64,000 bases of DNA from an uncultured Bacilli bacterium (GTDB lineage: Bacteria; Bacillota_I; Bacilli_A; ML615J-28; CAG-698). The notes below the pieces were generated by a model. It saw only the letters and a program-made list of their open reading frames with translations, had not been told where the DNA came from and made no database searches. The DNA is taken from the NCBI GenBank assembly GCA_947627195.1, contig CANQVC010000002.1:1-64000 (forward strand). Reading direction: 5' to 3'. Position numbers and translations under genes: made by a program. Every line of letters begins with the position of its first letter. Within the stretch, counting starts at the first letter, position 1. This document shows, piece by piece, positions 1 through 64,000 of this stretch.

Positions 1-77
1 GAGTTTGAAATTATCTCTTGGGTTAAGACCTGTCCCAATTCTTTCAATACATTCTCCTAACTTACGCTGTTCCCAAG
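1..77. repeat. 77-bp direct repeat, copy 1 (matches 3779-3855)
   Basis: Bases 1-77 match 3779-3855 without a mismatch; the match ends at the codon before the conserved Trp-Glu-Gln-Arg-Lys-Leu-Gly block. Both copies have the same orientation. The repeat is cut by the window edge, so its true length may be greater. Recombination between the copies would delete hsdR and part of hsdS, or replace sequence by gene conversion. Confidence 0.95.
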
Positions 78-99
78 AATATGTAAATTTATCATTATA
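1..99 (-). pseudogene. hsdS fragment (silent specificity cassette), cut by the window edge
   Basis: On the minus strand the frame opens after a TAA at 100-102 and encodes DKFTYS followed by WEQRKLGECIERIGTGLNP, running off the window. Bases 1-77 are identical to 3779-3855 inside the expressed hsdS, where the same residues begin the second target-recognition domain (Trp220 onward). Between the stop and the conserved WEQRKLG block there is no ATG, GTG or TTG start in frame and no ribosome binding site. This suggests a start-less specificity fragment lying just downstream of hsdR rather than an expressed gene. Such fragments are known donors in shuffling type I specificity loci; that role is inferred here because the rest of the fragment is outside the window. 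Confidence 0.75.
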
Positions 100-139
100 T
101 TACCAATTTTTTTATAAAAATATGACACTAACTAAATTT

Positions 140-3100
140 TTATATATCAAAACCATCATCTACTATAAATTTTCTTAAAATAGAATCTACTTTCATTGTT
201 ATAGAAAAATCATCGTAATTCATGTTATCTCTTTTTTCAAAATATTCTTTAGCAACACTCATATCAACATTTTTCATCAAATCATCAAATCGACAAAATT
301 CATTTATATTACTATCATTTAATCCAAGTTCCATAATCTTTCTAAGCATTGCTTCATTAACACCTATAGCTATCGCAAATTTATGGATTTGATCGTTTCT
401 TGCATTTATTTTATATTCATTTATATAATCAGTTAAACCTTTACTTGAATCAAATTCAATATTTCCAGATTCTAAATCGTGTAAAAATAGATTTGCAAAC
501 TTTTGATCTTCCTTACTTAACTTCGCAAATGTCCTTGATAATTCTTCCTTAGCCTCCGTTAAATCTTCACCATTTTTAAGCACTTTTAAGAATTTGGTAA
601 ATCTATTATTAATCCAATCATAGTCTATTTGTACACTAGACTCGGATAAGTAAGATTCAATATCGAATGGTGGGGAATCATATCCCTGAACTTCAATATG
701 AGGAACTTCTTTATAACGCATTAATAAAATGTTATATGTCTCTTTATCACATAAAGAAGTACATTCAACTGTTTCTCCATTTTCGTTTTCTAACAAATAT
801 CTTTGTTTATCCCATAAAAAGTCTTGGAGTAAAGCTGCTCGTAAATGCTTATTAAATGAATTGAATTCTGAAACAAATTCTGCAATTTCTTTCGTGTCTT
901 CTGGAAGTTTTTCAAAATTTTTTATTCCTGATGTTTCAAAAATATTTCTAATATTCTTAAAAATATTATTCATTTTCATTAAATTTTTATATAACTTATC
1001 AACAAAAATACCAAATGGTCTATTACCAGAATAAACATTGAATGCGTCATTAATGTTAACTTCCATAGTGTGTGGTTTTCGGTAATATTTAATAATACCA
1101 TATGGTTTATCTTCATCACATATTCTATTAGTTCTAGAAAATGATTGAATAATGTTTGGAGTCAGATCTATATCATAAAATTTATCTAAATATAAAGTGT
1201 TAACCCATTTAGAATCATAACCCGTAAGCATTTGGTCAACTACAATGACAATGTTTAATTGTTTTTCATTCTCAATTGATAAATATGGTTTTTTATGAGC
1301 TAATCTTCTCTGAACATCTATTTTAAAATTTTTATATGAACTTAAATCAAATGTAGTTTCATACATTTTGTTATAATCATTAATTATATCAACTGCAGCA
1401 TCTATTCTTTTAATTACATCATCATTATTATTATCATAACTTGTTTCAAAGATTGCAGTGACTTTTAATCCAAGTACATTATTTTTTAGTAAATTATAGT
1501 AATCAATTGCTTCTTTAATACTACTTGTTGCTAATATTGCATGATATTTTTTATTTATTGATAATATCATAAACCCATCTAATATATCTTTTATTACTGC
1601 ATTATGATGTTTAGGATTATCATATTGAGATTCTTTAACAAAGCCTTCAATTCCTTTAATAAATTCTCCATTTTTATCTACATAACTTTCCATTTTATAT
1701 TTAGATTTATTCATAAAATCTTCATATATTTTCTTTTTATTTGGATCTGCAAGTGCTTCATCTCTATCTTTTGCATTTGCTTGGTCTAATGCTACTGCTT
1801 CTCTTAAATCAGTATCCTTATATGTACACACTTTAATTTGATCAAAGCCTAAAACATTTCCATCTCTAATACCATCAGCAATAGAATATCTATGAAGTTC
1901 TTCACCAAAAACATCAGCTTGATTCAAGCCAATTTTTTTCTTTTCTTTTATTATTGGTGTACCTGTAAATCCAAAAAATATTGCTCTATTGAATGCTTTT
2001 TTAATACTAATAAGCATATCACCAAATGTAGATCTATGACATTCATCAATTATAAAAACAATTCTTTTTTTGTTAATTAGATTGATATCGTTTTTAAAAT
2101 TTGTATTATCTTGTGATAATAAAGACATTTTTTGAATTGAAGTGACAATCAATATATCTTGAAATGCATTACTTTTTAATTTACTAAGTAATACAATTGA
2201 ATCTTCAGTATCTTGAACTTCTGTATATTGATCAGCAAAAGCTCTATACTCATTGATACTTTGAACTCCAAGTTCGATTCTATCCACTAAAAAAATTACT
2301 TTATCAGCATCTTTACTTTCAGAAATCAAACATGCTGATTTAAAAGATGTCATCGTTTTTCCAGAACCTGTTGTATGCCAAATATATCCACCATAATTAT
2401 TCTTTTCTTCAAAATGTGTTTTACTAACCTTGTCAGCTATTTTATTTGCGGCATAGTATTGGTAACTTCTTAAAACTTTTAATTTTTCATCTCCATTATC
2501 AGCAACCATATAGAATCCAATCATTTGATGGGCAGTTGGAATATGTAATAAAGTTCTTGCAATTTCTCTATAATCATTAATTTCTTCATTATTAAAATCA
2601 GCCCAATGAAAGAAGAATTTTTCATTAAAGGCTGTATCACTTCCAGGATTAGCGAAATATTTTGTTTCCTCTGGCGTCATGGCAACAAATATTTGAATTA
2701 ATGAATATATGCCCGTAAATACTCCTTCATGCATATATTTTTTTATTTGATTAACTGCTTCTCTAATTCGTTCTCCTGTTTTTTTAAGTTCAATATGAAA
2801 TACGGGCATACCATTTATCAACAACATTATATCGCCACGTCTTGACGGATAAATTCCTTTAGCTTTAAATTGTGGTTGTTCTACTATTTGATATCTACTT
2901 TGACCAGCACAAATTTCTTGTCTATCGTATATTTTTAAAGATATTTCTTGACCAAAATGAATTAGGTCATTAGGATTATCTCTTTTTATTGAAACAAATT
3001 TGCCATTTATAAACTGGTTTCTCTTTATAGGAGTTTCTAATGAGCTTACTTTTTTTAAGATTTGTTTCATTTCACCATCTGTTAATGGTTGATTATTTAA

Positions 3101-3253
3101 TCTATCAATCTCTCTATTATTCTCAAAAAGTATATTAGCCCAATTATTTATAAGAACATCTTCAGTAGGAAATTTAATAACTTCTTTTTCCCATCCGTTA
3201 TTAATGAGTAATTCAACAAATGATTTTTCAAATAATAATTCATCATCAAACAC
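140..3253 (-). CDS. hsdR: Type I restriction enzyme, R (endonuclease/translocase) subunit
   Basis: Restriction subunit of a type I restriction-modification complex: ATP-driven DNA translocation followed by cleavage of DNA lacking the host methylation. The N-terminal nuclease domain shows Asp141 and Glu155-x-Lys157 (within HIELKKTG), the PD-(D/E)xK pattern. The SF2 motor follows, with Walker A TTGSGKT at about 295-300, the DEAD-like box DECH at 403-406 and FGFTGTP just after it. A helical C-terminal region completes the 1037 residues, a usual family length. The start is GTG at 3253, preceded by AAAAGGAG with about 9 nt spacing. It is the last gene of the operon, 15 nt after hsdS. It appears intact. 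Confidence 0.95.
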   Translation of the reverse strand: MFDDELLFEKSFVELLINNGWEKEVIKFPTEDVLINNWANILFENNREIDRLNNQPLTDGEMKQILKKVSSLETPIKRNQFINGKFVSIKRDNPNDLIHFGQEISLKIYDRQEICAGQSRYQIVEQPQFKAKGIYPSRRGDIMLLINGMPVFHIELKKTGERIREAVNQIKKYMHEGVFTGIYSLIQIFVAMTPEETKYFANPGSDTAFNEKFFFHWADFNNEEINDYREIARTLLHIPTAHQMIGFYMVADNGDEKLKVLRSYQYYAANKIADKVSKTHFEEKNNYGGYIWHTTGSGKTMTSFKSACLISESKDADKVIFLVDRIELGVQSINEYRAFADQYTEVQDTEDSIVLLSKLKSNAFQDILIVTSIQKMSLLSQDNTNFKNDINLINKKRIVFIIDECHRSTFGDMLISIKKAFNRAIFFGFTGTPIIKEKKKIGLNQADVFGEELHRYSIADGIRDGNVLGFDQIKVCTYKDTDLREAVALDQANAKDRDEALADPNKKKIYEDFMNKSKYKMESYVDKNGEFIKGIEGFVKESQYDNPKHHNAVIKDILDGFMILSINKKYHAILATSSIKEAIDYYNLLKNNVLGLKVTAIFETSYDNNNDDVIKRIDAAVDIINDYNKMYETTFDLSSYKNFKIDVQRRLAHKKPYLSIENEKQLNIVIVVDQMLTGYDSKWVNTLYLDKFYDIDLTPNIIQSFSRTNRICDEDKPYGIIKYYRKPHTMEVNINDAFNVYSGNRPFGIFVDKLYKNLMKMNNIFKNIRNIFETSGIKNFEKLPEDTKEIAEFVSEFNSFNKHLRAALLQDFLWDKQRYLLENENGETVECTSLCDKETYNILLMRYKEVPHIEVQGYDSPPFDIESYLSESSVQIDYDWINNRFTKFLKVLKNGEDLTEAKEELSRTFAKLSKEDQKFANLFLHDLESGNIEFDSSKGLTDYINEYKINARNDQIHKFAIAIGVNEAMLRKIMELGLNDSNINEFCRFDDLMKNVDMSVAKEYFEKRDNMNYDDFSITMKVDSILRKFIVDDGFDI

Positions 3254-3268
3254 GTCTAATTTCTCCTT

Positions 3269-4510
3269 TTAAACAAACATTTTATCAAGTAATGCCTTTT
3301 TTAGACTTTTTAATTTTTCATATTTACACTGATGAAGGGTGATAAGGTTGTCAAGAGCAGTAATAAAAACTCCTATTTTCCTTTGTTCTGTTTTACATGG
3401 AACAGGAATTATAGCTTTTTTAAGGTCCCCTATTTTTATACTTTTAAATGTACTTCCTGTAATATTCGATAAAATTTGCTTTAGGACTATATCACTATGT
3501 ATTGTTTGAAATAAATATTCAGGTTTTACAACTTTTTGGTTTGGTCGTAATGTAAAAACCGATTCATTTATATTCCAATTTTTGGGTTCCTTATCGAGCA
3601 AATAACAATCACCAACTCGTCCAATACTAGCAAACAAAATATCGTTTTTTTTAAGTTCACTTCTCTCTTGAATTTTCCGTAATGAGATGTCGTCTATTTT
3701 ATCACAGTTATCATCAAGATACAGCTTACCGTGCTCAAAATTCTTTATTGTAACATAATAATTAGAGCCACCATTGTTGAGTTTGAAATTATCTCTTGGG
3801 TTAAGACCTGTCCCAATTCTTTCAATACATTCTCCTAACTTACGCTGTTCCCAAGCTTCAACAAACCCTTTAAATCGAATTTTAGGAAGCTTTTTTCCAA
3901 TTGATGGAAACATTTTATCAAGCAATGCTTTTTTAATACTTTTTAACTTTTCATACTTACACTGATGAAGGGTGATAAGGTTATCAAGGGAATGAAATAG
4001 TTCTCCAATTTGCTTTTGCTCAGCGAGATTAGGCACCAAGGTTTTAAGCTCTGAAAATTCAGTGAGGTTTACGATTTGCATAGTTCCTGCTGCCGCTGAG
4101 TTTTTCATTTGAGTTGACCATAATGAACTCTCAGTCAGAAGAAAATAAGGATCGTATTTATTTTCATTTGGGGTCAGCCCGTTAATCTGTTGATTAAAAC
4201 TGCCCGTATTTCCAAGCAAAGTGTTCTTTCCAATACTTGCGATACAAGTTACAAGGATTGTATTTTTCGGAACAACACGTCCCACCTGTTGACCTAATCT
4301 GCTTAGCTTCCTTGCGCTATTAAATGTAATTGTTTCGCTAATATCTGTTGGAGTTACCCACACTATTCCATCATCAGAATAGTATTCGGGAACCGCTGTT
4401 GAAGGCGTGTTCCCAGTTGTAATTGTTCCGAGTTCCCCCAACTTACGCTGTTCCCATGTTTCTGTGAAGCCTTTAAACCTTATGGATGGCTTATGATTTT
4501 TCTTATTCAC
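3269..4510 (-). CDS. hsdS: Type I restriction-modification specificity subunit
   Basis: DNA-recognition subunit that directs HsdM and HsdR to a bipartite target. The 413 residues form two half-subunits: target-recognition domain 1 (about 15-160), central conserved helix (about 165-205), target-recognition domain 2 (about 215-370) and a distal conserved helix (375-413). Each half starts with RFKGF followed by WEQRKLGE and ends with a KALLDKMF-type helix, so the two halves share near-identical DNA blocks. The start is GTG at 4510, 2 nt after the hsdM stop, with GGTGGTG as the ribosome binding site. The start of TRD2 is exactly repeated at the left window edge, so the specificity of this gene may change by recombination. 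Confidence 0.93.
   Translation of the reverse strand: MNKKNHKPSIRFKGFTETWEQRKLGELGTITTGNTPSTAVPEYYSDDGIVWVTPTDISETITFNSARKLSRLGQQVGRVVPKNTILVTCIASIGKNTLLGNTGSFNQQINGLTPNENKYDPYFLLTESSLWSTQMKNSAAAGTMQIVNLTEFSELKTLVPNLAEQKQIGELFHSLDNLITLHQCKYEKLKSIKKALLDKMFPSIGKKLPKIRFKGFVEAWEQRKLGECIERIGTGLNPRDNFKLNNGGSNYYVTIKNFEHGKLYLDDNCDKIDDISLRKIQERSELKKNDILFASIGRVGDCYLLDKEPKNWNINESVFTLRPNQKVVKPEYLFQTIHSDIVLKQILSNITGSTFKSIKIGDLKKAIIPVPCKTEQRKIGVFITALDNLITLHQCKYEKLKSLKKALLDKMFV
3278..3355. repeat. hsdS internal direct repeat, distal copy (pairs with 3911-3988)
   Basis: A 78-bp block encodes the distal conserved helix of HsdS. It matches 3911-3988 (633 bp away) with 7 mismatches by my alignment. It is a natural consequence of the two-half HsdS architecture and also a possible site for domain exchange. 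Confidence 0.85.
3779..3855. repeat. 77-bp direct repeat, copy 2 (matches 1-77)
   Basis: Start of target-recognition domain 2 inside hsdS, identical to bases 1-77. Beyond 3855 the sequences diverge immediately (the linker encoded here is FVEA, against FTYS at the edge copy). The breakpoint therefore lies at the conserved WEQRKLG block. Confidence 0.95.
3911..3988. repeat. hsdS internal direct repeat, central copy (pairs with 3278-3355)
   Basis: This block encodes the central conserved helix (ALLDKMF region) of HsdS. It has the same orientation as 3278-3355 and about 91% identity by eye. Together with the WEQRKLG-encoding blocks near 3840 and 4442, it divides the gene into exchangeable cassettes. 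Confidence 0.85.
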
Positions 4511-4512
4511 AA

Positions 4513-7083
4513 TTATTCACCACCCAATAGTTTGATTAGTTCATGAAGACCTTTCATATCAAACTCATCACCAGTAAGTTCATCAATCATATTAATAATT
4601 TTATTAGAAACATCTTTTATGTCATTATCTAAATCATGCAATGTAACTTGATACTTTTGTTTTAATGATGAAATTTTTGATTTAAGTAACTTTTCTGGTT
4701 CATCAAGCAAAGACATAATTCCATCATAAATATTTCTATTCCATTTAATATCTAAAAGTTTTAGCGCCTCATCATTTGACATATTTTCAATAGTTTCTTT
4801 TGTAATAAAATGTAATGCAGAAATTTTTTCTTTAATTTCTTTATTAATCTTTTTTTCTTTTTCATTCAAGTTATTTGCTTGTATGCAAATATCTTCAATG
4901 CTTCCTTTTTCAATACTTTGATTTTTATTTTCTTGTACAATTTTTTTAACTTCTTTAAAATTAAATGAACTATTATCATCAGTTAATATAGTTTCTTTAT
5001 CATCTTCTGAAATATTATCTATAAGTTCTTCATATTCTGAAGTAATTAAAGATAAATTGGAATTTAAATTATTTATTTCATCAACATTTGATTTTAATAA
5101 TTCATTTTGTACTAACTCAAAAGGTAATATTAATCCTTCCCATCCATCTTGCTTTTCTTCTTCTCTTCCATCTTTTTTCTTAATAACCATATTAGGAATA
5201 ACCTTTGTCAATGATTCCATTCCATCAGTTTGTAAAACTTCTAAATCAATAGAAATTTTTTTATATTCATCAGAAAAAATTTGGAATGCTTGATATTTAT
5301 CTATTAATTCAATTTTACTAAAACGATTAAAAATTTCATTAGTGATTTCTTCTTCAGTGCTTGCAACATTCAAATTAAGTATTTCATTCGTTAAAGTTTT
5401 TGTAAGATAATCGCCAAAATTTCCAAATACATCCATATAGTTTTGTTTAAACTTCAATAGATCAATATTTTTAGAAAAAATTTCATTTAAATCTTGATCG
5501 GTTATATTTGAATAAGAATCATTTATTTTTGTAAATAATTGTTCTTTTAATGTTGGAAATAATGACCAGTAATCATGTAACTCTTCAATCTCATAATTAG
5601 GAATACCACCATTCATGATAGAATAAATATCATATGATTCGTATTCTTCACTTGAATCAACATATCGAGGAATATTTAAATTATAATCATTTTCTCTAAT
5701 TTCTTCTAAAGATACAACTTTCGCAAATTTTGGTATATCCATTCTTTGTTTATACGCATCAACTATTTTTCTTATATCTCTTGCACGTAATTTATTATTT
5801 TTACCTTCTTTAATAAAACCTTTTGATGCATCAATTATTAACACATTTGAATTTTTTCTTTTTTGGTGTAGAACCATGATGATTGTTGGAATACCTGTGC
5901 CAAAGAAAATATTTGCAGGTAATCCAATAATAGTATCAATATTATTATTTTCAATTAATTTTCTTCTAATATCTCCTTCAGTTCCACCTCTAAATAAAAC
6001 ACCATGAGGCAAAACAATTGTCATAATTCCACTTGGTTTCAAATGATACAAATCATGCAATAAAAAGGCATAATCTGCTTTTGATTTAGGCGCTAATCCA
6101 TAATTTTTATATCTTGGATCAGAATCCTTATCTGTTGGATTCCATTTTTGTGAATATGGTGGATTTGATACGACTGCATCAACATACATTGTAGAATTTG
6201 GATTTTGGTCATCAAGAGGCCAATCATCTTCTAATGTGTCAGCATTTCTAACTTTTATTTGATCTGCTGAAATACCACGCATTATTAAATTCATACGAGT
6301 AAGGTTATACGTTGGCTCTTTTAATTCTTGAGCAAAATATTTAATATTATTTTTATTTTTAATATGTTTTTGGACACTTTTTCCAATATTAATAAGTAAT
6401 GACCCAGATCCTGAAGTAGGATCATAAATTCTAATTTCATTGTCATTTCTTAAATGGTATGCAACTATTTCACTCATTAAAAGTGATACTTCATGAGGTG
6501 TATAAAATTCTCCAGCTTTTTTTCCAGCATTAGCAGCAAAATTAGAAATTAGATATTCATATATAAAGCCCAAAACATCATAATCAGATCGTCCATCCAT
6601 TGGAATATCTTTAATCAGAGAAATTAAACCTCTAATACTCTTAGTTTGTTCACCTGCATTAGATCCTAAGTTTGAGATCCCATTTTGCAAGGTTCTAAAA
6701 ATCCCACCATACACTTCTTGATATTTGTCTTTTTCACCTGTTGGTTCATAAATTAATCTAGTAAAAGCAGCTAAGGCTATGGAAACATTATCAACAGTAA
6801 AATCAGAACCCATCTTTAACCATGTTGAAAACAAATTTTCGTAGGCAATAAAATATCCTAATTTCCTTTGAACAAATGTTTTTATTTCGTTATTATCTTC
6901 ATTTACATTCTTTAATTGTTCATCTGGCATATGACTTTGGCGAAATAATTGTTCTTCTTTATCTGATAAAAATTTATAAAATATAAAACCTAAAATATAA
7001 TCTTTATATTCATTAGCTTCAATTTTAGATCTCATCTCATTTGCTGCTTTCCATATTCTTGCAGCTAATTGCTGTTTGTTCAT
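4513..7083 (-). CDS. hsdM: Type I restriction-modification methyltransferase subunit, C-terminally extended
   Basis: Adenine-N6 methyltransferase subunit of the type I complex. The N-terminal helical domain (about 1-150) is followed by the catalytic domain with the S-adenosylmethionine motif DPTSGSGS at 221-228 and the catalytic motif NPPY at 307-310. Usual HsdM proteins are around 500-530 residues; this one has 856. The extra 340 or so residues are highly charged and predicted helical, with Glu/Lys/Asn-rich coiled-coil-like stretches, and contain no motif I recognise. The start ATG at 7083 is preceded by a GGGTGG-like site, and a good promoter lies at 7153-7181. It is the first gene of hsdM-hsdS-hsdR. 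Confidence 0.94.
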   Translation of the reverse strand: MNKQQLAARIWKAANEMRSKIEANEYKDYILGFIFYKFLSDKEEQLFRQSHMPDEQLKNVNEDNNEIKTFVQRKLGYFIAYENLFSTWLKMGSDFTVDNVSIALAAFTRLIYEPTGEKDKYQEVYGGIFRTLQNGISNLGSNAGEQTKSIRGLISLIKDIPMDGRSDYDVLGFIYEYLISNFAANAGKKAGEFYTPHEVSLLMSEIVAYHLRNDNEIRIYDPTSGSGSLLINIGKSVQKHIKNKNNIKYFAQELKEPTYNLTRMNLIMRGISADQIKVRNADTLEDDWPLDDQNPNSTMYVDAVVSNPPYSQKWNPTDKDSDPRYKNYGLAPKSKADYAFLLHDLYHLKPSGIMTIVLPHGVLFRGGTEGDIRRKLIENNNIDTIIGLPANIFFGTGIPTIIMVLHQKRKNSNVLIIDASKGFIKEGKNNKLRARDIRKIVDAYKQRMDIPKFAKVVSLEEIRENDYNLNIPRYVDSSEEYESYDIYSIMNGGIPNYEIEELHDYWSLFPTLKEQLFTKINDSYSNITDQDLNEIFSKNIDLLKFKQNYMDVFGNFGDYLTKTLTNEILNLNVASTEEEITNEIFNRFSKIELIDKYQAFQIFSDEYKKISIDLEVLQTDGMESLTKVIPNMVIKKKDGREEEKQDGWEGLILPFELVQNELLKSNVDEINNLNSNLSLITSEYEELIDNISEDDKETILTDDNSSFNFKEVKKIVQENKNQSIEKGSIEDICIQANNLNEKEKKINKEIKEKISALHFITKETIENMSNDEALKLLDIKWNRNIYDGIMSLLDEPEKLLKSKISSLKQKYQVTLHDLDNDIKDVSNKIINMIDELTGDEFDMKGLHELIKLLGGE

Positions 7084-7152
7084 TTTGTGACCACCCTTTT
7101 TGAAAACTTTTTAAAAATAAATTACTATTTTACTAACTTCAAATTATAATCA

Positions 7153-7181
7153 ATTATAACATTTTTTTTATAAAATGTCTA
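7153..7181 (-). promoter_or_regulatory. Promoter of the hsdMSR operon
   Basis: On the minus strand, TAGACA and TATAAT are separated by exactly 17 bp, about 70 nt upstream of the hsdM start. This matches the primary-sigma consensus in 11 of 12 positions. Confidence 0.7.
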
Positions 7182-7482
7182 ATTATTTATCCAATAATCA
7201 TAATGTTTTGTTATTATTTTATAAAATGATATTTTTCAAATTTATTGATTTACAATATTATTATTTTATAAATATTATTAATAATATTTTAGATACAAAT
7301 TATAAAAAAGTCCTAGAATTATGTAGATTATGAACATTTAATTCATATACTACACTTTCTAAGACTTTTTAAAAATAAATTTATAACATGTAAGCATATA
7401 TTAATTTGTATTTATATTATTTATTACATCATTATATCGCCAATTTTTTTGTATACAAATCGTATAAAACATTTATTTCTAT
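7182..7482. other. Non-coding stretch upstream of hsdM
   Basis: About 300 bp of very AT-rich sequence between the hsd promoter and the first DUF4143 ATPase gene. It contains the hairpin at 7304-7372 and a 23-bp motif at 7428-7450 that resembles 91-113 at the other end of the hsd locus in 21 of 23 positions. I see no gene in it. Confidence 0.6.
7304..7372 (-). terminator. Terminator of the first DUF4143 ATPase gene
   Basis: AAAAAGTCCTAGAA pairs with TTCTAAGACTTTTT (one G-U pair), and the inner arms also partly pair. A-runs and T-runs flank both sides, so it could stop transcription in either direction. It lies about 110 nt past the ATPase stop codon. Confidence 0.65.
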
Positions 7483-8688
7483 TTAAAAATCATTACCTAA
7501 TAAAAAATCAATTAAATTTAAATGAATAATACCATCACGTGATAAATCTACTTTATCAAGGGAAATTATATATTTAGGATTATCATCTTCTATAGAATTA
7601 AATGCTTTAAATTCTCTTTCAATGGTATTATCATTACCTAACATTTCATATGTAACTTGAATATATTTAATATTATTATCTTTTTTCGCAATGAAATCTA
7701 CTTCACCATTTTTAGTTTTACCAATATATACTTCATAATTTCTAATTATCAATTCATTATAAACAATATTTTCTAATACAACATAATTTTTAAATTCAGG
7801 GTTATTATTTTTTATTTTCGCAATCCCTAAATCAGTTGCATAAAACTTATTTAATGTTTTTAATACACTTTTACCAGCAATATCATATCGATATACTTTC
7901 TTTATTATTAATGCTTTACATAAAGCATTAATATAATTATAAAGTGTTTCGTTAGATATTTTTTTATTTATATTATTTAAATATTTTATAACATTATCAA
8001 AAGAGAATTCACGTCCAGCAGTTTCTATTAGATATTGTAAAATCATATCAAATAGAAATGTATCTTTTAAATTTAATCTTTTTACGACATCTCTTAAAAT
8101 AATTGAATCATATACACTATGTAAATAATTTTTAATATCAATTTCATTAGTAAATTCACATCTATTAGGAAGTCCACCCCATTTAGCATAATCCCAAAAT
8201 GTATTTAAATCATTTCCATCTTTATTTGTTAATAAAACATATTCTTTATAAGATAAAGGATAAATGTTAAATAAAACATATCTACCAGATAATACAGATG
8301 ATAATTCATCAGATAACATTTTACTATTAGATCCTGTTAAAAAGATACTAATATTTTTAATTTGGGCACGTAATGAATTTACAACTTTTTCAAACTCATT
8401 GACATTTTGAACTTCATCTAAAAATAAATAATACATTTTATTATCTTTAATTTTATCTTTGATATAATTATTTAACTTTTTATAATCTAATAATTCCTCA
8501 AATTCAATAAATTCAAAATTAATAAATATTATGTGTTCTTCATCAATATTACATTTATCTTTTAATTCATCTATAATTTGATTTAAAATAACTGATTTTC
8601 CACATCTTCTTATACCAACTAATATTTTAATTAAATCTGAATTATAAAATCCTCTTATTTTTGATAAATAATTTTCTCTTAATAACAT
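7483..8688 (-). CDS. AAA ATPase with DUF4143 C-terminal domain
   Basis: A single-gene unit of a widespread but poorly understood family of ATP-binding proteins (AAA_14 plus DUF4143). The N-terminal ATPase has Walker A GIRRCGKS at 25-32 and Walker B with FLDEVQN around Asp91-Glu92. A winged-helix-like middle follows, and the C-terminal part carries GEVDFIAKK and YIQVTYE, resembling the PD-(D/E)xK-type fold seen in this family, although the terminal EVK is replaced by QVT. The length of 401 residues is typical. The start ATG at 8688 follows AGAGGT. It has its own promoter (8709-8737) and terminator (7304-7372). The physiological role is unknown; a link to the neighbouring restriction locus is only positional. 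Confidence 0.82.
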   Translation of the reverse strand: MLLRENYLSKIRGFYNSDLIKILVGIRRCGKSVILNQIIDELKDKCNIDEEHIIFINFEFIEFEELLDYKKLNNYIKDKIKDNKMYYLFLDEVQNVNEFEKVVNSLRAQIKNISIFLTGSNSKMLSDELSSVLSGRYVLFNIYPLSYKEYVLLTNKDGNDLNTFWDYAKWGGLPNRCEFTNEIDIKNYLHSVYDSIILRDVVKRLNLKDTFLFDMILQYLIETAGREFSFDNVIKYLNNINKKISNETLYNYINALCKALIIKKVYRYDIAGKSVLKTLNKFYATDLGIAKIKNNNPEFKNYVVLENIVYNELIIRNYEVYIGKTKNGEVDFIAKKDNNIKYIQVTYEMLGNDNTIEREFKAFNSIEDDNPKYIISLDKVDLSRDGIIHLNLIDFLLGNDF

Positions 8689-8708
8689 ATATAATAACCT
8701 CTAATAAT

Positions 8709-8737
8709 ATTATATACTATTTTAATAATTTTGTAAA
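8709..8737 (-). promoter_or_regulatory. Promoter of the first DUF4143 ATPase gene
   Basis: TTTACA and TATAAT are separated by 17 bp on the minus strand, about 20 nt upstream of the start codon. Confidence 0.65.
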
Positions 8738-8741
8738 GTTT

Positions 8742-8757
8742 TTACGGTTAATCGTAA
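8742..8757. promoter_or_regulatory. Palindrome next to the -35 box, candidate operator
   Basis: TTACGGTTAATCGTAA is a near-perfect inverted repeat (TTACG/CGTAA arms) whose edge is 4 bp upstream of the -35 box of the ATPase promoter. The position suits a regulator binding site. No regulator gene lies next to it. Confidence 0.45.
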
Positions 8758-8837
8758 TAACTTTTAAATTTAAGTAAAGAAAATTAAGCAAAAGAATACA
8801 TTTTTGATAGATGATTTTAATCATTATCTTTCATTTA

Positions 8838-10178
8838 TTATAAAAACATTGTCATATAAATTGGTATATAGATTAATTCACCATCTTTTCTTAAATCTTT
8901 TGTATACACCAAATATCTTTGCCCTGTTTTATCTGAAAATTTATTAACGAATGCATCAATAGATTTATGAGTTTTATATCCTGATGATTTAACCTCAATA
9001 GGCGAAATCTTATTTCTTTTCGCAATCAAAAAATCAATTTCATAGTTATGACTTGAATTTTCTTTAGGAAATGTGTAGTAAAACAATTTATTTCCTGTTG
9101 CATGTAGCATTTGGGCAACTATATTTTCATACAAATATCCTAAATCAGTATCAAGTTTGTCACTTAAAAGTTTCTCATAAATAACATTTTCAGTGAAATC
9201 TTTATCCATAAATGCAAGTGTAGTAAACAAGCCAGTATCACCAAGAAACATTTTATATCTAGCAATGTCTTCATGTAATGACATACCTACACTCGGATCA
9301 TTTGCATGATATGCAACATTAACAGTCAAAGAATCTTTCATATCTGCAACAATTCCAAGTATACGGTCATGTTTTTCATTTGCAATGACACTTGACACTT
9401 GATATCTTGATGCATTTTTTGCAAGTTCAGATGGAATAGCCGAAAACATTAATGATGCTCTTCCAGTAGAATCAATTTTTCTAAAATCATCTTGATAAAG
9501 TTCTAAAATAGAGCGTTTTACCTGATCTACTTTACTGAAATTGTTTGTATCAAGATATTCATTCACAGCTTGAGGCATTCCACCAACCAACATATACAAT
9601 CTAAAATCACGCATCATTCTTCGATTGACGTCATCACCTAAAGATTTTTTATTTTCAAAAGCAAATCTCAACATCTGTATTGTTGCTTTATCCTTAAGTG
9701 CCCAACGGAACTCTTCATAATCCATAGGAACCATTTCAATTCTTGTTTCTTCACTTGGAATAACAATATTTTCAACATTCTTTTTTATTGATAATAATGA
9801 TCCTGTTTCAATATAATCATATCTTCCATCTTTAACTAAATGTTTAATTGCTTGTCTAGCAAAAGGTTCTCTTTGAACTTCATCAAATATAATAACTGAT
9901 TTCCTATTTTCTAAATTTACGTGATAAATTAATTGAAGACGCAAAAACAAATAATTCAAATCAGACAAATCTTTAAATAAATTATGAACTTCTTTAGGAG
10001 CAATAGAAAAATCAATAAGAATATAACTAGAATACTCTTTTTTAGCAAACTCTTCAACAATTGTAGACTTGCCAACACGTCTTGCGCCTTTTATCAAAAG
10101 AGCAGTTTTACCATTAGAATCTCTTTTCCAATCCAACATTTTTTGATAAATTTTACGCTCAAAAATTCTTTCGGTCAT
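8838..10178 (-). CDS. AAA ATPase with DUF4143 C-terminal domain (second, divergent copy)
   Basis: The same broad family as the preceding downstream gene but with a clearly different sequence. Walker A is GARRVGKS near residue 31 and Walker B is IIFDEVQRE. The C-terminal domain has YEIDFLIAK followed by SPIEVKSS, a well-formed (E)ID...EVK signature of a PD-(D/E)xK-like fold. It is 446 residues long. The start ATG at 10178 has a strong AGGAGG site. A strong promoter at 10204-10232 overlaps one of two direct repeats. No function can be assigned beyond ATP binding and a possible nuclease-like or DNA-binding C-terminus. The two copies are probably paralogues acquired or retained independently, since each has its own promoter. 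Confidence 0.83.
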   Translation of the reverse strand: MTERIFERKIYQKMLDWKRDSNGKTALLIKGARRVGKSTIVEEFAKKEYSSYILIDFSIAPKEVHNLFKDLSDLNYLFLRLQLIYHVNLENRKSVIIFDEVQREPFARQAIKHLVKDGRYDYIETGSLLSIKKNVENIVIPSEETRIEMVPMDYEEFRWALKDKATIQMLRFAFENKKSLGDDVNRRMMRDFRLYMLVGGMPQAVNEYLDTNNFSKVDQVKRSILELYQDDFRKIDSTGRASLMFSAIPSELAKNASRYQVSSVIANEKHDRILGIVADMKDSLTVNVAYHANDPSVGMSLHEDIARYKMFLGDTGLFTTLAFMDKDFTENVIYEKLLSDKLDTDLGYLYENIVAQMLHATGNKLFYYTFPKENSSHNYEIDFLIAKRNKISPIEVKSSGYKTHKSIDAFVNKFSDKTGQRYLVYTKDLRKDGELIYIPIYMTMFL

Positions 10179-10203
10179 TTTAAACCTCCTGTTTTTGCAA
10201 TTA

Positions 10204-10232
10204 TTATATCACGTATTGCCGAAAATTTCAAT
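10204..10232 (-). promoter_or_regulatory. Promoter of the second DUF4143 ATPase gene
   Basis: TTGAAA and TATAAT are separated by 17 bp on the minus strand, with GTGA directly before the -10 box. It lies about 25 nt upstream of the start codon. Confidence 0.75.
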
Positions 10233-10261
10233 TTTTATATTATGTAAAATGCCGAAAATTT
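10218..10261. repeat. Pair of direct repeats across the ATPase promoter
   Basis: TGCCGAAAATT occurs at 10218-10228 and again at 10251-10261, 33 bp apart (about three helical turns). The first copy sits in the -35/spacer region of the promoter. This arrangement is typical of repressor or activator sites, but no binding protein can be named. Confidence 0.5.
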
Positions 10262-10474
10262 CAGTTTTTTCATAATTAAAATTTGAACATCAAAAATACT
10301 TTTTCATCACCACCATGATTAATTGCATGAAAAAAAGGTCATAGAAATAAATACCATTATGATCTAAAACTCATGTTGTGAACTATGTTCATGTTGTGAA
10401 CTTTGTTCACAATGTGCACTATCCTAAGACCTAATTTTCTTTAAAGAACCTAAACATAGAATGTTAAATTATAT
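10262..10474. other. Non-coding stretch with a tandem palindromic repeat
   Basis: About 210 bp between the ATPase promoter and the tRNA terminator. It holds a tandem 18-bp repeat at 10373-10408 and the palindrome at 10394-10412. On the minus strand a short frame without a convincing start reads VHIVNKVHNMNIVHNMSFRS across it, with no ribosome binding site. No gene is supported. Confidence 0.55.
10373..10412. repeat. Tandem 18-bp repeat containing a 19-bp palindrome
   Basis: ATGTTGTGAACTATGTTC (10373-10390) is followed directly by a copy with one mismatch (10391-10408). The second copy extends into TTGTGAACTTTGTTCACAA (10394-10412), a palindrome around a 3-nt centre. It resembles the Rex consensus TTGTGAA-N4-TTCACAA but has a 5-nt centre. 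It could be an operator or a remnant of a dispersed repeat. Confidence 0.6.
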
Positions 10475-10521
10475 AAAAAAAGACTGACACCATAGCATAC
10501 TTGTATGCATTAGTATCAATC
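10475..10521 (-). terminator. Terminator of tRNA-Ser
   Basis: On the minus strand a 19-bp stem (17 pairs counting G-U) with a 2-nt centre ends in a run of seven T, starting about 16 nt after the CCA end of the tRNA. Confidence 0.8.
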
Positions 10522-10536
10522 TAGTTCTTAAAATAT

Positions 10537-10627
10537 TGGCGGAGTAGAAGGGATTTGAACCCTTGCACCAGTTTCCCGGCCTATACCCTTAGCAGGGGCA
10601 CCTCTTCAGCCTCTTGAGTACTACTCC
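10537..10627 (-). tRNA. tRNA-Ser(GCT)
   Basis: The minus strand folds as a class II tRNA. The acceptor arm GGAGTAG pairs with CTACTCC, followed by discriminator G and an encoded CCA. The anticodon loop CTGCTAA carries GCT, decoding AGC/AGU. There is a long variable arm, and a T-arm with GGGTTCAAATCCC. It is the only tRNA gene in the window and is transcribed alone, from the promoter at 10642-10670 to the terminator at 10475-10521. Confidence 0.95.
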
Positions 10628-10641
10628 ATAAATGCTCTACT

Positions 10642-10670
10642 ATTCTACTATAAATTGACATGAAAGTCAA
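10642..10670 (-). promoter_or_regulatory. Promoter of tRNA-Ser
   Basis: TTGACT and TAGAAT are separated by 17 bp on the minus strand, with the -10 box 14 nt upstream of the mature 5' end. Confidence 0.75.
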
Positions 10671-10698
10671 GATATTTTTGAATAATGAGCTTTGATAT

Positions 10699-11235
10699 TT
10701 ATTTTTTTGTCATAATTCCTTCTAATGTTGAAACTATTCTTGAAACATCAGTATATCTATCAGATATACCTCCATCATGCATAATAACTAACATTGGAAG
10801 TTTAGTTGCATCAATTGAATAAGTATTTAAAATAGAATCTTTAGTATTACCTTTTATATTATATCCATATATTGGAAGTAATTCATCATTTGAACGATGA
10901 TTTCTTCGATAATAATTAAAATAATTAAATATTGGATCATGTAAATCTTGTGCTTTATCAATATCAGCTGGTTTACAATCTGTATATTTACCATTTTCAA
11001 TTTGGGCAGAATAAATATAAACATAATATTCATGGTCTTTTTTTGTATTTAAATCAACCATTACACTATATTTAGATCCTTGAATATCTTCATAACTATC
11101 AAATGTTCTGAATTCAGAAAATCTAATAGCAAACAAAACTGCAAAAATAACAGTTATTGCGAAAATACTAACCCAAAATGTAATTAATTTTAAACTTACT
11201 TGTTTCGTATTATTTTTATTATCATTCTTTGCCAT
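10699..11235 (-). CDS. Membrane-anchored thioredoxin-fold-like protein without a CxxC motif
   Basis: The 178-residue protein has a short basic cytoplasmic tail, one membrane segment (about 16-38) and an extracytoplasmic domain. That domain has the strand YYVYIYS where thioredoxins carry the strand before CxxC, but no cysteine pair follows; only Cys87 is present. Later, LPMLVIMHDGG matches the region around the cis-proline loop and the last strands of the fold. I therefore read it as a thioredoxin-like protein that has lost redox chemistry. This is inference from pattern and not a confirmed family assignment. Its promoter overlaps the terminator of the upstream lipoprotein gene. Confidence 0.55.
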   Translation of the reverse strand: MAKNDNKNNTKQVSLKLITFWVSIFAITVIFAVLFAIRFSEFRTFDSYEDIQGSKYSVMVDLNTKKDHEYYVYIYSAQIENGKYTDCKPADIDKAQDLHDPIFNYFNYYRRNHRSNDELLPIYGYNIKGNTKDSILNTYSIDATKLPMLVIMHDGGISDRYTDVSRIVSTLEGIMTKK

Positions 11236-11269
11236 ATATTATGACCATCCTTATTATTTACTACTATTT

Positions 11270-11298
11270 ATTATACTAAAAAAAAAGGGCTTTTGCAA
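11270..11298 (-). promoter_or_regulatory. Promoter of the thioredoxin-like gene
   Basis: TTGCAA and TATAAT are separated by 17 bp. The spacer is the T-run of the upstream gene's terminator and the -35 box overlaps the terminator loop, so the two signals are interleaved. Confidence 0.6.
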
Positions 11299-11301
11299 GC
11301 C
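11278..11301 (-). terminator. Terminator of the YdcC-like lipoprotein gene
   Basis: On the minus strand GGCTT-GCAA-AAGCC is followed by C and nine T, 5 nt after the lipoprotein stop codon. Confidence 0.75.
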
Positions 11302-11305
11302 TTTT

Positions 11306-12304
11306 TTATTTATTTTCATTCATCATATAAGAAGATGATATTTTTATTAATTCATTTTTATCTAATGTCTTAGAAGCAATTGTATATTCAACACCTTCAA
11401 AGATAAATTTAATGTAATTATCTGTCATTATACCAACATTACCCATAACCATTACAACATTACCTAATTCTGTTGTTGTTAATATTTTATCAGAATAATT
11501 AATAAATTCTTGAATGATTGTTAAATTATTAGAACCAGTAAACATCATAATAGTTCGAGCATCTTCCCCAGTTTTCACATTCTCACTCGTTGAAAGAGTT
11601 AAACCTTCACTACAATAACTTGGTAATTCAAAATGTCTATTCTTAAATTTTAATCCTTCATCACCATATATTAAATATGCTGTAGTCATACTTTCTTCAA
11701 CTTCAAATTCTTTATCAGAAACATTATAATCTAAAGCAATATCAGTAAAAACACAACGAATGAATAAATCACCTTTAACATCATATACTAATACTTCTGT
11801 TGGTAAATTAGTTTGTTTATTAAAAATAATTTTTTGTTTAACAGCTTCGGCATCTGTATGCATCTTAGTTTCGGTTTCAACTGTGTATGTATTATCATTT
11901 TCTGTTATAATTGGTTCTTTATCATTTGCAATATCTTGCGCAAGTGATTGCAACAAATAAGGATAACTGGCATTAGATGGCCAACTACTTTGAATTTTAA
12001 AGTTTTTGTTAACTGAAGGAACTAAAACATAAACACCTTCAGTATTTTTTAAAATGATTTGTTGATCATCATTTTCAATTGATTTTAAAACAACTTTAAT
12101 AAATTCAGGTTGTTTATAATAAACAGTAAATTCACTTTGTCTACGACCATGGTCAAAAAAAGTTTCCATAACTCCTTCAACTTTATAACTTTTTGTTGAA
12201 GTTAATTCACTTAAAAAAGATTCATCAGTTGTTTCTTTCTTTTTACATCCTGCAAATGATATTAATAGCAGGAATAAAAAAATAAATGCAAAAGTTTTTT
12301 TCAT
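11306..12304 (-). CDS. LolA-fold lipoprotein, YdcC sporulation-protein-like
   Basis: The 332-residue protein is exported and lipid-anchored: a hydrophobic signal of about 19 residues ends in SFAGC with Cys20 as the lipidated residue. The mature N-terminal half has the LolA/YdcC pattern of alternating beta strands (VEGVMETFF, FTVYYKQPEFIKVVL, QKIIFNKQTNLPTEV). Lipoproteins of this type in Bacillus (YdcC) are linked to sporulation. The C-terminal part (about 215-330) looks like a separate small domain of the DUF4367 type. The start ATG at 12304 follows AAGGAG. It is a monocistronic unit ending in the terminator at 11278-11301. The family call is moderately secure; the specific role is inferred. 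Confidence 0.65.
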   Translation of the reverse strand: MKKTFAFIFLFLLLISFAGCKKKETTDESFLSELTSTKSYKVEGVMETFFDHGRRQSEFTVYYKQPEFIKVVLKSIENDDQQIILKNTEGVYVLVPSVNKNFKIQSSWPSNASYPYLLQSLAQDIANDKEPIITENDNTYTVETETKMHTDAEAVKQKIIFNKQTNLPTEVLVYDVKGDLFIRCVFTDIALDYNVSDKEFEVEESMTTAYLIYGDEGLKFKNRHFELPSYCSEGLTLSTSENVKTGEDARTIMMFTGSNNLTIIQEFINYSDKILTTTELGNVVMVMGNVGIMTDNYIKFIFEGVEYTIASKTLDKNELIKISSSYMMNENK

Positions 12305-12357
12305 TTTTTATCTCCTTGTTTCTATCAATAAATCATATGTAATATTAAAAAAAATCA

Positions 12358-12386
12358 TGTATATTTTTTAACTTTTTTACAAACAA
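12358..12386 (-). promoter_or_regulatory. Possible promoter of the YdcC-like gene
   Basis: TTGTTT and TATACA are separated by 17 bp in the divergent region shared with the DUF378 gene. The -35 match is modest. Confidence 0.4.
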
Positions 12387-12411
12387 TATAAAAAACAAGG
12401 AGGATTTAAAC

Positions 12412-12612
12412 ATGCGTGTTTTACAAAGAGTTGCTTTAGTAATTGCAATTATTGGAGCATTAAACTGGTTATTAATTGGTTTATTTAATTTCAACTTGGT
12501 TGCTTTCTTATTTGACAATATTAGTGTTGTTATATCTAGAATAATTTATTCATTAGTTGGAATTGCTGGATTAATATGTATTACTTACTTTTTTAATTTT
12601 GATCGCGACTAA
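12412..12612 (+). CDS. DUF378 small membrane protein
   Basis: The 66-residue protein has two membrane segments separated by a short loop. It carries the DUF378 signature of an N-terminal hydrophobic segment with GALNWLLIGLF, followed by IIYSLVGIAGL. The family includes Bacillus YuzA and has no established function. The start ATG at 12412 has a strong AAGGAGG site 9 nt upstream. It is one of only two genes on the plus strand, is divergent from the YdcC-like gene, and converges on whiA with a shared terminator. Confidence 0.85.
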   Translation: MRVLQRVALVIAIIGALNWLLIGLFNFNLVAFLFDNISVVISRIIYSLVGIAGLICITYFFNFDRD

Positions 12613-12634
12613 ATATATAAAATATTATAAGCAT

Positions 12635-12663
12635 AAAAGACTATGTTTTGTTCATAGTCTTTT
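12635..12663. terminator. Bidirectional terminator between DUF378 and whiA
   Basis: AAAAGACTATG and CATAGTCTTTT form an 11-bp perfect stem with a 7-nt loop. A and T runs on both sides allow termination of both converging units; it overlaps the whiA stop codon. Confidence 0.8.
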
Positions 12664-13591
12664 ATTCTTTATATCCTAAATATTTAGCATGTAATTCTAA
12701 ATCTTTCAAACAATGACTTATTCCTGATTTACTTAAATATTTTCCAATTGTTTCTTCTGATGCTTCACTTAATTCTAAAAGGGTAGCAAAAGGATTATTA
12801 ATTCTTAAAATAGCTACTTCCATTAATCTTATTGATAAACTTTCAAATTTACCAATTTTTTGAATAAATTCAATTTCTTTTAATTGTTTTTGGGCAGCTG
12901 CTCTTGCTTTTTCGGTGTTTGCTAAATCACAATTAGTAATACGATTAACAACACAATTTAAATCTTTTCTAATTCTTTCATTTTCAAAAGCAAAAAATGT
13001 TGATGTAATACCAAATAGTTTTAAACAATCTCCTATTTGTTCAGATTTTTTTACATAAACAACATATAATCCTTTTCTTACAACCATTTTTGCATTTATA
13101 TCATATTTTTTTAAATGATGGATTAAATATTTATATTCTTCTTCTTCATTACATTTTATTTCAAAATGATATCTACTACATTGGGGATTATTAACTGAAC
13201 CTTTGGCTAGAAACATTCCTCTTATAACATCTTCAGGATTATAAATATTAGGAATCTTATCAATAAAATTAAAATGTTCATCAATTAAATTTAAATCAAT
13301 TAAAATATCTTTGGTATTATCTAATATTGATATTGAATAATATTTTTCTTTTTTTAAGTTCTTTTCTTCTTTTGATCTTATTTCCACATTTATATGATAT
13401 AACTTTTTAATTATTGAACAAATTCTTCTAATAATAAATAAATCTCTTGATCCCATTTCTATTTTAATATTATTATTAGAAATGATAAGTTCCTTCTTTA
13501 ATCTTAAGAATCCATAAAATTCTCCTTTTAAAGAAAACTCATCAAGATTTAAAGTTGTTATTTCTTTTTTAACTTCTTTAGAAAACGACAT
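12662..13591 (-). CDS. whiA: WhiA-family DNA-binding protein
   Basis: The 309-residue protein has an N-terminal LAGLIDADG-homing-endonuclease-like fold (RGMFLAKGSVNNP region near residue 125) and a C-terminal helix-turn-helix (about 215-305, with RLMEVAILRI and SGISHCLKDLELHAKYLG). In actinomycetes WhiA controls sporulation; in Bacillus it is nucleoid-associated and influences cell division and chromosome segregation. It is the last gene of the VanZ-like/membrane protein/hprK/trxB/whiA unit, and its start overlaps the trxB end by 14 nt, which implies translational coupling. The order hprK, trxB, whiA is conserved in Firmicutes. Confidence 0.93.
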   Translation of the reverse strand: MSFSKEVKKEITTLNLDEFSLKGEFYGFLRLKKELIISNNNIKIEMGSRDLFIIRRICSIIKKLYHINVEIRSKEEKNLKKEKYYSISILDNTKDILIDLNLIDEHFNFIDKIPNIYNPEDVIRGMFLAKGSVNNPQCSRYHFEIKCNEEEEYKYLIHHLKKYDINAKMVVRKGLYVVYVKKSEQIGDCLKLFGITSTFFAFENERIRKDLNCVVNRITNCDLANTEKARAAAQKQLKEIEFIQKIGKFESLSIRLMEVAILRINNPFATLLELSEASEETIGKYLSKSGISHCLKDLELHAKYLGYKE

Positions 13592-14486
13592 TTCTAAGCC
13601 TCTTTATTATCGATGTGGCTGCTATTGTTGCATCACCTACTGCTGTCGTAATTTGTCTGACATCCTTGGAAATTACGTCTCCTGCTGCATAAAGTCCATC
13701 TACCTTAGAGTTACCCTCTTTATCCACAATAATGAATCCTGATTGATTTATGAGGCTTAAATTGGCAAGAAAATTTGTATTTGGCTCAAATCCTATACAT
13801 TCAAACAATCCATCTACATTAAGTGTTCTTCCACTCTTTAATACTAATTGTTCTAAATGATCTTTACCATTCATGCCAACAATTTCTTCATTAAAACATA
13901 TCTCTGTTTTTTTTAGAACTTTATTAAGACTCATAAATTTATTTACAAGAAATTCATCACACCTAAAACTATCTCGACGATGAATTAAATATATTTTATT
14001 AACAATTCTTGATAAATAAATACATGTTTCTAATGCCGACATTCCGCCACCAACAACAGCAACATCTTTACCTTTATATAATGTTCCATCACAAGTAGCA
14101 CACCAAGATATGCCTTTATTTAGGTATTTTTGTTCATCTTTGATGCCTAATATTTTATGATGCATTCCTGAACAAACTAAAACTGTTTGAGCTTCTACTT
14201 CTTCATCTTTACAGATGACTGTGAAATGATCATCTTTTTTTATATCAATTACTTCTGAAGAAATAAAGTGCGGACTATAATTTTCAAGCTGTTGAGACAT
14301 TGTGTATGCAATAGATGCTCCATCAGTAGGTAAAATGCCTGGATAATTAGCAATCATTGGAGAATTAATAATTTGCCCACCAACACAGTTTTTTTCAATA
14401 ATGGCAACTTTAAAATAATTTCGCCTTAAATATATCGCAGCAGTAACACCTGCTGGTCCTGCACCTATAATAGCACAATCAAACAT
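13578..14486 (-). CDS. trxB: Thioredoxin reductase-type FAD/NAD(P) oxidoreductase
   Basis: Cytosolic flavoenzyme that passes electrons from NADPH to thioredoxin. The FAD-binding motif GAGPAG is at 8-13, the redox-active pair CATC is at Cys129-Cys132, and the NADPH-binding motif GGGMSA is at 146-151 with HRRDSFR shortly after. The C-terminal GLYAAGDV closes the FAD site. It has 302 residues, typical of low-molecular-weight thioredoxin reductase. It sits in the conserved hprK-trxB-whiA context, 16 nt after hprK and overlapping whiA. All catalytic residues are present. Confidence 0.93.
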   Translation of the reverse strand: MFDCAIIGAGPAGVTAAIYLRRNYFKVAIIEKNCVGGQIINSPMIANYPGILPTDGASIAYTMSQQLENYSPHFISSEVIDIKKDDHFTVICKDEEVEAQTVLVCSGMHHKILGIKDEQKYLNKGISWCATCDGTLYKGKDVAVVGGGMSALETCIYLSRIVNKIYLIHRRDSFRCDEFLVNKFMSLNKVLKKTEICFNEEIVGMNGKDHLEQLVLKSGRTLNVDGLFECIGFEPNTNFLANLSLINQSGFIIVDKEGNSKVDGLYAAGDVISKDVRQITTAVGDATIAATSIIKRLRNVVF

Positions 14487-14502
14487 ATTAATAATCCTTT
14501 CT

Positions 14503-15444
14503 TTATGATTCTTTTTTATTATTACGAACGATATTATTTAATTTATTCACAAATTCTAATGAAGCATTTCTGCCAAAACTTTTCAAACGCCAATTCATTG
14601 CTGCAACTTCAATTAATGTTGCTAAGTTTCTTCCTGGTTGAACATGAATTGTTACTTTAGGAATTTTAACATCAAAATATGTATCCATTTCTTGTTCTAA
14701 TCCTAAACGGTCTAATGTAACATGTTCATCCCATTTAACTAAATCAACAATCAACATAACTCTTTTTTTATTGCGAAAAGCTTTAACACCAAATAAATCA
14801 ACGACATCAACTATACCAAGTCCTCTAATTTCCATTAGTTTTTCCGTTAATTTAGGAGATGATGCTATTACTTCAAATTCATCTTTACGAACTAAATCAA
14901 CTAAATCATCAGATACCAACGCATGACCTCTTTTTAATAATTCTAAAGCTGTTTCACTTTTACCAACAAAACTCTTTCCTCTTAATAAAACACCTACACC
15001 ATTAATATCTAACATAACACCATGAACAGATTTCTTTTCCGCAAGTTCTTCACTTAAATAACTACTTAAAGTAGTAATAAAAGCTGTTGTTCTTTGTTTT
15101 GATTTTAGAATAGGGATTTTATATTCTTCAGATGCTTGAATGAATTGGGGTGGTACTTCTTCTACATGAATGGTAAAGATGAAAACAGGAGGATTATAAG
15201 AAAATAATTTTCTTGCTCTTTCTAATCTTTCATCTTCTTTTAACATATAAAACAAATTAACTTCTTTAGTACCTAATACTTGAATTCTATCATCTTCATA
15301 AAATTCAAAATAATTAGAATATATTTCTACACCTGGTTGAGAAACTACTGTCCTAGTTATTTCTCTATTTAAATATTCTTTTCCTGATATGACATCTAAA
15401 TGTAATTCATTTACACATCTTTCTACTGTTACTTTTTCAACCAT
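14503..15444 (-). CDS. hprK: HPr kinase/phosphorylase
   Basis: Bifunctional enzyme that phosphorylates and dephosphorylates HPr at its regulatory serine, controlling carbon catabolite repression and PTS uptake. The C-terminal catalytic domain has His141 (VHGVMLDINGVGVLL), P-loop GKSFVGKS at 156-163, the Asp pair 179-180 and the HPrK signature MEIRGLGIVDV. The P-loop has Phe where many homologues have Gly, but the GxxxxGKS pattern is intact. 313 residues is the usual length. It overlaps the preceding membrane protein gene by 16 nt, so the two are translationally coupled. Confidence 0.95.
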   Translation of the reverse strand: MVEKVTVERCVNELHLDVISGKEYLNREITRTVVSQPGVEIYSNYFEFYEDDRIQVLGTKEVNLFYMLKEDERLERARKLFSYNPPVFIFTIHVEEVPPQFIQASEEYKIPILKSKQRTTAFITTLSSYLSEELAEKKSVHGVMLDINGVGVLLRGKSFVGKSETALELLKRGHALVSDDLVDLVRKDEFEVIASSPKLTEKLMEIRGLGIVDVVDLFGVKAFRNKKRVMLIVDLVKWDEHVTLDRLGLEQEMDTYFDVKIPKVTIHVQPGRNLATLIEVAAMNWRLKSFGRNASLEFVNKLNNIVRNNKKES

Positions 15445-16010
15445 TTTTTTCCTCCCATTTTATGACGATATTGAATAGTTAATATAAAATGTCTAATAAT
15501 TTGGCGAATAATTATTGTAAATACTAAAGCAATGATAAACAATGGAACAGAACGAATAGTAATAAAAATAGGAAAAATCGTTGAAATAATCATTGCTACT
15601 AATGATGGTAGCAGTGTAATAAGTCCATATGTTTTGATAATTAATTTAGGGAAAGCAATTAAAATTATCATTTGTAAGATAATTTCTATTCCACTAAAAT
15701 ATAAAGAGAAAAACAATAATTTAAAAACATTACTCCAATCAGCTATCGAAAATATACCATTAATACCAATAATTATAAAAACATTTAATAAAAGAATAAT
15801 TAAAGCTTCTTTCCAATAACTTAAAGAATTAGGTCTAGGTGTCCTTATTTTCACAATCTTAGCTTCTTGAGTGCCAATATTTTCTTCTAACATTTTTAAT
15901 AATTTATCAATTTCTTCTTCTTGTTTTTGTTCTAATTGTTCTTCTTGTTGTTTTTTTAATTCTTTTTTAGATTGCTTTTTTTGTTTTTTTTCTTCTTTAT
16001 TTTCTCCCAT
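15429..16010 (-). CDS. Membrane protein of unknown function upstream of hprK
   Basis: I do not recognise the family. The N-terminal 50 residues are extremely rich in Lys, Glu and Gln (a charged helix, probably cytoplasmic). They are followed by four hydrophobic segments between about residues 68 and 185 and a basic C-terminal tail. I chose the ATG at 16010 because it has a GGGAG site at good spacing; a start six codons upstream (16028) has none. The gene overlaps both neighbours (VanZ-like upstream, hprK downstream), so it is co-translated with them. In many Firmicutes lgt follows hprK; no lgt is seen here and this protein does not show Lgt motifs. Confidence 0.6.
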   Translation of the reverse strand: MGENKEEKKQKKQSKKELKKQQEEQLEQKQEEEIDKLLKMLEENIGTQEAKIVKIRTPRPNSLSYWKEALIILLLNVFIIIGINGIFSIADWSNVFKLLFFSLYFSGIEIILQMIILIAFPKLIIKTYGLITLLPSLVAMIISTIFPIFITIRSVPLFIIALVFTIIIRQIIRHFILTIQYRHKMGGKKWLKK

Positions 16011-16510
16011 ATTTTTACTCCCATCCATCCTATATATAATCCTATATGATTTAAAACTATATCAACAATATCGAATAATCCGCGACTTGTTATATATTGC
16101 ATTAATTCTAAAAATATAATTATTATTGTACCATATGATATTTTATCTTTTAAAAAATATCCCATTGGTATAAATAACAAAATATTTCCATAAACATTTA
16201 ACATAATTATTTTATTTTTGTGAATATATTTAAGCCAATTTGGTAAATAAAAGTTAAAATTAATTCCACTTTTACTAATTCTTGAAAATAATAAAATAAT
16301 TAACCAACCTAAATATATTATAAATAAATATTTATGTTTTTTAAGATATATTATTATTCCTAATAAAAAATACATTAATATTAATAAATAATATGTACAA
16401 TTTAAAAATACATTTAATTGAATAATAAGTTCGTAAAAAAGCAAACAATATAAAATACCAACTATTATATACAAAACGATGTAAAACAAATTAATCTTTC
16501 GTTCTTTCAT
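15956..16510 (-). CDS. VanZ-like membrane protein
   Basis: The 184-residue protein has five or six membrane segments. The C-terminal half has the VanZ-family pattern NVYGNILLFIPMGYFL, then FLELMQY and FDIVDIVLNHIG. VanZ itself affects teicoplanin resistance, but most family members are of unknown role in the cell envelope. It is the first gene of the unit leading to whiA. No ribosome binding site is visible before the ATG at 16510; a TATAAT lies only 8 nt upstream of the ATG, so the message may be leaderless or the true promoter lies further upstream. Confidence 0.75.
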   Translation of the reverse strand: MKERKINLFYIVLYIIVGILYCLLFYELIIQLNVFLNCTYYLLILMYFLLGIIIYLKKHKYLFIIYLGWLIILLFSRISKSGINFNFYLPNWLKYIHKNKIIMLNVYGNILLFIPMGYFLKDKISYGTIIIIFLELMQYITSRGLFDIVDIVLNHIGLYIGWMGVKIWEKIKKKKNKKSNLKKN

Positions 16511-16593
16511 CTCTTAAAATTATACCATACATTCCTTTTTTTTTCATTATTTTATTATTATATTTTTTACTTTTTTATGCCATTTTAAACATT

Positions 16594-16621
16594 AAAAAAG
16601 ACAAATTTAAAAAAACTTGCC
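16594..16621 (-). terminator. Terminator of uvrA
   Basis: On the minus strand GGCAA pairs with TTGTC (one G-U) around an A/T loop, followed by six T, directly after the uvrA stop. The stem is short. Confidence 0.5.
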
Positions 16622-16623
16622 TT

Positions 16624-19442
16624 CTAATGATTTAATATCTTTTTTAAAAATTGTCCAGTGTAACTTTTTTCTTCTTTGATGATATCTTCAGGAGTACCAG
16701 TAAACACGACATTTCCTCCTCTAAATCCTCCTTCAGGACCTAAATCAATTAAACAATCAGCTTGTTTAATGACATCTAAATTATGTTCAATAACAATAAC
16801 TGTTGCTCCTTGATCAACAATATAATTTAAAACATCTAATAATCTTTTAACATCATCACTATGTAACCCTGTAGTTGGTTCATCTAAAACATATAATGTT
16901 TTAGGAGTAATTCTTTTATAAAGTTCACTAGCTAATTTTACTCTTTGAGCTTCCCCTCCTGATAATGTTGTGGCATTTTGTCCTAATTTAACATATCCTA
17001 AACCAACATTATTCATTGTATCAATTTTGTTTTTAATGGCAGGAATATTAGCAAAAAATGTACTAGCTTCTTCCACAGTCATTTCTAACACTTCATAAAT
17101 GTTTTTACCTTTATATTTTACTTCTAATGTTTCTTGATTATATCTTGTTCCATGACATTCTTCACATGGAATATATACATCAGGTAAAAAGTGCATTTCA
17201 ATGCGAATGACACCATCACCCCAACATTTTTCACATCTTCCTCCTTTCACATTAAAGGAGAATCTTCCTTTATTATAACCTCTTGCTTTAGCTTCAACGG
17301 TATTAGCAAATAATTCTCTTATATCATCAAATACCCCTGTATAAGTAGCAGGATTACTTCTTGGTGTTCTACCAATTGGGGATTGGTCTATTTCAATTAT
17401 TTTTTCAATATTTTCCATTCCTTCAATTGAACTACATTTACCAGGAATAACCTTTGAACGATATAATTTCTTTTGTAATGCTTTAACTAATGTTTCATTA
17501 ACTAAAGTAGATTTACCAGATCCACTTACACCTGTAACAACAACAAATTTACCTAAAGGAATATTAACATCAATATGTTGTAAATTATTTTCATAAGCAT
17601 TATGAATTATAATTTGTTTACCATTTCCTTCTCTTCTTTTTTCAGGAATAGGAATAAATAATTTTTTGGATAAATATTTACCTGTAATACTATTATCATT
17701 ATTCATTACTTCAGTTGGGGTTCCACATGCCACAACTTCACCACCATGAACACCAGCTTTAGGACCAATATCGACTAAATAATCAGCTTGACGCATTATT
17801 TCTTCATCATGTTCCACAACTACTAAAGTATTACCTAAATCGCGCATTTCCTTTAAAGCACCAATTAAACGATCATTATCACGAGGATGTAAACCAATAG
17901 ATGGTTCATCTAAAACATATAATACTCCCGTTAAATGAGATCCTATTTGGGTTGCTAAACGAATTCTTTGACTTTCGCCACCAGAAAGAGTACCAGCAGA
18001 ACGGGATAATGTTAAATAATCTAAACCAACTTCTTTAAGAAATGATAAACGATCTTTAATTTCTTTTAAAATAAGTGATGATATTTTTTTATCCATTTCA
18101 CTTAATTCAAGATTATTTAAATAATCATATAATTCAGAAATTGTTAGATCAGTTATTTCCCAAATATTTTTTTCTCCCACACGAACACTTAAAGCAACTT
18201 CAGAAAGTCTATTGCCATGACATGTTGGGCATTCATAATCAGCCATGAATGAACCATAATATTCACGAGCAAAACTTGAAGTAGTTTCACGATATCTTCT
18301 TTCGATTAAATCAGCTATTCCTTCAATAAACTGGGTTTTACGAAAAGTATTTTTACCACGAGATGTTATTTCAAAAGTTATTTCTTCTTTCGAACCATGT
18401 AAAATAATATCTTTTTCAAAATCACTTAAATCACAAAATGGAACATCTTTATCAATATGGTAATATTCTAATAATTTTTCAAAAGTTTGCCATTCGATAT
18501 TTTCCGTGTCAACAATGTTTTTTTGATATCTTAAAGCTCCTTGTCTTAATGATTTTGTCTCATCAGGAACTAATAAATCAATTGAAACTTGTTGCAAAAA
18601 ACCTAACCCTTTACATGTATCACATGCTCCAAATGGGGAATTAAAAGAAAATAAAGCAGGCTCTAATTTAGGGATCGAAAATGAACAATATGGACAAGCT
18701 AAATGTTCACTAAACACTAATTCTTTTCCTTCAACATCAATGACAACTTTACCTTCACTTAAATGAACTGCTGTTTCTAAAGATGCATATAATCTACTTC
18801 TAGTTTCTTTTTTTAGTTTAATTCTATCAATTATAACATCTATGTTATGTTTTTTATTTTTATCTAAATTAATTTCATCACTTATCTCGTACATTTCTCC
18901 ATCAATACGAACTCTAACAAATCCATCTTTTTGTAATAATTCTAAAGTTTTTTCATGTCTTCCTTTTGCTCCATGAACAATAGGGCTCATGATAATCATC
19001 TTTGTTCCTTCTTCATATTCATATAATTTATCACACATTTGTTGAATTGTTTGCGATGCTATTTGAATATGATGAGTTGGACAATATGCTTTACCAATTC
19101 TAGAAAATAATAAACGTAAATAATCATATATTTCTGTTACAGTTCCAACAGTTGAACGAGGATTTTTATTTGTTGTTTTTTGATCAATAGAGATTGCGGG
19201 AGACAATCCTTCAATTGAATCAACATCTGGCTTATGAACATTACCAAGAAATTGACGAGCATATGCTGATAAACTTTCAACATATCTTCTTTGCCCTTCC
19301 GCATATATTGTATCAAAAGCAAGGGATGATTTACCAGATCCAGATAGTCCTGTCATAACTGTTAATTTATCTTTAGGAATTTCTAAATTAACATTTTTTA
19401 AATTATTTTCTCTTGCTCCTTTTATACGTATGTATTTTTGCA

Positions 19443-19443
<1 letters not shown>
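16624..19443 (-). CDS. uvrA: Excinuclease ABC subunit A
   Basis: Damage-recognition ATPase of nucleotide excision repair, working with UvrB (60368-62338 in this window) and UvrC. It has two ABC-type ATPase modules: Walker A GLSGSGKS at 32-39 and a second GVSGSGKST in the C-terminal half, with signature motifs LSGGESQR and LSGGEAQR. Zinc modules are visible as CPYC...CDTC and CEKC...CEEC. 939 residues is the normal length. It starts at 19443 and shares one base with the ligA stop (TAATG), so ligA and uvrA are translationally coupled. A short terminator follows. Confidence 0.98.
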
Positions 19444-21467
<2,024 letters not shown>

Positions 21468-21479
21468 TTATTATACATT

Positions 21480-21508
21480 ATTATAGCACAATTTTACTAT
21501 TTTTAAAA
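21480..21508 (-). promoter_or_regulatory. Possible promoter of ligA-uvrA
   Basis: An extended -10 element (TGTGCTATAAT) is preceded at 17 bp by the weak -35 TTTTAA. The extended -10 makes the -35 less important. Confidence 0.5.
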
Positions 21509-21518
21509 GCTAAAAAAA

Positions 21519-21556
21519 TCTAATTGTATGTAATTAGATAACTAGATACAATTAGA
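21519..21556 (-). terminator. Terminator of the ger operon
   Basis: TCTAATTGTAT and ATACAATTAGA form a perfect 11-bp stem; on the minus strand it is followed by seven T. It lies 14 nt after the gerAB stop. Confidence 0.8.
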
Positions 21557-21569
21557 TTAATTATAAATA

Positions 21570-22655
21570 TTAAGATGAAGATAATATAATATTTTTCTTT
21601 TTTATTTTCTTTTGTTTAATAAAAGTAATAATACATAATATAATCGGAATTATATGAATAAACAAAACGGAAATCATGGCATATATTGGATAAAATTGAA
21701 TAAATTCAGTAATGTTTTGATATAAAACTTGTGACAAAGCTACATTTAAAAATGTAATAGGAAATGATAATACATTAGTTTCTTTAATATTAAATAATTG
21801 TTCTATGCCAATTTTAATCGAATATAAACATATTACTAATTTTATTAAAATAGCAAAGAAAAAGATAATGACACTTAATGATTCTATTCTAACTAAAAAA
21901 TCCATAAAATTAATTATTCCAACTGATGTATATAATGGATAATTAATTTGTAAGACAAAATCATCACCTAAGACACTTATTGTTCTTATTGTAACTAATA
22001 AAAGAATTAAAAAAGAAAATAACATTGCCAGAAAGAAAATATGTTTTTTATATTTAGTATCTTCTGTTTGGCATAAAACATTTATTAATATTACTCCTTC
22101 ACCAAATGGACGAATAATAAATAAAAAAATGTTTTTAATAAAATCTTTTTCATGATATGGATATAATGGTAATAAATATGATAAATTTACATCTTCTAAA
22201 CCTATAATAATAAAGGAAATAATAGAGATTGTTGATAAAATAAAAGCAACTTGTCCAAAACGAGCAAATGTTCTAACACTTGATTTTAATAAAACAATAC
22301 TAACAGCAATAATACTAAGTAAAAGAGGTATTTGAGCTTTATCAACAAGACGGATGGTTGTTACAAATTCCACATAACGAAAGACAATTCTTCCTGATAC
22401 ATATAATATATAAAGGATATATAACATTAATATTATTTTCGCAATCGGTTTAAAAAATGATGAACAAATTATTTCAAATAAACTTTTACCTGGGTGAGAT
22501 CTCATTAAATAATCAATTAAAAAGAAAAAAGGAATACATAAAAAGAAAGAAACTATCATTGCTTGCCATGCATGATATCCATAATTACCAATACTGATAA
22601 TTGATGTACCCATCATAAATAAAATAGAAATTGATAAGGCTTGTCTTGTTTTCAT
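21570..22655 (-). CDS. Spore germination receptor, GerAB-type permease subunit
   Basis: B subunit of a GerA-type germinant receptor in the spore inner membrane; the family belongs to the amino acid/polyamine/organocation (APC) superfamily and contributes to germinant recognition. The 361 residues contain about ten membrane segments. The N-terminus (ALSISILFMMGTSII) and the Pro/Gly-containing PGKSLFEII region match the Spore_permease pattern. It is the last gene of the operon, overlapping the small upstream gene by 4 nt. Which germinant it senses cannot be read from the sequence. Confidence 0.9.
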   Translation of the reverse strand: MKTRQALSISILFMMGTSIISIGNYGYHAWQAMIVSFFLCIPFFFLIDYLMRSHPGKSLFEIICSSFFKPIAKIILMLYILYILYVSGRIVFRYVEFVTTIRLVDKAQIPLLLSIIAVSIVLLKSSVRTFARFGQVAFILSTISIISFIIIGLEDVNLSYLLPLYPYHEKDFIKNIFLFIIRPFGEGVILINVLCQTEDTKYKKHIFFLAMLFSFLILLLVTIRTISVLGDDFVLQINYPLYTSVGIINFMDFLVRIESLSVIIFFFAILIKLVICLYSIKIGIEQLFNIKETNVLSFPITFLNVALSQVLYQNITEFIQFYPIYAMISVLFIHIIPIILCIITFIKQKKIKKKNIILSSS

Positions 22656-22867
22656 ATTTTGTTCCTACCAATTTTATTTAAAATAAGATTTGTGATAGAA
22701 ATTATATCATTTCTTTTTAGATATAAAAAAGTAGCAATTATTAAGATAAATAAACTTATCATAATTAATTTATAATTTTCTTTAAAAAGTACTTTACCTT
22801 TATTATTTTTTATATGAATATATAATTCAATAAAACTACCGATAAACATTATAATTGTAATAATCAT
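22652..22867 (-). CDS. Small two-segment membrane protein, likely germination receptor D subunit
   Basis: The 71-residue protein has two hydrophobic segments (about 2-16 and 31-46) and a basic tail. It lies between the C- and B-subunit genes, 8 nt after gerAC and overlapping gerAB by 4 nt. Small proteins of about 70-80 residues with two membrane segments encoded in germination-receptor operons have been described in Bacillus as D subunits that modulate germination. Size, topology and position all fit; the sequence itself is too short and divergent for me to recognise a family. Confidence 0.7.
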   Translation of the reverse strand: MIITIIMFIGSFIELYIHIKNNKGKVLFKENYKLIMISLFILIIATFLYLKRNDIISITNLILNKIGRNKI

Positions 22868-22875
22868 TTTTTCAC

Positions 22876-23964
22876 CTACTTTGTATGTTGTCCATTACCA
22901 TTTGTTGCTAATGATATTTTACAATCTAATTCGAAGTTTAAATTACAAAAATATTTTAAATAATCATCTTCAATTAAAGAAAAGAATAATGGTTTATGAC
23001 GATATAAATATTGATCAATACTAAATGGATCTATTTTATATTCATTTTGAAATCTTTTAATTATTTTCATTATCATTTCTTGAAATAATTCTTTTAATTT
23101 ATTTTCCATTTTTACTTGTTCATCATAATAATATAAATCATATGGTAACTTTCCTTCATAAAATAAAAATGTTGTTCTGATTTTTACTTTAATTACATTA
23201 TCATTAATTAATTTAAGTGATGTATTATTTGCTACTATTCCTGGCGATAAATTTTCATCAAGTTTAATTGCTCCTTTATCAATGGTATTCCTAATAAACT
23301 TAATGACATTTACTTCTTCTTCAGTTGCATATAATTTTAATTTATCTTCACTAAAAATGGCTGCACCCTTTAAAAATATATGTTTATCTTTTGTATAAAC
23401 ATTAGGTAAAATAAGTGATGCAGTTTTGTTTTTTAATTCATTACTAGCATAATATAACTTAGCATAATCCCATATATTACATCTTTCTCTATTTCCTTCT
23501 AAATCTTCTTGTAGACTTAAAGACATTACAGGAAATGATTGATGTTCAAAATTAAATATATCTTTCGCATTCATGTTTTTCGCAACTAATAAATATGCTG
23601 TTTTACGAATGCTAGGATAATGAATCATAAAATTAATTAAAGGATTAATACCTTTTTTAGCTAATTTATCACCTATTATTACAACACTACAATAATTTAA
23701 ATAAGGTGTTGTGGAATAAAGTTCAGTAAAAGTTTCAATGATATCAGAAATATTTCTACCTTTATAAGATAATTTAATACTACTCATATCAACTGCTTCA
23801 CCTTCATTTTGTTTTAATATTTCCATTGTTATTTCATATTCATCATCATTATAATCAATACCAAGTCCTGAAACAATTGCATAATTTTCTAGTTCTCTTG
23901 TTATACATCCACTTAAAGTAAATAATGAAAGAAATAATAAAATTATTTTAATTTTTTTCTTCAT
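22876..23964 (-). CDS. Spore germination receptor, GerAC-type lipoprotein subunit
   Basis: C subunit of the germination receptor. The signal peptide ends in LSGC (Cys20), the lipidation site. The following NYAIVSGLGIDYND is the conserved start of the GerAC N-terminal domain, and the C-terminal domain includes KELFQEMIMKIIKRFQNE near residue 300. 362 residues is normal. It overlaps gerAA by 17 nt and is followed at 8 nt by the small D-like gene. Confidence 0.92.
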   Translation of the reverse strand: MKKKIKIILLFLSLFTLSGCITRELENYAIVSGLGIDYNDDEYEITMEILKQNEGEAVDMSSIKLSYKGRNISDIIETFTELYSTTPYLNYCSVVIIGDKLAKKGINPLINFMIHYPSIRKTAYLLVAKNMNAKDIFNFEHQSFPVMSLSLQEDLEGNRERCNIWDYAKLYYASNELKNKTASLILPNVYTKDKHIFLKGAAIFSEDKLKLYATEEEVNVIKFIRNTIDKGAIKLDENLSPGIVANNTSLKLINDNVIKVKIRTTFLFYEGKLPYDLYYYDEQVKMENKLKELFQEMIMKIIKRFQNEYKIDPFSIDQYLYRHKPLFFSLIEDDYLKYFCNLNFELDCKISLATNGNGQHTK

Positions 23965-25378
23965 ATTCTTTTCCTTTCGGAATTGGTTTTCTAATAAATG
24001 AATCTTTAACTTTATTAAAATTTAAAGATAAAATATTAGTAAAATAATTTTGATTAAAACTCTTTAAACTTACTAAATGAATAAGTAAAAAACTTGATGC
24101 AATAATTAAACCATGAACACCTAAAATAGCAGCAAAAATTAATAATAATAAGCGAAAGAAAATAAATCCACTACTAAGTTTAGGAGCAATTAATCCGGCA
24201 ACAGCAGTTATAGCTACAACGATAATAACACTCGTACTAACAATTCTTGCTTCAACAGTTGCTTGTCCAATAATAAGTGCTCCAACAATACTAAGTGATG
24301 TACCAAGTAATGCGGAAGCACGAGCGCCTGATTCTCTTAATATTTCAAATAATGTTAATAATAATATGCATTCAACAACAGTGGGAAATGGTACTCCTTG
24401 TCGAGATGCGGAAATACTTAAAGCTAATTTTGTGGGAAGTAATTCTTGATGATACATTAAAAAAGCAACATAAAATGCGGGAATAGATATTGTTAATATG
24501 AAACTAATAAATCTTAATAAACGATTAATAGTTCCATAAAAATAATTCACATAATAATCATCTACTGCATGAAAGTTTTCAATGAATAAAAAAGGAATTG
24601 TACATGCACTAGGAGTACCATCCATTAATAAAACTACTTTCCCTTCCAACAATTTAAAACAAACTACATCAGGTCTTTCAGTATCACCAATTGTTTTAAA
24701 AGGAGAATATGGACAATCTTTTATTTTTTCTTTTAAAATATTAAGATCAAGAGATATGGAATTATCAACTTTATCTAATCGATTATATACTTCATTTAAT
24801 ACTTGATAATCTACTGTTTCTTCTAAATATAGAACAGCTATTTTACCATTATCTTTACCTTTTAAATTAATTATTTTTACTTTTAATAAATGATTTTTTA
24901 AATGTGCTCTTACTAAAGAAATATTAACTAATAAGTTTTCAACGAATCCATCTTTTGGTCCTTTTAATATTTTTTCATTACTTGGTTCTTCAATTCCTCT
25001 TAAAAATGTTTGTTTTGTATCAATTACATAACCTATATTTTGATTTGGAACTAAAACTAAACAATTGCCATTAACGATTTCTAACATAGCATTTTGAAAA
25101 TCATTTACTTGTTTAATATTACTATTTAATATAACATTCTCAATTTTATTCCATTTTTGAATTGGTTTAATAACCATTTCACTTATTTTATCAATACTGC
25201 TCATTCCATTAATATAAAATATTTTACATAATAAGTTATTATTAATATTATTGATATTATATACATCATGAATTATAAATGTGTCATCTTTTTTAAATAT
25301 ATCTTTTAAGATATTTTCATTATTTTCAATTTCATTTGTTATTTTTATATTATTTAAATCATATATTTCTTTTGCCAT
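23948..25378 (-). CDS. Spore germination receptor, GerAA-type subunit
   Basis: A subunit of the germination receptor. The soluble N-terminal domain (about 1-285) includes GPKDGFVENL near residue 145 and DGTPSACTIPFLFIENF before the first membrane segment. The C-terminal membrane domain has four or five segments from about residue 290. I chose the ATG at 25378, which has AGGTG at 7 nt; a GTG three codons upstream lies inside that site. It is the first gene of the order A-C-D-B. No primary-sigma promoter of usable position is seen; a forespore sigma factor would be expected for this family, but I cannot identify its boxes with confidence. Confidence 0.93.
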   Translation of the reverse strand: MAKEIYDLNNIKITNEIENNENILKDIFKKDDTFIIHDVYNINNINNNLLCKIFYINGMSSIDKISEMVIKPIQKWNKIENVILNSNIKQVNDFQNAMLEIVNGNCLVLVPNQNIGYVIDTKQTFLRGIEEPSNEKILKGPKDGFVENLLVNISLVRAHLKNHLLKVKIINLKGKDNGKIAVLYLEETVDYQVLNEVYNRLDKVDNSISLDLNILKEKIKDCPYSPFKTIGDTERPDVVCFKLLEGKVVLLMDGTPSACTIPFLFIENFHAVDDYYVNYFYGTINRLLRFISFILTISIPAFYVAFLMYHQELLPTKLALSISASRQGVPFPTVVECILLLTLFEILRESGARASALLGTSLSIVGALIIGQATVEARIVSTSVIIVVAITAVAGLIAPKLSSGFIFFRLLLLIFAAILGVHGLIIASSFLLIHLVSLKSFNQNYFTNILSLNFNKVKDSFIRKPIPKGKEYEEKN

Positions 25379-25451
25379 TATTTTCACCTAATTATAGTAT
25401 ATGTAAAAAAGAAAATAATATAAAAATTTTAGATTGACAAAATAAAAATGA

Positions 25452-25490
25452 AATAATAAAAGGGCTGACTTTATATATAAAATCAACCCT
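25452..25490 (-). terminator. Terminator downstream of the protease locus
   Basis: On the minus strand AGGGTTGATTTTA pairs with TAAAGTCAGCCCT (13 bp with three G-U) around TATA, followed by TTTTATTATTT. It lies about 120 nt past the small membrane-protein gene at 25612, and separates the protease unit from gerAA. Confidence 0.8.
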
Positions 25491-25545
25491 ATTAATATTG
25501 GCATTATTAATAATTTTACTTTTTTAATAACCTGTAAAATATCCT

Positions 25546-25567
25546 ACTGATGGTTTTTTTCATCAGT
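25546..25567. other. Perfect 7-bp hairpin upstream of the terminator
   Basis: ACTGATG and CATCAGT flank a T-rich (plus) or A-rich (minus) loop. It is not followed by a T-run on the minus strand, so it is probably a 3'-end mRNA hairpin rather than a terminator. Confidence 0.4.
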
Positions 25568-25611
25568 TGAGTTTCTGACAATTCCATTTTTTAAGAGACT
25601 CTTTATATTTA

Positions 25612-26010
25612 TTAATCACACATAATGGATAATTCAGTTATTTTGCCATATAATTTATATTGAAATATTTTGTCATGACTTCCTTTATATTTTGCATAAA
25701 GAAAATCTCCTATTTCTATATATGAACCATCTTTATACATAATTGTATAAACCCAGGAATTCGCACATCTTAGTAGTATAATTCTTTTATTATATTTAGA
25801 TGATTTAATTAAATCAAAAAATTCATCAACTTGTTGATCATTTAAGTCATATTCTTCTACTCCAAGTTTTGTATAAGTAATCTTTTCAATATTTTCTGAT
25901 GGAACTAAAGATTTCATTGATTTTGGAATAAACAAAACACACAACGTAACAACAATAGCTATTAATAATACTCCTATTATTAATGATTTTACCAATTTCT
26001 TTTTAGACAT
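25612..26010 (-). CDS. Small membrane-anchored protein of unknown function
   Basis: I do not recognise the family. The 132 residues comprise a short basic N-terminus, one membrane segment (about 9-29) and an extracytoplasmic domain of about 100 residues. That domain has a conserved-looking pattern: ITYTKLG, DEFFDLIKSS, then WVYTIMYKDGSYIEIGD and a final strand. Two cysteines (Cys105-type in LLRCANSW and the penultimate Cys) could pair outside the cell. It follows the secreted caspase-like protease gene by 24 nt with a GGAGG site, so the two are co-transcribed. A partner or inhibitor role is only inferred from position. Confidence 0.6.
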   Translation of the reverse strand: MSKKKLVKSLIIGVLLIAIVVTLCVLFIPKSMKSLVPSENIEKITYTKLGVEEYDLNDQQVDEFFDLIKSSKYNKRIILLRCANSWVYTIMYKDGSYIEIGDFLYAKYKGSHDKIFQYKLYGKITELSIMCD

Positions 26011-26034
26011 AATATCCTCCTATATAAAAAACAA

Positions 26035-28338
26035 CTAGCAACAAATATCACTATAATTCAATTCAACACCATTGTTTAAATTTGTACATATAGCTTTTTC
26101 TATCTTTAAATTATTACGAGTTTCATAAACACAATATTTTATTTCAATAGGAACAAATACATCATTAATTAAATAATAAACAATATATGATCTAGTATTA
26201 TTTAAAGTCATGATATGATTATCAACAATATTTATTTCATTGATTTTTTTAGACGTTTTTAATATTGGCAAAACTTGTTTATTGTCGACATATACATTAG
26301 AATGTTTAATGTCAGTTATTACACCATCATTTTCATTTATAATATAAAAGTCATTTGTTAAACATCCATTTATCGTACGATATATACGTGTTTTACCATT
26401 TACTTCACATTTATACCACTCACTAGATGTATTTAAACGATTATCTAAATTTGAAATTAATATTGATGTACTATAATCTAATGATGCCTTACTAAAAACA
26501 GCTGAAGAAATTGTTGTATCTGTTTTTCCTGCAATTTCATATTTATGAATATCATCCCATGGCCATGTTATACCATCATCAGCATATTCACATGCATCTT
26601 TTAATGTAGCACCAGATGCAAGTTTTTCAAAAAGTCTATCAGTAAAGGTTTTTGCAGATGGAGAAAAAATTGTAACAGGCCAACCAACTGCAGATCTAGC
26701 ACCTTTATTAACAGCTGCTTGAGTCATTGATAATCCAGTGTTTTCTGAATTTGAAGATTCACATGAAGCCCAAACAACAACTTTTGTATTTTCCATGCTT
26801 GGCAAATTAGATGCATATAAAGCCCCACCAGGTAATGAAATTGACCCTGATCCTCCATGTCCAGCATAAAAGACTATTTCACTATTAATTCTTGCATATC
26901 CTCTTGCATCAATTGCTTTCATATGTGCTGGCGTATGTTGATCATTATAACTAAATTTATGAGTATAATAAATATCTCTTAAATCTGAATATGGATTAGT
27001 TAAATCACTGGTAGTATCGATATTCATACCAGGATAATTAAATCCATACATTACAGCTTGTTGATGTCTTATTTGTAGTTCTGTTACACCAGATGTTGAA
27101 CTACTATAAAACCTTAACTTAATTTTTATTTTACCTTGTTTACCTTTGAAACCAATACATGCATTACTGCCAACGCCACCATCATCATTAACTAATGTGT
27201 CCTCATTTATTCCTTCGATAGTTAAATATGTATTTAATCTCCCTCTTGTTTCAACAACATAATTCAATTCATCAGATAAATAACAATAAAATTCTTTTGT
27301 TTCTCCAGCTTCAATATATACTGGATACTTAATATCTAAAGATAAAGAATTGATACTATCATTATATTTTAAAGAAACTTTTAAATTTTTATTTTTCCAA
27401 TCATCATTATTTACACCTGAAGCCGAATATCTAATGACTATGTCATTGCTACTAAATAAAGTTAATGGTATACTTTCAAAGGTAATATCATAAGTTTTAT
27501 AATTTGTGTTTTCTTCTCCAGAATAATGCTCAATTTGCTTTTCAGCCAATAATTTACTATTATCTTCAACACCATTATATAAAAGCAAATATTGATATCC
27601 ATCAGATACTTCTCTAATATCAATTTGAATAACTATATCAACATATGAATATATACTTTTCATTGCTATAGGAGCGTATTTATAATCAGATGTAGCTATT
27701 CGATCCAATGGTTGGCAATATCTTCCTTCATCAGTAATAGTATATTCTTCATTTCTAATGTAATCATAATCTTTTTCTTCATTAGAATTATTATAGCTTG
27801 AATTAACAGATTGTAGATATTCTATTGAAATATGTAAATTTGAATTTACCCAATTATCATCATTTGTGCCCGAAGCACCATATCTTAATACAATATCATC
27901 TGTAGCAAAGGATGATAATGGAATTTTTGAAAATTCAAAACTATATTTTTGATATGTTTCATTTAACTTACCAGAACCATGTTCAATTTCTTTTGTTCCT
28001 AGCAAAGTACTATTTGATTCAACACCATTATATAAAAATATATATTGATATCCATCATCTATTTCTTTTATATTTATTTCAACTTTAATTGTTATATACA
28101 TATAATTATTCTTCATTTGCAATGGAGAATAATTATAATCAGATGTAGTTATTCTATCCAGAGGTTGATTGAATCTACCACTATCACTAATTGTATACTC
28201 AGTACTTCTAACATACAAATATGTTTGCTCATTTTCATTTGAGGACAAAGCATTTACTTTTAAGTTCATTGTAAAAGACAGAGACGCAATTATCAATAAG
28301 ACAAAAACAAAAATCAATAATCTTTTAATTTTAGTCAT
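26035..28338 (-). CDS. Secreted caspase/CHAT-like cysteine protease with duplicated N-terminal module
   Basis: The 767-residue protein is exported by a signal peptide of about 31 residues. Residues 39-180 and 190-333 are two copies of a beta-rich module (each with EYTI, QPLDRI, TSDY, DGYQY, LLYNGVE, EIEH or QIEH, and DDIVLRY-type blocks). A further beta domain spans about 335-440. The catalytic domain (about 445-610) has the clan CD pattern: FYAGHGG with His494, and VVVWASCESS with Cys526. The following GARSAVGWPV and GATLKDACEYAD resemble CHAT domains. About 150 residues of unknown fold end the protein. It is the first gene of a two-gene unit behind a long leader. Protease activity is inferred from the His/Cys dyad; the substrate is unknown. 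Confidence 0.72.
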   Translation of the reverse strand: MTKIKRLLIFVFVLLIIASLSFTMNLKVNALSSNENEQTYLYVRSTEYTISDSGRFNQPLDRITTSDYNYSPLQMKNNYMYITIKVEINIKEIDDGYQYIFLYNGVESNSTLLGTKEIEHGSGKLNETYQKYSFEFSKIPLSSFATDDIVLRYGASGTNDDNWVNSNLHISIEYLQSVNSSYNNSNEEKDYDYIRNEEYTITDEGRYCQPLDRIATSDYKYAPIAMKSIYSYVDIVIQIDIREVSDGYQYLLLYNGVEDNSKLLAEKQIEHYSGEENTNYKTYDITFESIPLTLFSSNDIVIRYSASGVNNDDWKNKNLKVSLKYNDSINSLSLDIKYPVYIEAGETKEFYCYLSDELNYVVETRGRLNTYLTIEGINEDTLVNDDGGVGSNACIGFKGKQGKIKIKLRFYSSSTSGVTELQIRHQQAVMYGFNYPGMNIDTTSDLTNPYSDLRDIYYTHKFSYNDQHTPAHMKAIDARGYARINSEIVFYAGHGGSGSISLPGGALYASNLPSMENTKVVVWASCESSNSENTGLSMTQAAVNKGARSAVGWPVTIFSPSAKTFTDRLFEKLASGATLKDACEYADDGITWPWDDIHKYEIAGKTDTTISSAVFSKASLDYSTSILISNLDNRLNTSSEWYKCEVNGKTRIYRTINGCLTNDFYIINENDGVITDIKHSNVYVDNKQVLPILKTSKKINEINIVDNHIMTLNNTRSYIVYYLINDVFVPIEIKYCVYETRNNLKIEKAICTNLNNGVELNYSDICC
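27340..28224 (-). repeat. Region encoding the tandem duplicated module of the protease
   Basis: Residues 39-180 (28224 to 27799) and 190-333 (27771 to 27340) align block by block: SGRFNQPLDRITTSDY against EGRYCQPLDRIATSDY, and IDDGYQYIFLYNGVE against VSDGYQYLLLYNGVE. This is an in-frame tandem duplication of about 145 residues. Confidence 0.9.
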
Positions 28339-28655
28339 TTTTAAATCTCCTTTTTAAAAACCTAATTAAATTTAATGCTAATTCATATTAAATTAAAAAA
28401 TAACGCTACAGTATGATAATGAATTCCATTTTAATAACACTCAAATAGTTATTAAAACGATTAGTAAAATAAACAAAATAACTTTAACACCTGTAGTTAA
28501 TTCTACATTAATAAAATATTAAAAAGCAAATAATAAAAATATTATTCAATCAACATAATATATAAGATATGAAGATTTAATTAATATTCTTAAGACACCT
28601 AATCTAGATATCTTTTTTGACCCCTCCTTTTTAATGAAATCGTTTTTCTAACTAT
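28339..28655 (-). other. Long 5' leader of the protease gene
   Basis: About 310 nt separate the promoter at 28656-28684 from the protease start. The start itself has AAGGAG. Early in the leader a second strong site, AAAGGAGGGG (about 28624-28633), is not followed by ATG, GTG or TTG at usable spacing; the frame after it reads ISRLGVLRILIKSSYLIYYV and stops. Just after that site AAGATATC pairs with GGTGTCTT around a 7-nt loop. I see no known riboswitch. It may be a regulatory leader or the relic of a leader peptide. Confidence 0.5.
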
Positions 28656-28684
28656 ATTATATAATATATCAATTTATATTACAA
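28656..28684 (-). promoter_or_regulatory. Promoter of the protease unit
   Basis: TTGTAA and TATAAT are separated by 17 bp on the minus strand, the best match upstream of the protease gene. Confidence 0.6.
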
Positions 28685-28741
28685 GCGGAAAATAAAAAAA
28701 TAATTTTATACTCTTTTTTTATGTTTCATATGTTTTTTATT

Positions 28742-28775
28742 TTTAAAAAAAAGACAAAACTAAAATTTTGTCTTT
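28742..28775 (-). terminator. Terminator of pcrA
   Basis: AAAGACAAAA and TTTTGTCTTT form a 10-bp stem; on the minus strand it is followed by a T-run. It lies about 18 nt after the pcrA stop and ends the long unit from 38.2 kb. Confidence 0.8.
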
Positions 28776-28793
28776 AATATTATTGTACCAATA

Positions 28794-30917
28794 TTATTGT
28801 TTTTTATGAATGAAAGGATGAGTCATATCAAATGTTTTTATTGTACCTTGTTTAGCAAAACATACTTTACCAATTTTACCATCAAGTTGTACAACAATAC
28901 CTTCACCATATATATTATGAATGATAATATCACCAATATTATATGTGACATTTTCATTGTTATTATCTTCTTCATTAGACTTTATTTCCACAACTGGTTC
29001 TACTTGACAAATATCATCCATAAAATCTTCAATTTTCTTTTCTTGTTTATGTGATACAAATTCTAATAAAAATCTTGATTGACTATTTCTTCTTGTTTCC
29101 CCATAAATCATTCTTTTATTACAACATAATAAATATAATTTATTTTTAGCTCTTGTTACCGCAACATAAGCAATTCTACGTTCTTCTTCTTCATCACTTG
29201 CTACCCCAAATGAAAACATACTTGGGAAAATACCTTCTTCAAAAGCTACAACAAATACTGTATCAAATTCTAATCCTTTCACAGAATGAACTGTGGATAA
29301 AGTTACACCATCAGCTCTTTGTCTTTGATTTTGTAATTTATCATCAGATAATATTGCTTCATCAAAAGCATTCATTAATTTTTCTTTACGAGAAGCAATT
29401 TCCCCATTATTTTCTACATTATCTAAGACACTTTTAAATTCAGCAAGATTTTCTTTTCTTTCTTCTTCATCTTCATCATCAACAATAGCATCTAGATATT
29501 TAGTTTTATCTAACATTATTTCATAGAATTCAACAAGATTCTTTTCATCTAATAATGGTTCTAAATCTAAAATCATTTGTTTGAAAGAAGAAATTGTTTT
29601 ATATTTATTGCCTAATTCTTCTTTCATTAAATCAATTGCATCAAACAAACTTAATTTATGTTGTTTACGATAATCTAAAATAGCTTGAACTGTTTTTTGT
29701 CCAATTCCTCTTGTAGGTTCATTAACAATTCTTTTAAAACTAACAATATCATCATGATTAATAATTAACTTTAAATAAGCAATGACATCTTTTATTTCTT
29801 TTCTTCTTAAATAACTAATGCCACCAAATATACGATATGGTAATGAATATTGAATACATCCTAATTCAAAATTACGACTTATAACTGTTGAACGATATAA
29901 AATAGCAAAATCTGAATATTTTTTACCATGTCTTACTTCATGTTGAATTGTTTCCATAACAAATGATACTTCATCTTTTTCATCACGACATTGATTGATT
30001 ATAACATCACTTTTACTTCCAGCAATATCCGAAAACATTTGTTTTGGTTCACGATTTTTATTATGAGCAATTAATTGATTTGAACCATCTAAAATAGATT
30101 GGGTTGAACGATAATTTTGATTTAAAACAATCGAAACATATTCAGGAAAATCTTTCTTAAACATTTGTAAGTTTTCATAATTAGTTCCACGAAAACTATA
30201 AATTGATTGATCATCATCACCAACAACAAATATATTACGATTTGTTTTAGCTAATAAATTCAATAAACGATATTGAGTTAAATTAGTATCTTGAAATTCA
30301 TCAACTAAAATATATTGGTATTTATTTTGATATTTTTGTAATACATCATTAAATCTTTGAAATAATTCTAATGTTTTTAATAATAGATCTTCGAAATCTA
30401 AACTATTTAGTTCTTTCATCATATCTTCATATGCATTATAAATCATTTCTTCAATTTGACTTTCTGGTTTCATGCCAAAGCATTTACAAAAATTAATCAT
30501 TTTTCGACAATGCTTAGCTGTTATTTTCTTTTTATCAATGTTTTTTTCTGTAAGTACATCATTTACAATTTTTAATTGATCTTCTTCATCAATAATATTA
30601 AAATGACGATCATATCCTAAATTTTGAATTTCTTTCCTTAACAAACTTGCACAAAATGAATGAAATGTTGAGATAGTTAAACCAACACCTCTTGGTCCAA
30701 CTAAAGTTGATAAACGTTCTTTCATTTCATTTGTTGCTTTATTTGTGAATGTTATGGCAAGAATGTGATGAGGAGAAATATCATGCTCAATCATGTTGGC
30801 TATTCTATATGTTAAGGTGCGTGTTTTACCACTTCCAGCACCAGCAAAAACCATAACTGGACCATATAGTTGTTCAGCAGCTTTTTTTTGATTTTCATTC
30901 AAACTATCTAATAACAT
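28794..30917 (-). CDS. pcrA: ATP-dependent DNA helicase PcrA (UvrD family)
   Basis: Essential 3'-5' SF1A helicase for repair and for clearing replication obstacles. Walker A GAGSGKT is at 26-32, with LVDEFQDTN, GDDDQSIYSFRG and VHSVKGLEFD as helicase motifs in order. The C-terminal Tudor-like tail (GDIIIHNIYGEGIVV) is typical of PcrA and contacts RNA polymerase. I chose the ATG at 30917, which has AAGGGAG; a TTG five codons upstream lies within that site. 707 residues is normal. It is preceded by glnS and followed by a terminator rather than by ligA. Confidence 0.96.
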   Translation of the reverse strand: MLLDSLNENQKKAAEQLYGPVMVFAGAGSGKTRTLTYRIANMIEHDISPHHILAITFTNKATNEMKERLSTLVGPRGVGLTISTFHSFCASLLRKEIQNLGYDRHFNIIDEEDQLKIVNDVLTEKNIDKKKITAKHCRKMINFCKCFGMKPESQIEEMIYNAYEDMMKELNSLDFEDLLLKTLELFQRFNDVLQKYQNKYQYILVDEFQDTNLTQYRLLNLLAKTNRNIFVVGDDDQSIYSFRGTNYENLQMFKKDFPEYVSIVLNQNYRSTQSILDGSNQLIAHNKNREPKQMFSDIAGSKSDVIINQCRDEKDEVSFVMETIQHEVRHGKKYSDFAILYRSTVISRNFELGCIQYSLPYRIFGGISYLRRKEIKDVIAYLKLIINHDDIVSFKRIVNEPTRGIGQKTVQAILDYRKQHKLSLFDAIDLMKEELGNKYKTISSFKQMILDLEPLLDEKNLVEFYEIMLDKTKYLDAIVDDEDEEERKENLAEFKSVLDNVENNGEIASRKEKLMNAFDEAILSDDKLQNQRQRADGVTLSTVHSVKGLEFDTVFVVAFEEGIFPSMFSFGVASDEEEERRIAYVAVTRAKNKLYLLCCNKRMIYGETRRNSQSRFLLEFVSHKQEKKIEDFMDDICQVEPVVEIKSNEEDNNNENVTYNIGDIIIHNIYGEGIVVQLDGKIGKVCFAKQGTIKTFDMTHPFIHKKQ

Positions 30918-30941
30918 GATTTCTCCCTTCAAATATCACTT

Positions 30942-32579
30942 CTAATGATTATCACTTGGTTTAAATGATGATTTTAATGGTACAATGCAATTAAATGTTA
31001 ATTTAGATGTATCACTATCTACAGCATAATATCCATCACGAAGAAATTGGAAACGATCTAATACTTTGTAATCACCTTTTTCAACAAATCCATGTAATAC
31101 TTTCCACGAATTAGGATTTACTCGATCTAATAAATCAACATTTTCATCAGTATCTAATAATAATGGTTCAAATTGATTAAATGTTGCTTCATTATTTTCT
31201 GTTGCATCAACAAAGCCTATTGTTCCATTTGGCTTTCTTTCATTAAAACCACTTCCACTTAATGTTTTAGGATCATATGTACATAATACTTCTTTTATTT
31301 GTCCATTTTCATCATAAACAACATCATTAGCACGAATGAAATAAGCATAAAATAATCTTACTTCTAATCCTAATGCTAAACGTTTATAATGTTTATCAGG
31401 TTTTTCTAAAACAAAGTCTTCTCTTTCAATATAAATATATTTGGAAAAAGGAATTTTTCTAGTTCCTAATGCTTCATTTTCTTGATTATTAGGAGCAGTT
31501 AAATATTCAACTTTTCCTTCAGGATAATTAGTAATAACAACCTTTAATGGATTAGTAACAGCCATAATACGTTTAGCTTTTAATTTCAAATCTTCACGAA
31601 CAAAATGATCTAACATATCACGTTCAACTGTTGAATTAACTCTTGATAAACCAGTTGATAATACAAAAGCACGAATAGCTTCAGGAGTAATTCCTCTTCT
31701 TCTTAAACCAGCAAGAGTTGGCATTCTTGGGTCATCATAACCAATTACTTTCTTTTCTTCCACAAGTTGTTTTAAATATCTTTTACTCATTATCGTATTA
31801 GTAATATTTAATCTACCAAATTCAATTTGTTGAGGAACATGTTCCATTTCACAAACACGAACAACCCAATCATATAAAACACGATGATTATCATATTCTA
31901 AACTACAAAGAGAATGAGTAATACCTTCAATAGCATCTTGTAATGGATGAGCAAAATCATACATTGGATAAATACACCATTTATTACCTTGACGATGATG
32001 TTTAGTATAAATAATACGATATAAAACAGGATCACGAAGATTGATATTGGGGCTTGCCATATCAATTTTAGCACGAAGGACTTTTTCACCTTCTTTATAT
32101 TTCCCATTTTTCATATTTTCAAATAATTCTAAATTTTCTTCAACACTACGATTACGATATGGTGAATCTTTACCTGGTTCAGTTAATGTTCCACGATATT
32201 CAGATATTTCTTGTTGACTTAAATCACAAACATATGCTAAACCTTTTTTTATTAATTTAACAGCTAATTCATAAGTTTGTTCAAAATAATCTGAACCATA
32301 AAAGACATTAGCTGGATGATATCCTAACCATTCAATATCTTTTTTAATTCCTTCAACAAATTCTTCATCTTCTTTTGCAGGATTTGTATCATCAAAACGA
32401 AGATTAGTATATCCACCAAAACTTTTAGCTAATTCAAAATTTGTTATTAATGCTCTTGCATGACCAATATGTAAATAAGCATTTGGCTCAGGAGGGAATC
32501 TAGTAACAATTTGTTTTACTTTTCCACTCTTTAAATCATTTTCCATTATTGCTTTTATAAAATTTGAAATTTCTTCCAT
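30942..32579 (-). CDS. glnS: Glutaminyl-tRNA synthetase
   Basis: Charges tRNA-Gln directly with glutamine. The class I signatures are [14 protein letters not shown] near the N-terminus (HIGH motif) and MSKR in the KMSKS position. The beta-barrel anticodon-binding domain fills the C-terminal half. I chose the ATG at 32579, whose product begins [15 protein letters not shown] like known GlnRS; a site GGAG lies 8 nt before it, while the ATG at 32594 has none. Many Firmicutes lack GlnRS and use the GatCAB route, so its presence is informative about lineage. It lies between the B3/B4 protein gene and pcrA. Confidence 0.96.
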
Positions 32580-32596
32580 TTTATTTAACTCCATTC

Positions 32597-33262
32597 TTAT
32601 TTATCATATACAACTGGTATTTCCATAATATTATTTGCATATGCATATTTTTTAAATATTTCAATTGCTTTATTTTTATTTTCTAATATATTAGTATTTT
32701 GAAAACAATTAATTAATAACAATATTTCCTTGGTATCATTAGTTATTTGGGTTCTTTCTGTATCACTTGTTGTGGAACCAAAAGGAGATATATCATCAAC
32801 GTATACAGGAATATTTTCAATATTAATTTTACCCCTACCAATGCCATAATAATCATCATCTTTTGTTCCTAAGCGATAAATAATATCCCCAACTATTTTT
32901 TGATTATCTAAAACAGCTATAGAACGACATAATTCAATTGATAATATATTACCTGCATCAACAACATTATTAATTCGATAAAGTCCATTTCCTTTCACAA
33001 GTCTTCTTAATAAAGATTCACAAGCAAGACGGTAACGACTAGGATCTTTACCTAATTTCTTATAACCATCACGACCTTCTTTAATATAAGGAAGTAATAA
33101 AACATCTTCTAAATTATATTTATTTTGTATATCTTGTTCATATTTTTGTATTTCCTTTTCAATTATTGCACTACTTTCAACTTTCACATTCATTTGTAAT
33201 GCAATGACTGTATAATTAGGAAGATATTGTAATAGGGATTTAGTAACTAATATTTTTCTCAT
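32597..33262 (-). CDS. B3/B4 tRNA-binding-domain protein
   Basis: The 221-residue protein corresponds to the B3/B4 domain of phenylalanyl-tRNA synthetase beta, found as a stand-alone protein in many bacteria and suspected of editing or tRNA-related roles. The conserved core is [17 protein letters not shown], followed by [11 protein letters not shown] and later [16 protein letters not shown] and [13 protein letters not shown]. It is 9 nt after the coiled-coil gene and directly before glnS, which fits a tRNA-linked role; the exact activity is not established. Confidence 0.82.
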
Positions 33263-33271
33263 AAATATTCC

Positions 33272-36200
33272 TTAGGCAATATTCATTTCTTTTAATTCGT
33301 TTTGTAATTTTTCGATATTTTCACGATATTTCAAACTATAATCTTGAATTTGTTTTAAAACATCTAATATCTTCATGTATTCTTTTACTTGGGAAAGCTT
33401 TTCAAGAGAAGCATTTTCAAGCTTTTTATCTTCTAATTGTTCTTTTAAATTAGTTTGTAAAGCTTGTTTAACTTTAGCTTGTTCAATATTACTTGACTTC
33501 ATAAGTTGTAACATTTCTAATTCATAAAGTTCAATTTTCTTTTTTGCTTCTTCAACAACAAAAAGATTATCTTTATATTTTTTAACATTTTTGTTATTTG
33601 ATGATAATTTCTTTTCAGCTTGTTCATATTTAACATTCAATGATTGTAAATCAGCATATTTTTGAATTAAATACATTAAACGTTTAGTACGAGTTTGTAA
33701 TTCTTCGTTAACTTGAACATTTTCTTGTTTAGGTTTATTTTCTTGAACCATATCAAGAACACGTTTAGATTCTTCAATATGATAAAGTTGGTCATTAATT
33801 TCTTGTTTTTCTTGGAAATTATTTGTTTGACTAAGTTTTTCTGATTCACGTTTAATTGATTCTTGAACTTTTTGTTCACGAAGAGTATATAATATTTTAG
33901 TTTCTTTTTCTTCTTGAACAATTTTCGCATATCTTTCTTCTTGTTCTTTTTTCTTATTTGCTAATTCATTTTCTAAAGCAGGAATTAATTCAGATTGAAT
34001 TTGATTTAATTCATTTTCATAAGAACGATATTTAATTTCTTTTTGTTCTTTTTCTTTATCATTTTTCGGCGTTTGTTTCTTTAGTTCTTTTAATTTTGAA
34101 GAAACATCTTGATAATGATTTTTCTCTTCTTTTAATTTTTCTTGATATTCAAGTTTTAAATCTTGAAGCTTTTGATTAATTGCTTCTTTTTCAATAGCAA
34201 ACATTTCCATATCATGTTGATATTGTTTACTAATTAATGTTAAAAAGTTCTTAGGTTCAGTATTTTCAAGTTCATCAATATTACCATTAAGTTGTATTTT
34301 TTCCATTGATTGATTGAATTTATCAGTTAATTCTTTCAATAATTTTCTTGTTTCATCTTCTAAAAGTAACATCTTTTCTGTTATTGTTTCAGTTGAAGAT
34401 GAATCTAAACTCATTGATGATTGTAAATTTAATTTTGCTACTTCATTAGAATAATTATTCATGATTTCTTCACGATCTTTTCTAAATTGAGCTAATAAAC
34501 GAACTAAAGATGCTTCTTTATTATAATTAGTGTTAATTTGTTTAATCTTTAATTGTTTATTCTTATGTAATTCATCAACATAATTTTTAAATTGATTTTG
34601 GAATGATTTTAGAATTGTATCTTCTAAATCATTAGCATTAACAATTTTTGTTTTAGTTTCTAAAGACATTAATGATAATAATTTATCAACTTCATTAACT
34701 TCTTTTTCAAGTTCTTTAGTATCTTGTTTAGCTTCTTTTGCTTTTATTAATAAATTATTTTTATCATCACTAATCTTTTGTAATGAAGACTTAATGTTTT
34801 TAAGAAGTTCTTCTTGGATATTGTAAGCTTCACTAATTTGTTTATAATATTCATTATAAGTAGAATTAAAAATAGTATTAGGATCTTCTTTAATATCATT
34901 AATAAATTTATCAATTACTTCAACTTGTTGATGAAGTTTATTTAATTGATAATCTTCACTCATAGTTACGACTTTAGTTTGTAACTCACTAATTTCAGCT
35001 TGATAATTATTAAGATCATTACATAAATTTTGTTCAATTTGTAAATGATTTTCCCTTTCACTTAATAACAATGCATGATATTTTTGACCATCTGATGTAG
35101 AATCAACTTTCATTACTTCTTCTAATGATTTGATTTTATTATTTAATGAATTTACTTCATTTTCTTTTTCATTAAGTAATTTAGTTGTTTCATCATATTT
35201 TGTTTGTAATGATGCAATATCTTCTGATGGTTTAGAAGCTTTTAATTCATCAATTTCTTTTTGGAATTGTTCAAAAAGGGAAGCATGAGTAATAAATTGT
35301 TCTTGATAACTTTTGAATGTTTCGGCATTATCTTCTAATTGTTTTTTATATTCATTGATTTGGTTTTGATAATTTTCTTGTTCTTGTTTTAAAGATAATC
35401 TTTCTTGATCAGCCTTTAAGAATTGTTCTTGATAAGATTGTAATTCTTTCTTTTGTTGTTCAAGATTATTTATTTTTTCTTGAGATTGAGCTAAACTCTT
35501 TTCTAGTTTAGTTATTTCTTTCTTTGTATCAGCAATTTCTTTCTTCAATTGTTTATCAAAAGAAGCTTTTGCTTCAGCTAAGGCTTTTTCATTTTGTATT
35601 TTTTCTTTAGATGTAGCATCTTGTAATTTCTTTAGTTCTTGTTCTTTTTCTTTTAGTTTAGTTTCTAAGGTAGCAATTTCTTTCTTGAAGTCTCTTACTT
35701 CATCACTTTCTTGTTCAACAATTGCTTTCTTAGCTTTGTTCACAGCTTCTTGAGCTTGCGTTGTTGCTTTAATACTTTCTTGTTTTAAAGAAGATATTTC
35801 TTTTTGTAATGAATCTAATTGATCTAATAAACCTTTTTCTTTTTCATGAGCTTTTTCTTCTTCAACTAAGGCAGCATTTTTGGCAGCTAGTTCTTGAGCT
35901 TGATTGATTGAGGAAACAAAATCATTAGATAAAGTTAATTGATGTTCATCTAATACTTTTAAATCATTGAATTCTAAAGATAATAAAGCAGTTAATTTTT
36001 GATTTGCTTTATCTAAATCTTTCTTCAATTTTTTATTTTCTGTTTCAAGAGCTAAATTATCAATATTTGTTTCTTCTATATCTTCATCTTGACTTTCACG
36101 GGCAAGTTTTTTGATAGCTAAATCACGTTTTTGATCTTTTAAAGTTTTATCAGTAGCAAAATTATCTAACTTTTTACGTGCTTCCATTATATCACGCATT

Positions 36201-36637
36201 TTTTCAATTTCACTTTTTTCTTTTATTTCTTTAGGAGTAGTATTAGCTTTCTTGGCGAAAATATCTATTTTTTTATCACTTGTTGGAAGATCTTTTACAG
36301 ATTTTTCATTTGTTGATTTATTGGATTCTTCGTCCTCTGAAGAAACAGGTACTATACGTTTTTTTAATTTCGACAAATCATTTTTACTTCCATCTTTTTT
36401 CGCATCTGACGATTTAACATCTTTAGCTAAAGCTTTCATAGAAGCGTTAGCTTCGTTAGATGCGTTGGCTTCTTTAGATGCGTTAGCTTTTTTTGCTATA
36501 GCTTCTTTAGATGCGTTGGCTTCTTTAGCTATAGCTTCTTTAGAAGCGTTGGTTTCTTTAGATGCGTTAGTTACAGTTTTTTTAGTTGTTTCTTTTTTTG
36601 TTTCTTTTTCTTCTTTTTTTGCTGTTTCTTTTGCCAT
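33272..36637 (-). CDS. Giant coiled-coil protein with Ala/Lys-rich repeat
   Basis: I recognise no family. The 1121-residue protein is almost wholly charged and helical, without a signal peptide or membrane segment. Residues about 24-68 are a degenerate repeat of NASKEA/IAKKA units. From about residue 200 to the end there are long heptad-like stretches rich in Glu, Lys, Gln and Leu, the pattern of SMC-like or cytoskeletal coiled coils, but no ATPase head motif is present. It lies between a membrane protein (36660-37664) with its own charged cytoplasmic parts and the B3/B4 gene. A structural or scaffold role is plausible but only inferred. Confidence 0.75.
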   Translation of the reverse strand: MAKETAKKEEKETKKETTKKTVTNASKETNASKEAIAKEANASKEAIAKKANASKEANASNEANASMKALAKDVKSSDAKKDGSKNDLSKLKKRIVPVSSEDEESNKSTNEKSVKDLPTSDKKIDIFAKKANTTPKEIKEKSEIEKMRDIMEARKKLDNFATDKTLKDQKRDLAIKKLARESQDEDIEETNIDNLALETENKKLKKDLDKANQKLTALLSLEFNDLKVLDEHQLTLSNDFVSSINQAQELAAKNAALVEEEKAHEKEKGLLDQLDSLQKEISSLKQESIKATTQAQEAVNKAKKAIVEQESDEVRDFKKEIATLETKLKEKEQELKKLQDATSKEKIQNEKALAEAKASFDKQLKKEIADTKKEITKLEKSLAQSQEKINNLEQQKKELQSYQEQFLKADQERLSLKQEQENYQNQINEYKKQLEDNAETFKSYQEQFITHASLFEQFQKEIDELKASKPSEDIASLQTKYDETTKLLNEKENEVNSLNNKIKSLEEVMKVDSTSDGQKYHALLLSERENHLQIEQNLCNDLNNYQAEISELQTKVVTMSEDYQLNKLHQQVEVIDKFINDIKEDPNTIFNSTYNEYYKQISEAYNIQEELLKNIKSSLQKISDDKNNLLIKAKEAKQDTKELEKEVNEVDKLLSLMSLETKTKIVNANDLEDTILKSFQNQFKNYVDELHKNKQLKIKQINTNYNKEASLVRLLAQFRKDREEIMNNYSNEVAKLNLQSSMSLDSSSTETITEKMLLLEDETRKLLKELTDKFNQSMEKIQLNGNIDELENTEPKNFLTLISKQYQHDMEMFAIEKEAINQKLQDLKLEYQEKLKEEKNHYQDVSSKLKELKKQTPKNDKEKEQKEIKYRSYENELNQIQSELIPALENELANKKKEQEERYAKIVQEEKETKILYTLREQKVQESIKRESEKLSQTNNFQEKQEINDQLYHIEESKRVLDMVQENKPKQENVQVNEELQTRTKRLMYLIQKYADLQSLNVKYEQAEKKLSSNNKNVKKYKDNLFVVEEAKKKIELYELEMLQLMKSSNIEQAKVKQALQTNLKEQLEDKKLENASLEKLSQVKEYMKILDVLKQIQDYSLKYRENIEKLQNELKEMNIA
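36433..36568 (-). repeat. Low-complexity tandem repeat within the coiled-coil gene
   Basis: Repeated GCGTTRGCTTCTTTAGAT-like units (plus strand) encode NASKEA and IAKKA blocks. Such a run is prone to length change by slippage. Confidence 0.75.
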
Positions 36638-36659
36638 ATGGTTTACTCACCTTTCTATA

Positions 36660-37664
36660 TTAATTTTGAATGAATGAATATATTAACATACCAATTGTAT
36701 AACCCACTGTCATAATAACTAAAACAAATGATAAAATAGTGGGAAAACGATACAATAAATTAACATTACGATTATTAAAAACTGCCCTCATCGAATCTTT
36801 ATTCATTTGTGTGGATAATTGATCAATGTATTCTAATTTTTCACTAGATATTGCTGTTTTTTCAATCGCAAGTGGGTCTTTACGAAATTTTTTTCTGTTT
36901 AGCTCTTTTATATAATATTTTCTAGTTTTATTCGATTTTACTTTAAATTCTTTTGTAAGTTCTTTTTTATATCGATTATATAACTTTTTATTTTCACTTA
37001 AATTTTCTTCATAATTATGAATTTTCATTCTTTGCAAACATCCTAACATTATTCCAAGAAAAATTAAAACAATAACAAAAGGAAATAATGTTAATGGAAG
37101 ACCTTCTAATGGAGGAATTATCGGAATGAAATTTTGGATTAAAACAATACAAACTAATAAAGTAAATATATATAATATAAATGTTATAAAACTAACTTTA
37201 TTAGGTGATTCATATTTAGAATTCTTTATTTCTTCTCTTCCTCTAAACATAATTTCTTGTTGATCTTCATCAGCACATTTATACCAATGATTTAATGAAC
37301 GTTTAATAATGTAATTTCTTTTAAACTTTTTAAACTTATTACCTCTTAAAACTTCTTTAAATGTATATTCCTTTTTTTTATATTTTATATAAAAATCTTC
37401 AATGGAAGTAATTTCAGGCATTGAATTATTTTTGATTGAATATAAAAAAGGATTTTGATGAAGCAATTCTTCTAATCTAATACTTTTTTCGTTTAATTGA
37501 TATTTATCATCATCATTGATTTTTTTATTTTCATCTTCTACTTGAGCAACTACTAAATGAGGCATTTCTTTAGGTGTATTATTATTATATTGTTTTACTT
37601 CTTCAATATAATTGCCTTCTGAATCCAAATGATAAAATTTAATTTTCTGTTTGTTTTTCTTCAT
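36660..37664 (-). CDS. Membrane protein of unknown function
   Basis: The protein has about 334 residues from the ATG at 37664, which I prefer over a GTG at 37694 that overlaps the previous stop and has no clear site. A charged N-terminal domain (about 1-150) is followed by two membrane segments in the middle, a second charged region of about 100 residues (KYYIKELNRKKFRKDP) and a last membrane segment at the C-terminus. I know no matching family. The large cytoplasmic parts and the adjacent giant coiled-coil gene suggest the two products may interact. Confidence 0.6.
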   Translation of the reverse strand: MKKNKQKIKFYHLDSEGNYIEEVKQYNNNTPKEMPHLVVAQVEDENKKINDDDKYQLNEKSIRLEELLHQNPFLYSIKNNSMPEITSIEDFYIKYKKKEYTFKEVLRGNKFKKFKRNYIIKRSLNHWYKCADEDQQEIMFRGREEIKNSKYESPNKVSFITFILYIFTLLVCIVLIQNFIPIIPPLEGLPLTLFPFVIVLIFLGIMLGCLQRMKIHNYEENLSENKKLYNRYKKELTKEFKVKSNKTRKYYIKELNRKKFRKDPLAIEKTAISSEKLEYIDQLSTQMNKDSMRAVFNNRNVNLLYRFPTILSFVLVIMTVGYTIGMLIYSFIQN

Positions 37665-37686
37665 ATCAATATTACCTACATTATAA

Positions 37687-38223
37687 TTATACACCTAAGA
37701 AAGCAGAAAAGATTAATTTTTCTACGAATGTATTTATTACAAAATATCCATTAACTATAATAGTATTTTCTTTAATAGGAATAAATATATTCATTACAAC
37801 TAAAACAACACCAATAACAAAATAAGATGTAAAGAAACCAATTAATGCCCCAATCCATTTTGATTTTATCATTTTTTGTTTAGTTGTATCATTTACTTTT
37901 TTAGTTGATTTCATAATTAATTTATATATATAATATATTAATAAATATAATATAACAAATATAATTAAATAAATAATAAATGAAGAAATAAATTCATTAG
38001 ATAAAGAAAACCATTTACCAATAGATATTTCAAGATAATAAATAATATTTTCATAAAAAGATATATTATTTATTAAACTAACAATTTTCTTACCAAAAAG
38101 AATAATAATAATCGATGGAACAAACATGCTAATAAATATTTGCAATTGTTTTAAAGATCCTCGATAACAACCAAATAAAATGGAACTGAGAATCAAAAGA
38201 ACTAATAAAAAATCATAATTCAT
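37687..38223 (-). CDS. CvpA-like membrane protein
   Basis: The 178-residue protein has four membrane segments. The arrangement resembles the CvpA/colicin V production family: an N-terminal hairpin with FGCYRGSLKQLQIF, a middle pair, and KSKWIGALIGFFTSYFVIGVVLV near the end. CvpA proteins are linked to envelope homeostasis. The start ATG at 38223 lies 51 nt after tsaD with an AAGGAGAAAG site. It probably begins the unit that runs to pcrA, or continues the tsa unit, since no terminator is seen between them. Confidence 0.65.
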   Translation of the reverse strand: MNYDFLLVLLILSSILFGCYRGSLKQLQIFISMFVPSIIIILFGKKIVSLINNISFYENIIYYLEISIGKWFSLSNEFISSFIIYLIIFVILYLLIYYIYKLIMKSTKKVNDTTKQKMIKSKWIGALIGFFTSYFVIGVVLVVMNIFIPIKENTIIVNGYFVINTFVEKLIFSAFLGV

Positions 38224-38274
38224 TCTTCTTTCTCCTTCTTTGTCTAATGGTATGAAAAAAAGTTCATTTATTAT

Positions 38275-39231
38275 TTATTCTTGTTTATCTAAATAACTAA
38301 AATAACCACTAACCGCAATCATAACAGCATTGTCAGTACAATATTTAAAACTTGGAAATGTTAATATAACATTCGGAATAGTTTTAATTTGTTTTGCTAA
38401 TTCTTCTCTTAAACCACGATTAGCAGCCACACCACCAGCGACAATGACATGTTTAATATTAAATTCTTTTACAGCTTTAATAGTTTTTTGAACAAGAACA
38501 CTAACAACACTTTTTTGAAATGAGCTTGCTAAATCATCTATTACAATTTCTTGTTTTTTCATTTGATATTTATTAACTAAATTTAAGACAGCTGATTTAA
38601 TACCTGAAAAACTAAAATTATATCCTTCATTATCTTCATAAATTGGTAAAGTATATTGGGGCTTACCACGATGAGCTGCATCATCAACAGCTTTTCCAGC
38701 AGGATATGGGAAATTCATTACCCTACCAACTTTATCATAAGCTTCACCAACAGCATCATCCATTGTTTGACCAATTACTTCAAATGAATAATGTTTTTTC
38801 ATTAATACTAATTCTGTATGACCACCACTTACTACTAATGCTAAAACAGGGAAATGAAAATCACTTTCAATATAATTAGCATAAATATGACCAGTTAAGT
38901 GATTAACTTCAATACAAGGAATATTATATGATAGAGCAAAAGCATGAGCGGCATTTATCCCTACAAGTAGTGAACCAATTAAACCAGGGTGAGATGTAAC
39001 AGCAACTAAATCAATATCATTAGGACTTAATTTAGATTGTTCTAAACATTCTTCAAAAACAATTGTTATTTTTTGTACATGTTTTCGACTAGCAACTTCT
39101 GGAACAACACCACCATATTTTTCATGTATATTAATTTGTGAATAAACAACACTAGCTAATACTTCTTTTCCGTCTTTCACAATCGCTACAGCTGTTTCAT
39201 CACAACTAGTTTCCACACCTAATACTATCAT
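38275..39231 (-). CDS. tsaD: tRNA N6-threonylcarbamoyladenosine transferase TsaD
   Basis: Catalytic transferase of the t6A pathway, placing threonylcarbamoyl on A37 of ANN-decoding tRNAs together with TsaB and TsaE. The ASKHA-fold N-terminus begins GVETSCDETAVAIV. The metal-binding histidines are in EVNHLTGHIYANY, followed by VVSGGHTELVL. GGVAANRGLRE lies in the C-terminal part. 318 residues is slightly shorter than usual (about 330-340), but all motifs are present. It overlaps rimI by 4 nt (ATGA). Confidence 0.97.
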   Translation of the reverse strand: MIVLGVETSCDETAVAIVKDGKEVLASVVYSQINIHEKYGGVVPEVASRKHVQKITIVFEECLEQSKLSPNDIDLVAVTSHPGLIGSLLVGINAAHAFALSYNIPCIEVNHLTGHIYANYIESDFHFPVLALVVSGGHTELVLMKKHYSFEVIGQTMDDAVGEAYDKVGRVMNFPYPAGKAVDDAAHRGKPQYTLPIYEDNEGYNFSFSGIKSAVLNLVNKYQMKKQEIVIDDLASSFQKSVVSVLVQKTIKAVKEFNIKHVIVAGGVAANRGLREELAKQIKTIPNVILTFPSFKYCTDNAVMIAVSGYFSYLDKQE

Positions 39232-39686
39232 TCTTTCACCTCAAAATTATGTACCATTAAAAGTGCATTTTCCCCATTATTATAATATCCTTTTCTAATT
39301 GCTACTTGTTTGAATTGATATTTTTGATATAAATGAATAGCTTTTTGATTTGATTCACGAACTTCTAAACTAATATTTTTAATATGACTTTTATTACATA
39401 ATTCCATAACAAAATCTAACATCATACTACCAAATCCTTGATTTTGATATAAAGGGTCAACATAAAAATTTATAATTTCCATATTTTCATCAACAGATAA
39501 ACCAATATATCCTCTTACTTCATCATTTATTTCTAAAACAATATAATGACTAAATGGGTTTAATGTTAGTTCTTGGTATAACATATCATAACCAAAAGTA
39601 TGACCAAATGCTCTTTTTTCTCCTTCAATTACTTGATCAATATCATCAATATTCATTGGTCTTAATTGATAATGAAGATCTTTCAT
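39228..39686 (-). CDS. rimI: RimI-type GNAT N-acetyltransferase
   Basis: The 152-residue GNAT-fold enzyme has the acetyl-CoA loop YQNQGFGSMML and the C-terminal SNQKAIHLYQKYQFKQVAIRKGYY. RimI acetylates the N-terminus of ribosomal protein S18 in E. coli, and the gene is usually placed between tsaB and tsaD as here. It shares one base with the tsaB stop and overlaps tsaD by 4 nt. The substrate in this organism is inferred. Confidence 0.88.
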   Translation of the reverse strand: MKDLHYQLRPMNIDDIDQVIEGEKRAFGHTFGYDMLYQELTLNPFSHYIVLEINDEVRGYIGLSVDENMEIINFYVDPLYQNQGFGSMMLDFVMELCNKSHIKNISLEVRESNQKAIHLYQKYQFKQVAIRKGYYNNGENALLMVHNFEVKE

Positions 39687-40273
39687 TAAATAGCACCTCT
39701 TAAATAATTAGGTTCTAAAATATGAATATTATCAACTTTATTGACATGTAATTTTGTTAATAAAAGAGGGTTGATTAAAATATTATCATTTTGAATTAAT
39801 TTAATATTTTGATAAGATGCAATTTTGTTTTTAAATTCTGTATCTAACAAAAACATTTCATATTCTATTTGTTTATATTTTCCATTTTCAATTGAAAATA
39901 TTTTTGTATAACTATAATTCTTCTTTGCTTTTAACATCACACCATATAAACCATCTTGATTATAATATCCTGATGTTAATAAATCAAGACTGCTTACAGT
40001 ATATAGAGGTATTTTTAATGTCCAAGCAAACATTTTCGCAACTGTCATACTAACTCTTAAACCAGTATAAGCACCAGGACCTACACCAATGATAATATTA
40101 TTAAAATCCTTAATTTGCCAATTTAATTTATTTAATCCATTTGTTATTTCATTTATCAAATGATCAGAATGATTATTATTTCCAACACTTTGAACATTAA
40201 ATAATATTTTATTATCTTCAATAAAATATATCAATAACCAATTAGATGATGTATCCATAATTAATGTTTTCAT
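39686..40273 (-). CDS. tsaB: tRNA threonylcarbamoyladenosine biosynthesis protein TsaB
   Basis: The 195-residue ASKHA-fold partner of TsaD, with the N-terminal MDTSS and the conserved GVGPGAYTGLRVSMTVAK. It scaffolds the TsaBDE complex. It overlaps tsaE by 4 nt and rimI by one base. The C-terminal subdomain is shorter than in E. coli, as is usual in Firmicutes. Confidence 0.94.
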   Translation of the reverse strand: MKTLIMDTSSNWLLIYFIEDNKILFNVQSVGNNNHSDHLINEITNGLNKLNWQIKDFNNIIIGVGPGAYTGLRVSMTVAKMFAWTLKIPLYTVSSLDLLTSGYYNQDGLYGVMLKAKKNYSYTKIFSIENGKYKQIEYEMFLLDTEFKNKIASYQNIKLIQNDNILINPLLLTKLHVNKVDNIHILEPNYLRGAI

Positions 40274-40719
40274 ATCATAACCTTCTTTATAATTGATAAA
40301 TAATCATTTGATGTTGATGATAAAATAACTTGTCTTTTATTTCCATCATGATATATTTCAATGTTTAATCTATCTGTTGGCAGTAATTCTTTGATTTGTT
40401 CTGCCCATTCAATAACACAAACACCATTTGCTTCAAAATATTCTTCTAATTCAAAATCATCCATTGGATTAGTAATACGATATACATCCATATGATATAA
40501 ATCTAATCTACCATGATATATTTTTAAAATAGTAAATGTTGGTGAATTAACTATTTGCATAATACCAAGACCTAAAGCAATTCCTTTGGTCATAGTTGTC
40601 TTACCACTACCTAAATCACCATTCATGGTAATAATCATATTAGGTTTTAATTGTTCACCAATTTTTTTACCTAAAGAAATCATTTCTTCGGGAGTTTTTA
40701 TTTCTATTTTGTATTGCAT
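40270..40719 (-). CDS. tsaE: tRNA threonylcarbamoyladenosine biosynthesis ATPase TsaE
   Basis: The 149-residue P-loop ATPase needed for turnover of the TsaBD complex. Walker A GDLGSGKT is at 34-41, followed by NSPTF and HMDVYR. The start ATG at 40719 has AGAGAGTG as a ribosome binding site. It is the first gene of tsaE-tsaB-rimI-tsaD, with an extended -10 promoter at 40760-40788. Confidence 0.95.
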   Translation of the reverse strand: MQYKIEIKTPEEMISLGKKIGEQLKPNMIITMNGDLGSGKTTMTKGIALGLGIMQIVNSPTFTILKIYHGRLDLYHMDVYRITNPMDDFELEEYFEANGVCVIEWAEQIKELLPTDRLNIEIYHDGNKRQVILSSTSNDYLSIIKKVMI

Positions 40720-40759
40720 TTATAAGCACTCTCTTTAATTTTTTTTACTATTTATAATT

Positions 40760-40788
40760 ATTATATCACATCTATGAAAGATTTTCAC
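40760..40788 (-). promoter_or_regulatory. Promoter of the tsaE operon
   Basis: The extended -10 TGTGATATAAT is preceded at 17 bp by the weak -35 GTGAAA. Confidence 0.6.
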
Positions 40789-40831
40789 TATAATTTTTTA
40801 TTTTTATTATATAAAAAATTTAAAAAGTATT

Positions 40832-41527
40832 TTAGATTGAAACATCATTATAATGTAAATATGTAAAGATACCTAAAAATATTGCCATTGCTATTTTTTC
40901 TTGATATGATGGTGATTGTAATTGTTTTAATTCAACTGGATTACTTAAAAATCCTACTTCAACTAAACATCCTATTTTTTTAGTATTATCAATTAAATAT
41001 TTACCAGTAATACTTTTAGCTTGACGATTTGTGTTTTTTAATAAACTAATTAAACTTTCTTGAATTTTTAATGCTAATGTTTTAGAATCATTATTATGGG
41101 GATTATAAAATGTTTGGGCACCATGAATTTTATCACTTTGATAAATATTTGCATGAATGGAAATATATAATAAACAATTAGAATTATTTATTCTTTTTAC
41201 TCTTTCATGAATATCTTCTGTTTTATGACTTTTCGCATTAATTGAGGCTAAATCATAATCACCATTTCTTGTCATTTTCACATTAAATCCATTATTTTCT
41301 AATATTTGTTTTAAAATAAATGAAATTGATAAATTAATATCTTTTTCATATATTTCATTTCTAGCTATTGCTCCACCATCTCTTCCTCCATGTCCAGGAT
41401 CTATATAAATAATATTATTTTCTTTTTTTGTTACTTCTAATAAATTTAAATTATGGGAAAATAACAAGATTGTTATTGATATTATCAATAATGTTATTAG
41501 TGATATTATTATAGAAATTTTTTTCAT
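40832..41527 (-). CDS. N-acetylmuramoyl-L-alanine amidase, CwlD-like
   Basis: Zinc amidase of the Amidase_3 family, cleaving the MurNAc-L-Ala bond in peptidoglycan. An N-terminal membrane/signal segment (about 4-24) precedes the catalytic domain: zinc ligands His46 (DPGHGG), Glu61 and His125 (SIHAN), catalytic Glu190 (LVEVGFLSNP). The 231 residues, with a bare catalytic domain and no binding repeats, match CwlD, which makes muramic-delta-lactam in the spore cortex. The sporulation setting supports this, but vegetative amidases of the same family cannot be excluded. It lies downstream of a thioredoxin-like lipoprotein gene, separated from it by a terminator-like hairpin. Confidence 0.78.
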   Translation of the reverse strand: MKKISIIISLITLLIISITILLFSHNLNLLEVTKKENNIIYIDPGHGGRDGGAIARNEIYEKDINLSISFILKQILENNGFNVKMTRNGDYDLASINAKSHKTEDIHERVKRINNSNCLLYISIHANIYQSDKIHGAQTFYNPHNNDSKTLALKIQESLISLLKNTNRQAKSITGKYLIDNTKKIGCLVEVGFLSNPVELKQLQSPSYQEKIAMAIFLGIFTYLHYNDVSI

Positions 41528-41532
41528 ATTTT

Positions 41533-41568
41533 ATTTACCATACCTTCTATTGTTATTATATGGTAAAT
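41533..41568. other. Hairpin in the leader of the amidase gene
   Basis: ATTTACCATA and TATGGTAAAT form a perfect 10-bp stem with a 16-nt loop, just upstream of the amidase start on the minus strand. It is not followed by a T-run. It may be an mRNA leader structure or an operator. Confidence 0.4.
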
Positions 41569-41572
41569 AAAG

Positions 41573-41604
41573 AAAAAAAGAAGAAAACATTACATTTTCT
41601 TCTT
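41573..41604 (-). terminator. Terminator of the thioredoxin-like lipoprotein gene
   Basis: On the minus strand GAAGAAAA pairs with TTTTCTTC around a short loop, followed by seven T. The stem is A/T-dominated. Confidence 0.55.
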
Positions 41605-41609
41605 CTAAG

Positions 41610-42164
41610 TTAAATTTTATTATATCCAAGGGAAGTAATACCATCAATATAAATATTTTTTAAATTATCTTTTTCTTCATCAGTTAGATTTACAATATAT
41701 TCACCATTTTCATCTTTGAATGTTGCAATATGATGAGATAAAATATCACCCTTTTTTATGAAATAAACATCAGGAACAGCTAATGTTTTTTTACCATCAC
41801 GAATTTCTAAATCTCCTACTTCATCTTCAATGAAATTTAGTAATTGTTGATAATCTTGGGTTTCATTTGTTCTCATGTTATATAAATCTAAATAAATAAT
41901 TTGTGGACAATCAAATGTAATAGCAACTTCATTCAAAATAGGAATGCATGTACGACAATATGGACATGGATATTGATTATCATTATAAGCTAACAAAACA
42001 ATACCAGTACCATTTTGAAATAAATCATAAACATCATCAAAATCTTCTTTCACATAAATGTGTTCAACATCACGCATATAAGGAAAATCTTTATTAAATC
42101 CTTTTGATGAATCACATCCACATAAAACAAAAATTAACAATAATAATATAATTAATTTTTTCAT
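41610..42164 (-). CDS. Thioredoxin-fold lipoprotein with CxxCxxC motif
   Basis: The 184-residue exported lipoprotein has a signal ending LCGC (Cys17 lipidated). A thioredoxin-like domain follows. IVLLAYNDN leads into CPYCRTC (Cys67, Cys70, Cys73), and the cis-proline region LAVPDVYFIKKGD occurs near residue 148. The third cysteine after the CxxC pair is unusual. It probably acts in disulfide or thiol exchange at the outer membrane surface or spore envelope. It is translationally coupled (4-nt overlap) to the S1-domain gene upstream. Confidence 0.75.
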   Translation of the reverse strand: MKKLIILLLLIFVLCGCDSSKGFNKDFPYMRDVEHIYVKEDFDDVYDLFQNGTGIVLLAYNDNQYPCPYCRTCIPILNEVAITFDCPQIIYLDLYNMRTNETQDYQQLLNFIEDEVGDLEIRDGKKTLAVPDVYFIKKGDILSHHIATFKDENGEYIVNLTDEEKDNLKNIYIDGITSLGYNKI

Positions 42165-42514
42165 TCATTATCACCTGTATTTTTCATTTCTTCTAATTGA
42201 GTATGGATAAATTGAGGCATATAATCACGAAGTGTTTTAAAACCAATTGTAAATTTGGGTACACTTCCTTTTATCCCACGAACTTTATTTAAAGCTTTAT
42301 AACTAAGTTTTAAACGTTTCTTTTCTTCATCAACATCGACAACTTTCAATTTTACTCTTTCGCCTATTTCCACGAAATCTTTAATATCACGGACAAAATT
42401 ATCTGAGAATTCCGAAATATGAATTAATCCTGTATATTCCCCAACATCAACAAATGCTCCATATCCGATGATATTGGTAATAATGCCATATATAATATCT
42501 CCTTTTTGTATCAT
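42161..42514 (-). CDS. S1-domain RNA-binding protein (YabR/CvfD type)
   Basis: The 117-residue protein has one N-terminal S1 domain (about 1-72; GDIIYGIITNIIGYGAFVDVG, GLIHISEFSDNFV, KRLKLSYKAL) and a short C-terminal tail. Small single-S1 proteins of this type (GSP13/YabR/CvfD) associate with ribosomes or act post-transcriptionally in Firmicutes. It has its own extended -10 promoter and overlaps the thioredoxin lipoprotein gene by 4 nt. Confidence 0.85.
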   Translation of the reverse strand: MIQKGDIIYGIITNIIGYGAFVDVGEYTGLIHISEFSDNFVRDIKDFVEIGERVKLKVVDVDEEKKRLKLSYKALNKVRGIKGSVPKFTIGFKTLRDYMPQFIHTQLEEMKNTGDNE

Positions 42515-42557
42515 TTTTTATCATCCCTTTGTTAGTAAAAAGTTTATATCTATGTAT

Positions 42558-42586
42558 ATTATATCACAGATTTCGTCATCTGAAAA
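42558..42586 (-). promoter_or_regulatory. Promoter of the S1-domain gene
   Basis: The extended -10 TGTGATATAAT is preceded at 17 bp by the -35 TTTTCA. Confidence 0.6.
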
Positions 42587-42595
42587 TATTTTTTA

Positions 42596-42621
42596 AAATA
42601 AAAACTCCTAAAAAGGAGTTA
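42596..42621 (-). terminator. Terminator of nfu
   Basis: AACTCC and GGAGTT form a stem overlapping the nfu stop codon; on the minus strand TTTTATTTT follows. Confidence 0.75.
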
Positions 42622-42855
42622 CATTTCCACAAGTTCGACACCAATTACACCTGGAACTTCTTCCAAAAGTAATGCTTCGATACCATCTTTCATTGTTAAA
42701 TCGATACTTGAACAGCCAATACAAGCACCCAACATCTTTACATAAACTATACCATCTTTAAAACTAACAAATTCAACATCCCCACCATCTCTTTGTAAGT
42801 AAGGTCTAATTTTTTCAATAATAGTTTTAATTTGAACAATTATCTTATCATTCAT
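42619..42855 (-). CDS. NifU C-terminal-domain iron-sulfur scaffold protein
   Basis: The 78-residue stand-alone NifU-like C-terminal domain has the cluster-ligating pair Cys45-x-x-Cys48 (GACIGCSS) and the preceding IRPYLQRDGGDVEF signature. Such Nfu proteins carry Fe-S clusters to target enzymes; clients in this window could include the ferredoxin-type aldo/keto reductase. It is a single-gene unit with a near-consensus promoter (42903-42931). Confidence 0.9.
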   Translation of the reverse strand: MNDKIIVQIKTIIEKIRPYLQRDGGDVEFVSFKDGIVYVKMLGACIGCSSIDLTMKDGIEALLLEEVPGVIGVELVEM

Positions 42856-42902
42856 TTATATTACTTCTTTCTTTATATCTTTATTACAATTATTGCAATG
42901 AT

Positions 42903-42931
42903 ATTATACTCTTTTTTAAATACATTTTCAA
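42903..42931 (-). promoter_or_regulatory. Promoter of nfu
   Basis: TTGAAA and TATAAT are separated by 17 bp on the minus strand, about 45 nt upstream of the start codon. Confidence 0.75.
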
Positions 42932-42959
42932 GCAAAAAGCTTTTTGATTTAATTAAATT

Positions 42960-43598
42960 TTATTTATCATAAACATCAGGAACTACTTTATCAGTATTAT
43001 AATAATATCTTGGGACACTTCCTTGTAATATTTGCACAACTAAAGGAATATTACAATTAACAATTGATGTACCTTTTTTTAATGGTAAAATAGTATTGAT
43101 TTGTATTTCAACTTTAATATCAATTTCAAATAAACTATTATTAATACCATAATCATTCATCGTTGTTACAATGTCACATACATAACTACCAATCGGAATT
43201 ATTCTTATTTTTAAATATGGACCAACATTAGAAAATAATGTTTCACTAAAAATAATACCAAATGGTAAAGTTAATTTTTCATCTTTTAATGTTTGAAGAC
43301 TATCTTGAATTGAGGAATGTACCATTGATAAAATATAATTTACTTTACTTGTATTAATATAAATGGCACTAACAACATCATCTTTATTTGTTACCATTGT
43401 ATATAATTCTTCACTAGGAATTTGTTTTGCAACATTTGTTCTTAGTGCTTCTTCGATATAATTTGAAGCATATAAGGTTGTTTTTTGTTCAATATATACT
43501 TCTACACGATGACTAAAATAGCCATTAATAAATTGGGTTAAAAACAAAATGATTAAAATAATACAAATTAAAGAGAAAAAAAATTTCACTTTCTTCAT
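42960..43598 (-). CDS. yunB: Sporulation protein YunB
   Basis: The 212-residue protein has an N-terminal membrane segment (about 5-27). It matches YunB: LTLPFGIIFSETLFSNVGP, then RIIPIGSYVCDIVTTMNDYGINNSLFEI and LQGSVPRYYY near the C-terminus. In Bacillus it is made in the mother cell under sporulation control and is needed for full sporulation efficiency. It is the last gene of the unit starting with the FAD oxidoreductase at 47331. The typical VxYVxGxVP-like ending is clear, so the family call is firm. Confidence 0.87.
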   Translation of the reverse strand: MKKVKFFFSLICIILIILFLTQFINGYFSHRVEVYIEQKTTLYASNYIEEALRTNVAKQIPSEELYTMVTNKDDVVSAIYINTSKVNYILSMVHSSIQDSLQTLKDEKLTLPFGIIFSETLFSNVGPYLKIRIIPIGSYVCDIVTTMNDYGINNSLFEIDIKVEIQINTILPLKKGTSIVNCNIPLVVQILQGSVPRYYYNTDKVVPDVYDK

Positions 43599-43629
43599 AT
43601 TTAATTTTATGTAAGAAAGTGAAAAATAT

Positions 43630-44412
43630 TTATATTTTATTTTTTTTATAAAGAATTAAATTAAAATCCATTGTAATATTCATTTTATTAAAATCAATAT
43701 TACGTTTAATAGGATTAGTTTTATAATAATATGGAGTCATTTGAAATAAACTTTTAACATCATTTACCATTGTTTGATATTTTATTTCTTCTTCATATAT
43801 AGAAGAGAATGTTGGAAATGAATATATTTTTTCTTGATTCAAATAAACATCATCATATAAAATTTCTTTTAATTCTAAAAGATGATCTCTTCCTGGAGTT
43901 ATTTTTAAAATATATTGATTACATATTCTTGGAAATTCTATTTCATTATGGGGAGCAAAAATATTTAAAATCAAATCAAATGAATTATTTTTAAAAGGTA
44001 AATTAGTAACACTTGCAACAGCATAATCAATCATATTTGTTTTTTTAGATGCTATTTTACAAGCTTCTTTGGAAATATCAATTCCAACACATTTTATATT
44101 AGGGTAAAATTTTAAGATCTTGCGATCATAAAAACCTTCCCCACAGCCAACATCTAAAATATTATTGATATTTAATTTACCAATTATATTAATAATTTTA
44201 TCAACTAAATTATTAAATATTCCACTATTTAAAATATTACTTCTAGCAATTAACATTTCTTTATTATCGCCACTCATTTTAGAATTTATTAATAAATTAA
44301 CATATCCTTCTTTCGCAATATTATATAAATGTTTGTTGCTACAAATATAATTTTTATTTACTTTTTCAAGCTGTTCTTGACAAATTGGACAGATAAAAGG
44401 TACTTTATTCAT
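43630..44412 (-). CDS. RlmA-type 23S rRNA (guanine-N1) methyltransferase
   Basis: The 260-residue methyltransferase has an N-terminal zinc motif (Cys8, Cys11, Cys24, His28 in CPICQ...CSNKH). It is followed by the family linker YNIAKEGYVNLL and the Rossmann methyltransferase core with DVGCGEGFYD and GIDISKEAC. RlmA enzymes methylate G745 or G748 of 23S rRNA; which one cannot be read here. It lies 31 nt before yunB and 29 nt after the serine hydrolase. Confidence 0.85.
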   Translation of the reverse strand: MNKVPFICPICQEQLEKVNKNYICSNKHLYNIAKEGYVNLLINSKMSGDNKEMLIARSNILNSGIFNNLVDKIINIIGKLNINNILDVGCGEGFYDRKILKFYPNIKCVGIDISKEACKIASKKTNMIDYAVASVTNLPFKNNSFDLILNIFAPHNEIEFPRICNQYILKITPGRDHLLELKEILYDDVYLNQEKIYSFPTFSSIYEEEIKYQTMVNDVKSLFQMTPYYYKTNPIKRNIDFNKMNITMDFNLILYKKNKI

Positions 44413-44441
44413 TATTAATTTAAATGATTATTTCCTATTAA

Positions 44442-45887
44442 TTATCGTGGTAAAGATTTATCTACAATCTTTAAAGGTTGTTTTTTATATTGATATGATA
44501 TTTTATAAACATCATTTTCAACAACGCAATTATAACTATAATTAGATAAATTATTTTCTAATACTTCTTGTAAAGATTTGTCTTTTAATGATTTTTCAAT
44601 TTTTTCAAAATCTTGATAACAAGAAATATTTAAAACATCTAATAATGTCATTGGTAAGAAATATAAATTATTGTTTCTTTCTTCATAAACAAGTTCTACT
44701 TTTCTTCCATCAACATATCCTATTTTTTCTCCTTTTTTGAATGTGAAAAGATGGGAATCATCATTTGTCCAATATTTCTTTAATACTTCACTAATGTACT
44801 TTTCATGAATATCGGCTACACCTATTTTTTGATAATGATAATGACCACCATTTGTCATATGAATCATTCCTAATTTTTGTTTTTGATTAAACAAGAAGAA
44901 AGTTTTAACTCCATATGCATCGCCAAAATGACCATATAAACGACAACCATCAAAATGATCCATAATCTTTAATTGTAATCCTTTTGCGGTATAACTACTA
45001 TCCATTCTTCTTGAACCCCACCATGTCATTTGCATCATACGATCAAATGTTTCTTTTTTCATGATTGGTTCACCACCATCGATAAAGCATTGCATAATTT
45101 TCATTAAATCTCTAGTACTAATAAATAATCCTCCTGCTGGTCCTCTAAAACTTTCGCCTAATTTAAACTTTGGATAAGCATTTTCAACGAATGATTTTCC
45201 TGTTCTACCTAGACGAACACCACCATCTTTAGTTGGATAATAAGTTGAAGCAATATCTTTTGATTTAATGTCAGGAGCTCTAAATGAAGCATCTAAATTA
45301 AGTTTATTAAAAATGTTTTTAATAATATAATCAGTAAAATATTCACCTGTAATTCTTTCCACAATACATGCTAATATTCCACAACCAAAATTGGAATATT
45401 CAAAATAAGTACCTGGATAATAATTATTAAATGTTCCTTCATCCCAATATTTACCACTTGGTAATAATAAATCTTCCAAAGATACTTCTAAAGATGTACC
45501 ATTAACTAGATTATAGCCTGTATCTTTAGTACTATTAACACCTTTTTCTTCACCATCACGAATACTTGAAGTTTGAGTCATTACCATATTTAAAGTAATT
45601 GGCACATCAGGAAATTTAGGATTGCGTACTTTAAATCCTAAATATTTACTAATATCTTCTTTAAAATCAACTAGACCTTTTTCATATAGTTGCATGATAC
45701 AAGCACCAACCATGATTTTAGAAACAGATGCTATACGAAATACTGTATCACATGTACAATTTCTATCATCTTCAATACTACTTTTACCATAACTTAATTC
45801 TTCAACGATTTTACCATCTTTTACAACCATTGAACAAGCACCAACTAATTTACTATCTTGACAAATTTTTGTGAAAATATCTTTCAT
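44442..45887 (-). CDS. Serine hydrolase of the beta-lactamase/class C family
   Basis: The 481-residue cytoplasmic protein (no signal peptide) has the penicillin-binding-type fold. The nucleophile motif SVSK is at 54-57, the second motif YSN is at 164-166, and HFGDAYGVKTFF is in the place of the third motif. The family includes esterases, D-aminopeptidases and beta-lactamase-related proteins; the lack of export argues against a role on peptidoglycan. It lies directly downstream of the FAD oxidoreductase gene (25-nt gap). The substrate is unknown. Confidence 0.82.
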   Translation of the reverse strand: MKDIFTKICQDSKLVGACSMVVKDGKIVEELSYGKSSIEDDRNCTCDTVFRIASVSKIMVGACIMQLYEKGLVDFKEDISKYLGFKVRNPKFPDVPITLNMVMTQTSSIRDGEEKGVNSTKDTGYNLVNGTSLEVSLEDLLLPSGKYWDEGTFNNYYPGTYFEYSNFGCGILACIVERITGEYFTDYIIKNIFNKLNLDASFRAPDIKSKDIASTYYPTKDGGVRLGRTGKSFVENAYPKFKLGESFRGPAGGLFISTRDLMKIMQCFIDGGEPIMKKETFDRMMQMTWWGSRRMDSSYTAKGLQLKIMDHFDGCRLYGHFGDAYGVKTFFLFNQKQKLGMIHMTNGGHYHYQKIGVADIHEKYISEVLKKYWTNDDSHLFTFKKGEKIGYVDGRKVELVYEERNNNLYFLPMTLLDVLNISCYQDFEKIEKSLKDKSLQEVLENNLSNYSYNCVVENDVYKISYQYKKQPLKIVDKSLPR

Positions 45888-45912
45888 TTTTTATATTCCT
45901 TTCTTAGATATT

Positions 45913-47331
45913 TTAATTAAATCTTTCACCAATACTTCTAGCAATCTTTATGCCATTTGCTCCTGCTTGCGCAAGACCTCTTGTAATACCTGCTCCATCG
46001 CCACCAACAAATAAATTATGAATTTTTGTTTCAAATTGATTATTTACTTCAACTCTATCTGAATAGAATTTAGCTTCTACGCCATAAAATAAAGTATGAT
46101 CATTAGCTATACCAGGTGTAACTCTGTCTAATGCATGAATCATTTCAATTAATGATTTCATTGTATTATAAGGAAGAATTAAACCTAAATCACCAGGAAC
46201 TGCTTCTTTTAATGTTGGTTTTACAAATCCTTCATCAATTCTTTTTTTAGTACTTCTTCTTCCTTTTAAAATATCACCAAATTTTTGCACAATGACTCCT
46301 CCTCCACTTAGTTTGTTTGCTAAATGGGAGATTTCTCTAGCATATTCATTAGCATCACGGAATGGTTCATCAAATTCATGGGAAACTAATAAAGCAAAAT
46401 TAGTATTTGAACTTCCTAATTTTTCATCATGATAAGCATGACCATTACATACCATAATACCATTCCAGTTTTCAACAACAACATGTCCACTTGGATTAGA
46501 ACAAAAAGTTCTTACTTGTGTTCCAACACTTGTATTAAATATAAACTTTCCTTCATATAAATATCGATTAATTTCATCCATTACGATGTCATTGGTTTCA
46601 ACACGTACACCAATATCAACACGATTATTTTTCATTTTAATACCATGTTTACTTAATGTTTTAGTTAACCAATTAGATCCACCACGTCCAACACCTATAA
46701 CAACGTAATCAGATTCTATTATTTCATTATCATGAATGACAATTCCTTTTATTTTATCATCTTTCACAACAATATCTTTTACTTCTGTTTCAAATAAATA
46801 ATCAACATGTCCTTTCATTTCTTCGAAAATACTTTCTAGAACACGTAAATTAATTTCTGTCCCTAGATGACGAACTTCACTGCGAAGTAGTTTTAAACCT
46901 ACTGCTATTCCTCTTCTTTCGATATTCAAAACTTCTAATGTTGATGGGTTAGTTAATTCTTTAGGAGCACCATGTTTTAAATTAATTTGGTCAACATAAC
47001 GAATTAACGATAAAACTTCATCTGATGGAATATATTCATCCATCCATCCACCAAATTCACTTGTGATATTGAATTTACCATCGGAATAAGCTCCTGCACC
47101 ACCAAAGCCACAAGTCATTGAACAACTTGGTTTACATCCACTATTTCCATACATATCTTTAGGACATTGTTTTAATTTCTTTTGTAATATTGGACATGTT
47201 CGATGATATATATCATGTCCTTTATCTACTAATAATACATTTAGTTGCGGAGATTTTGTCATTAATTCGTAAGCTGTAAATATACCCATTGGACCAGAGC
47301 CAACAATTATTACATCATATTTTTTATTCAC
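45913..47331 (-). CDS. FAD-dependent oxidoreductase of the COG2509 type
   Basis: The 472-residue flavoprotein has the dinucleotide-binding motif GSGPMG at 11-16. A Cys-rich stretch of about 20 residues follows near position 63 (CPKD, GCKPSCSMTCGFGG). The C-terminal FVGGDGAGITRGLAQAGANG closes the FAD site. The family is annotated only as uncharacterised FAD-dependent dehydrogenases. It starts with GTG at 47331 after GAGGAA, under an extended -10 promoter. It is the first gene of a four-gene unit to yunB. Confidence 0.85.
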   Translation of the reverse strand: MNKKYDVIIVGSGPMGIFTAYELMTKSPQLNVLLVDKGHDIYHRTCPILQKKLKQCPKDMYGNSGCKPSCSMTCGFGGAGAYSDGKFNITSEFGGWMDEYIPSDEVLSLIRYVDQINLKHGAPKELTNPSTLEVLNIERRGIAVGLKLLRSEVRHLGTEINLRVLESIFEEMKGHVDYLFETEVKDIVVKDDKIKGIVIHDNEIIESDYVVIGVGRGGSNWLTKTLSKHGIKMKNNRVDIGVRVETNDIVMDEINRYLYEGKFIFNTSVGTQVRTFCSNPSGHVVVENWNGIMVCNGHAYHDEKLGSSNTNFALLVSHEFDEPFRDANEYAREISHLANKLSGGGVIVQKFGDILKGRRSTKKRIDEGFVKPTLKEAVPGDLGLILPYNTMKSLIEMIHALDRVTPGIANDHTLFYGVEAKFYSDRVEVNNQFETKIHNLFVGGDGAGITRGLAQAGANGIKIARSIGERFN

Positions 47332-47371
47332 AAAACAATTCCTCGCTTTCTTTTTTATTAATTATATGCAT

Positions 47372-47400
47372 ATTATATCACACTTTTAATAATTTGACTA
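47372..47400 (-). promoter_or_regulatory. Promoter of the FAD oxidoreductase unit
   Basis: The extended -10 TGTGATATAAT is preceded at 17 bp by TAGTCA. Confidence 0.6.
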
Positions 47401-47406
47401 CAACAA

Positions 47407-47438
47407 AAAGTTCTCAAACGAAATTATTTGAGAACTTT
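47407..47438 (-). terminator. Terminator of the ABC importer operon
   Basis: AAAGTTCTCAAA and TTTGAGAACTTT form a perfect 12-bp stem with an 8-nt loop, about 20 nt past the substrate-binding protein stop. TTTTTG follows on the minus strand. Confidence 0.8.
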
Positions 47439-47456
47439 ATTAATATTATTTATAAA

Positions 47457-48581
47457 TCAATTATCTAAAGATGAAACTAATAATTGACCATATCCTCTAT
47501 CATAATAATTAGTTATCATTTCATAATAATTCATTTTTTTATTTAACATCTTTTCGCAAATCTCATTTAGTTTATCTTCAATATTAACATCACTAAATTT
47601 ATCAGGATATATGATGCTACCTATATAATAAGCGTCTGCCATGGCAATTTCTAAATTAGTATAATATTGATTAAATGGTAATTGAACATATATTTGATTA
47701 TTTTTGAATGCTTGTAATTGATTAAAAACTTCTTTATGTTCTTGATATTCTATTTTTAATTTACTGATATTAGCTATATCGATAAATACTATTTCAGGAT
47801 TTAATTGTAAGATTGTTTCATATTCTATTTTAGGATTGTTTGTTGGAAAAGATAATGATGATAAAACATTTTTCGCATTTACTTCACGAAAACAACTATA
47901 ATTAACTAATGTATCGCCAAAAGATCCACTACCACCATTATAAGTATTATTAGCAAGATATACACTTGCTTTATCTTCTTCTAATATATCATTTGTTCTT
48001 TGATTTAAATCATTTTTAATTGATTTGATATAATCAATTACTTCATTTGCTCTTTCCTCATTATGAATAATTTTCCCTATTAAGGATAATGATGTAGATA
48101 CTTGTTCATTAAATGGGTCAGATCCGCCATAACTTAAACAAACAACTGGTACTTTAATTTGTTGTTCTAATTGATTCATTTTTTCCACATTATCATATAA
48201 AGAAAAGATAACATCAGGATTACATGATATGATGCTTTCAGCGTTTGGTGATGATGATGGTCCACCCGCTCCAACAGAAGGTAATGTTTGAAATAAATCT
48301 TTATAAGCAAATGAATATGGGCGAACTGGCATTGTATCGCCTTTTTCAAAATCTTCAACGCCAACTAATTTATCTAAATCACCTACATAACTATATAATC
48401 TAAGAGCACTTGCCCCAATACATACTACTCTTTTAACATCATCTTTTATATGAACAGTTCTTCCTCTTAAGTCAACGATTTCTAAATCATTAACTTTATC
48501 ATCTTTTGTACATCCAATTAAAATAAAGCAATTTAATATTATGAAAAATATCATTAAAAATTTCATTATTGTTCTTCTCAT
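47457..48581 (-). CDS. ABC importer substrate-binding lipoprotein (iron/cobalamin family)
   Basis: The 374-residue extracellular binding protein is anchored by lipid at Cys24 (LIGC). The mature part begins with the family pattern VDLRGRTVHIKDDVKRVVCIGASALRL. The BtuF/FepB-type helical-backbone fold is supported by VVCLSYGGSDPFNEQ and FINIAN-like strands. The ligand could be a ferric siderophore, haem or cobalamin. The start ATG at 48581 has GAGGT at 6 nt. It is the last gene of permease-ATPase-binding protein. Confidence 0.87.
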   Translation of the reverse strand: MRRTIMKFLMIFFIILNCFILIGCTKDDKVNDLEIVDLRGRTVHIKDDVKRVVCIGASALRLYSYVGDLDKLVGVEDFEKGDTMPVRPYSFAYKDLFQTLPSVGAGGPSSSPNAESIISCNPDVIFSLYDNVEKMNQLEQQIKVPVVCLSYGGSDPFNEQVSTSLSLIGKIIHNEERANEVIDYIKSIKNDLNQRTNDILEEDKASVYLANNTYNGGSGSFGDTLVNYSCFREVNAKNVLSSLSFPTNNPKIEYETILQLNPEIVFIDIANISKLKIEYQEHKEVFNQLQAFKNNQIYVQLPFNQYYTNLEIAMADAYYIGSIIYPDKFSDVNIEDKLNEICEKMLNKKMNYYEMITNYYDRGYGQLLVSSLDN

Positions 48582-48584
48582 TTT

Positions 48585-49352
48585 TTACCTCACACTTATT
48601 ATTTTTTTATTATTATTTATTATTATATCAACATATACATCATAAACTTGTTGAATTAATTGTTCTGTTATAATGTTTTGATCTCCAAAAGCCATTATTT
48701 GTCCGTTTTTTATAAAAGCAAAATGAGTTGCGAAAGTTAATGCTAAATTAATATCATGCATTGTTACTAATATTATTTTATTTTTATCTTGCATTTCTTT
48801 TATAATATTTATTATTTCTAATTGACTTTTTATATCAAGATTACTAGTAGGTTCATCTAATAAAATGACATCACTATCTTGAACTAAAGTTCTCGCAATG
48901 GCAACTCTTTGTTTTTCTCCTCCCGATAAACTATTAACACTTCTTAAAGCTAATGAATCTAAATTTAATTCTTTTAAAACTTCTTCGGTTCTTTTTAAAT
49001 CATCATGGGAAACATGAAAAGATATATAAGGTTTTCTTCCTAACAAAACTGCATCAAAAACAGTTGTTTCACCAAAAATAATTTCTTGTGGAACATAACC
49101 TATTTTTTTAGATCTTTCAATGTCTGATAATTTCATGATATCTAAATCATTTAATGTTATTGAACCACTTTCAATTTTTAATATTTTATTTATACATTTT
49201 AATAAAGTTGATTTACCACTACCATTTGGACCTAATATGGCAATTATTTCTTTTTCATTCCCAATTAAAGAAATATCATTTAATGCTTTAGATATATTTT
49301 CTTGATTGTGATAATTAAATGAAACATGTTCAAGTATTAATTTATTTATCAT
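48585..49352 (-). CDS. ABC importer ATPase (FecE/BtuD type)
   Basis: The 255-residue cytoplasmic ATPase powers the adjacent importer. Walker A GPNGSGKST is followed by signature LSGGEKQR, Walker B VILLDEPTSNLD and the switch histidine in VTMHDINLAL. The start shares one base with the permease stop, so the two genes are translationally coupled. Confidence 0.93.
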   Translation of the reverse strand: MINKLILEHVSFNYHNQENISKALNDISLIGNEKEIIAILGPNGSGKSTLLKCINKILKIESGSITLNDLDIMKLSDIERSKKIGYVPQEIIFGETTVFDAVLLGRKPYISFHVSHDDLKRTEEVLKELNLDSLALRSVNSLSGGEKQRVAIARTLVQDSDVILLDEPTSNLDIKSQLEIINIIKEMQDKNKIILVTMHDINLALTFATHFAFIKNGQIMAFGDQNIITEQLIQQVYDVYVDIIINNNKKIISVR

Positions 49353-50416
49353 TATTGTACATTTCCTTTCTTCTTTATTAAAATTATTAAAAAGAATGGA
49401 GCGCCAAATAATGATGTAATTGCCCCAATTGGTAATGAAACATTATTCATTAAACTTCTTGATAAAGCATCAGCTATTAATAAAATAATACTTCCTGTTA
49501 ACATCGAAGATATTAAAGAAAAACGATGATCTTGACCAATAAATTTTTTAATTAAATGAGGAGCAATTAAACCAACAAAACCAATGATACCTAAAAATGC
49601 CACACATGTGGAACATAACAAAGAAGCAAGTAATAAACTTATTAAACGAACTCTTTCAATATTAACACCTAAGCTTTTCGCATTTTCTTCACCAGTTGTC
49701 ATAGCATTATAATTCCATCTATTAATAAAGAAATATATAAATGAAACAACTAATAAAACAAACATTATAATTATTTCAATATAATTGGCATTTGATAAAT
49801 CACCAAAGCTCCAAAAAATAGCACTTGCTAATTTGGTATCATCGGCAAAATATTGCATTAAAGTAGTTCCTGCCGTAAATAAAGATCCTAAAGCTACACC
49901 TGATAAAACGATAACTTCCGATCTAAAATGATTCTTTTTGGATAATAATAATATTATTATGGAAGAAAGTGTAGAAAAAAGAAAAGCGAAAATAGTAATA
50001 ATATAAGGATTATTAATCGTTACTGATGTTCCTTGAGATGTTGTAACCATTCCTGCTCCTAGTACAATAATAGCAAAATTCGCCCCAAATACTGCTCCAT
50101 TACTAACTCCTAAGGTAGTAGGTGATGCCATGGGATTTTGCAATATGCTTTGCATTACACACCCTGATAATCCAAGTAATGCTCCAGAAATTATGGCTGC
50201 TAAAACAATTGGTAAACGAACATTTAATATAATGACTTGACTTTCTTTATCAGCACAATTGAAAAAAGATTTTATAATATTAAGAAAACTTATATGAACT
50301 GTACCAATGTTTAAACATATAATAGCCATTAAAACAATTATAATAAACAAAATTAATATTGTAATAATTTTCTTCTTTATTAATTTATGATATTGTTTAA
50401 TAATTTCTGTTGGCAT
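49352..50416 (-). CDS. ABC importer permease (FecCD/BtuC type)
   Basis: The 354-residue integral membrane protein has about ten membrane segments and the family patterns LRLPIVLAAIISGALLGLSG, QSILQNPMASPTTLGVSNGA and FVGLIAPHLIKKFIGQDHR. It forms the translocation channel of an iron-siderophore, haem or vitamin B12 importer. It is the first gene of the operon. The start ATG at 50416 has AGGAGG. An unusual terminator-like hairpin lies directly before the ribosome binding site. Confidence 0.93.
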   Translation of the reverse strand: MPTEIIKQYHKLIKKKIITILILFIIIVLMAIICLNIGTVHISFLNIIKSFFNCADKESQVIILNVRLPIVLAAIISGALLGLSGCVMQSILQNPMASPTTLGVSNGAVFGANFAIIVLGAGMVTTSQGTSVTINNPYIITIFAFLFSTLSSIIILLLSKKNHFRSEVIVLSGVALGSLFTAGTTLMQYFADDTKLASAIFWSFGDLSNANYIEIIIMFVLLVVSFIYFFINRWNYNAMTTGEENAKSLGVNIERVRLISLLLASLLCSTCVAFLGIIGFVGLIAPHLIKKFIGQDHRFSLISSMLTGSIILLIADALSRSLMNNVSLPIGAITSLFGAPFFLIILIKKKGNVQ

Positions 50417-50551
50417 CTTACCTCCTAAAATAAAAAGACATACTAATTTTCTTCAGAAAAAAGTATGTCTTCATGACAAAATATTATTTATATGACATTT
50501 ATATATTAATTAATAACTTCTGTTATTTATTAGATTTCATATCTAATTTTC
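50417..50551 (-). promoter_or_regulatory. Attenuator-like leader of the ABC importer operon
   Basis: About 135 nt lie between the promoter and the permease start. On the minus strand the leader has hairpin ATTAGAT/ATCTAAT, then AATAAC/GTTATT. It ends with AAGACATACT pairing AGTATGTCTT (10 bp) followed by TTTATTTT immediately before AGGAGG. The last element looks like an intrinsic terminator. An alternative TGTC-ATGAA-GACA hairpin would use the 5' arm of that terminator, so switching is possible. It matches no riboswitch family I know (no cobalamin box). Confidence 0.55.
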
Positions 50552-50557
50552 TATTAT

Positions 50558-50586
50558 ATTTTATCATTTTTTTATATTAATGTCAA
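50558..50586 (-). promoter_or_regulatory. Promoter of the ABC importer operon
   Basis: A consensus -35 TTGACA is followed at 17 bp by TAAAAT on the minus strand. Confidence 0.7.
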
Positions 50587-50590
50587 ATAA

Positions 50591-50627
50591 TATTGATGAC
50601 AATATTGATGTATTGTTATTATTGATG
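50591..50627. repeat. Three direct repeats upstream of the importer promoter
   Basis: TATTGATG occurs at 50591-50598, 50603-50610 and 50620-50627, the first starting 4 bp upstream of the -35 box. The array may bind a regulator. No Fur-like 19-bp palindrome is evident. Confidence 0.5.
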
Positions 50628-50702
50628 AATCTTTTAACTACTATAAAGTAAAACAATTTAAATATCAATAGTTTTAAGTTGGTTTAATTAAGGATTGTTA
50701 TA

Positions 50703-51116
50703 TTATAGATATTCTTTTATTTTTTCAATTGCTTCATCAATTAAAGATGACATAGTTTGATTTTTAACTCCAACAATAATATTACTACATTGATTAAAAG
50801 GAATTAATATTTTAATAGCATTGCTTTCACCAATTACATTAGCAATCATTGAGGAAACTTCACCATACATTGCATCATTAATAACAATACCAATTGGACC
50901 AACAATAATATCAGCTTGTTTTGCACATACTTTTACTGAATTTTCTCCTGTTGCACCAATATCAGCTCCCCCTTTCAACATATTACTTGTTGCAACACTA
51001 TTGGTTCCAACAGCTAATATCCGAATATCTGTAGTGGTTATTTTTTGTCTAATGGAAGAAATAATTTGTTTACCTAGCCCTCCTCCTTGAGCATCAACAA
51101 CTAATATAGTTTTCAT
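50703..51116 (-). CDS. DUF3842 protein
   Basis: The 137-residue cytoplasmic protein has the N-terminal nucleotide-binding-like motif VVDAQGGGLGKQII, followed by GTNSVATSNMLKGGAD and GPIGIVINDAMYGEV. This is the pattern of DUF3842, a family without assigned function. I chose the ATG at 51116, which has GAGGT; an upstream ATG at 51128 overlaps the preceding stop. It is coupled to the ferredoxin-type aldo/keto reductase, and this pairing may mean joint function. Confidence 0.85.
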   Translation of the reverse strand: MKTILVVDAQGGGLGKQIISSIRQKITTTDIRILAVGTNSVATSNMLKGGADIGATGENSVKVCAKQADIIVGPIGIVINDAMYGEVSSMIANVIGESNAIKILIPFNQCSNIIVGVKNQTMSSLIDEAIEKIKEYL

Positions 51117-51124
51117 TTTATACC

Positions 51125-52270
51125 TCATAATTTAAATAATCGATTTGCTTTTTTCATTCTTTCTATAACATTTACATGAAATGGACATCTTTTCATACAC
51201 CCACCACATTCAATACAATTACTAGCATGAGAATTTAATATTTGATAATGATTTAAAACAGATGATGGAACAACTTTTTCAATTGTTGCTAAATCATATA
51301 ATTTATTTACCATTGCTATATCTATTTTTTTAGGACATGGAGCACAATGTCCACAATATGTACATTCACCTTGATATGCATGAGATGGAGTATTAGCTAA
51401 TATAGATGCATAATCTTTTTCTTCTTGAGTAGCATTTTCATAATGAATAGATTGATTAACTTCATCAATATTACTAAAGCCAACTAATACACTAGAAACA
51501 CCTGGTCTAGTTAAAGCATAATGTAAACATTGAACAGGAGTTAAAGCAACTTTAAAAGCTGATGTTTCAGAATTAAATAATCTACCACCTGCAAATCCTT
51601 TCATAACAGTTATGCCAACATCTCTTTCTTCGCATAATTGATATAACTTCTTACGAATAGGATTTATTCCTGATAAACTTTCATCAAAATCATCTTTAAA
51701 ATAATCATCAACATCTTCCGTTGGTGGTAAAAAATCAAATAAAGGATTAATACTAAACATAATCATTTCAACAGTCCCTTCTTCTATTGCTTTAATCGCA
51801 ACTAAAGGATTATGTGTACTCATCCCAATATGTTTTATTTTACCTTGTTCTTTTAATTCTTTCACATATTTTAAAAATGGTCCATGAATAATATTATCTA
51901 AATCTTTTTCTTCATCAACATAATGAATCATTCCTAAATCGACATAATCAATATTTAATCTAGATAAAAAATCCGCAAATGCTTTTTTTACTTCACTAAG
52001 ATCACGACTTCTAACATATTGGTTATTTTGCCAAGTTGAACCAATATGTCCTTGAATAATCCAATGATTACGATTATTCTTAATTGCCTTCCCTAAATTA
52101 GAACGTACATTAGGTTCAGACATCCAACAATCTAAAATATTGATTCCTTTTTCTTCACAATATTTTACTAATTCAATACATTCTTCTTCATTACAACGTT
52201 CAAGCCATTCAGCTCCAAGACCAATTTCACTAACCATTAGATTTGTTTTTCCTAATCTTCTATAGTTCAT
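51125..52270 (-). CDS. Aldo/keto reductase with two C-terminal [4Fe-4S] motifs
   Basis: The 381-residue protein has a TIM-barrel aldo/keto reductase domain (about 1-275; RRLGKTNLMVSEIGLGAEW, DYVDLGMIHYVD, KHIGMSTHNP). It is followed by a ferredoxin-like tail with two clusters, CTYCGHCAPCP and CIECGGCMKRCP. Members are NAD(P)H- or ferredoxin-linked reductases of unknown substrate in anaerobes. It is the first gene of a two-gene unit with DUF3842. The presence of two clusters suits an oxygen-avoiding lifestyle. Confidence 0.9.
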   Translation of the reverse strand: MNYRRLGKTNLMVSEIGLGAEWLERCNEEECIELVKYCEEKGINILDCWMSEPNVRSNLGKAIKNNRNHWIIQGHIGSTWQNNQYVRSRDLSEVKKAFADFLSRLNIDYVDLGMIHYVDEEKDLDNIIHGPFLKYVKELKEQGKIKHIGMSTHNPLVAIKAIEEGTVEMIMFSINPLFDFLPPTEDVDDYFKDDFDESLSGINPIRKKLYQLCEERDVGITVMKGFAGGRLFNSETSAFKVALTPVQCLHYALTRPGVSSVLVGFSNIDEVNQSIHYENATQEEKDYASILANTPSHAYQGECTYCGHCAPCPKKIDIAMVNKLYDLATIEKVVPSSVLNHYQILNSHASNCIECGGCMKRCPFHVNVIERMKKANRLFKL

Positions 52271-52301
52271 AACATATTCCTTTTTTTGTTTATTTTCTAT
52301 A

Positions 52302-52330
52302 ATTATATCATTTTTTCTTTAATTTTTAAA
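52302..52330 (-). promoter_or_regulatory. Possible promoter of the aldo/keto reductase gene
   Basis: -10 TATAAT (ATGATATAAT context) has the weak -35 TTTAAA at 17 bp. Confidence 0.4.
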
Positions 52331-52426
52331 CAAAATATAAAAATATCTTTAATTTATAATTAGTTTATGATACTATAAACATATGAAATATAAAATATAA
52401 AATATTTTATATAAAGGAGTTAACAA

Positions 52427-53113
52427 ATGAATGAAACAATAAAAACTGTAACAAAAGAAGTAATGAATTTATTATCTAAAGATTTATCAGGCCATAATAT
52501 GGATCATATAAAACGTGTATATAATTTATCAATAAAATTTTGTAATAAAGAAAATGGTAATTTAGAAATTGTATCTTTAATATCATTATTACATGATGTT
52601 GATGATTATAAAATATTTGGTATAGATAATGAAAATAATTTATCAAATACTAAATTAATTTTAAATAAATGTAATATAAACAATAATATAAAAGATATTA
52701 TATTAAATGAAATCAAATGCTTAGGATATCATAATGCAATAAACAATATTATTCCTAAGACAATTGAAGGGAAAATTGTATCTGATGCTGATATGTGTGA
52801 TGCATTAGGAGCAAATGGTATTTTAAGAACATATTCATATAGTTTAAATAAGAATCGTCCTTTTTTTGATAAACAAATTATACCTAATGAATTTATGAGT
52901 TATGAAGAATATATTAATAAAAAAGACGGTACAGGTATTAATCATTTATTTGAAAAAATATTAAAATTACCTTCTTATATGTTAACAAATTCAGGAAAAA
53001 TAGAATCACAAAAAAGATATCAATTTGTTATATCATTTTTACATCAATTCTTTTATGAAGAAAATGTGCCAGAATGGGAAGATTATTTAAATAAATATAT
53101 CAAAAATGTTTAA
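52427..53113 (+). CDS. HD-domain metal-dependent phosphohydrolase
   Basis: The 228-residue cytoplasmic protein has an HD fold: HNMDHIKRV with the first metal-binding histidine (His27), His56-Asp57 in LLHDVDD, and VSDADMCDALGANG with the distal aspartate. Similar proteins hydrolyse nucleotides; the substrate is unknown here. The start ATG at 52427 has AAAGGAG at 8 nt. It is one of two plus-strand genes, divergent from the aldo/keto reductase and convergent with mscS. Confidence 0.87.
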   Translation: MNETIKTVTKEVMNLLSKDLSGHNMDHIKRVYNLSIKFCNKENGNLEIVSLISLLHDVDDYKIFGIDNENNLSNTKLILNKCNINNNIKDIILNEIKCLGYHNAINNIIPKTIEGKIVSDADMCDALGANGILRTYSYSLNKNRPFFDKQIIPNEFMSYEEYINKKDGTGINHLFEKILKLPSYMLTNSGKIESQKRYQFVISFLHQFFYEENVPEWEDYLNKYIKNV

Positions 53114-53130
53114 TAATATTTTATATAATA

Positions 53131-53156
53131 AAACACCACATATTTTGTGGTGCTTT
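53131..53156. terminator. Bidirectional terminator between the HD gene and mscS
   Basis: CACCACA and TGTGGTG form a 7-bp stem with flanking A and T runs, usable in both directions. Confidence 0.8.
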
Positions 53157-53164
53157 TATTATGT

Positions 53165-54058
53165 TTATTTGTTTTTTATTTCTACTTCTACTTTTTGATA
53201 TGGAACAGAAATACCATTAGCTGCAAAGCTTGCACGTACTTCTTCTAACATTGCCCAATAGATTGTCCAATAATCATCAGACTTACACCATACACGAGTA
53301 GTAATATCAATTGAATTAACATTGTGAGAACTAATATTTACGAATGGAACAGGATTTTCTAAAGAAAGTCCAACTTTTTTAATACATTCCATAATAAGTT
53401 CTTTAGCTTTCTTGAAGTCATCTTCATAAGAAATAGAGAATTGTAAATCCACTCTTCTTGTATCTTTTGTTGAATAATTGACAATTGTACCATTAGCAAC
53501 ATTTCCATTAGGAATCATAACTACTTTATTATCAACTGTTACAATATAAGTATAGAATATCTTAATTTCTTCAACAGTTCCTTCTTGTCCATTACTTGCA
53601 ATATAATCACCTAATTTGAATGGACGCATAACTAAGATAATTAAACCACCAGCAAGATTTGATAATGCACCTTGTAATGCCAAACCTAAGCCTACACCTA
53701 ATGAAGCAATGACAGCTGCAACACTTGATGTTTCAAATCCCAAAAATCCTAAATATGCAACAAATAAAATGATTTTTAATCCTTTACGAAATACATTGAC
53801 AACAACAGTTTCAATTGTTTTGTCAGCATGTTTCTTTTCCATTATACGTTGAATTCTTCTGGCGATAAAGTTTACAACTTTAAATAAAATAAATAAAACA
53901 ATTAAACCTAAAACAATCTTAATTCCTTCTGTTGATAACCATTCCACAATCGAATGAAGTAAGGCTTTAAAATCAAATGATTTTGAAGCTGCTTCTGTTT
54001 CTTCTGCTGTTTCTTCTGCTAATTTTACTACTTTTGTTAATAAAGGTACAAATTTCAT
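53165..54058 (-). CDS. mscS: Small-conductance mechanosensitive channel
   Basis: The 297-residue membrane protein opens under membrane tension to release solutes. An N-terminal amphipathic part and two membrane segments precede the pore helix ASLGVGLGLALQGALSNLAGG. It is followed by MRPFKLGDYI, the beta domain (VEEIKIFYTYIVTVDNKVVMIPNG) and a mixed C-terminal domain. All features agree with MscS. The gene starts directly after the DUF885 lipoprotein stop with no intervening base. Confidence 0.92.
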   Translation of the reverse strand: MKFVPLLTKVVKLAEETAEETEAASKSFDFKALLHSIVEWLSTEGIKIVLGLIVLFILFKVVNFIARRIQRIMEKKHADKTIETVVVNVFRKGLKIILFVAYLGFLGFETSSVAAVIASLGVGLGLALQGALSNLAGGLIILVMRPFKLGDYIASNGQEGTVEEIKIFYTYIVTVDNKVVMIPNGNVANGTIVNYSTKDTRRVDLQFSISYEDDFKKAKELIMECIKKVGLSLENPVPFVNISSHNVNSIDITTRVWCKSDDYWTIYWAMLEEVRASFAANGISVPYQKVEVEIKNK

Positions 54059-55813
54059 TTACTTTTCCTCCTCATATTCATTGTACACTTCTTCTAAAAT
54101 ATTGAATGAACAAGGACCTGTTTCAAGAAATATTGTGTGAAACAACAAATCACTATAATTTTCATTCATTTTTGCTTTAAATTTTTCCTTCAAATCTTTT
54201 ATCAAAAAATAACTATAATAATACTGTAAATAATTTGTTGGAACTTCAGTTAAATCATAAAATAATTCCACACATGCTTCATCATCTAATGTTAAATAAG
54301 TTTGAATAAATGAAGTAAATTCTTCAATTGACCATCCATCATAATTAACACCTATATCACCTAATCCTAATAATACATAAGGTAAGGCACTATCTGCTTC
54401 AAATAAAGCTTGGACATCTTTATCTGGATATTTATATTGGACAACATATTGTTCAACATATGTAGCCCAACCTTCTGAATAACCATTGTAATTTAATATT
54501 TTTCTTATTGGTGGTAAATCAGATTCTTTAAGATAAACATGTTGATACATATGACCAGGATAACCTTCATGAGCTAGAACTTGATATGTATAATTATCAT
54601 TTCCTAATACTTCTTTAGGATTTATGTAAATTGATTCATCTTTAAAATCATCAATTGGTGATAAGAAATACATTGCTGGTGAAGTATGATCTTGTAATGA
54701 TTCATTAATGTTTTCAATTTTATATGACAAATCATGTTTTAATTTAGGGAATGAATCATTTACTTTTTCTTGAAAATAATCAATTAATTCAGGAATTGTT
54801 AATGAATCCATTAAATTACTATCTTTCCAAGTATTAAATGCATTAGAATTATTAGTTGATAAATCACTATATGTCGTTAATAATTGCATTAATATTGTAT
54901 TTAAATTATTTTTTATTTCTTGAACTGATTGGTTAGTACCAATAGCATCTTGTAATTTAATTTCATAATATTTCTTACCATCAGGAAAACTTGCTAAAGA
55001 GCCATTAGTCGTAGCTCTACCTTTTAAATTTTCTAATTGATTTTTTAAATATTGATAAGCAGGTACAAAATATTGATTAATAATATCTCTATTTTTATTT
55101 TTCGCAGTTTCTTTTTCTGATGATGTTAGAAATGTTACTTTATCAATTTTATCATTAAATACAGGAATTAAGTAATTTTCTTCACTTAATAAAAAATCAT
55201 TACATTGATCTATACAACGATCTAATATTACGTCTGTTAATCCCATTCCTTTATTAGCTTTTTCTGTCTCAAAAGCAATAATATTTTCAAATTCTTGTTG
55301 AATTGTAATTAAATAATCAAAATAATCATTGACATCTTTCATTCTATCAAAACGATATTCAGCTAATATTAATGGTAATTGAGCTTGATAACCTAAATAA
55401 CTTCCTAATTGTGTATCATAATAATAATAACCAGAATATACAATTTTGTGATCTAAAAAATCTATTATAACTTTTTTTGATAATCTATTCTCTTCATTTA
55501 ATGCCGAATTAGGAAACATTGCTACTTGATCTCTTATTTCTTCTAATGCATCATAAGATTGTTCAATTTCTTCTTCTGTTGGTTGGTAAATTTCAACTTT
55601 CGCATTTTCTAATCCATAATTTTCTGGATAATAAAAATTAAAATTGACATTAACTGGATCATTGCCTATTAAGGCAACAAATAATGCATCTTCAAATTCA
55701 TCAAATGAATCATTATAATCACCACCAAATAAACCAAAACAAGCAGTAAGAAATAATGAAGCAAATAATGACACAAAAACAATTAATAAACTTTTAATTT
55801 TCTTTATTCGCAA
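54059..55813 (-). CDS. DUF885 lipoprotein, putative metallopeptidase
   Basis: The 584-residue exported lipoprotein has a signal ending LTAC with Cys25 lipidated. The DUF885 domain has HEGYPGH at 415-421, a metal-site motif of the HExxxH-like type, and YSEGWA near 445-450 that supplies a probable third ligand. DUF885 proteins resemble M32-type peptidases. It starts with TTG at 55813 after GGAGGT. It is followed immediately by mscS. Peptidase activity is inferred from the motif. Confidence 0.85.
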   Translation of the reverse strand: MRIKKIKSLLIVFVSLFASLFLTACFGLFGGDYNDSFDEFEDALFVALIGNDPVNVNFNFYYPENYGLENAKVEIYQPTEEEIEQSYDALEEIRDQVAMFPNSALNEENRLSKKVIIDFLDHKIVYSGYYYYDTQLGSYLGYQAQLPLILAEYRFDRMKDVNDYFDYLITIQQEFENIIAFETEKANKGMGLTDVILDRCIDQCNDFLLSEENYLIPVFNDKIDKVTFLTSSEKETAKNKNRDIINQYFVPAYQYLKNQLENLKGRATTNGSLASFPDGKKYYEIKLQDAIGTNQSVQEIKNNLNTILMQLLTTYSDLSTNNSNAFNTWKDSNLMDSLTIPELIDYFQEKVNDSFPKLKHDLSYKIENINESLQDHTSPAMYFLSPIDDFKDESIYINPKEVLGNDNYTYQVLAHEGYPGHMYQHVYLKESDLPPIRKILNYNGYSEGWATYVEQYVVQYKYPDKDVQALFEADSALPYVLLGLGDIGVNYDGWSIEEFTSFIQTYLTLDDEACVELFYDLTEVPTNYLQYYYSYFLIKDLKEKFKAKMNENYSDLLFHTIFLETGPCSFNILEEVYNEYEEEK

Positions 55814-55831
55814 AATTTATTACCTCCTTTC

Positions 55832-55858
55832 AAAAAAGAATGAACCATTTGGTCCATT
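55832..55858 (-). terminator. Terminator of yebC
   Basis: AATGGACC and GGTTCATT (one G-U) form an 8-bp stem around AAAT, followed by CTTTTTT on the minus strand. It overlaps the yebC stop codon. Confidence 0.65.
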
Positions 55859-56594
55859 ACTCTTCATTGGATTCTGTTAATTCAATGTTATGATAAATTT
55901 CTTGAACATCATCGCATTCATCTAACATTGCTTGTAATCTTTCAAACTTTTGTTGATCATGCTCAGTTTCAAGTTTTACATAACTAGATGGTACCCAAGT
56001 AGTATGATCTTCTAAAAAATTTACTTCAGGAAGCATTGATACTAATGCTTCTCTTACTTCGGAATAAGCTTTGCTAGGTGCAAAAACAGATATTACACCA
56101 TCTTCTAATTGAATATCATCAACTTCACAATTATTTGCTAACAATCCTTCAAGGATTTCTTCATCATTTGTTCCTTCAAAGCTGAAAACAGCTTGGTTTG
56201 TGAACATATGGGTAACTGAACCATTCGCACCTAAATTTCCTCCACACCTAGAAAATGCTGTACGAACAGCTGTTAATGTTCTATTATGATTATCTGTTAG
56301 ACAGTCAACAATCCACATTGAATTGTTAGGTCCAAATCCTTCATATCTTTCAAATGAATAAGATTCAGTGCTTCCACCTTTGGCTTTTTCAATTGCTCTT
56401 TTAATAACGTCAGCACTAACTTGTTCTCTTTTTGCTTTTTCAATTTCTTTTTTAAGGACTTGATTTAGATCTGGATCAGGAACACCGGATTTAGCAGCTA
56501 CATAAATAGCTCTTCCCCACTTTGCGTTCAATTTACTTTTGGCAGCTGCTGTCTTTGCCATTGATGCAGCACGCACTTCATGAGCTCTTCCCAT
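55857..56594 (-). CDS. yebC: YebC/PmpR family transcriptional/translation-associated protein
   Basis: The 245-residue cytoplasmic protein begins MGRAHEVRAASMAKTAAAKSKLNAKWGRAIY, the conserved YebC/TACO1 start. It also has the central GFGPNNSMWIVDCLTDNHNRT and GGNLGANGSVTHMF. YebC-type proteins act as regulators and, in recent work on the family, help ribosomes at proline stretches. I chose the ATG at 56594 for its AGG-rich site and the family start; an upstream in-frame start at 56645 would add 17 unrelated residues. It is the last gene of the unit from walJ. Confidence 0.95.
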   Translation of the reverse strand: MGRAHEVRAASMAKTAAAKSKLNAKWGRAIYVAAKSGVPDPDLNQVLKKEIEKAKREQVSADVIKRAIEKAKGGSTESYSFERYEGFGPNNSMWIVDCLTDNHNRTLTAVRTAFSRCGGNLGANGSVTHMFTNQAVFSFEGTNDEEILEGLLANNCEVDDIQLEDGVISVFAPSKAYSEVREALVSMLPEVNFLEDHTTWVPSSYVKLETEHDQQKFERLQAMLDECDDVQEIYHNIELTESNEE

Positions 56595-56698
56595 TCTTAT
56601 TACCTTTCCTTCCTTATATAAGCAAATATATATATATTCTATCATATTTTGCCTAAAAAGTAAAGTATCAACAATCTATACTTTTATTTTTTTTAAGA

Positions 56699-56851
56699 TT
56701 ATTTAAAAATGTTTTTCATTTTTTCCATCATAGAACATTCTTTTTGCTTTAAATCATTCACTTTATTATTAGAATTCATTAAACACATAACACCTGTAGT
56801 TGCCATAGCACCAAGTGCCATATAAACCATTGCTTTTTTAACTTCTTTCAT
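56699..56851 (-). CDS. Small membrane-spanning protein, 50 residues
   Basis: A short ORF between recD2 and yebC. It encodes MKEVKKAMVYMALGAMATTG, one hydrophobic stretch of about 18 residues, then a polar tail ending KMKNIFK, and stops at TAA 56699-56701. It has a good GAGGTG site 5 nt before the ATG, 17 nt after the recD2 stop. The N-terminal pattern resembles small Firmicute proteins of the DUF3918/YtxH-like kind, but I cannot name the family. Position, site and amino-acid composition support a real gene. Confidence 0.65.
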   Translation of the reverse strand: MKEVKKAMVYMALGAMATTGVMCLMNSNNKVNDLKQKECSMMEKMKNIFK

Positions 56852-56868
56852 ATTACACCTCATATATT

Positions 56869-59223
56869 TTATATATTATTATTATTGTCATCTTTCATAA
56901 AATCATAAGGTGAAATATTTTCCATTTCTATTAAATCTTGCATTTCATTTGCGGCAAAATCTTCAATTATAATTTCATCAAATGCACTATCATTATCAAA
57001 AATACGATTTGGATTTTCAATAATCATCTTAATTCTTAATGATAATTTTGTTTTTCTTTTTTCTTCTATTTGGACAATTCCGCGATGAAATGCATCAAAA
57101 TTACCCATCATAATTAAATTCTTTTTAGCTCTAGTAATAGCAGTATATATTAATTTTCTTTTTAATAATCTATAATATTGAAAACTAAATGGAACAATAA
57201 CTAAAGGAAATTCACTACCTTGTGCTTTATGAATTGATATAGCATAAGCTAAATTTAAATCACCAATTTCTTCTTTATCATAATGAACACTGCCAAAATC
57301 AAACATGACATTTAAGCCATTATAAGTTCCATCATTACGATCTATTGATAATACATAACCAATATCACCATTCATTACTTTTTTCTCACGACGATTAATT
57401 GTCTGAATTACTTTATCATTTACTCTAAATCTTTGATTATTGTAAACTACTTCTTTATCACTTGGATTGAAATAACTTTGTAATTCAACATTTACATTAT
57501 CAATACCAATATCTCCTTTATATTTAGGGATTAAAACTTGAATATCTTTAATTAGATCCATTCCCATTTCAATTCCCTTTTCCACAACCTTTTTAATACC
57601 ATTAATTAATTCTGAATCTTTATATTGATTAAAGCAACGATCTTTTTTAACTTCTTTAACATCTTCTGGAACCATTCCTTGATTAATATAATGGGCTAAA
57701 GTTATAATACTTGAATCACTTGCTTGACGATGAATTTTATCTAAACGAATAGTAGTTATTTCTTTCGATTCAATTAAATCTAACAATACATCACCAACAC
57801 CAACTGATGGTAATTGATCATTATCTCCAACGATGACAATTTTAGTTGTTGGAAGTAAAGCTTGAAATAATAATGAAGCTAAAGAAATATCAACCATACT
57901 AAATTCATCTATAATAATCATTTTAATATCTAATGGTGAATCTTCAGTTACAGTAAAATAGTCATTACCTTCATAACCTAATATTTTATGAATTGTACAT
58001 GCATCATGTCCTGTTACTTCTTTTAATCTTTTACTAGCTCTACCAGTAGGAGCAACTAAAGCAATTTTTTCATTAATTATTTCTTCATTTTTAAACATTG
58101 CTTTATAACAATCAACAATTCCTTTAATGACAGTTGATTTACCTGTACCTGGACCACCTGTTATAATAACAATGGGTTCTTTTAAAGCTTTTTCAATTGC
58201 TTCTTGTTGTTTTAAAGTATAAGTTATGCCATTTATTTCCATAACTTTATTAATAACACTTTTTATTTTATCAAATGAATAATCATTATTATTATTGTTT
58301 AAAAATGAATAAATATTCCTAGCAACTTTTATTTCTTCATAATAATATTTAGGAAAGAAAAGAGAATTATCTTCAATAATAATCCTTTTTTCTTCTTTTA
58401 ATTCATTTAGTAATTTTATGAATAAATCTTTATTAAGTATTTCTTCTTCTACGTTTGTGAAAAGATAACAATTTTTTTGAACATCTTCAATATATTCATA
58501 AGTATTACCACTATTATGAATCATTTCACCATAGACATATAAAATAATAGCTTTCAATCGATTAGGATTGGATTTTTCAATATGTAACATTTGGGCTATT
58601 CCATCAGCTGTTTTAAAGCCAATTCCTTCAACTTCATATATTAATTGATATGGATTTTCTTTTAATATATTTAAAGCATCATCACCTAATGTATGAATAA
58701 TACGATTAGCAACATTATTCGATAAACCTAATTGAATCATACTAAATAATTGTTGATTTGTTTTAGATTGTAATAAAACATTTTGATACAAAATATTTTT
58801 TTGTTTATTAGTAATATTAACTTTATCTAATGAATTTTTATCTTCAATAATTTTTGTTAGTGCATTATCTCCTAAAGCATTATAAACTTTTGTAGCTGTA
58901 GCTTCCCCAATTCCAGGAAATAAATCACTTGCTAAATATTTAATAATACTATTTTTGGATTCTTTTATACATCTTTCAAAACTACTTGCTTTTAATTGGA
59001 TGCCATAATTTGATGTAACAAATTCTCCCAAAAAAATATATTCTTCATCTTCATAAGGTTTACGATCAAATGTACAAATGACACCTAAAATATTGGATAC
59101 AAGAAGATGTTGATATTGCGCCATTTCCTTATCATGATAATCTATTTTTATGCGAATAATACCATATCCATTATTTTCATTATACAGATTTATTTTTTGA
59201 ACAATACCTTTAATCTTCTCCAT
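56869..59223 (-). CDS. recD2: RecD-like ATP-dependent DNA helicase RecD2
   Basis: The 784-residue SF1B 5'-3' helicase works independently of RecBC. An N-terminal OB-like and helix-hairpin-helix region (about 1-200, with FPGIGEATATKV and EGIGFKTADGIA) precedes the motor with Walker A GGPGTGKST, IIDEFSMVD and GDNDQLPSVG. The C-terminal SH3-like insertion and YAISIHKAQGSEF complete the motifs. It starts 8 nt after mnmA. 784 residues is normal. Confidence 0.95.
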   Translation of the reverse strand: MEKIKGIVQKINLYNENNGYGIIRIKIDYHDKEMAQYQHLLVSNILGVICTFDRKPYEDEEYIFLGEFVTSNYGIQLKASSFERCIKESKNSIIKYLASDLFPGIGEATATKVYNALGDNALTKIIEDKNSLDKVNITNKQKNILYQNVLLQSKTNQQLFSMIQLGLSNNVANRIIHTLGDDALNILKENPYQLIYEVEGIGFKTADGIAQMLHIEKSNPNRLKAIILYVYGEMIHNSGNTYEYIEDVQKNCYLFTNVEEEILNKDLFIKLLNELKEEKRIIIEDNSLFFPKYYYEEIKVARNIYSFLNNNNNDYSFDKIKSVINKVMEINGITYTLKQQEAIEKALKEPIVIITGGPGTGKSTVIKGIVDCYKAMFKNEEIINEKIALVAPTGRASKRLKEVTGHDACTIHKILGYEGNDYFTVTEDSPLDIKMIIIDEFSMVDISLASLLFQALLPTTKIVIVGDNDQLPSVGVGDVLLDLIESKEITTIRLDKIHRQASDSSIITLAHYINQGMVPEDVKEVKKDRCFNQYKDSELINGIKKVVEKGIEMGMDLIKDIQVLIPKYKGDIGIDNVNVELQSYFNPSDKEVVYNNQRFRVNDKVIQTINRREKKVMNGDIGYVLSIDRNDGTYNGLNVMFDFGSVHYDKEEIGDLNLAYAISIHKAQGSEFPLVIVPFSFQYYRLLKRKLIYTAITRAKKNLIMMGNFDAFHRGIVQIEEKRKTKLSLRIKMIIENPNRIFDNDSAFDEIIIEDFAANEMQDLIEMENISPYDFMKDDNNNNI

Positions 59224-59231
59224 AATAACTC

Positions 59232-60350
59232 CTAATATTTTCTTTTTTCTTCATTCATAAACACTTCGTCAATCGTTCCTCCACCTAAAACAATATCTTC
59301 TTGATAAAACACAGCTGCTTGTCCAGGAGTTACTGCTCTTGCTTTTTGTTTGTAAACTACTTCAACAGTGTTTAAGTCAATAACATTTATAACGACAGGA
59401 ATATCTTTTTGGCGATAACGGAATTTAGTATTACAAGTAAATGATTCATTAGATGGAATTTTTAACCAATTGACATCTTTTACAATGCATCTATTAGAAT
59501 ATAAATATTCTTCATCACCTTGACCAACTAATAAGATATTTTCATTTGGTATTTTACCAATGACAAACCAAGCATCCCCTGGTCCACCAATACCTAAACC
59601 ATGTCTTTGTCCAATTGTATAATACATAATTCCATCATGTTTACCAACAACTTCACCTGATAAAGTACACATATTACCAGGTTTACTCATAATATAATTT
59701 TTTAAAAAAAGTTTGAAATTTCTTTCACCAATGAAACATACTCCTGTGGAATCCTTTTTTTCCGCAATCGATAAATGATATTTTCTAGCTATATCTCTTA
59801 CTTCTGTTTTATATAAATTGCCAACAGGAAAAAGAGCTTTGGCAACTTGTTTTTCACTTAATTGACATAAGAAATAACTTTGATCTTTATTTTGATCTAT
59901 TCCTTTTAAAAGGGTATGTTGATTATTGTCATGAATTACTCTTGCATAATGTCCCATAGCAATATAATCACAACCCATTTCATTTGCTTTTTCTAAGAAA
60001 GATTTAAATTTAATTTCTTTATTACACAATATATCAGGATTAGGTGTCCTATTTTTATTATATTCATCTAAAAAATATTGAAAAACTCTATCCCAATATT
60101 CTTGAACAAAATCACATCGATGTAAAGGAATATTGAGTTGTTTGGCAACATCTAATGCATCCATGTAATCTTTTTCTTGGGGACAAACATCATTAGGATT
60201 ATTAGGATTACCTAAAATATCACCATTAATTGATGAATCCCAATTACGCATAAACATTCCTTCAACTTCATAACCTTGTTCTTGTAATAAAATAACACTA
60301 ACAGCAGAATCTACTCCTCCTGATAAGCCAACAATTACTTTCTTTTTCAC
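59232..60350 (-). CDS. mnmA: tRNA 2-thiouridylase MnmA
   Basis: Adds sulfur to U34 of glutamate, glutamine and lysine tRNAs. The PP-loop SGGVDSAVS is at the N-terminus; the catalytic cysteines are in PDILCNKEIKF and GVCFIGERNF, followed by the C-terminal barrel. The start is GTG at 60350 with AAGGAAG. 372 residues is normal. It lies between uvrB and recD2 in one unit. Confidence 0.96.
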   Translation of the reverse strand: MKKKVIVGLSGGVDSAVSVILLQEQGYEVEGMFMRNWDSSINGDILGNPNNPNDVCPQEKDYMDALDVAKQLNIPLHRCDFVQEYWDRVFQYFLDEYNKNRTPNPDILCNKEIKFKSFLEKANEMGCDYIAMGHYARVIHDNNQHTLLKGIDQNKDQSYFLCQLSEKQVAKALFPVGNLYKTEVRDIARKYHLSIAEKKDSTGVCFIGERNFKLFLKNYIMSKPGNMCTLSGEVVGKHDGIMYYTIGQRHGLGIGGPGDAWFVIGKIPNENILLVGQGDEEYLYSNRCIVKDVNWLKIPSNESFTCNTKFRYRQKDIPVVINVIDLNTVEVVYKQKARAVTPGQAAVFYQEDIVLGGGTIDEVFMNEEKRKY

Positions 60351-60367
60351 TTTTTCACTTCCTTATA

Positions 60368-62338
60368 TTATGATAATGATGCTTTTAATTCAAATATAAT
60401 ATCTCTTAAACTCATTGCTTGTTCAAAATCAAGTTCTTTAGCAGCTTGCATCATTTCTTTTTCTAAACGAGTAATAAGTGCTTTCTTTTCCATTATAGTC
60501 ATTTCTTCTAATTTAGTCATATCTATATTATTATTCTTTTCTTCTTCTTTAGTTATAACAAGTGAATCTTTGATTTCTTTTTGAATTGTTTTAGGAATTA
60601 TATGATGTTCTTCATTATATGCTTGTTGGATATTTCTTCTTCGATATGTTTCAGAAATTGCTCTTTCCATTGAACCTGTAACATTATCAGCATACATAAT
60701 AACTCGTCCATTTTGATTTCTAGCTGCCCTTCCAATTATTTGGATTAAAGATGTCTCACTTCTTAAGAATCCTTCTTTATCAGCATCTAAAATAGCAATT
60801 AATGATACTTCGGGTATGTCTAATCCTTCACGTAATAAATTAATACCAACCAGTACATCATATGTTCCCATTCTTAATTGTCTGATAATTTCCATTCTTT
60901 CTAAAGATTTTACTTCTGAATGAAGGTATGCCACTTTTATATCTAATTCTTTTAAATAATTAGTCAATTCTTCACTCATTTTAATAGTTAATGTTAATAC
61001 AAGAACTCTTTCATTTTTCTTTATTCTTGTATATATTTCTTTAACTAAATTATCTATTTGTCCTTCTGTTTTCCTTATTTCCACAATCGGATCTAATAAT
61101 CCTGTTGGACGAATTATTTGTTCAACAATGGCACTACTTTTATTTTTTTCATAATCTCCAGGAGTAGCACTAACATATATTACTTGGTCACATTTACTTT
61201 CAAATTCATCAAATTTTAAAGGTCTGTTATCTAATGCGGAAGGAAGACGAAATCCGTATTCAACAAGACTTAATTTTCTTACTCTATCACCATTGTACAT
61301 ACCTCTTACTTGGGGCAAAGTTACATGACTTTCATCAACAACTAATAAAAAATCTTTTTGAAAGAAATCAATTAATGTATAAGGTGTTTCACCTTCTTCA
61401 CGAAGACTCATGTGTCTTGAATAATTTTCGATACCACTACACATACCAATTTCTTCTAACATTTCAATGTCATATTTAGTTCTTTGTTCTATTCTTTCAG
61501 CTTCTAATAATTTATTTTCTTTTTTAAAATATTCTATTCTTTCTTTTAATTCTTCTTTAATTCTTTCAATTGCTATTTTCATTTTATCACTTGATACAGA
61601 GAATAAAGTTGCTGGATAAATTGTTACAGTTTCTTTTATTACTTTTGTTTTACCAGTAAGACTATCAATGATTTTAATTTTATCAATTTCATCATCAAAA
61701 AATTCTAGACGAATTGCTTCATCTTTTTCACCAGTAGGTATAATATCAATGGTATCACCTTTAACGCGAAATGTTCCTCTTTGAAATTCATAATCATTTC
61801 TTTCATATGACATTCTAATTAAATTTTGTAATAATTCATTTCTTGATATAACATCACCAGTACGAAGAACAATCATACTATTTTCATAATCTTCAGGATC
61901 ACCAATACCATAAATACAAGAAACACTACTTACAACAATAACATTTTCTTCCATTAATAATGAGGCAACTGCACTATGTCGCATTTGGTCTATGTCATCA
62001 TTGATACTTGAATCTTTTTCAATATAAAGATCACGACTAGCAACATAAGCTTCAGGTTGATAATAATCATAATAAGAAATAAAATATTCAACTCTGTTTT
62101 CAGGGAAAAAAGCTTTTAATTCGCCATATAATTGTCCTGCTAATGTTTTATTATGAGCTAAAACTAAAGTGTTTTTTCCTGTATTTTGAATTACATTTGC
62201 AATTGTAAATGTCTTTCCTGTACCAGTTGCTCCTAATAATGTTTGATATTTTACACCATTTTTGATATTTTCAGTTAATTCTTTAATGGCTTGGGGTTGA
62301 TCACCAGTTGGTTGATAATTAGTATGTAATTTAAACAT
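60368..62338 (-). CDS. uvrB: Excinuclease ABC subunit B
   Basis: Damage-verification helicase of nucleotide excision repair, partner of UvrA (16624-19443). Walker A GATGTGKT is near residue 38, the beta-hairpin with [11 protein letters not shown] is near residue 90-100, and the helicase motifs include [10 protein letters not shown] and IGRAARN. The C-terminal UVR motif ([20 protein letters not shown]) contacts UvrC. 656 residues is normal. It is separated from uvrA by 41 kb, unlike the common uvrB-uvrA pair. Confidence 0.97.
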
Positions 62339-62345
62339 ATTAGCC

Positions 62346-62807
62346 TCACTTATGATATTTATGATGATTTAAGATCATCATTGAGCGATATAATTGTTCC
62401 ATTAAAATTAATCTCATCAATTGATGAGGAAAAGTGAATAAACTAAAAGATAAAGCAAATTGACTTCTCTTTTTTACATCACAACTTAACCCATTTGATC
62501 CCCCAATGATAAATACTAATTGATTAGTTTGATAAGTAAAATGATTTTGAATTTTATTTGATAAAGAAATACTATCCATTTGTTTGCCTTCAATTTCTAA
62601 TGTTATTACATAATCATCATCTTTAATAACATGAAGAATATTTTTACCTTCTTCTTCAATATTTTTATTTATATCAATGGTATTAACTTCATTAACTTCA
62701 ACAATCTTTAATGAACAAAATGGTTGTATTCTTTTATAATATTCTAATATACCATCATTTAAATATTTTTCTTTTATTTTACCAACACATACAATCTTTA
62801 TATCCAT
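62346..62807 (-). CDS. rlmH: 23S rRNA (pseudouridine-1915-N3) methyltransferase RlmH
   Basis: The 153-residue SPOUT-fold methyltransferase has [10 protein letters not shown] as the trefoil-knot S-adenosylmethionine site and [15 protein letters not shown] at the C-terminus, which carries the catalytic and RNA-binding tail. I chose the ATG at 62807, which has GAGGT; an in-frame TTG upstream overlaps the walJ end. It follows walJ, the classic Firmicute order. Confidence 0.95.
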
Positions 62808-62808
62808 T

Positions 62809-63579
62809 TTATACCTCAAATAGATTTGTTTGTTCTCTTTGTTTAGCTATCCAAATTTCGGGAATATTTTCTTGATTTAAGCAAGATAATATTGTATTTA
62901 CACATATTTCTTCAGTATTACATTCTTCACTTAAATGAGCTAAAATTATTCTTGATAATTTGCCACCATCTAAGATTTTGGCTAATATTTCACCACATAT
63001 TTGATTAGACATATGTCCAGTTGCACTTAATATTCTTTCTTTTAAAATCCATGGTCGATTACTTTCTAATAACATTTCAACATCATGATTAGCTTCAATT
63101 ATTAATGTATCAACTTTTTTTAATAATTCTAAATAAGGAATAGCAACAAAACCTGTATCAGTTATATAAGCTAAACTTCTTTTTTGATTTAAAAAAATAT
63201 ATCCTAAACAATTAATGCTATCATGAGATAATTGTAATGGTAATATTTTTAAATCATTAAGAATGTATTGTTTATTAGCTTCAATAAATTGAACTTGAAT
63301 GTGATTTAATTTATTTTGATATCTTTCAACTAATGATTGAAAACAATCACGATGAATATATAGTGTTGCATTTGTTTTCTTTAATAGAGGAATTAAAAAA
63401 CTAGTATGATCGCGGTGTTCATGAGTTATAAAAATAGCATCAATTTCATTTAAATGAATATTACTTCTTAATTCTGCTTCTTTCCCACTAATACCTGCAT
63501 CTAATAATATTTTTACTTCATCTGTTTCGATATATGTCATATTACCTTTAGATCCACTTGCTAGGACTTGAAATTTCAT
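62809..63579 (-). CDS. walJ: Metallo-beta-lactamase-fold protein WalJ (YycJ)
   Basis: The 256-residue metallo-beta-lactamase fold has SGSKGN near the N-terminus and the zinc motif THEHRDH, with further ligands in ITDTG and EANHD. YycJ/WalJ belongs to the WalRK neighbourhood in Bacillus and coordinates cell division with replication, probably as a nuclease. I chose the ATG at 63579 with a GGAG site; the frame continues upstream to a TTG inside that site. It is the first gene of the unit. Confidence 0.93.
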   Translation of the reverse strand: MKFQVLASGSKGNMTYIETDEVKILLDAGISGKEAELRSNIHLNEIDAIFITHEHRDHTSFLIPLLKKTNATLYIHRDCFQSLVERYQNKLNHIQVQFIEANKQYILNDLKILPLQLSHDSINCLGYIFLNQKRSLAYITDTGFVAIPYLELLKKVDTLIIEANHDVEMLLESNRPWILKERILSATGHMSNQICGEILAKILDGGKLSRIILAHLSEECNTEEICVNTILSCLNQENIPEIWIAKQREQTNLFEV

Positions 63580-63627
63580 TATAATCTCCAATCATTAATA
63601 ACGTTATTTACTTGACTATTTATGTTT

Positions 63628-63656
63628 ATTATACCATTTTACAATACATTTTTCAA
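63628..63656 (-). promoter_or_regulatory. Promoter of the walJ unit
   Basis: TTGAAA and TATAAT are separated by 17 bp on the minus strand, about 50 nt upstream of the walJ start. Confidence 0.75.
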
Positions 63657-63659
63657 TAT

Positions 63660-63687
63660 AAAAAGAACGAACATAAGCTCGTTCTTT
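63660..63687 (-). terminator. Terminator of the gene at the right edge
   Basis: AAAGAACGA and TCGTTCTTT form a 9-bp stem with an 8-nt loop, about 12 nt past the stop. TTTTT follows on the minus strand, and the walJ promoter begins right after. Confidence 0.8.
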
Positions 63688-63698
63688 ATATCTTGTTT

Positions 63699-64000
63699 TT
63701 AGGCAAAAGCTTTATCAAATTTTTCTTTTGCTTCAACATAAGCTTTTTTAGCTTGATCAGTACTACTTACTTTAGCCATTGCAGCTTGAGCAGCTTCTTT
63801 AATAATACTTAATGTTTCAGCATCACAATTATTTAAAGTAGCAGCATTAGCAGCAATTTTCATTAAATTAATAGCAGTATCATAATCATTTTTAATATAA
63901 GTCATTGAAGTACAATATGTATCTTTATAATAACTTACAATACGAGATGCATCTTCTTTGCCAACACCATTAAATTCAAATGAATCAATGATATTTAAGA
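63699..64000 (-). CDS. 3' end of a gene of unknown function, cut by the window edge
   Basis: The reading frame is open from the right edge to the TAG/TAA stop at 63699. The visible 99 residues include IDSFEFNGVGKEDASRIVSY, then a helical stretch rich in Ala and Lys (ANAATLNNCDAETLSIIKEA, ending AKEKFDKAFA). An internal ATG at 63905 exists, but coding-like sequence continues upstream of it, so I treat this as the tail of a larger protein. No family is recognised. Confidence 0.6.
   Translation of the reverse strand, partial: LNIIDSFEFNGVGKEDASRIVSYYKDTYCTSMTYIKNDYDTAINLMKIAANAATLNNCDAETLSIIKEAAQAAMAKVSSTDQAKKAYVEAKEKFDKAFA

Follow-up and report, generated by a model that had tools for sequence, protein, structure and literature searches.

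Recombinase-driven variation of the specificity gene hsdS is well known in type I R-M systems, as are the direct-repeat tvr arrangement and the tandem 5'-truncated hsdS genes of Mycoplasma faucium. The SpnIV tvr locus of Streptococcus pneumoniae contains two direct repeats that share a core of approximately 11 bp; a tyrosine recombinase encoded by the locus moves TRD units, and circular intermediates have been detected (PMC6265443). There, hsdM and hsdR are separated by the recombinase gene and a Phd-Doc-like toxin-antitoxin pair, which have units to either side (PMC6265443), and the N- and C-terminal units carry different repeats. For M. faucium, the part of the source considered here reports 5'-truncated, start-less hsdS fragments in tandem and in the same orientation, with 28-bp direct repeats, directly after a full hsdS, and this part describes no recombinase partner (PMC11062135). 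The SpnIII and cod systems with PsrA have a locus-encoded tyrosine recombinase and short sites inside hsdS, and they rely on inverted repeats and an additional, oppositely oriented hsdS (PMC4948785, PMC7096588; REBASE survey PMC7394358). Since the REBASE survey searched for inverted repeats only, arrays in direct orientation would escape it (PMC7394358). In H. pylori, TRDs also move between positions within HsdS; the portion of that work considered here is an evolutionary comparison between strains and mentions no dedicated recombinase or silent array (PMC3077401).

Here we describe a type I locus of an uncultured Bacilli bacterium. The window analysed is a stretch of 64,000 nt that begins at one physical end of contig C2 (89,662 bp). 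Our data suggest that this type I R-M locus is likely phase-variable, with site-specific recombination shuttling TRD cassettes between hsdS and a silent array. As analysed here, the locus resembles SpnIV tvr in logic and differs from it in layout. Both are type I R-M loci with a tyrosine recombinase that moves TRD units (movement being proposed for the present locus), and both have two types of direct repeat with a common core (CAG-YGT-AAG here), a likeness drawn from the published description and not from the MPR/TER sequences. In contrast to tvr, the array and recombinase gene lie downstream of hsdR, hsdM-hsdS-hsdR are contiguous, an inverted copy of one site lies past the recombinase gene, and all units share the same two sites, A and B. 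The start-less fragments follow hsdR and not hsdS, unlike those of M. faucium. Of the features of SpnIII and cod, neither inverted repeats nor an opposite-strand second hsdS were found in the assembled part of this locus, save for the one inverted B site.

The type I operon and a start-less cassette at the contig end

Profile matches indicate that the window contains a complete and contiguous hsdM-hsdS-hsdR operon on the minus strand. It comprises hsdM (4513..7083, a methyltransferase of 856 aa, above the cut-off of TIGR00497), hsdS (3269..4510, the expressed specificity subunit of 413 aa with a GTG start and two TRDs, matched by PF01420 in two stretches), and hsdR (140..3253, the type I restriction subunit of 1037 aa, above the cut-off of TIGR00348). 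Beyond hsdR, a non-coding junction (78..139, minus strand) with an in-frame stop and without a start codon leads to the 5' part of a silent TRD cassette (1..77, minus strand), which is cut by the contig end.

A preliminary description of this DNA reported that bases 1-77 are identical to bases 3779-3855 within hsdS and that the edge copy follows a stop codon without a start, and we confirmed both observations. The match is exact and in direct orientation, and the sequences diverge from base 78 on. Read on the minus strand, the edge copy is TAA-YNDKFTYS-WEQRKLGECIERIGTGLNPRDNFKL, with no ATG, GTG or TTG between the stop and WEQRKLG. These are the only two copies genome-wide, and the next-best genome matches to the stretch are just 24-33 nt long, which excludes ordinary homology of WEQRKLG blocks as the source; to judge from the sequence, the match is far above chance. 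The identity had been described as bounded at the codon before WEQRKLG. This holds, with the additions that the boundary lies at site A (see below), where base 77/78 coincides with the first base of the CTTGGGAACAGCGTAAG block, and that the identity begins inside the codon preceding W, GCT and TCT having CT in common.

While the 77-nt identity is real, we rejected 77 nt as a biological repeat length. The assembly consists of 78 contigs, and most contig ends were compared for end overlaps. Of the 48 contig ends that match another place, approximately 30 do so over exactly 77 nt, and the overlap of most others is 69-76 nt, so that 77 nt is the k-mer of the assembler. It follows that the edge identity runs on leftward past the contig end and extends over at least 77 nt. 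Only the right boundary of the edge repeat (base 77/78, at site A) is biological.

Short sites bound every TRD unit

We found that every TRD unit opens at site A (TTGGGAACAGCGTAAG), which encodes WEQRK, and closes at site B (CTTATCACCCTTCATCAG), which encodes LITLHQ. On the minus strand, the TRD1 unit (3962..4458) runs from A1 (4442..4456) to B1 (3960..3979), the TRD2 unit (3329..3855) runs from A2 (3839..3855) to B2 (3327..3346, CTTATCACCCTTCATCAGTG), and A3 (59..77, CTTGGGAACAGCGTAAGTT) opens the silent cassette. The three A sites match the A motif exactly, and B1 and B2 match the B motif. Between TRD1 and TRD2 lies a central spacer (3856..3961, minus strand) that sets a B-to-A spacing of 108 nt. 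The 5' 77 nt of the TRD2 unit are those duplicated at 1-77, while the 3' 77 nt of the TRD1 unit (3959-4035) are duplicated at the end of another contig, C41. Sites A and B have the core CAG-YGT-AAG in common in the same reading frame, and the copies in operon and array (A1, A2, A3, B1, B2 and B3) are all in direct orientation.

Both sites are confined to this system within the 1.84-Mb genome. Site A has three exact copies, all at this locus, plus one unrelated match with two mismatches on contig C14; site B has three exact copies and one copy with one mismatch, all in the locus or flanking the recombinase gene on C41. Reversed control patterns of A and B gave 0 matches genome-wide. The codons used at A and B are scarce in the same operon, where CAG makes up 6% of Gln codons, CGT 9% of Arg, AAG 14% of Lys, ATC 6% of Ile and ACC 4% of Thr. 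At operon codon frequencies, the chance per site is approximately 1/1,400 for the A string and approximately 1/280,000 for the B string, values that are illustrative since the copies share ancestry. Because rare codons are used at both sites, the DNA sequence itself appears to be constrained there.

A literature text search with the sequences of A and B found no paper. Strings similar to A and B are present in an hsdS of the Lactococcus lactis plasmid pAH1-8 (L215), with a short gene annotated as a site-specific integrase nearby. Given these strings, the spread of A and B may exceed that of the recombinase described here.

Contig C41 carries a recombinase gene and an hsdS fragment

The right end of contig C41 (17,889 bp) carries 77 nt identical to window positions 3959-4035, the 3' end of TRD1. 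By our own reading, this hsdS 3' fragment ends on the minus strand as PNLAEQKQIGELFHSLDNLITLHQC-EQILGRNMKK-stop, and it overlaps the start of a gene for a 307-aa tyrosine recombinase (C41 16860-17783). The recombinase is matched by PF00589 and PF13102 and contains the motifs TGMR, HGLRH and GHAS...Y; it is intact, with its catalytic motifs. Its gene is bounded by B sites, of which B4, on the far side, is inverted. The recombinase gene has an ATPase gene as its neighbour, and no toxin-antitoxin pair was found next to it.

Each of five family relatives (G006, G022, G026, G018 and G011) has, on a single contig, the ABC-transporter (pot) permease gene of C41 and the WhiA gene of C2 in the same order and orientation, at a distance of approximately 5-16 kb. 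This conserved synteny and the shared 77-mer place C41 to the left of C2, and the type I locus here sits between the pot permease and WhiA. Further hsdS fragments and a tyrosine recombinase had been predicted to the left of the window, and C41, placed by synteny, supplies both. As far as the assembly can be followed, the left flank contains this recombinase gene and hsdS fragment and not an independent complete hsdS lacking a recombinase.

It had also been argued that copies in direct orientation bar a simple inversion, which is true between the two copies of the edge repeat and does not extend to the flank, where an inverted B site lies beyond the recombinase gene. This B site would fit a classic inverting hsdS system of the SpnIII/cod type with its inverted partner in the unassembled gap, as would the fact that members of the recombinase family flank hsdS pairs in inverted arrangement on an IMG/VR contig (L183), in Listeria innocua (L210) and in Enterococcus raffinosus (L213), lying between the two partners in Listeria and Enterococcus. 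Yet no further hsdS fragment was found on C41 beyond the recombinase gene, all hsdS units detected at the locus have a single orientation, and no inverted repeat joins hsdS to the flank, so we consider an inverting system quite improbable here.

The gap between C41 and C2 must begin as TRD2 and end as TRD1. We infer that its simplest content is approximately two tandem start-less cassettes, or approximately 1 kb, with a linker of approximately 39 nt; these would be missing because contigs under approximately 2.5 kb are absent from the assembly (the smallest is 2,502 bp). A single chimeric silent TRD, with the start of TRD2 and the end of TRD1, was judged unlikely, TRD1 and TRD2 having no nucleotide homology for an internal crossover. 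The two contig ends could also be a population artefact, with a single silent slot in reality and the start of C2 and the end of C41 derived from cells with different TRDs in that slot. Contig ends at shared k-mers do arise at branch points, and a single silent cassette is the layout of two related loci, L158 and L154. However, from the behaviour of de Bruijn assemblers, a mixed slot should end contigs inside the shared A or B and not 77 nt into one TRD, which leaves this explanation unlikely; even if true, it would directly show that the population shuffles its TRDs.

Both expressed TRDs are thus represented in the silent part, each by an identical duplicate of at least 77 nt at an assembled contig end, which points to recent exchange or copying. 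The earlier proposal that TRD2 is exchanged with a donor beyond the left edge is supported by these data and has to be amended, in that the silent part represents TRD1 as well. The edge fragment could instead be a static relic, now functionless, of an old hsdS duplication, as its lack of a start codon and its position outside the coding frame of the operon would allow. Such a remnant is hard to reconcile with 100% identity over at least 77 nt to each expressed TRD, when TRD units within the loci of relatives are at most approximately 78% identical, one recent duplicate excepted. Exact site boundaries, an intact adjacent recombinase with catalytic motifs and a start-less layout that is shared by distant genera also speak against a remnant, and we regard it as very unlikely.

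Other genes around the locus and elsewhere in the genome were noted. ATPases of one general kind flank the type I locus, at 7483-8688 and 8838-10178 of the window and at 15553-16749 of C41; the two window ATPases match the PADLOC candidate family PDC-S01, while the likeness of the C41 ATPase to them was judged by sequence reading alone. By eye, the ORF list of C41 shows a row of caspase-like, TIR-like, DUF262/HNH-like and adenine-methylase-like genes (2550-6206), which may form an additional defence cluster on this contig. Contig C8 of the same genome (5250-14042) carries another type I locus, unrelated to the first and inverting in layout, in the order hsdR, hsdM, hsdS (527 aa), an opposite-strand half hsdS, a gene for a 267-aa tyrosine recombinase, a half hsdS and an inverted full hsdS, with inverted repeats of 320 nt (90%), 90 nt (98%) and 19 nt (100%).

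Direct arrays and the recombinase in other genomes

Within a sample of 296 genomes of the class, orthologues of the recombinase with 58-90% identity are present in 16 other genomes, and most of them adjoin type I hsd genes. All-direct arrays of start-less A-TRD-B units were found at L155 (two units, between hsdS and hsdR), L156 (three), L165 (two) and L158, where a single start-less cassette directly follows hsdR as in the window. Silent tandem units are 39-41 nt apart (five cases), and in all expressed hsdS genes that were compared the distance between the TRDs is exactly 108 nt. Inverted units accompany the same recombinase family at L135, L183, L210 and L213, so the family is not specific to direct arrays. 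A search of viral contigs with the recombinase returned mostly integrases without A/B sites, with sites present only at L183 and L184; the only matches to HsdR in a search of genome contigs were two distant loci of spirochaetes, and the one same-genus genome searched gave no hsdS match.

In two other species, the first base of a site is where contigs break off, A in L154 and B in L157, as would follow if the same TRD or tail stood in several contexts. These breaks bear on the possibility that homologous recombination of the RecA type, or gene conversion, from silent copies is the sole route of TRD exchange, the recombinase doing no more than invert its own gene between the two inverted B sites. 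Identical silent copies of at least 77 nt of both expressed TRDs are what copying leaves, and a 515-bp unit is duplicated at 100% in L167. Furthermore, inverted B sites flank the recombinase gene, whose orientation relative to the hsd genes differs among loci (same strand in L154 and L155, opposite in L158). However, breakpoints fall at the edges of A or B in three organisms, and the small size of the sites (15-20 bp) and the constraint on their codons are what site-specific recombination would lead one to expect; TvrR uses comparable short direct repeats (PMC6265443). We therefore hold exchange by RecA-type processes alone to be possible though doubtful, and favour site-specific recombination of TRD cassettes at A and B.

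Several related loci have features of their own. In L167, a single-contig genome in which TGA encodes Trp, the two 100% identical copies of the 515-bp TRD unit (14382-14896 and 15728-16242) are in opposite orientation, and the copy adjacent to hsdM has an early stop after site B, which gives a half-length HsdS frame. L162, also from a genome with TGA as Trp, has an hsdS region (4288-6038) with three in-phase TRD units and 108-nt spacers. The presence of such TGA-as-Trp relatives in its class suggests that the window genome belongs to Bacilli in the GTDB sense. Annotated hsdS genes of Mycoplasmopsis cynos (L209, 6667-9924) contain four consecutive same-strand B-like sites, the last of which enters an integrase gene, possibly another direct array of this kind. 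Members of the same recombinase family adjoin genes for GbpC/Spa surface proteins in Ligilactobacillus salivarius (L214) and occur at a locus without hsd genes in Mesomycoplasma hyorhinis (L216), which suggests that the family is used at other variable loci.

Proposed mechanism and implications

We infer that the recombinase acts on sites A and B and that the specificity of HsdS switches as a result. Each TRD, active or silent, would be a unit bounded by A and B, with the recombinase recombining at both. Because the sites of operon and array are all direct, movement would take place by excision and re-integration or by copying. Recombination between direct sites would excise circles, and on re-integration at another copy of the site the start linked to hsdM, or the central spacer, would be followed by a different TRD, a mechanism that has been demonstrated for SpnIV tvr (PMC6265443); alternatively, TRD units would be copied from the array into the expression slots. 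A circle excised between A2 and A3 would include hsdR, an awkward outcome and a weakness of a strict tvr model, and simple cut-and-paste accounts less well than copying for the identical copies in the silent array. The inverted B4 would permit inversion of the recombinase gene, which fits the different orientation of this gene between species, and, given this site, inversion may form part of the cycle.

We tentatively suggest that the locus is an integron-like cassette array, with start-less tandem TRD units and 39-41-nt linkers, loadable into either HsdS slot, and with the recombinase gene between inverted site copies; such arrays might form a widespread direct class that surveys of inverted repeats have missed. 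New here are an array positioned after hsdR, A/B boundaries that are uniform among all units, the constant linker lengths and the base-exact site edges, as is the wide recombinase-linked spread of direct arrays, which are invisible to a survey of inverted repeats only (PMC7394358). The direct cassette class gives a simple signature that can be sought in any genome, namely A, B, the 39-nt linker and start-less units, and the complete or near-complete relatives G108, G066 and G197 could serve for tests of the mechanism. Our data suggest that this bacterium can probably swap the DNA sequence recognised by its enzyme by means of spare cassettes and a recombinase. Type I systems that rewrite their specificity alter phage defence and genome-wide methylation within one clone.
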